A stretch of 20,961 bases of DNA, taken from a virus. A program made the translations under genes and the position numbers. This document shows positions 1 to 20,961 of the stretch, in pieces; the first letter of the stretch is position 1; every line of letters begins with the position of its first letter. Under the pieces are notes generated by a model, which was given only the letters and a program-made list of their open reading frames with translations, did no database searches and was not told the DNA's origin. The stretch covers positions 1 to 20,961 of the IMG/VR virus record IMGVR_UViG_3300027791_000163; one strand, given 5' to 3'.

Positions 1-698
1 GAAGAATTACTGAAACCATCGCCATCTTCAGAACTACTTTCCTGTGGTTCAAGTTGTTCACCTTCGCCATCTTCAGAAGTATCACCTTCTTGATCTTCGT
101 TGTCGTCAGCCTCTTGCTTTTTAGCTTTGGCTTCTTCCTGTGCAAACTTCTTTACTTTGTGATAAAGCTCAACTACATCTTCAAATGTTTCTGCAGCATA
201 GCATTCTCGGTAAAGCTTTTCTTCATCATCGTTGAGAGGAATATCGACAACTGTACCAATCTTACCGCGTAAATTCAAACGATCAAGGAAGCCTAGTGAT
301 GGAACATCTTTGTCGTTAATACCGAAAAAGTCGTTTTCTACAAGGTCCTTATAAGCACCATTGAATATTCTTGGCATGCCTGCATACTTGTTTTTAATAA
401 GCCGCTCGATACGAATGTCTTCAATAATGTTTAAGATGTCAAAATGCTTACGTCCTTCTTCCTCAACAAACTTTTCAAATCCATCAGCAGGAGTAAAAAG
501 AGCATGTGATACTTCGTGACCAACAAGCATATCATACACCACTTTGCCTTTATCTTTCCAGACTGGAAGACCAAGTACACGATGCTTTACATCGAAGTAT
601 GCGGTTGTGATACCCCTTTTGTGAGTGACCGTAATATTCTCTGTGGCGAGTAACCGTGCTACAGATGATTGATTTTGTAAATCGAGTATTTTTTCCAT
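1..698 (-). CDS. Putative zinc metallopeptidase, N-terminal part (cut by window edge)
   Basis: The frame opens at ATG 698 and stays open to position 1, so only about the first 232 residues are present. The start is supported by a purine-rich ribosome site (AGGTAAGG) a few bases upstream and a sigma70-type promoter ahead of it. Residues 61-65 read HEVSH, the HExxH zinc-binding and catalytic motif of metallopeptidases. About 28 residues later comes NIIEDIRIER, the acidic segment that often supplies the third ligand in the phage and bacterial metallopeptidases that carry a C-terminal von Willebrand A domain. From about residue 190 the protein becomes a low-complexity acidic linker rich in E, D, Q and S. 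Similar peptidases occur in marine T4-like phages; their substrate is unknown to me. The expected VWA domain would lie outside the window, so family membership is an inference from the two motifs. Confidence 0.7.
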   Translation of the reverse strand, partial: MEKILDLQNQSSVARLLATENITVTHKRGITTAYFDVKHRVLGLPVWKDKGKVVYDMLVGHEVSHALFTPADGFEKFVEEEGRKHFDILNIIEDIRIERLIKNKYAGMPRIFNGAYKDLVENDFFGINDKDVPSLGFLDRLNLRGKIGTVVDIPLNDDEEKLYRECYAAETFEDVVELYHKVKKFAQEEAKAKKQEADDNEDQEGDTSEDGEGEQLEPQESSSEDGDGFSNS

Positions 699-724
699 AA
701 ACCTTACCTAATTGTTATAGTACT

Positions 725-753
725 ATTATACCATAGAATGAGGCAAAAGTACA
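725..753 (-). promoter_or_regulatory. Sigma70-type promoter for the metallopeptidase gene
   Basis: On the minus strand there is a perfect -10 TATAAT (730-725), preceded by TGG, giving the extended TGnTATAAT form. A weaker -35, TGTACT (753-748), lies at the ideal 17-base spacing. The predicted start near 718 leaves a leader of about 20 bases that contains the ribosome site. The -35 resembles the TTTACT of the gp55 promoter in this window. It points to transcription by unmodified host polymerase. Confidence 0.6.
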
Positions 754-812
754 TAACAAAATGCAGCTATGTCAAAACACTAACTATATTACTATCAACA
801 ACTTATGAAAAA

Positions 813-2513
813 TCACTTCATTCTGCTGAAATTATTTACCTTTTCAAACTCTAGTTTCCGCGGAAATTTGCCCTCGAGCATATCCTGTTTATGAGAAATA
901 ATGAAAACGTTAGTATCATCTCCTAGTGTATAAAGTATTTTGAGGAGGTTGTCAACACCGTCTGCATCCATGCTCGAATCAAATGTTTCGTCAAGAATCA
1001 ACAGATTAGTATTTGCTGAGTTTTTCATTTTAGCGATTTGACGCCAAGCGAAAAGAAGGCTTAAATCAATACGTTGCTTTTCACCTTCAGAAAAAGATGG
1101 ATAAGTAAATACATCCCTATGGCGAGAACGGATAGTTTCGTTGAACGATTCATCCAAATTAAACAACACAAAGAAGTCTAGAACCTGAAGATATTGATTT
1201 ATAAGCTTGTTCATGACAGGTAGATACTGGCGGATAACTTTTGTTTTAATGCCTGTATCACGCAATAGCTCACTTAATGCGTCCATATAAGAACTTAGTT
1301 TAGATTGTTCTACTCTTAGTTCAGAAAGTTTTTCGCGTTCTTCTTTATCACTTAACAGTTTATCTTCTGCTGTCTTTGTGTCTTTTACGGTTTCAACTAT
1401 TTTTAAGTCATCAATCTTTTCGTTATTGGATGTCAACCTCAACTTATTATTATTAATAGATGTTTGAACTTCGTTTAGATGTACCCATTGTTTACGGTAC
1501 TTCTCATGCAATTCTTCTATACCAAGACGCTTTTCAATAGAGTTAGTTATTCTTGAACTTATGTCTTTTGCCTTTTTTCTAGCTTCAGATTCTTTTTTGG
1601 TTTTTAAATCTAAACTTAATTCTTGAGAACACGTAGGACACACGTTATTTTCTTCATAGAATTTAGCCTCTTTGACAATTTTACCTACATTCAAATTCCA
1701 AGATTGTTCTGCGAAACTATGATCTTGTATTTTGTTATGAGCGGTATCCATATTCGCCTTTACCTCAGTGTAAGTATTATCGTACTCTTCTTGTAGTTCT
1801 TTATTACTATCAATCAATACTTGGTTTTCATCATCGATCAGCGCAATCTTTTTTTCATTCTTTTCTTTATTAGACGTATCAATGTTTTTAAGATCTGCGA
1901 TATGTTTGGCCTGTAGTTGAATTGTTTCTTTAAGCAAATCGAGCTTATTATCAGTATCTTGCGATTGACTACGCAACAAATTTATTTTATCTTTTAAGAC
2001 TACATTCATCTTAGTAAAAATACCGATATCCAACAAGTCTTCAATAACACTTCGTCTTGAGTGCGAAGGTAGTTGCATAAAAGGAATAAAGTTAGATGAT
2101 CCTAAAACAACCACTTGGTGAAAAGACTTATGGTTAAGCTTAAGAATGTTCTGCTCAATAATTTTTTGGTAATCCCTGCTATGAGATTCTTGATTTAGCA
2201 GTTGTCCATTTCTGTATACTTCAAATATATTGGGCTTCATACCGCGGATGATCTTATACTCTAAACCACCTACAGAAAATTCAACTGTAACTAAACAGTT
2301 TTTATTGTTGATAGTATTTACAAGTTGAGGCTTGTTAATACTACGGTGTGGTTTACCAAATAGGGAAAACGATAGAGCATCAAGTAATGTAGATTTACCT
2401 GCACCATTAGCACCAACAACTAATGTAGATTTATCCTGATTGAGATAAACCGTAGTTTCTTTATTGCCAGTTGAAAGGAAGTTTTTGTATTGGACCTTCT
2501 TAAATATTATCAT
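813..2513 (-). CDS. 46: Recombination endonuclease subunit gp46 (Rad50/SbcC-like SMC ATPase)
   Basis: This is the ATPase half of the phage Mre11/Rad50-type complex, which resects DNA ends for recombination-dependent replication and helps degrade host DNA. In 566 residues it shows the full ABC/SMC layout: Walker A GANGAGKST at 34-42, a Q-loop segment near 147, a long coiled coil broken by the zinc-hook CPTC at 292-295, a second coiled arm, the ABC signature FSEGEKQR near 474-481, and Walker B LLILDET at 504-510. The length is close to T4 gp46 (560). It starts 14 bases inside the end of gene 47, so the two subunits are translationally coupled, as expected for a fixed complex. All catalytic motifs are intact. 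Confidence 0.97.
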   Translation of the reverse strand: MIIFKKVQYKNFLSTGNKETTVYLNQDKSTLVVGANGAGKSTLLDALSFSLFGKPHRSINKPQLVNTINNKNCLVTVEFSVGGLEYKIIRGMKPNIFEVYRNGQLLNQESHSRDYQKIIEQNILKLNHKSFHQVVVLGSSNFIPFMQLPSHSRRSVIEDLLDIGIFTKMNVVLKDKINLLRSQSQDTDNKLDLLKETIQLQAKHIADLKNIDTSNKEKNEKKIALIDDENQVLIDSNKELQEEYDNTYTEVKANMDTAHNKIQDHSFAEQSWNLNVGKIVKEAKFYEENNVCPTCSQELSLDLKTKKESEARKKAKDISSRITNSIEKRLGIEELHEKYRKQWVHLNEVQTSINNNKLRLTSNNEKIDDLKIVETVKDTKTAEDKLLSDKEEREKLSELRVEQSKLSSYMDALSELLRDTGIKTKVIRQYLPVMNKLINQYLQVLDFFVLFNLDESFNETIRSRHRDVFTYPSFSEGEKQRIDLSLLFAWRQIAKMKNSANTNLLILDETFDSSMDADGVDNLLKILYTLGDDTNVFIISHKQDMLEGKFPRKLEFEKVNNFSRMK

Positions 2514-3558
2514 AAGCCTGTGCTTCTATATAGAGTTCATTCATCATTTTCTTGAGAATGTCATTATTCAAATTTGTTTTTGCTGTGTCGATATAACTGT
2601 TTAATAGTGTAGGTGTATCGACAGTATCAACATCGTCATCGTCGATACTACCACCTGCAAGTTCATCAAAGTTTTCTATAATGCGTACTTCGTGTGGATT
2701 AAGATTATACAACTTGTCCATGAACTGATCAAAGGCAAATAGATCTTTTTTATTACTTACAACAACTTTGATATATGTTCCTTCTATTCTTTCCTGTTCA
2801 AGTGTTGGCTCGTCATCACCATCATAGATAATTTTTTGAAACAACACCGCAGGATTACGCACTGGCAAAATATCGCGGGTATCAGTATCTAATACATGAA
2901 AGTATTTAGGATCACCAGCATCAGACCAAGTAAGTTCAAATTGAGTACCAAGATACGTTACATTTTCCTGTGTACTCTTTGTATGATAATGGCCAGAATA
3001 AACAGCTTCATATCTTTGAAAAATTTCTGTGCCCATACCATGTGATGTGATATTAGCATTAGCCATATATCTAAAACCGCCAAGTTCTAAGTGACCCATA
3101 AGAATAGGAGCAGAAGCAGTACGCATAAACTCCATACATTCTTCTTCGTTATCTTTGCTTATCCACGGAACTAAGCCAATATCTAATCCATCATAATTAA
3201 TTACTTTTGGATCCATGTGTATATGAATACGATCACTATACTTACTTAGAATTTGTTCAAGCGAATTTAGGTTGTTAGTGTTCTTAAAATAAACGTCATG
3301 ATTTCCTGGAATAATATCCATGTGCATATCATGCTCGTATAACTTAGAAACAAACGTTTCGTAGTTATGTTCAAGAACTTTATAGTTTACATACTTACGA
3401 TGCTCGAAATAATCACCTAAGTGAATTATCTTCTTTATTCCGTGTTCAACCAAGTACGGAAAAAAGGTTTCATCATAAAATTTTTCTGAATAATCTAAAA
3501 AGATATCAGCACCATTTTTAACTCCGGCATGAGTATCATTCAATATCGCTATTCGCAT
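2500..3558 (-). CDS. 47: Recombination endonuclease subunit gp47 (Mre11/SbcD-like nuclease)
   Basis: This is the nuclease partner of gp46. The calcineurin-like phosphoesterase metal-binding motifs are all present in order: DTH at 8-10, GDYFEHR at 48-54, GNHD at 85-88, a lone H in MGHLEL at 156, and GHYH at 189-192. The length of 352 residues compares with about 339 for T4 gp47. The C-terminal 80 residues carry an acidic DDDD stretch and a helical end that should be the capping/Rad50-binding part. It begins 6 bases after the gene 55 stop and overlaps gene 46 by 14 bases. A TATAAT sits five bases before its ATG, inside the end of gene 55, but lacks a good -35. Confidence 0.97.
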   Translation of the reverse strand: MRIAILNDTHAGVKNGADIFLDYSEKFYDETFFPYLVEHGIKKIIHLGDYFEHRKYVNYKVLEHNYETFVSKLYEHDMHMDIIPGNHDVYFKNTNNLNSLEQILSKYSDRIHIHMDPKVINYDGLDIGLVPWISKDNEEECMEFMRTASAPILMGHLELGGFRYMANANITSHGMGTEIFQRYEAVYSGHYHTKSTQENVTYLGTQFELTWSDAGDPKYFHVLDTDTRDILPVRNPAVLFQKIIYDGDDEPTLEQERIEGTYIKVVVSNKKDLFAFDQFMDKLYNLNPHEVRIIENFDELAGGSIDDDDVDTVDTPTLLNSYIDTAKTNLNNDILKKMMNELYIEAQAYDNI

Positions 3559-3564
3559 AATGTA

Positions 3565-4161
3565 TTATAGAAATTTTTCTAATCCGCCTACTACTTTTTT
3601 CTTAGCACGTTTTTTAAGTTCTTTTCCAAACTGTTTAATCTTATCGTCATTGTATCTAATTCTTTGTGATTTATAACGTACTCTATCAACGATGCCATTT
3701 GAATCTGGATGATCGCCAATTTCCATAAAGGCGCTAGCTCCAGCATAGTCTATATATTTTTCTTTTATTTCTTGCTGCTTCTTCTCTTTAGCTATTCTGC
3801 GCAAAAAGGCAAAGTACACAATTTGTGTAAAGTAAGCAAAGGCGTTTGGTAATCCAGTACGTGTTGCCTTTTTAACATCGTAATTCATTATTGCTTTAAT
3901 ACAATTTTCTACTCCATCCATGACCATTTCTTCGCGGTATGTGTACCCTACGAAATTTGGTTTGTGCGATAATCCTTCTGCAATTTTTAGAAAACATGTG
4001 CCGATATACTCTGTAATTCTAGGCTCATCTACCATCTTTTCACGAGCTTCATTCACAGAGGTGACATAATCTACTACTGACTGGGAAAACTGTTTATTGT
4101 TTACGTAGTGTGGTTTATCCCTAGGTTTAATTTTAGGTTTTTTATTAGGTTCGCTTTTCAT
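3565..4161 (-). CDS. 55: Late-transcription sigma factor gp55
   Basis: gp55 is the phage sigma factor that directs host RNA polymerase to late promoters of the TATAAATA type, together with the sliding clamp. The 198-residue protein (T4: 185) has the diagnostic core: PNFVGYTYREEM at 68-79, a following ENCIKAIMNYD, and FAYFTQIVYFAFLRRI at 108-123, which corresponds to sigma70 region 2. The first 20 residues are lysine and proline rich. The C terminus ends in GGLEKFL, a short hydrophobic and acidic tail like those by which T4 late factors bind the clamp; that role is inferred. Six TATAAATA elements in this window are its likely targets. It has its own sigma70-type promoter, with a predicted 5' leader of only about 8 bases and no ribosome site. 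Confidence 0.95.
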   Translation of the reverse strand: MKSEPNKKPKIKPRDKPHYVNNKQFSQSVVDYVTSVNEAREKMVDEPRITEYIGTCFLKIAEGLSHKPNFVGYTYREEMVMDGVENCIKAIMNYDVKKATRTGLPNAFAYFTQIVYFAFLRRIAKEKKQQEIKEKYIDYAGASAFMEIGDHPDSNGIVDRVRYKSQRIRYNDDKIKQFGKELKKRAKKKVVGGLEKFL

Positions 4162-4175
4162 TATTTTCTGTATCT

Positions 4176-4204
4176 ATTATACTATATTATCACTCAAAAG
4201 TAAA
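4176..4204 (-). promoter_or_regulatory. Sigma70-type promoter for gene 55
   Basis: The minus strand carries -35 TTTACT (4204-4199), a 17-base spacer and a perfect -10 TATAAT (4181-4176). Initiation about 7 bases downstream would fall near 4169, only about 8 bases before the gp55 ATG at 4161. It makes sense for the late sigma factor to be transcribed by host-type holoenzyme before late genes turn on. Its -35 lies at the outer edge of an inverted repeat shared with a divergent promoter. Confidence 0.7.
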
Positions 4205-4241
4205 TAAAAAAAGTTACCCTTTTTCGCACTTTTTTATTTAC
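4200..4241. repeat. Inverted repeat between divergent promoters
   Basis: The left arm (4200-4214, GTAAATAAAAAAAGT) and right arm (4228-4241, ACTTTTTTATTTAC) are complementary over 14 bases with one extra A, around a 13-base centre. The outermost bases of each arm belong to the -35 hexamers of the two divergent promoters. It could be a binding site for a dimeric regulator, or a weak AT-rich bidirectional terminator for the cluster ending at 4295. The sequence does not decide between these. Confidence 0.7.
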
Positions 4242-4265
4242 AACTGTCTGCTTTTTTGGTATAAT
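4237..4265 (+). promoter_or_regulatory. Rightward sigma70-type promoter, antisense to the operon
   Basis: The plus strand carries -35 TTTACA (4237-4242, 5 of 6 consensus), a 17-base spacer and a perfect -10 TATAAT (4260-4265) preceded by TGG (extended -10). It is the best sigma70 match seen in the window, yet points against every gene. A transcript starting near 4272 would run antisense into the 3' end of the Sm-like gene. Just downstream, AAGGAAAGGG precedes ATG 4291 and a six-codon frame, and AAGGAAA/TTTCCTT (4280-4286, 4302-4308) can form a hairpin. Confidence 0.6.
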
Positions 4266-4294
4266 AATTAAAACCAAACAAGGAAAGGGTATGA

Positions 4295-4822
4295 CTAGTT
4301 GTTTCCTTTAAACTTCTTTCTCCATTTAAAATGGTAGTCAGAGGTTGATTCAAATCCATAATCGGGTTTCAAATTCTTTTCAGAACTAATACCGCCATCG
4401 GTTTTCCATTTTTCTTCCTCTTCGTATTCATCTGTTAAATCTTGATTATCAACTGGAGGATTAAACATCTCTTCAATTACTTTACTTATTTCGTCTTTCG
4501 TTAAAACGTTCTTCAATTTCTGAAGTATATAGTATCTATGGTAATCCATTTTTAGATGCATCGGTGTCTCTGTACGACCTACGATCTTATCTCCGACAAG
4601 CTGGATCATTTCATCTTCTTCTGAATCTAACCAACAAGTGAAGTACGCTCTTGCACCTATAACATTAAGTTCTAACGCGTCAGCAATGTATATCACGTTG
4701 TTTTCTTCGTCAGCATCTATTTCTTCTGCCAATATGTAACTGCCGTCCACTAATCGATAGCTCATTATTGCTGCTTCACGCATGTGTTGTTTTAAATCGT
4801 CTGATGGGTTATAATCGCTCAT
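4295..4822 (-). CDS. Sm-like (LSm/Hfq-fold) protein
   Basis: The N-terminal half fits the Sm fold. Residues 22-52 contain YRLVDGSYILAEE, then a D-rich turn, NNVIYIADALEL; this follows the Sm1 pattern of hydrophobic-x-DG, a central D, then N and a hydrophobic strand ending in A-x-E. Residues 73-82 read IQLVGDKIVG, resembling the Sm2 pattern hydrophobic-x-G-D/N-x-I. An Sm-like protein of putative cyanophage origin has, as I recall, been solved structurally from marine metagenomic data, which supports the reading. The remainder (about 95-175) is a helical and then acidic extension ending in a basic KWRKKFKG tail, unusual for Sm proteins of about 80 residues. It starts within the last codons of uvsW (ATGA overlap), so it is translated with the recombination helicase. 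Role, perhaps RNA binding in phage or host regulation, is inferred. Confidence 0.6.
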   Translation of the reverse strand: MSDYNPSDDLKQHMREAAIMSYRLVDGSYILAEEIDADEENNVIYIADALELNVIGARAYFTCWLDSEEDEMIQLVGDKIVGRTETPMHLKMDYHRYYILQKLKNVLTKDEISKVIEEMFNPPVDNQDLTDEYEEEEKWKTDGGISSEKNLKPDYGFESTSDYHFKWRKKFKGNN

Positions 4823-6318
4823 AGTGGCACCTCACTGATTTTATAGTTAAACTTCTCTTTAGTGTATATTTTAACTCGTGCAATTGCGTGATTCAAGGTG
4901 TAGTTCTTAGATTTCTTCCATGACAAATCGTCAGCTAAATCGTAAATAGTCGTCCCTTGACCATCTTCTGTTTTTCTTAATCCTCTTCCGATAGATTGTA
5001 AAACTCTTATTTGTGATTTTGTTGGTGAAGCAAACATTATATTGTGCAGGTTAACTATATTTATACCTGTACTAAAGGTACCCACACTCGCAACAATAAT
5101 CGCGTTCTTTTCCTTTTCAGTAATAGCTCGTATTCTTTCGCGCTCTTCAGCGTTTACTGCACCTGATACAAAGAATACTTTACGTCCTGTGCTTTTGCAT
5201 TTTTCAACAAACATATCGTAAAGAGGCTTACCGTGTTTTTGCACCAGATTGTATAGCACTAAAGAATTCCCCTGCTGATCACACGTAAGATTCACAATAA
5301 ATCGATTACGTTTTTCATGGCTCACGATAAAATCGATTTCATCTTGGTATTTCAGTCCTTTGCATATCTTCTTTTCTTCGTCTGAATACTTTAGTACTAA
5401 ACACTGCACAGTCAATTGTGCTAACGTGTTAGAATCAATCAACTCCTTTGTAGTTGTAACTTTTCGAATAGGTCCGAAATTACCTTCTAACGTCATTTGA
5501 TTAGAGATAGCATCATCAATGGTTCCTGTAGTTCCTATTCGCACGTACGCTTCTGTCAATCGATTCATAATTGTAGTTAACGATTTAGCTTTAAAGGTGT
5601 GAGCTTCATCACCTACTACAAAGCCGTATTGAACAAACCAACTTGCATGTAATTTAATAGCGCTTTGCCATGTAGTAATTACCACTGACTGATCAAAATC
5701 GTGCTTTTCTTTTCCTGAATAAATTCGGTGCACATCTTCTTCTGCAGAAAAGGTACTATCGTTTTTTGAATACTCGTCAAAGTCTTTATACATCTGCTCA
5801 ACCAACGATGTTGTAGGAACTACCACCAGCGCCTTTTTATCCATGTCGTTATCTAAAAAGTATCTTAGTAACATATAGATGATAAGCGATTTACCAGATC
5901 CAGTAGGAGATAACAGTAAACATCTATGGTTTTGCGCAGCGTGGATAAACGCATCTAACTGGTAATCACGAGGTGTAATAGTTTTACCGCCATTCGATAA
6001 AGAAAGATTATTAGCAAATTTTTCTAGTTCTCCCTTTTCTTCGAATAAGGTGTTGTTCTTTAAAGAATCATCATATTCAATTTTGTAGTTTCTTTCGTAA
6101 CAAAACTCTGCTACTCTTTTGAGTAAGCCATAAGGCAAAGTATTAGAACGTCTATCAAACAAACGTATTTTTCCATCCCATAACTTATTTCTATAAGCTG
6201 GCATAAACTTGTATCCTTCAGCGTAAAAGGTAAAGTACTCGCACAACTCCATAAGAAGGCCGGTGTCTTGGCTTTCTAAAAAAATTCGAGATTCGTCTTT
6301 TCTGTGTGCGGTTATCAT
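4819..6318 (-). CDS. uvsW: RNA-DNA and recombination helicase UvsW
   Basis: UvsW is a superfamily 2 helicase that unwinds R-loops and branched DNA, and so switches phage replication from origin-driven to recombination-driven late in infection. The 499 residues match the T4 length (about 502). An N-terminal substrate-binding domain covers roughly 1-110. Motif I PTGSGKS lies at 138-144, motif II DEAH at 237-240 and motif III TTGT at 263-266. A second RecA-like domain ends with motif VI QSIGRGLRK. All helicase motifs are intact. It overlaps the methyltransferase upstream and the Sm-like gene downstream by 4 bases each, giving a coupled cluster. A TATAAATA on the minus strand at 5065-5058 lies inside the gene and may be chance. 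Confidence 0.95.
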   Translation of the reverse strand: MITAHRKDESRIFLESQDTGLLMELCEYFTFYAEGYKFMPAYRNKLWDGKIRLFDRRSNTLPYGLLKRVAEFCYERNYKIEYDDSLKNNTLFEEKGELEKFANNLSLSNGGKTITPRDYQLDAFIHAAQNHRCLLLSPTGSGKSLIIYMLLRYFLDNDMDKKALVVVPTTSLVEQMYKDFDEYSKNDSTFSAEEDVHRIYSGKEKHDFDQSVVITTWQSAIKLHASWFVQYGFVVGDEAHTFKAKSLTTIMNRLTEAYVRIGTTGTIDDAISNQMTLEGNFGPIRKVTTTKELIDSNTLAQLTVQCLVLKYSDEEKKICKGLKYQDEIDFIVSHEKRNRFIVNLTCDQQGNSLVLYNLVQKHGKPLYDMFVEKCKSTGRKVFFVSGAVNAEERERIRAITEKEKNAIIVASVGTFSTGINIVNLHNIMFASPTKSQIRVLQSIGRGLRKTEDGQGTTIYDLADDLSWKKSKNYTLNHAIARVKIYTKEKFNYKISEVPL

Positions 6319-6818
6319 CTTTTATAAAAATACCAAGACGGAAAATTATCAACATCGTTTGTTACGTTAAGTGACCACGGAACAATGTTATCGATGTTTT
6401 TATTATAAAAAGCATCTACTCTTTTTATAGTTTCAGCGTATTTCTTGCAATAGTCATGGCCTGAAAATATACCTCCAACTTTTAATTTTGGCCACCAATC
6501 ATACAGTGTTTTTCCATCGTCTTGTCCGGTATGTGCATATCCATCTATGTAAATAAAATCGAAAAAGTTATCTTCAAACTTATTCACAAATTGCTCAAAT
6601 GTGCCATGCATAATTTTTACATTAGGAACAAGTTTTTTTGCAGATTTCATTTCATCATCAGTATGACCTCTGCTATTCCACATATCTATTCCATAAAGTG
6701 TTTTAAATTTTTTAGAATCGTATAACACCTTTGTATAAGAAGCTGCAGCAACGCCTAATTCTATCCCAATAGAATTATTTTGTAACAGATCTGGTAAATT
6801 TTTTCTTGCCTTTAGCAT
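6315..6818 (-). CDS. Class I SAM-dependent methyltransferase
   Basis: The 167-residue protein has a Rossmann methyltransferase layout. A glycine motif, IGIELGVAAASYTK at 17-30, would bind S-adenosylmethionine. An acidic residue (D45 in YGIDMW) ends strand 2. FDFIYIDGYAHTG at 86-98 and a following KVGGIFSGHDY at 113-123 are typical of the Methyltransf_24 group, whose members usually act on small molecules or sugars rather than on DNA; no DNA-amino-methyltransferase DPPY motif is seen. The substrate is unknown. Its ATG shares a base with the uvsY stop (TAATG), and its stop overlaps the uvsW start (ATGA), so it is embedded in the recombination operon rather than inserted loosely. It is complete and close to the minimal length for the fold. 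Confidence 0.8.
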   Translation of the reverse strand: MLKARKNLPDLLQNNSIGIELGVAAASYTKVLYDSKKFKTLYGIDMWNSRGHTDDEMKSAKKLVPNVKIMHGTFEQFVNKFEDNFFDFIYIDGYAHTGQDDGKTLYDWWPKLKVGGIFSGHDYCKKYAETIKRVDAFYNKNIDNIVPWSLNVTNDVDNFPSWYFYKR

Positions 6819-7267
6819 TACATTCCAGAAGTAAACTTCTTAAAATCAATAATGTTCCTGATGTGGGTGTGCCTCCAGCGTATGTTGCCCATGATTTCTT
6901 CAAGAGTATCAATGATAGTTTTCTGATAATCTATCTGTGCTTTAATCCGCACCATATCTTTATCAGTGGAGTAGTACATGTCCATGTCGCTCTTTAATGG
7001 TTTAGTCATACCATCGAATGGATCATATTTCCATTTACGGTTGTCCATGTCTTCTTGCGACATCTTACCGTTATAGTAAAGCCACTTATCCTTTTTCATG
7101 GATTCTTGTTCCATTTCTTTTTTCTTTAGCATAAGCTTAGCCATTGAAAAAAGTTCAAGGTATTTGGCGTGTAATTTAGAAGACTTTATTGTTTCATCAT
7201 CTAAACATACGTCATCGATGATTGTGTCTTTCTTCCACATCTCTAGGATTTGTTCCAAGTTAATCAT
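6818..7267 (-). CDS. uvsY: Recombination mediator UvsY
   Basis: UvsY loads the UvsX recombinase onto single-stranded DNA covered by gp32. The 149 residues (T4: 137) align by eye with T4 UvsY along the length: an N-terminal LEQILEMWKKDTIID, a central helix rich in K and E followed by YYNGK (T4: YYSGR), then STDKDMVRIKAQIDY (T4: SADKDVLKVDTSLQY) and a C-terminal HIRNIIDFKKFTSG (T4: HIQDMRAFEAG). The identification rests on this remembered alignment and on the position next to uvsW. It ends in a TAATG junction with the methyltransferase. Upstream, AATAAATA at 7285-7278 is a near match to the late element, 10 bases before the ATG, and no good ribosome site is visible. Confidence 0.88.
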   Translation of the reverse strand: MINLEQILEMWKKDTIIDDVCLDDETIKSSKLHAKYLELFSMAKLMLKKKEMEQESMKKDKWLYYNGKMSQEDMDNRKWKYDPFDGMTKPLKSDMDMYYSTDKDMVRIKAQIDYQKTIIDTLEEIMGNIRWRHTHIRNIIDFKKFTSGM

Positions 7268-7286
7268 AATATAAAGTTATTTATTC

Positions 7287-7772
7287 TTATTTTATAATGT
7301 CATATTCAGTGTATCTAAATGTAACATCTGCCTGCAAATATTCAACATCTGTATTTTGAGTACTAAACTCAACACCACCAATAGTGGTAGGGAATGCATC
7401 CCTGAATTGAAATTGTTTCGTAACGTTATTATGGCTTGACAAAACAGATAGAATCATGTCGTGTCTTTCTATCTGACCTTTATTCGAACCTTGATTAGAA
7501 TTGCTTTTTAGCCAATCGTATATTTCGTTATAGTTTTTCATATCTTCATCAATCGCAAATCGAATTGACAAATCACCAAACTGTCTAGGCTCGCCTGATT
7601 CGTACGATATCACACCACGATATCGTGTTTCAACCGCAGATACCGCGATGTCTGGTATAGAAAAAGACGTGATAAAGTATTCGGTGTTCGCGAACTTTTC
7701 ACGGTTGATCGTAAGTTTAAAACCAGTTGGTGCTAAAAGATTGATATTACTTGTTAAGTTTGTTCCAGCCAT
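7287..7772 (-). CDS. Second tail-tube-like structural protein (gp19-related; position of gp3)
   Basis: The 161 residues share the pattern of the gp19 tail-tube family with the gp19 of this same window. Both have a P-x-x-x-V-x-x-VE/IE-x-x-YRG segment (here near 40-53), a region with D and W in the middle, the block F/I-R-D-A-F-P followed by a hydrophobic strand (here FRDAFP at 123-128, in gp19 IRDAFP at 134-139), and a C-terminal FRYTEYDI-like strand. In related marine T4-like genomes this slot after gene 23 is, from memory, often annotated as gp3, the tail-tube terminator. A tube-like terminator or initiator is therefore plausible; it is unlikely to be a spare copy of gp19, as identity is low. 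It has its own late promoter ending five bases before the ATG. Confidence 0.7.
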   Translation of the reverse strand: MAGTNLTSNINLLAPTGFKLTINREKFANTEYFITSFSIPDIAVSAVETRYRGVISYESGEPRQFGDLSIRFAIDEDMKNYNEIYDWLKSNSNQGSNKGQIERHDMILSVLSSHNNVTKQFQFRDAFPTTIGGVEFSTQNTDVEYLQADVTFRYTEYDIIK

Positions 7773-7777
7773 ATATC

Positions 7778-7785
7778 TATTTATA
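7778..7785 (-). promoter_or_regulatory. Late promoter TATAAATA for the gp19-like gene
   Basis: A perfect T4-type late -10 octamer on the minus strand, followed by GATAT and then ATG 7772. With the usual late start site six bases after the octamer, the first transcribed base would be the A of the ATG. It follows directly on the gp23 terminator. Confidence 0.85.
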
Positions 7786-7789
7786 ACGC

Positions 7790-7821
7790 AAAAAAAGAGG
7801 AGCTCCGAAGAACTCCTCTTT
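7790..7821 (-). terminator. Rho-independent terminator after gene 23
   Basis: On the minus strand AAAGAGGAGTTC (7821-7810) pairs with GAGCTCCTCTTT (7805-7794) through 12 pairs with one G-U, closing a C(UUCG)G tetraloop at 7809-7806. Seven T residues follow (7796-7790, the first three shared with the stem). The stem, stable tetraloop and T tract make a textbook intrinsic terminator, 31 bases past the gp23 stop. Confidence 0.93.
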
Positions 7822-7852
7822 AAGTTTAAAGGTTGCTTTAACCGATATCTAA

Positions 7853-9172
7853 TTAGATACCAACAACACCGAACTTACGGTAGTATTGATTCAGGTTAGA
7901 TGTGTTACCAGCCGCGCCGCCACTTGCAGTTACAAATGGGTTTGTTGCGATTCCGTAACGAGTCTTGAATGCAATCTTAGGTTGGAAAGTATTTTCTCCA
8001 ACTGCTTTGATCATTGTAAGAGGTACGTATGGGCAGTAGAATATACCTGCATCATAAGCACTATCTCCCTTATAACCTACCACTGCGTAATCACCGACAG
8101 CGTATGGATCAACATACACCTTAAGTGAACCATTAAGAACACCAGCAAATGTGTTACCAGTTGAGTCTACATTCAAGGAGCCATCGCCACCGAATGTTAA
8201 CTTACCAGCACCAGCAAGAGCAGAAGCTACGTTTGAAGAACAGATAACGAAGTTACCTTTTCCACGACGTGTTTCTTCAGCAATCTTGTTTGCTTCTTTC
8301 TCAATAGCGAATGCAAGGTACTGATATTTTTCAACTGCCCAACGGCCAATTGAATCATTACTTGCTGATAGGTCTAACTTAGCGGTGTTTTGGACACCAG
8401 TTACACCAAGCTTAGCTTGTTTGATGATTGTACGGATAATTTCACGATTGATTTCACCGAGAATTTCACCAGATAGGATGTTAGCCAATTCGGCTTCAGC
8501 GTCAAGACCATGAACTGCTTTCAAGTCTTGTGCCATTTCCATTGTGTATTCAGCTTTCAGTTGGCGTGTTTTAGCTTCAACAACTGTCTTGGACAGTGTG
8601 AAACCCATTTCACCAGCAATGTTAGCGTCTTCTGAATCTTCTACATTGAAACCGATATTGTCGGCATCAAAAATAGCTTCTGCAGAAGCATCTGTTGTAA
8701 CGTCTGAGTTGAATGCACCAGTATTACCAGTGTTAGTACCTGTACCTGCACCAGCAACATCACCAGGTTCTACACCTGGTGCGAATGCTGCAGCGTCTGC
8801 ACTTGTGATACCAGCTGTTGAGTTAGACTCATGGCGTGGTTCCATTGCGAAGATAAGACCAGTAGGACCAGACATTGGCTGGACACCTGCTACATCATAA
8901 GCAATAAGGTTTGGCATTGCACGGCGTACAAGCGAGATAAGGATTGGATCAAATCCAGTTCCTTGACCAGGCATATTACCAGATGAAGTATCTGTACCTA
9001 GTCCTTCATTCAAAGAATAGCTGGAATGCGCGTTTTCTTCTCTAATAGCCTTTTCGGTATTTTCGAGAAGCTTAGCGGTTACAGCTTTCTTGTAGCGATC
9101 TGTGATCGGTGCAGCATCAGCATGTTCTAATACTGGTGCCCACTTTTTAATTTCTTTTTCTGCGTTTAACAT
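7853..9172 (-). CDS. 23: Major capsid protein gp23
   Basis: This is the main shell protein of the prohead, HK97 fold. The 439 residues are shorter than T4 gp23 (521) but in the marine range. The N-terminal region is a helical propeptide; the prohead protease consensus (I/L)-x-E occurs as LNE at 54-56, near where T4 gp23 is cut (after residue 65), although LLE (35-37) and IRE (43-45) also fit. The segment PILISLVRRAMPNLIAYDVAGVQPMSGPTG at about 75-104 is split here for naming only; its LVRRAMPNLIA and VQPMSGPTG parts are the gp23 hallmark. The C terminus has the conserved TRYGI and NPF. A ribosome site AAAAAAGGAA precedes the ATG. No exact TATAAATA lies in the 44 bases upstream, so its promoter may be inside gene 22 or diverged. 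A strong terminator follows. Confidence 0.96.
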   Translation of the reverse strand: MLNAEKEIKKWAPVLEHADAAPITDRYKKAVTAKLLENTEKAIREENAHSSYSLNEGLGTDTSSGNMPGQGTGFDPILISLVRRAMPNLIAYDVAGVQPMSGPTGLIFAMEPRHESNSTAGITSADAAAFAPGVEPGDVAGAGTGTNTGNTGAFNSDVTTDASAEAIFDADNIGFNVEDSEDANIAGEMGFTLSKTVVEAKTRQLKAEYTMEMAQDLKAVHGLDAEAELANILSGEILGEINREIIRTIIKQAKLGVTGVQNTAKLDLSASNDSIGRWAVEKYQYLAFAIEKEANKIAEETRRGKGNFVICSSNVASALAGAGKLTFGGDGSLNVDSTGNTFAGVLNGSLKVYVDPYAVGDYAVVGYKGDSAYDAGIFYCPYVPLTMIKAVGENTFQPKIAFKTRYGIATNPFVTASGGAAGNTSNLNQYYRKFGVVGI

Positions 9173-9216
9173 TTTAAATAATTCCTTTTTTGTTGTTAGA
9201 ATTTTAGTTTATTTGA

Positions 9217-10707
9217 TTATGGGTTAAATCGTGAAAGGTGCTGAACATACTTCTGCATATCTTTTGGAAGATTTGCGTTAGCATCCACTAGACCTTCTAC
9301 GATTGTTTCTACATTTGTAGTAACGGATTTGTCTTCGTCCAATTGAGAGACTTCTTCAGTTGAAGCTGACTCTGAAAAGAAACCTTCTTTGATAGTTGCT
9401 ACCTTTTCAGCAAACTGCTCAGTATTTTCAAATGTAACTTCTTCAAGAAGTTTATTAAATTTACCAGCTTGTGTTGAAGCTAAATCACTAGTTGCTTCAG
9501 AGATAACCTTTTCACGAGAAAGTTCTTCAACTTGACTAGCAAGTTCAGATTTTTCTGCGTTAGCAATCTCTAAAGATTCTTTTATTGATGTGACTTCGTC
9601 TGAAAGTTCATCTACAAGATCAACTTTTGAATCAGGAACTTCAATGTAATGTTCAGTGAAAGTACTTTGCAGCGCTTTCATGAAATTCTCTGAAATTTCT
9701 GTACGAAGTTTGTTATCAACAAACTCTTGATTTTCTTCGATCCAAGATTCAACAACATATGAAAGATAATCATCAATCTTAGCAACAAGAGACTCACGAA
9801 CGTAAGTAACTTCTTCCTGTAGATTTTCTGAATATTCAGCTTCCAATGATTCTTTAATCTCGGCCACTTTATTTGCGACAGCACCTTCAAACAAGATAGA
9901 AGCTTTTGCTTTGAAGTCTTCAGTCAATTCTTGATCAGTACTAGCTAAAACTTTAAGGTCATCAGCAAAAAGATTTGCTTCTGTTTCTTCCTTAACGCTT
10001 TCGTAGTTTGATGCCATGATTGATTGGTATGAAGCCATTAAGTCGTCCTTCTTCATCGCCTTAAGTTGACCATAAACAGAGTTTATAATATCAGCTTTAG
10101 TCTTTGGAACTTCTACTTCGTCTTCATCTTCCTCAGTCATGTTTAATGCACTGAATGCACTAACAAGTTCTGTCTTTTTCATACCTTTTAGCTTATCAAA
10201 ACTAGATGCTAGATAACCAGCCTTTGTTTTTACTTCAGGTAATTCTACTTCGTCTTCATCAGATTCTTCTTCCTCTTCTTCGTCTTCTTCGACTTCATCA
10301 GATTCGTCTTCGTCTTCTTCGACTTCTTCAGCAACTTCAGATTCGTCTTCATCTTCGTCTTCATCTTCAGCAGATTCGGAAACTTCTTCCTCATCTTCTT
10401 CAGATTCATCTTCTGATTCATCTTCGTCTTCTTTTACCTTTTTAGCTTCTTCTACTTCTTCTTCGGATTCTTCCTCTTCCTCTTCGGATTCTTCTTCCGT
10501 TTCTTCTTTCTTGGTTTTTTCACCAAGTAATACGTTTAAGACAGCATCAGATAAAGGTTGGTCCTCAGTAACTTCAGTCTCCTCTGAAACTTCTTCAGTT
10601 GTTTCTTCAACAACCGCTTCGGTTTCTTCAACTTCAAGCTCCTGGTTCTCAACAAGATCTTTTTCTTCAACATCTTCAACGATTTGTTCTTTGTTATCGT
10701 TTGACAT
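9217..10707 (-). CDS. 22: Prohead core scaffold protein gp22
   Basis: gp22 forms the internal core around which the gp23 shell assembles, and is then degraded by gp21. The position between 21 and 23, the highly charged composition and the coiled-coil C-terminal half (roughly 240-420) identify it. At 496 residues it is nearly twice T4 gp22 (269). The excess is a run of almost pure E, D and S at about 65-155, followed by a duplicated block: residues 151-190 and 195-232 both begin EDEVE(L/V)P and continue through a K-T-K, a Y, and (K)LK-x-MKK. Many (I/L)-x-E sites for the protease are present. The start has a clear ribosome site AAGGAAAC. An apparent long leucine-rich frame on the opposite strand is only the shadow of the acidic codons. 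Confidence 0.9.
   Translation of the reverse strand: MSNDNKEQIVEDVEEKDLVENQELEVEETEAVVEETTEEVSEETEVTEDQPLSDAVLNVLLGEKTKKEETEEESEEEEEESEEEVEEAKKVKEDEDESEDESEEDEEEVSESAEDEDEDEDESEVAEEVEEDEDESDEVEEDEEEEEESDEDEVELPEVKTKAGYLASSFDKLKGMKKTELVSAFSALNMTEEDEDEVEVPKTKADIINSVYGQLKAMKKDDLMASYQSIMASNYESVKEETEANLFADDLKVLASTDQELTEDFKAKASILFEGAVANKVAEIKESLEAEYSENLQEEVTYVRESLVAKIDDYLSYVVESWIEENQEFVDNKLRTEISENFMKALQSTFTEHYIEVPDSKVDLVDELSDEVTSIKESLEIANAEKSELASQVEELSREKVISEATSDLASTQAGKFNKLLEEVTFENTEQFAEKVATIKEGFFSESASTEEVSQLDEDKSVTTNVETIVEGLVDANANLPKDMQKYVQHLSRFNP
10012..10257 (-). repeat. Tandem duplicated block within gene 22
   Basis: Two coding units, 10257-10138 (residues 151-190) and 10125-10012 (residues 195-232), share EDEVE(L/V)P, KTKA, LK(G/A)MKK and a following hydrophobic helix with an S/A-rich end. 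Divergence at about half the positions implies an old duplication. Confidence 0.6.
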
Positions 10708-10732
10708 ATTTTTTAAGTTTCCTTATTATGAA

Positions 10733-11380
10733 TTAGAGTTTGGAGAGGAAATCCCTAAAGATTCTTTCTTGAGCTTCACTAATCCGCCCAATTGGTACCT
10801 TTTTAATTTCTGTCTCATATTCTTCAATTTGTTGAGGTGTAAGAATTCCATTCTCGTAAATCCACTCGACGCCTTCCATTATGCCATCAACAAAAGCTGA
10901 TGGAGCGCTTGGATCTTGGACAATATCAACAGTTGCAAGAACATAATCGTTCTTAACAAATGATGTTTTTCCTTTTTCCTCAACTGTTCCCATACCACGA
11001 CTAGAGACGCCTAACTTGCACCCGCCTTCGACGAGCCCTTTCACTATTTTACCCATAGGTGTATCTAGTATCAGCGCCTTTCCAACAACATCATTACCGT
11101 TCCATTTAAGTTCGGTGATTCTGTGTGAAACTTTATCAAGGTTAATCTGGGGCCCTTGAGGGTGATCTAATTCACCAACGGCTCTACCAGTTACAACCTG
11201 CTCCTTAACGTATTTAGCTGTTGCTTTAGCCAATACATCTTTAGGATAAATTCTATTGTTGCGATTCTGTTTTTCGGCTTGCATAAATACACCTTCGATG
11301 TATACGTTCTTTTCGCCTTTTTCATTAGCTTCTGTGATGTAGCTAATGTTGGAATCTAACTGTTCTGTAATTAATTTCAT
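10733..11380 (-). CDS. 21: Prohead core protease gp21
   Basis: gp21 is the serine protease that matures the prohead by cutting scaffold and capsid proteins at (I/L)-x-E sites. The 215 residues match T4 (212). The catalytic histidine is in GELDHPQG (H73), the nucleophile in KLGVSSRGMG (S126 or S127), and an acidic residue follows in ATVDIVQDPSAPSAFVDGI (D152 or D156), the S77-type layout. Its ATG lies inside the stop of the 52-residue core-like gene (ATGA), so the two are coupled. Gene 22 starts 25 bases downstream of its stop. Confidence 0.95.
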   Translation of the reverse strand: MKLITEQLDSNISYITEANEKGEKNVYIEGVFMQAEKQNRNNRIYPKDVLAKATAKYVKEQVVTGRAVGELDHPQGPQINLDKVSHRITELKWNGNDVVGKALILDTPMGKIVKGLVEGGCKLGVSSRGMGTVEEKGKTSFVKNDYVLATVDIVQDPSAPSAFVDGIMEGVEWIYENGILTPQQIEEYETEIKKVPIGRISEAQERIFRDFLSKL

Positions 11381-11535
11381 TTTTCGATCGTTTTATTAAA
11401 TATTGATGATGTAAGACCTACTTTACGAACTTCAAGCGCGCTATCTAATTTTTCACGCACTCCTTCACCAAATGCTTTGGCGGATTTAACAGGGTTATTA
11501 GTAATTATACCCTTAAATATTTCTTCTGCTTTCAT
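11377..11535 (-). CDS. Small prohead-core-like protein (gp67/gp68 position)
   Basis: This 52-residue frame begins MKAEEIFKGI and ends FNKTIEK, with stop TGA overlapping the gene 21 ATG. It is real by three signs: a perfect late promoter ends five bases before its ATG, it is coupled to gene 21, and it fills the slot held by the core genes 67 and 68 in T4. The sequence has the flavour of gp67-type core proteins: a helix with AKAFGEGVREKLDSALE followed by RKVGL and a short hydrophobic end, comparable with F-x-x-x-V-x-x-K-x-x-x-ALE-x-x-K patterns. It lacks the acidic C-terminal tail of T4 gp67 and is shorter (80 in T4), so the identity is tentative. It would serve as a minor component of the prohead core. 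Confidence 0.75.
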   Translation of the reverse strand: MKAEEIFKGIITNNPVKSAKAFGEGVREKLDSALEVRKVGLTSSIFNKTIEK

Positions 11536-11540
11536 GATTC

Positions 11541-11548
11541 TATTTATA
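11541..11548 (-). promoter_or_regulatory. Late promoter TATAAATA for the 52-residue gene and gene 21
   Basis: A perfect late octamer on the minus strand, then GAATC and ATG 11535. The predicted start is the A of the ATG. It may also serve genes 21, 22 and 23, since no other exact late element is seen before gene 23. Confidence 0.85.
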
Positions 11549-11563
11549 ATATTTTAGTTTTTG

Positions 11564-11605
11564 AAAGGCCACACAATAGCCTTTATAGTATCAACCTTTG
11601 TTGAT
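11564..11605 (-). terminator. Paired hairpins after gene 20 (possible weak terminator)
   Basis: Just after the gene 20 stop the minus strand can fold ATCAAC-AAAG-GTTGAT (11605-11590), then AAAGGC and GCCTTT with a nine-base loop (11584-11564). The second is followed by CAAAAAC rather than a T tract, so termination would be partial. The position, directly before the next late promoter, resembles the other terminator-promoter pairs here. Confidence 0.4.
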
Positions 11606-13119
11606 TAGAAATCTAAATCGTCTTCTTCGCCTTCTTCGCCGGATTCTTCAGATTCTTCTTCTATTTCACTGGCCAGTCTTTCAATATCTTCTTCAGTTTG
11701 TTTTAGTACCGTTTGACGAATATACTTCTTAGATACGAATCCCTTATCTAAAAGATCATCCATTTGTTGTGCCATTTCTAGGCGTTCTCTAAGAATTTCA
11801 AATTCTTTCATTTCAGAGAAATAGTTATCTTCTAGATAATCTACTGTAATGTACTCTTTCATTGTGTACCAATCAGATTCTGTTATAACACCTTTTAGTA
11901 TTAGCTGAATTCTTAAAGCATCAATAATCATGAAAGAGAATTTTTTCCTTAGTCTATCGACAAACTTCTGGAATTTTACTTCTTCTCGTGTAATTTCGCT
12001 GGATCTACCAACTGAGAAAGCGCTTTCTTGTTCTAATCTTGCTAAAGGAACGTTTAAAGATCTATACAGTTTCTTTTGAAAGAATTGCACATCTTCGATT
12101 TGACCTAAGTTATCACCACCTGGTAATGTAGTAATTTCGGTACCTCTACCGCCTTCTCTTCTCGGTAAATAAAAATCTTCTAACATAGACATGTGTCTAC
12201 GGTCATCGCTGATATTACCAGTTGAAGCATCGTACACTAATTTATTTCTATATCTCGATACGACCTGTTGTACGTATTCTTCTGCTTTACCTTTAGGTAA
12301 ATTACCTACGTCTACATAAAATATTCTACGTTCTGGTGCTCTTGAAACTCTGTAAACCACTAAAGAATCTTCCATGTATCTTAATTGGTTAACCAATTTC
12401 AAAGACTTATGCAAGTGGCCTATTGATCTCGTTCTGTGAGAATCCATAAGACCAGATGTTACTTGTATGATAGCATCCTTTGCGAATTTGACTCCAGTAG
12501 CGCTGGCACCGTTTAGATTATTTGAGTATACGTAGTATTCGTCGGAGATATGTTCGTATTCAACAGAAGTCTTTTTATCTCGTTTTGTTTCTATTTCTTT
12601 TACTTTGCTTATGTGTGTAGGTTCAACCTGACGTAATTCTACAATACCCTTTTGTGGGTTTTCTTTATCAATAATAACATGAAAATAAGCTCTACCGTCG
12701 ATATACCAGTTTCTAAAATAGTCTGACGCTTTTTCGTTAAAGTTGTATAATTCTAAAATCTTTGAAAATTCTTTTAGTATTCCTTTTTTTACACTTGCGG
12801 GCTGCCGCAAATCTTCTAAGTGTAAACTAATAGGTGCAGATGTATCGCCTGACGCTATAGCGCCATCTACGATATCGTTTACTGCTGCGTCGCACTCAGG
12901 CATAGCCGCCGCATCGCGATATTTGATAATTAAGTCATGATCAGAAACTGCATCAGTGTTAGATAAATCTAAAACACTTCCGTAGTATCCTCCACCACTT
13001 ACTGCAACATTAGTTGCTCCATCGTCGCTAACTTTGGGTATAGGCGAAATGATCTTTTCTTCTCGAGCCGTTGTTTTGGCCGATACTTTTTTACTAATGT
13101 CGTATCCGAATAATTCCAT
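11605..13119 (-). CDS. 20: Portal vertex protein gp20
   Basis: gp20 forms the dodecameric ring at the unique capsid vertex, initiates prohead assembly, and is the channel for packaging and ejection. The 504 residues compare with 524 in T4. Recognisable gp20 blocks include MPECDAAVNDIVDGAI near 73-88, a central YRVSRAPERRIFYVDVGNLP near 257-276, and RLEQESAFSVGRSSEITREE-like residues near 361-380 (VGRSSEITR). The C terminus is strongly acidic, ending EEDDLDF. The gene lies 69 bases after gp19, behind a hairpin and a late promoter whose octamer ends five bases before the ATG. No ribosome site is visible. Confidence 0.96.
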   Translation of the reverse strand: MELFGYDISKKVSAKTTAREEKIISPIPKVSDDGATNVAVSGGGYYGSVLDLSNTDAVSDHDLIIKYRDAAAMPECDAAVNDIVDGAIASGDTSAPISLHLEDLRQPASVKKGILKEFSKILELYNFNEKASDYFRNWYIDGRAYFHVIIDKENPQKGIVELRQVEPTHISKVKEIETKRDKKTSVEYEHISDEYYVYSNNLNGASATGVKFAKDAIIQVTSGLMDSHRTRSIGHLHKSLKLVNQLRYMEDSLVVYRVSRAPERRIFYVDVGNLPKGKAEEYVQQVVSRYRNKLVYDASTGNISDDRRHMSMLEDFYLPRREGGRGTEITTLPGGDNLGQIEDVQFFQKKLYRSLNVPLARLEQESAFSVGRSSEITREEVKFQKFVDRLRKKFSFMIIDALRIQLILKGVITESDWYTMKEYITVDYLEDNYFSEMKEFEILRERLEMAQQMDDLLDKGFVSKKYIRQTVLKQTEEDIERLASEIEEESEESGEEGEEDDLDF

Positions 13120-13124
13120 AATAA

Positions 13125-13132
13125 TATTTATA
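13125..13132 (-). promoter_or_regulatory. Late promoter TATAAATA for gene 20
   Basis: The minus strand reads TATAAATA, TTATT, ATG (13119). The spacing of five predicts that transcription starts at the ATG itself. Confidence 0.85.
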
Positions 13133-13138
13133 CAACAA

Positions 13139-13165
13139 TAAGCGGAGGGTTTGGACCTCCGCTTA
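13139..13165 (-). terminator. Hairpin terminator after gene 19
   Basis: TAAGCGGAGG (13165-13156 on the minus strand) pairs perfectly with CCTCCGCTTA (13148-13139), a 10-pair GC-rich stem with a 7-base loop. ATTGTTG follows, a poor T tract, so it may be a partial terminator or an mRNA 3'-end stabiliser. It lies 24 bases past the gp19 stop and just before the gene 20 promoter. Confidence 0.65.
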
Positions 13166-13188
13166 GTGCGTATATCTTAGTTAAAACT

Positions 13189-13710
13189 TTAAGTTGTGGT
13201 GTTTGATTCCCAATACTGGTAAGCAAACTCAACAGTGAATTCTTCAATTGTATCTGCCGAATCGTAACTTACATCAATCGCTGATACATTTACTGGAAAT
13301 GCGTCTCTGATAGTATATGATTTAGTTGTTGCTCCAGCTTTATCGAGCTGATCAATGAAAAGATCAGATGTATAATCATTAGGATTAACTAAACCGGTGT
13401 TAGCCACGTGTTCGTTAATACCATTCATCCATCGCTCCATTGCGTTTCTGACTTCATAACCAGAATCATTGATAATAGTTACTGTCCAGTTTTCGAATAT
13501 TCGATCACCAGCTACTTTTAATTGACGTCCACGATAAGGGATTTCAATGTTGTTGACTACACTCGCAGGCATTTGGGCGCCTTTGCACATGAATGAAGAT
13601 AATTCAGCATCGCCTTCGGCGTATCCTGGGAATGTTAATGTCGCTTTGAAGAGATTAGCTCTTGCACCGCCACCAATTAGTTTTGATTTAAAGTTGTCTA
13701 CAGTTGCCAT
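13189..13710 (-). CDS. 19: Tail tube protein gp19
   Basis: gp19 stacks as hexamers to form the inner tube of the contractile tail. The 173 residues match T4 (163). Typical blocks are an N-terminal NFKSKL-GGARANLFKATLTFP, IPYRGRQLKVAGDR near 57-70, FENWTVTIINDSGYEVRNAMERW near 72-94 (named in part), IRDAFPVNVSAI at 134-145 and a C-terminal EEFTVEFAYQYWE. A perfect late promoter with a normal 22-base leader and ribosome site AAAGGAAAC precedes it, in contrast to the leaderless arrangement of its neighbours; this suits a highly expressed protein. Confidence 0.96.
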   Translation of the reverse strand: MATVDNFKSKLIGGGARANLFKATLTFPGYAEGDAELSSFMCKGAQMPASVVNNIEIPYRGRQLKVAGDRIFENWTVTIINDSGYEVRNAMERWMNGINEHVANTGLVNPNDYTSDLFIDQLDKAGATTKSYTIRDAFPVNVSAIDVSYDSADTIEEFTVEFAYQYWESNTTT

Positions 13711-13732
13711 AATAGTTGTTTCCTTTTTATAT

Positions 13733-13740
13733 TATTTATA
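13733..13740 (-). promoter_or_regulatory. Late promoter TATAAATA for gene 19
   Basis: A perfect octamer on the minus strand immediately after the gene 18 stop, 22 bases before the gp19 ATG. The gap holds AAAAAGGAAAC, a good ribosome site, so the mRNA has a conventional short leader. Confidence 0.87.
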
Positions 13741-15801
13741 TTAGTTTCCTGTACCAACAATCTCACTAAATTCAACTCCAGTGCGTGTTGCAATAAAGTT
13801 AAGTGTGATAAAGTTAATTGAACGAGCTGGCTTAATATAGATATCAGCCACAAAACGATTAGTATCAATAATGTTTCCAGTGTTATTTGTTTCGTCACAA
13901 ACAACTAAGAAGTCATTAATACCACGTCTACCTTTAACGTCCCTTAAGAATGGTTCAACCATATTACGGAACATTGCACGGGTAAACTCATCGTTTAATT
14001 CAAACAATTGAAATTTGGATGCAGTCGAAATTGCCTTTTCTAAGACAATGAATAGCCTACGTACGTTGATTCTATCAAACGCAGAAGGTTTTCTTTGGTA
14101 TGTTTTATCGCCGAAGAGAAGAATACCTTGACCAGGTTGAGCAACTATTGGATTGATACCTTTCTTATAAAGAGCATCTCTTTCAACCTGATTAGGGTTG
14201 AATTTTAGTTTACTTACACCTAATAATTGACCGCGGCTATAACCTGCTGGTGAGAACCAAGGATCGTTAGTGTTATCTGTTCTTGCGCAAAGACCTGCCA
14301 TATGACCTGCTGCTGGTATATATTGGTATTGGTCTGTGTACTTGTTATAAACATGCACTGCACTCGAGTCGAGCACAACATAAGAGGTTGAACCTAGTGT
14401 TGAGAAATCTGAAATTACTTCAGTTTCGTCATCACTTGATGTATTACACGAGATAAATCCTACACAGTCTTTACGAGTTGTACCGGCAATCTCGATAATC
14501 TTGTTTGGAACAGTTACACTGTCATCAGTTTGTTCTGCAAATAATAGATTTACGTCTACTACATTTACGTCTGCTAAATAATTAAGAGCAGCACTAACAT
14601 TACCAGTTGCAACAGCGCCATCTACACCGTTTATTAGTGTGCCTTGCAAAGAAAGCTTACCGACAGTTGCAACATTGAACGATAGAGAATCGCCTCCTCC
14701 GAGCCCTAGAGCAGCATCCGTGACAGTGATTGTTTCACCCGCCGCAAAACCAACTCCAGGCTTTACGATAGTAATAGTCGAGGCTGTAACAATTCCACCA
14801 GTGGCTACTGTAATACTAAATTCAGCACCCTTACCAGTAGCGTTTGAGCTAGTAGTCGAGTCTGCAATTTTAACAGTGTATGTACCAGGTGTACGATTCA
14901 CAGATGTACCATTTGCAAGTGTTCCTACAGTCGCAACACCAGTTTCAGCGATGTTGGGGGTGGCTCCAGCTATACCAAATTTCTTTTGTACGCCATCAGT
15001 AACAGTTAGACCAGAATCTCCTGGCTGTGCGTCTGTACTACTACTTGTCCACAGCGCTTTAAAACCAGTGTTATTAACGTAAATATATTTAGAGTCACGA
15101 TTAATTACAGTCTCATAATAGTTTGTACCACCGTCTTTAAGAGCATCAGAATACATTGATAAACCTTCATATATTTCTAATATTGCTCCTTTAGTACCAC
15201 TAATCTCTCCTCCAACGTCTTCAACGATAATATGAATTTCGTCGTTTGCGTTAACACCTACATTAGCCTCGCCCCAAGCGGTTGTTCCTGCAAGGTCGCT
15301 TACTAAGTCTTGTGCGGCTATATCAGCGAATCGTCCTTGTGATTCAACACTGTCAGCAACATCACCAGGATCAACTGCGGCTACCGCCATGTGTATTTTA
15401 ATGCTGTTACCTTTAGCACCAAAATATCTTCCAAGGGCGATAGCATCAGAACTTGTTCTGCTATCTTCTTCGTTTGATATAGGTGAGGTAATAGTTGATT
15501 GATTAGCTTCCTTTGTGCTCCACACTGAATTTCGTGCGGCCGTTGGTTCAGCGCGGCTAACGTATAAAGCGTTAGTGTACTTTAAAAAACTGGCTGCCGT
15601 TAAAAAAGATTTGTAAGTGTCTGCATTGGGTGTTCCAAATGTTTCACTTAATTCTTTTTCCGAAGAAACTAATACAGCTTCCTCAGACGGGCCCCAGTTG
15701 AAGTGTCCAGCGAATCCACCAATAGATGTAGATACGGCCGGGATGACGTTTGTTAGATCAATTTCTTTGACCTGTACGCCTGGTGATACTTGAAATCCCA
15801 T
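13741..15801 (-). CDS. 18: Contractile tail sheath protein gp18
   Basis: gp18 is the contracting outer sheath of the tail. The 686 residues (T4: 659) begin with the conserved SPGVQVKEIDLTNVIP and end with NFITLNFIATRTGVEFSEI, the two regions that build the conserved sheath core and its interlocking arms. Residues near 540-640 (FDRINVRRLFIVLEKAI) are also family hallmarks. Residues about 287-381 look like an inserted beta-rich module: GTYTV, GKGAEFSITV, GGIVTASTITIVKPGVGF, GETITV and GGGDSLSFNV, rich in G, T and V. Such modules recur in marine phage virion proteins and would sit on the outer, variable face. The start has a strong ribosome site GAGGGGAAAA and a 73-base leader from a late promoter. 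Confidence 0.97.
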   Translation of the reverse strand: MGFQVSPGVQVKEIDLTNVIPAVSTSIGGFAGHFNWGPSEEAVLVSSEKELSETFGTPNADTYKSFLTAASFLKYTNALYVSRAEPTAARNSVWSTKEANQSTITSPISNEEDSRTSSDAIALGRYFGAKGNSIKIHMAVAAVDPGDVADSVESQGRFADIAAQDLVSDLAGTTAWGEANVGVNANDEIHIIVEDVGGEISGTKGAILEIYEGLSMYSDALKDGGTNYYETVINRDSKYIYVNNTGFKALWTSSSTDAQPGDSGLTVTDGVQKKFGIAGATPNIAETGVATVGTLANGTSVNRTPGTYTVKIADSTTSSNATGKGAEFSITVATGGIVTASTITIVKPGVGFAAGETITVTDAALGLGGGDSLSFNVATVGKLSLQGTLINGVDGAVATGNVSAALNYLADVNVVDVNLLFAEQTDDSVTVPNKIIEIAGTTRKDCVGFISCNTSSDDETEVISDFSTLGSTSYVVLDSSAVHVYNKYTDQYQYIPAAGHMAGLCARTDNTNDPWFSPAGYSRGQLLGVSKLKFNPNQVERDALYKKGINPIVAQPGQGILLFGDKTYQRKPSAFDRINVRRLFIVLEKAISTASKFQLFELNDEFTRAMFRNMVEPFLRDVKGRRGINDFLVVCDETNNTGNIIDTNRFVADIYIKPARSINFITLNFIATRTGVEFSEIVGTGN
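14659..14943 (-). other. Inserted beta-rich module in gp18
   Basis: Codes residues about 287-381. The pattern GTYTV, GxGAxFxITV, G-V-T-x-x-T-I-x-x-x-G-x-G-F, GETITV, lGGGDSLSFNV is a repeat type I recognise from structural proteins of marine phages. Its limits are approximate, and the outer location on the sheath is inferred from where T4-like sheaths vary. Confidence 0.5.
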
Positions 15802-15874
15802 AATAGTTTTCCCCTCAATTTGTTTGTTTAATTAATAAGTTTTTTTGCATAATAAGGTATTTTCTCAATAGTTC

Positions 15875-15886
15875 TATTTATAAATA
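15875..15886. promoter_or_regulatory. Late promoter for gene 18, palindromic TATTTATAAATA
   Basis: The minus-strand octamer TATAAATA (15882-15875) is 73 bases before the gp18 ATG and 12 bases beyond the gene 17 stop. Four more bases make the site a perfect 12-base palindrome, so the plus strand also reads TATAAATA (15879-15886), pointing into gene 17. The minus-strand function is well supported; plus-strand use is open. Confidence 0.8.
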
Positions 15887-15893
15887 TTGCGAA

Positions 15894-17486
15894 TTAGAGA
15901 TTTCCCCATTGTTTTGCTTGTTCGACCAGTTTATCATGGTCTGATCGCCCTTTGCTGCTATCAACCACATAACCAAAAGGCAGCAAGTCTTCTTCCATTT
16001 CTCTAACTCTATCTTTATATAAAATAGTTTTCAAATCTAATTCAGCTATATTTCCAAAAGCATCAGAAGAAACAAACCACGCAAACATCACTAAATTCAT
16101 AGCTAAGTCGTCGTGGTTACCCGCAGATGCTGCGTACGAAGGTCCGTTGACTTCAAACGTTGTAAGTTCATCGATAGTATAACCATCAGATAAATCCAAT
16201 TTTCCCATTTCTATAATGTCTTTTAAATTTGAGCAACCTATTCTTTTTATTCGTTTAGTCATCATAACACCTAAACCACTCGCCTTTACAGAAGATGAAA
16301 CAAACATATTTTCGTATTCGTAATCGTAATAGACATGATTACACACCACTTTTCCTACATCGTTATTTTCAATAACTACAACCGCTTCGTTATACAACGC
16401 TGCTATTTTCACGATTATATCTGGAAACAACATAGGTGATATAAGGTTGTTTCTGTACGTACAGACCTGCGTAAACCTTTCTTTACACACTTTGATAACA
16501 TTGAATGTTGAGTAATCTTGGCCTCTTCCGTTTGATACATCAACAGTCATAATGTATTGGGCACCTTCTTCAGGTTCTTCAAAATAATACACGTCGTTTC
16601 TAACCTGTATAGGCACTTTAGATTTTAGTTCTAAAAGTGTATTCGAAGAGATAAGCGTATTAGAAGTGCCATGAAAATTATTACCAAACTCTTGTTCGAA
16701 CTGTAGTTCTGATGTATTGGCTATAGTTATATCTTTCCATTTCTGATCTCGTCCAGGCACGTCCCACCAATCAACTCTAAAATCTTTAAACCCATTTGTA
16801 TTTTGAACAGCTCCTTCGTATAAACGGTGGTAAATATTTCCTACACCATTCGCGGTAGAACAAATAATAACTTTTGTTTCTTGACCAGAAGAAACCACTG
16901 GATACGTAGATGTATAAAACTCTGCAGCATTTTCAACAAACGCGAACTCGTCAAGAAAAAGCAAATTGACTGACAAACCGCGGATAGAACTCCCGGTAGT
17001 AGCAGCCGCAATAATTTTAGTATTATTGCCAAACGTTATATTACCCTTATTCAACGCTTTGGTCCCTGGTTGTAAAAAGAAAGGTAGATTTTCTAATGCT
17101 AGAGTAATCCGAGCTAGCATTTCTCTAGCAACAGCACCTTTATTAGCAAGAACAGCAATTGTTTTTTCTGCGTTAAATATCGCGTACCATAGAATGTAAA
17201 CGACGCATGCGATTGATTTACCTGATTGACGACACGCTAAAACGATATTAAATCGATTATCGGTAAAGTTATCAAACATTTTTTCTTGATAAGGATAAGG
17301 ATCAAATGGAACCAAACCTTCGTCAAGATTAATCACCTTTACGTACTTCCGAGCGAAGTAAATAGGATCTTGCATGCATTTTACGTATTCGTCTACTTCT
17401 TCTTTTGTAAACGAATCTTGGATACCATCTTTTTTAACTAAGTTATTTCCAAGATATCCTGCGTCTGGGTTAACTTTCCTCGGCAT
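15894..17486 (-). CDS. 17: Large terminase subunit gp17 (packaging ATPase and nuclease)
   Basis: gp17 is the motor that pumps DNA through the portal and cuts the concatemer. The 530 residues (T4: 610) contain Walker A as CRQSGKS at 85-91, Walker B LLFLDEF at 175-181 with catalytic E180, and the coupling motif CSTANG at 209-214. The RNase H-like nuclease domain follows with MTVDVSNGRGQD, a central VVIENND and a C-terminal HDDLAMNLVMFAW, which supply the acidic metal ligands. All motifs are intact. The shorter length comes mostly from the ends relative to T4. It starts 17 bases inside the end of gene 16, so both terminase subunits are coupled. Confidence 0.97.
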   Translation of the reverse strand: MPRKVNPDAGYLGNNLVKKDGIQDSFTKEEVDEYVKCMQDPIYFARKYVKVINLDEGLVPFDPYPYQEKMFDNFTDNRFNIVLACRQSGKSIACVVYILWYAIFNAEKTIAVLANKGAVAREMLARITLALENLPFFLQPGTKALNKGNITFGNNTKIIAAATTGSSIRGLSVNLLFLDEFAFVENAAEFYTSTYPVVSSGQETKVIICSTANGVGNIYHRLYEGAVQNTNGFKDFRVDWWDVPGRDQKWKDITIANTSELQFEQEFGNNFHGTSNTLISSNTLLELKSKVPIQVRNDVYYFEEPEEGAQYIMTVDVSNGRGQDYSTFNVIKVCKERFTQVCTYRNNLISPMLFPDIIVKIAALYNEAVVVIENNDVGKVVCNHVYYDYEYENMFVSSSVKASGLGVMMTKRIKRIGCSNLKDIIEMGKLDLSDGYTIDELTTFEVNGPSYAASAGNHDDLAMNLVMFAWFVSSDAFGNIAELDLKTILYKDRVREMEEDLLPFGYVVDSSKGRSDHDKLVEQAKQWGNL

Positions 17487-17901
17487 CGATTATAGTCTCT
17501 TTGTGTTTTTCCTTTAAAAACTTTTGAAGCTGCGTAGTTGAACCTACGAAAATCGAGTTGTTAGTAGTATTGCCCCCGCTAGAATATCCATCTTTGCTTT
17601 GTGTGATATCTTTCCTAGTTTTTTGTAACTTCACAAGATCTTGAGTCATCGTACTCGCGTCCTTTATCATATTAGATAGAACCTCAAATGCCCGCGGATG
17701 TTCTGACTCAGAGGCCAAAGCCATCATATGATTAATCGCTTCTGAAGACTGATCAATCAGGTCTTTCATTTTTGCACGAGAATATTCTATATCTTTCTCA
17801 GTATCATTTATTATTTGACCCTTATCAACTTCGGTTTTTGGCTTTTCTATGATTTTAAGATTTTTTTCAAGTGCATCAAGTATTTCATTATTTTTATTCA
17901 T
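17470..17901 (-). CDS. 16: Small terminase subunit gp16
   Basis: gp16 recognises DNA and regulates gp17 at packaging initiation. The identification rests on position directly before and overlapping gene 17, on the length of 143 residues (T4: 164) and on the layout: a charged N terminus, two central helices forming a coiled coil (about 35-95, with DQSSEAINHMMALASES and an HPRAFEVLSNMIKDA block), and a short hydrophilic C-terminal tail with G, N and T followed by a QLQKFLKEK helix. These central blocks are typical of marine gp16 homologues. It starts 2 bases after the gene 15 stop and has no visible ribosome site, so translation probably depends on coupling. Confidence 0.9.
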   Translation of the reverse strand: MNKNNEILDALEKNLKIIEKPKTEVDKGQIINDTEKDIEYSRAKMKDLIDQSSEAINHMMALASESEHPRAFEVLSNMIKDASTMTQDLVKLQKTRKDITQSKDGYSSGGNTTNNSIFVGSTTQLQKFLKEKHKETIIDAEES

Positions 17902-17903
17902 AA

Positions 17904-18713
17904 TTAACTATGTGTGAATCCAAACGTAGTAGTAATTGTATCTGTTGAATCTAAAGGTGCTTCGTCGGATGCTGCTACGGTGTGTCTTACATTTTCTAAT
18001 CCTGGCTCGTTATCATACCCATGAGGATATTGTGTTTTCAATGTTGCGGTGTTTTTAGTATCTGCGTAAAAGAATGTGTCTACTGTGCGTATAATCTTTC
18101 CTTCATCAACACCTCCAGCAAATTTAACTTTCATCGTAAAGTCTAATACATACGTCAAATTCCTACGCGTTTCAAAATCTCCTTCATATGTATCTTCAAA
18201 ACTCGTTCCATTCAAAACAATTGGAACATCGGTAATTGTATTAGGACCTTCTAGTTCTTTTACGGCAACAGTGTATTCAGGCGTAAAGCTTGGAAGTATT
18301 TGTTCAAATATTTGTAAAGCATCATCTTGGTTTTTCGCAAATATGTTTAATTGCATTCCTATGTTATAAGGAACACTCTGAAAAACAGTGTCGACACTCG
18401 TCGCTGCAGCGCTGGATGTAGCACTTAAAAACCTTTTATTTATCTTATTTAATTTAGACGATGAATCAAAATCTATAGATGTAATTTCAAAACTCATCCT
18501 TGGTAATTTAATCGCTATGCTCTTATCTGAAGCTGCAGAAGTATCAGATTGTATTCTCGCGAGAAACTTAGATCTTGGTCCATACGCTATTGGAACTCGT
18601 GTTTCACCAACACCTTGTTGAACAATTTTAATGTTATTAAATATTGTACCAAAGACAGCAACTGATTTTTTCAGAGTCTGATTATAAAAATGTTTTCCAT
18701 TAAATATTGACAT
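17904..18713 (-). CDS. 15: Tail sheath terminator and neck protein gp15
   Basis: gp15 caps the completed tail, binding the last sheath ring and connecting the tail to the head. The 269 residues match T4 (272). The N-terminal HFYNQTLKKSVAVFGTIFNNI and the nearby VPIAYGPRSKFLARIQ region are strong family marks, as are the central NIFAKNQDDALQIFEQILPSF segment and DFTMKVKFAG near the end (each named in part). It starts 2 bases after the gene 14 stop and ends 2 bases before gene 16, so it belongs to a continuous 13-16 unit driven by the late promoter of gene 13. Confidence 0.96.
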   Translation of the reverse strand: MSIFNGKHFYNQTLKKSVAVFGTIFNNIKIVQQGVGETRVPIAYGPRSKFLARIQSDTSAASDKSIAIKLPRMSFEITSIDFDSSSKLNKINKRFLSATSSAAATSVDTVFQSVPYNIGMQLNIFAKNQDDALQIFEQILPSFTPEYTVAVKELEGPNTITDVPIVLNGTSFEDTYEGDFETRRNLTYVLDFTMKVKFAGGVDEGKIIRTVDTFFYADTKNTATLKTQYPHGYDNEPGLENVRHTVAASDEAPLDSTDTITTTFGFTHS

Positions 18714-18715
18714 GA

Positions 18716-19621
18716 CTAACTCGTTATATTTGGTTTACCGAATGGGTTTTCTTCACTGAAATCTATAAAGTTATTTCCTATAGTTTCAAAATCTACGTTA
18801 TCTGCATAAGGGTCGTTATTATCAATAGAAGCGAAAGCATCTATTGAACTAATTTCGTATGAAGCAGCAGATGTGACACCTATAATATTTCCTGTTGTAC
18901 CTGCACTCGTCGGTGCAAAGAGCGTGTTACTTCCATCGCTCGCAACTTGACTCGATACTTCAATCTTTCCTGAACTTACTGTAGATACTTCACCTGTAAC
19001 AGTAATACCACTCGATGTGTTTGTCTGTGTTACATCTTCTCCTACTTGGTATGTGCCACTACCAGAACCAAGTGTAAGTTCTGTACGAGAAGCATAGTCG
19101 GTTTCAAATTGATCAACTTCTACGATGCCAGTATCAATCGCTTCATTGCCGTATTCAAACAATTCACATGTTAACTTGAATGTCGGAAGATTTGATAATT
19201 GATAGAACGGAGACTCATCTTCAACAAAGCTAATTTGGAATAAACCTTTTACGAGAGGAAAGTAAATTAGATCACCTTCTTGCGGCCTACCCTCTGCTAT
19301 TGGTTGGAATCTGCCAACAAGCTCTTCCCACCTTCTCGTAGCAAGAACCAACGTCATTGAATCTCGAACTTCTACACCAAACTTTGAAAGTAAATCTCCA
19401 TCACCTTCAAACCCATCGGTATTTTCAACGTACATCTCAATTTGAAATGCTTCACCGAATTTACTCAACGAATCTTCATTAAAGATCGCATTTGTATTAA
19501 CGATAGTACGAGGAATGTAATATACATCATGCCCGTATATCTTAAGAGCCTCTATCGTAATATCTTCGTAGAGTCTTTTTTCGGGCGTAGTTCCTTGAGA
19601 AAAATATACATTTCGTGGCAT
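18716..19621 (-). CDS. 14: Neck protein gp14
   Basis: gp14 joins gp13 to form the neck through which head and tail are connected. The 301 residues exceed T4 gp14 (256). The start MPRNVYFSQGTTPEKRLYEDI and the following KIYGHDVYYIPRT (named in part) are hallmarks, as are RRWEELVG near 96-103 and PQEGDLIYFPL near 113-123. The C-terminal DFSEENPFGKPN is also conserved. The extra length is a G, S, T and V-rich stretch at about 181-258, with TYQVGEDVTQTN, GITVTGEVSTVSSGKIEVS and GNIIGVTS, which looks like an inserted small beta domain. It begins 6 bases after the gene 13 stop. Confidence 0.95.
   Translation of the reverse strand: MPRNVYFSQGTTPEKRLYEDITIEALKIYGHDVYYIPRTIVNTNAIFNEDSLSKFGEAFQIEMYVENTDGFEGDGDLLSKFGVEVRDSMTLVLATRRWEELVGRFQPIAEGRPQEGDLIYFPLVKGLFQISFVEDESPFYQLSNLPTFKLTCELFEYGNEAIDTGIVEVDQFETDYASRTELTLGSGSGTYQVGEDVTQTNTSSGITVTGEVSTVSSGKIEVSSQVASDGSNTLFAPTSAGTTGNIIGVTSAASYEISSIDAFASIDNNDPYADNVDFETIGNNFIDFSEENPFGKPNITS
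18848..19081 (-). other. Inserted beta-rich module in gp14
   Basis: Codes residues about 181-258 between the conserved core and the conserved C-terminal tail of gp14. The pattern YQVGE-V-Q, then a G-V-x-x-W/S-like strand and G-I-x-G-x-xSGA-like end, resembles modules in other marine phage structural proteins. The limits are by eye. Confidence 0.45.
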
Positions 19622-19627
19622 AATAAA

Positions 19628-20380
19628 TTAACCGATAAAGTCTAGTGGAGGCATTTCATGTTTCAGTTGCATCGTTTCTTCGAGCAGCTGGATCTCTTCT
19701 TTCGCATCGTCAAAAATCTGACGACCATTGAGTGTAACACCGCCTGGTAAAACCATTCCCTCGAATTTAATTAAGTTTAATCCCCATTGTCTTTTAAATA
19801 GTGCGGTTGTATATTTCTTTAAAAACCCATCGTTGTAAACATCAACGAATGACTCTGGGTCTACTAATTGGTACCCATCAAAGACTACGTATTGATTCAA
19901 CATGTTATCTAAGGTATTAGAATGAAAGTTTACCCTATTCTTGTGACGCGAGTATTCAATCATTTCATATACACCGTTTATATTACGATCAATCATTGAC
20001 AAATACTGCTTTGTCATTTCGTAATTTACTATTCCGCCATGAATAGAATTTAAATCGAAGATGTCGTTTAAGTGTATTTGGTAATCAATCGAGAAAGCAC
20101 CAGAGCTATTACTGCTGCTTACATTAAACACGTTGTTGATTGAAAGTATATTATCACTTGATTCTATTGGAATAAACCCATTAGTGATATCAGTCTGCGT
20201 AACTTGGTGTTTTAACAAGTTACGAACAACCGCATCTCCATGATATTCCTGATAATACTGCAGCGCTTCATCAACACGATCTTCGAGTTGATCTTCATCA
20301 ACGTTAATTTCAATCACAGGATGGCCTAAAGATCTTAAGCAATAATCTATTAATTTTTGTCGTGTGTTAGGTTGTGCCAT
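19628..20380 (-). CDS. 13: Neck protein gp13
   Basis: gp13 binds the portal after packaging and, with gp14, forms the head-completion neck. The 250 residues are shorter than T4 gp13 (309) but usual for marine relatives. The N-terminal block, with YCLRSLGHPVIEINV and DEDQLEDRVDEALQYYQEYH, is diagnostic, and the start codon matches that of the family. The LNQYVVFDGYQLVDPE and the KKYTTALFKRQWGLNLIKFEGM areas are also familiar (each named in part). It opens the 13-14-15-16-17 unit behind a perfect late promoter that ends five bases before the ATG. No ribosome site is seen. Confidence 0.95.
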   Translation of the reverse strand: MAQPNTRQKLIDYCLRSLGHPVIEINVDEDQLEDRVDEALQYYQEYHGDAVVRNLLKHQVTQTDITNGFIPIESSDNILSINNVFNVSSSNSSGAFSIDYQIHLNDIFDLNSIHGGIVNYEMTKQYLSMIDRNINGVYEMIEYSRHKNRVNFHSNTLDNMLNQYVVFDGYQLVDPESFVDVYNDGFLKKYTTALFKRQWGLNLIKFEGMVLPGGVTLNGRQIFDDAKEEIQLLEETMQLKHEMPPLDFIG

Positions 20381-20385
20381 AATTC

Positions 20386-20393
20386 TATTTATA
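20386..20393 (-). promoter_or_regulatory. Late promoter TATAAATA for genes 13-17
   Basis: The minus strand reads TATAAATA, GAATT, ATG (20380). The octamer overlaps the stop codon of the gene before it. Again the A of the ATG would be the first base of the mRNA. It is the only exact late element found ahead of genes 13 to 17. Confidence 0.85.
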
Positions 20394-20637
20394 ACATTTC
20401 TTCAGTAGGAAATAAATCTTCTTTGAACTGTTCTTTTTGCGTTTCTGTTAAATTAAATCCTATTGCAGCTTCATCAAAGCTATTATAATATGTCCAACCG
20501 TCTACTGGATACGTATATGTATCCTTTAAAGCTATGTCTAATGTCCACTCTTTATTCAATAAAACTTGTCCATGTATTAATTGTGGTCTACCTTTATTGC
20601 TTGGTTCTAATTTGTAAAATCCTTTTTCTTCTTCCAT
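20389..20637 (-). CDS. Small hypothetical protein
   Basis: I do not recognise this 82-residue protein. It is rich in aromatic residues in the middle (TYTYPVDGWTYYNSF) and has an acidic helical C terminus (QKEQFKEDLFPTEEML). There is no signal peptide or membrane segment. It starts 7 bases after the stop of the upstream structural frame and its stop overlaps the late promoter of gene 13. The tight spacing and same strand argue that it is real. The position, between a putative tail or fibre protein and the neck genes, suggests a small virion or assembly factor, but the sequence shows nothing more definite. Confidence 0.7.
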   Translation of the reverse strand: MEEEKGFYKLEPSNKGRPQLIHGQVLLNKEWTLDIALKDTYTYPVDGWTYYNSFDEAAIGFNLTETQKEQFKEDLFPTEEML

Positions 20638-20644
20638 GATATTT

Positions 20645-20961
20645 TTACGCTAATGTTAACGTCCAACCTTTATTTGTTGCAATGGCCTTATCTGCATCTG
20701 TTAGATCTGCGGTGTATGAATTATTTCTTAGGTCAAGCGTAGCGCTATGTGATACTGTGACCAATTGATTAAAAATTTCTAACATGTTTGCACGGTTAAT
20801 AGGATTATACCTTAATCCATCACCACTACCACCAGTTACAGTATATTTAAATCCTGTCATAACTTCTGAAAATGTAACAGCGTTTGTTGCTCCAGACCAA
20901 TCTGCTGAGTGAGGTGTGAATTGAGTGCTTGAAGATGCCGAAGAGCTTTCGTTTGGTGTAT
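20645..20961 (-). CDS. C-terminal part of a probable virion protein with leucine-rich-repeat-like end
   Basis: The frame is open from the right edge of the window (20961) to the stop at 20645, so about 104 C-terminal residues are present. An ATG at 20860 lies inside this open frame and is not likely to be the start, because the preceding 100 bases code sensibly in frame (S-rich, then HSADWSGATNAV). The C terminus reads MLEIFNQLVTVSHSATLDLR, NNSYTADL, TDADKAIATNKGWTLTLA; the L-x-L-x-x-N and the D-K-x-IAT-x-KGWT ending resemble the terminal unit of BspA-type leucine-rich repeats seen in bacterial surface and phage structural proteins. A tail fibre or neck-whisker protein is plausible from the place before gene 13. 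Confidence 0.65.
   Translation of the reverse strand, partial: TPNESSSASSSTQFTPHSADWSGATNAVTFSEVMTGFKYTVTGGSGDGLRYNPINRANMLEIFNQLVTVSHSATLDLRNNSYTADLTDADKAIATNKGWTLTLA

Follow-up and report, generated by a model that had tools for sequence, protein, structure and literature searches.

The gp55 upstream region of the window

The window, meaning the whole stretch of DNA that was analysed (20,961 nucleotides, 21 kb), belongs to a marine T4-like phage and carries all its main genes on the minus strand, in the order gp46, gp47, gp55, Sm-like, uvsW, uvsY, gp23, gp22, gp21, gp20, gp19, gp18 and gp17, and on to gp13. The nearest named phage found was C48C1 (Kyanoviridae), with a gp55 identity of 54%, and the gene names other than gp55 were assigned from gene order and resemblance to this phage. 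The Sm-like protein of the window is fast-evolving, with no Pfam match and a weak PHROG match, although its cyanophage counterpart matches Sm_like (PF16243) strongly.

Between the stop of the Sm-like gene (4295) and the start of gp55 (4161) lies a 133-base gap that houses two promoters (Table 1). An earlier note on this DNA had described a divergent pair, each with a TATAAT box and a 17-base spacer, and with -35 hexamers TTTACT (left) and TTTACA (right). All of these elements were found where the note had placed them, and the -35 pair and the -10 pair are indeed both centred on 4220.5. Both promoters have the near-consensus hexamers and the 16-18 bp spacing of sigma70-type early phage promoters. 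The left one lies directly upstream of gp55, which it would serve, as the note proposed, from a predicted start at ~4169, and it is conserved in relatives. The right one has an extended -10, its spacer ending in TGG, and a predicted start at ~4272. It has no gene in its direction, again as proposed, and would yield RNA antisense to the Sm-like gene, whose 3' end is overlapped by the predicted transcript, and to uvsW. On the plus strand downstream of it, no listed ORF of at least 40 codons begins nearby, and no intrinsic terminator was found from 4272 to 8676.

Scored with an E. coli-like matrix, on which all promoter calls depend, the plus promoter ranks first among the sigma70-like sites of the first 20 kb (11/12 matches). 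When the gap was shuffled preserving dinucleotides (n = 3000), the minus score was reached 53 times and the plus score 7 times, and both together in 0/3000.

Table 1. Features of the gp55 upstream region in the window and predicted antisense starts in cultured cyanophages
Feature	Position	Strand	Basis or remark
gp55 late sigma factor gene	3565..4161	-	phrog_234, E=9.5e-53; tblastn to annotated gp55
gp55 sense early sigma70 promoter (predicted)	4176..4204	-	-35 TTTACT 4204-4199, 17-bp spacer, -10 TATAAT 4181-4176
Inverted repeat	4200..4241	.	perfect 12-bp arms 4200-4211 / 4230-4241 (GTAAATAAAAAA / TTTTTTATTTAC)
Antisense sigma70 promoter (predicted)	4237..4265	+	-35 TTTACA 4237-4242, 17-bp spacer, -10 TATAAT 4260-4265
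Predicted antisense RNA start region	4266..4294	+	from antisense -10 to Sm-like stop; A-rich then purine-rich (AATTAAAACCAAACAAGGAAAGGG)
Sm-like gene (T4-GC 139 position)	4295..4822	-	weak phrog_471, E=0.004; position as the P-SSM4 Sm_like PF16243 protein
uvsW helicase gene	4819..6318	-	DNA match to cyanophage uvsW; the predicted antisense RNA would reach it next
Late-promoter-like motif AATAAATA	7278..7285	-	upstream of uvsY
Predicted antisense start, Syn9	DQ149023.2 ~123698	-	sequence prediction
Predicted antisense start, S-PM2	AJ630128.1 ~84439	-	sequence prediction
Predicted antisense start, P-HM2	NC_015284.1 ~120709	-	sequence prediction

Conservation of the promoter pair in relatives

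Four scans of viral contigs for gp55, together with named phages, gave 332 loci. In 292 of them the gap upstream of gp55 could be used, and 147 regions remained after similar sequences were removed. An antisense sigma70 promoter scoring at least 11 was present in 82% of these dereplicated regions, compared with 0.5% in shuffles and 7% in the other intergenic gaps sampled from the same loci (n = 54). The sense gp55 promoter was rarer than the antisense one (66%), and both promoters scored above 8.3 in 136 of the 147 regions. The named carriers of the antisense promoter are S-MbCM100, P-RSM4, P-SSM4, S-SSM7, S-CAM9, S-SM2, Sf-CH3 and C48C1, as well as the pelagiphage HTVC008M and the cyanophages Syn9, P-HM2 and S-PM2. 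It was absent from Caulobacter phage Cr30 and from the T4-type phage RB27, where the gene neighbourhood differs too. In P-HM2 (L356), a terminator-like hairpin and T run (CCCCGCTTGACAGCAGGGTTTTTTT, ~25740-25790) lies across the gp55 sense -35.

The check suggested by the earlier note was run, and the right-hand -10 and -35 are kept in relatives while the flanks drift. Loss of the right promoter where the gp55 promoter is kept was confined to a few loci, with only 5 of the 147 dereplicated regions below 8.3 for the antisense promoter. Among these, the representatives L008 and L010 belong to one subclade with a shortened gap; L070 and L325, like this subclade, lack the antisense promoter. In two other loci (L027 and L036) a gene has been inserted between the promoter pair and gp55, and the pair still adjoins the Sm-like stop. 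The inserted gene is small and has an N-terminal signal-like stretch.

Nearly all relatives retain both promoters, cultured cyanophages and a pelagiphage among them, so the antisense promoter very probably has a function and did not arise by accident. An antisense start without a role could nevertheless be a by-product, as A/T-rich promoter DNA tends to fire both ways; the window gap is A/T-rich, and the symmetry of DNA makes bidirectional promoters widespread in prokaryotes (PMC12825309). We consider this very unlikely. In known bidirectional promoters the -10 elements are shared or overlapping and the starts lie 10-23 bp from each other, whereas here separate full hexamers are found and the starts would be ~103 bp apart. 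The antisense promoter is also conserved at least as well as the sense one across deep divergence, and the two promoters persist despite the turnover of everything in between.

Spacing, symmetry and the start of the predicted antisense RNA

The 14-base inverted repeat of the earlier note is present, with the qualification that its ungapped perfect length is 12 and that 14 is reached only with a one-base bulge. A 12-base arm arises in 1 of 300 shuffles. Along with the -35 boxes, the arms include the A/T tracts that precede them. As the hexamers lie within the arms, the symmetric -35s and the inverted repeat count as one fact and not several. A reading of the repeat as a late promoter, from the likeness of GTAAATAA to TATAAATA, was discarded, as relatives carry TGTACA or TTGACA there.

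The note had also suggested joint control by one dimeric factor, and no support was obtained for such a factor acting at a dyad of fixed spacing. The gap from -35 to -35 ranges from -16 to +58 bp among relatives, so the common centre is not conserved and the constant half-site spacing of a fixed dimer operator is lacking. At a gap of -16 the boxes are crossed, and at -7 a single near-palindromic box (for example ACTTGTCAAGT) serves both directions. The remaining gaps cluster near 3, 14, 24, 34, 45 and 55.

This clustering follows the helical repeat. For gaps of 1-59 bp (n = 78), Rayleigh R was 0.51 at 10.5 bp, the best period within 7-15, and the distances from promoter to neighbouring gene, used as a control, showed no 10.5-bp phasing. 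Shuffles and jitter model relatedness incompletely, and the contrast of tree-independent pairs corrects for it in part: 44 such pairs had unequal gaps, and in the 39 that differed by at least 6 bp, whole turns were preferred (mean cosine 0.34, p = 0.001). By group, the phasing was strong in the HTVC008M-like relatives (R 0.74) and in the distant ones (0.59). Cyanophages were borderline (0.48, n = 13) and the window's own clade showed none (R 0.14, n = 18); phasing is therefore not claimed for the window itself. It does hint that two clades have some architecture in common.

One phage or host factor bound on one helix face could regulate both promoters as a joint switch, in which case the antisense RNA would be of little weight. 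The stepped gaps and their recurrence in the pair contrasts favour such a switch, as does a dyad with a near-invariant TGT found only at the antisense start in the cyanophage and pelagiphage groups. It is unlikely, however, given that strong phasing is limited to two groups, and A/T tracts located before each -35, at ~5, 15 and 25 bp, could produce the phasing as alpha-CTD sites of the polymerase common to both promoters, with no added factor. Co-varying -35 pairs (TTTACA/TGTACA/TTGACA) were also considered as a special operator and rejected, as ordinary early promoters on the same contigs use those types.

The dyad is short and occurs in groups L085-L255 and L256-L335 (for example L334, L318 and L088), with its TGT 5-6 bases past the antisense -10. 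TGT stands at a fixed place after the antisense -10 in 99 of 104 loci of the cyanophage and HTVC008M-like groups, and on the sense side in 0 of 104. The arms of the dyad vary, and 36 different perfect forms were counted. Perfect stems of at least 4 occur in 51% and 54% of the two groups compared with 10% of shuffles, and sense leaders show no excess. The dyad is mostly missing from the window's clade. With a start 7 bases past the -10, the left arm is left untranscribed, so the dyad would be either an operator evolving with its protein or a structure of single-strand DNA. That it forms a hairpin in the sense 3'-UTR is unlikely, as G-T pairs are enriched and A-C mismatches are not, though base composition confounds this comparison. 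Drawing these features together, it is possible, if rather doubtful, that a switch runs through the whole marine T4-like family, in which selection holds the promoters on one helix face, linking production of the late sigma factor with antisense transcription across the late uvsW operon, and the covarying start-site dyad (near-invariant TGT at +1) either is recognised by a phage factor or folds in single-strand DNA or RNA.

The start region of the window resembles its counterparts in the near clade. The earlier note had raised a phage regulatory RNA, structured from ~4272 rightwards, and such an RNA, or one acting in trans, would gain from the conserved start-site dyad in two other clades. It is nonetheless highly improbable. 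The folding of the window's antisense leader was not clearly beyond chance (z -1.6 and -1.2 against shuffles), an Rfam search of the predicted RNA matched no family, synonymous diversity in three groups showed no clear drop towards the 3' end of the Sm-like gene, and a normal start site leaves the 5' arm of the dyad untranscribed. A small antisense ORF was rejected as well: the only ATG frame in the window is one of 6 codons and, by eye, no start codon is shared across groups. Antisense frames over the Sm-like 3' end likewise appear to be chance. With no gene, no Rfam match and no clear fold or synonymous constraint, any function of the predicted RNA is likely to be in cis, through complementarity or the act of transcription.

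The late/early junction and comparison with known systems

Late motifs (TATAAATA, AATAAATA) are found on the gene strand before gp13, gp18, gp19, gp20, the 11377 ORF, gp19b and uvsY, and none precedes gp55 in the window. As these motifs lie to the right only, the pair appears from sequence to sit at the junction of the late structural block and the early replication block that starts with gp55, with an extra promoter aimed at the late side. At 15875-15886, two late motifs overlap divergently, TATAAATA on the minus strand (15875) feeding gp18 and TATAAATA on the plus strand (15879) directed into gp17; the latter is a second wrong-way promoter-like site in the window, of the late type.

Over 150 kb of C48C1, 16 intergenic sigma70-type promoters were gene-wise and four were on the reverse strand, the gp55 antisense promoter being the strongest of the four (12.7; next 10.2); the first gene-wise sigma70 promoter past the late block is that of gp55. 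In 49-kb stretches of Syn9 and P-HM2, the antisense gp55 promoter was the sole reverse-strand site scoring at least 11.5, and the promoter-like sites that run against the genes in several IMG/VR contigs are those at gp55. HTVC008M (L094) has other antisense promoter-like sites, within genes, at 23.5 kb and 97.3 kb. At 23511-23571 of this phage, two strong sigma70-like promoters are antisense to the baseplate lysozyme gene and are a possible anti-late source.

The antisense promoter of gp55 points into uvsY-uvsW-Sm-like, faces late genes and has no gene its way, as would a cis-antisense, anti-late source. We consider it slightly better than an even chance that this is a conserved divergent early promoter pair at the late/early junction, of which the right one yields an anti-late antisense RNA. 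The sequence itself establishes that the promoters are there, where they lie and that relatives keep them, and we infer their firing, its timing and its antisense effect as follows. Early in infection, both promoters would be read by a host-type sigma70 RNA polymerase, the left giving gp55 mRNA and the right a non-coding early transcript, antisense to the final part of the late operon (gp13...gp23-uvsY-uvsW-Sm-like). Rightward polymerases could collide with, or silence, transcription of uvsY-uvsW-Sm-like, and could also block read-through of the late operon into gp55. Once gp55 displaces sigma70, both promoters would go silent and late promoters would take over. UvsW of T4 clears R-loops at origins late in infection (PMC3016281), and early silence of the uvsW operon would be sensible for this reason; that uvsW is late in the window phage is suggested by the motifs and by this analogy.

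Another possibility is that the antisense transcript primes a T4-type R-loop origin, as at oriF/oriG, beside uvsW, whose product would later remove it. T4 origins require a promoter and an easily unwound stretch, and oriE apparently has an early promoter (PMC3016281); the present locus is A/T-rich and adjoins uvsY/uvsW, and in several clades the predicted antisense transcript opens with A-rich and then purine-rich sequence. However, the third-position GC skew of C48C1 has no sign change at gp55 (21.4 kb), and T4-type RB27 is without the promoter pair. An origin here is quite unlikely, and the idea is weaker than that of an anti-late antisense RNA.

If the anti-late antisense RNA is made, it would bear on the timing of the late-gene switch in cyanophages and pelagiphages. 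Phage antisense promoters that are conserved have seldom been demonstrated, and the pair offers, at the late sigma factor gene itself, a candidate regulatory site that is precisely located and widely conserved. Coordinates are given (Table 1) in cultured Syn9, S-PM2 and P-HM2, whose infections have transcriptomic studies.

Anti-late RNA of T4 is the classical early RNA complementary to late messages. The predicted RNA would likewise be transcribed early, on the strand opposite to late genes, and differs in that a defined, conserved candidate source promoter is proposed here. Early sigma70 promoters of T4 (UP/-35/TGn/-10; Hinton 2010, PMC2988021) share with the pair the A/T-rich upstream DNA, near-consensus -35 and -10 and, for the antisense promoter, the TGn, whereas here the promoters stand back to back, one of them geneless, fixed at one place across a virus family. 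Cyanomyoviruses are without MotA and Asi homologues (PMC2984593). The oriF/oriG origins of T4 (PMC3016281) are similar in that a promoter lies next to uvs genes and its transcript could act as a replication primer; the present locus, by contrast, is not known to act as an origin, and the skew test gave no support.

The bidirectional promoters of Warman et al. (PMC12825309) likewise send divergent transcription out of one intergenic DNA, with one shared -10 and starts 10-23 bp apart. The window has two complete promoters with predicted starts ~103 bp apart and separate -10s (4176-4181 and 4260-4265). In the cyanophage pair, as in Warman et al., the promoters overlap and should be mutually exclusive; the overlap is through the -35. 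A further known case is CfrI, an antisense RNA opposite a functional gene in the T4-like cyanophage S-PM2 (PMC2984593, PMC5931967). CfrI lies at psbA, whereas the antisense RNA predicted here would arise at the junction before gp55, family-wide.
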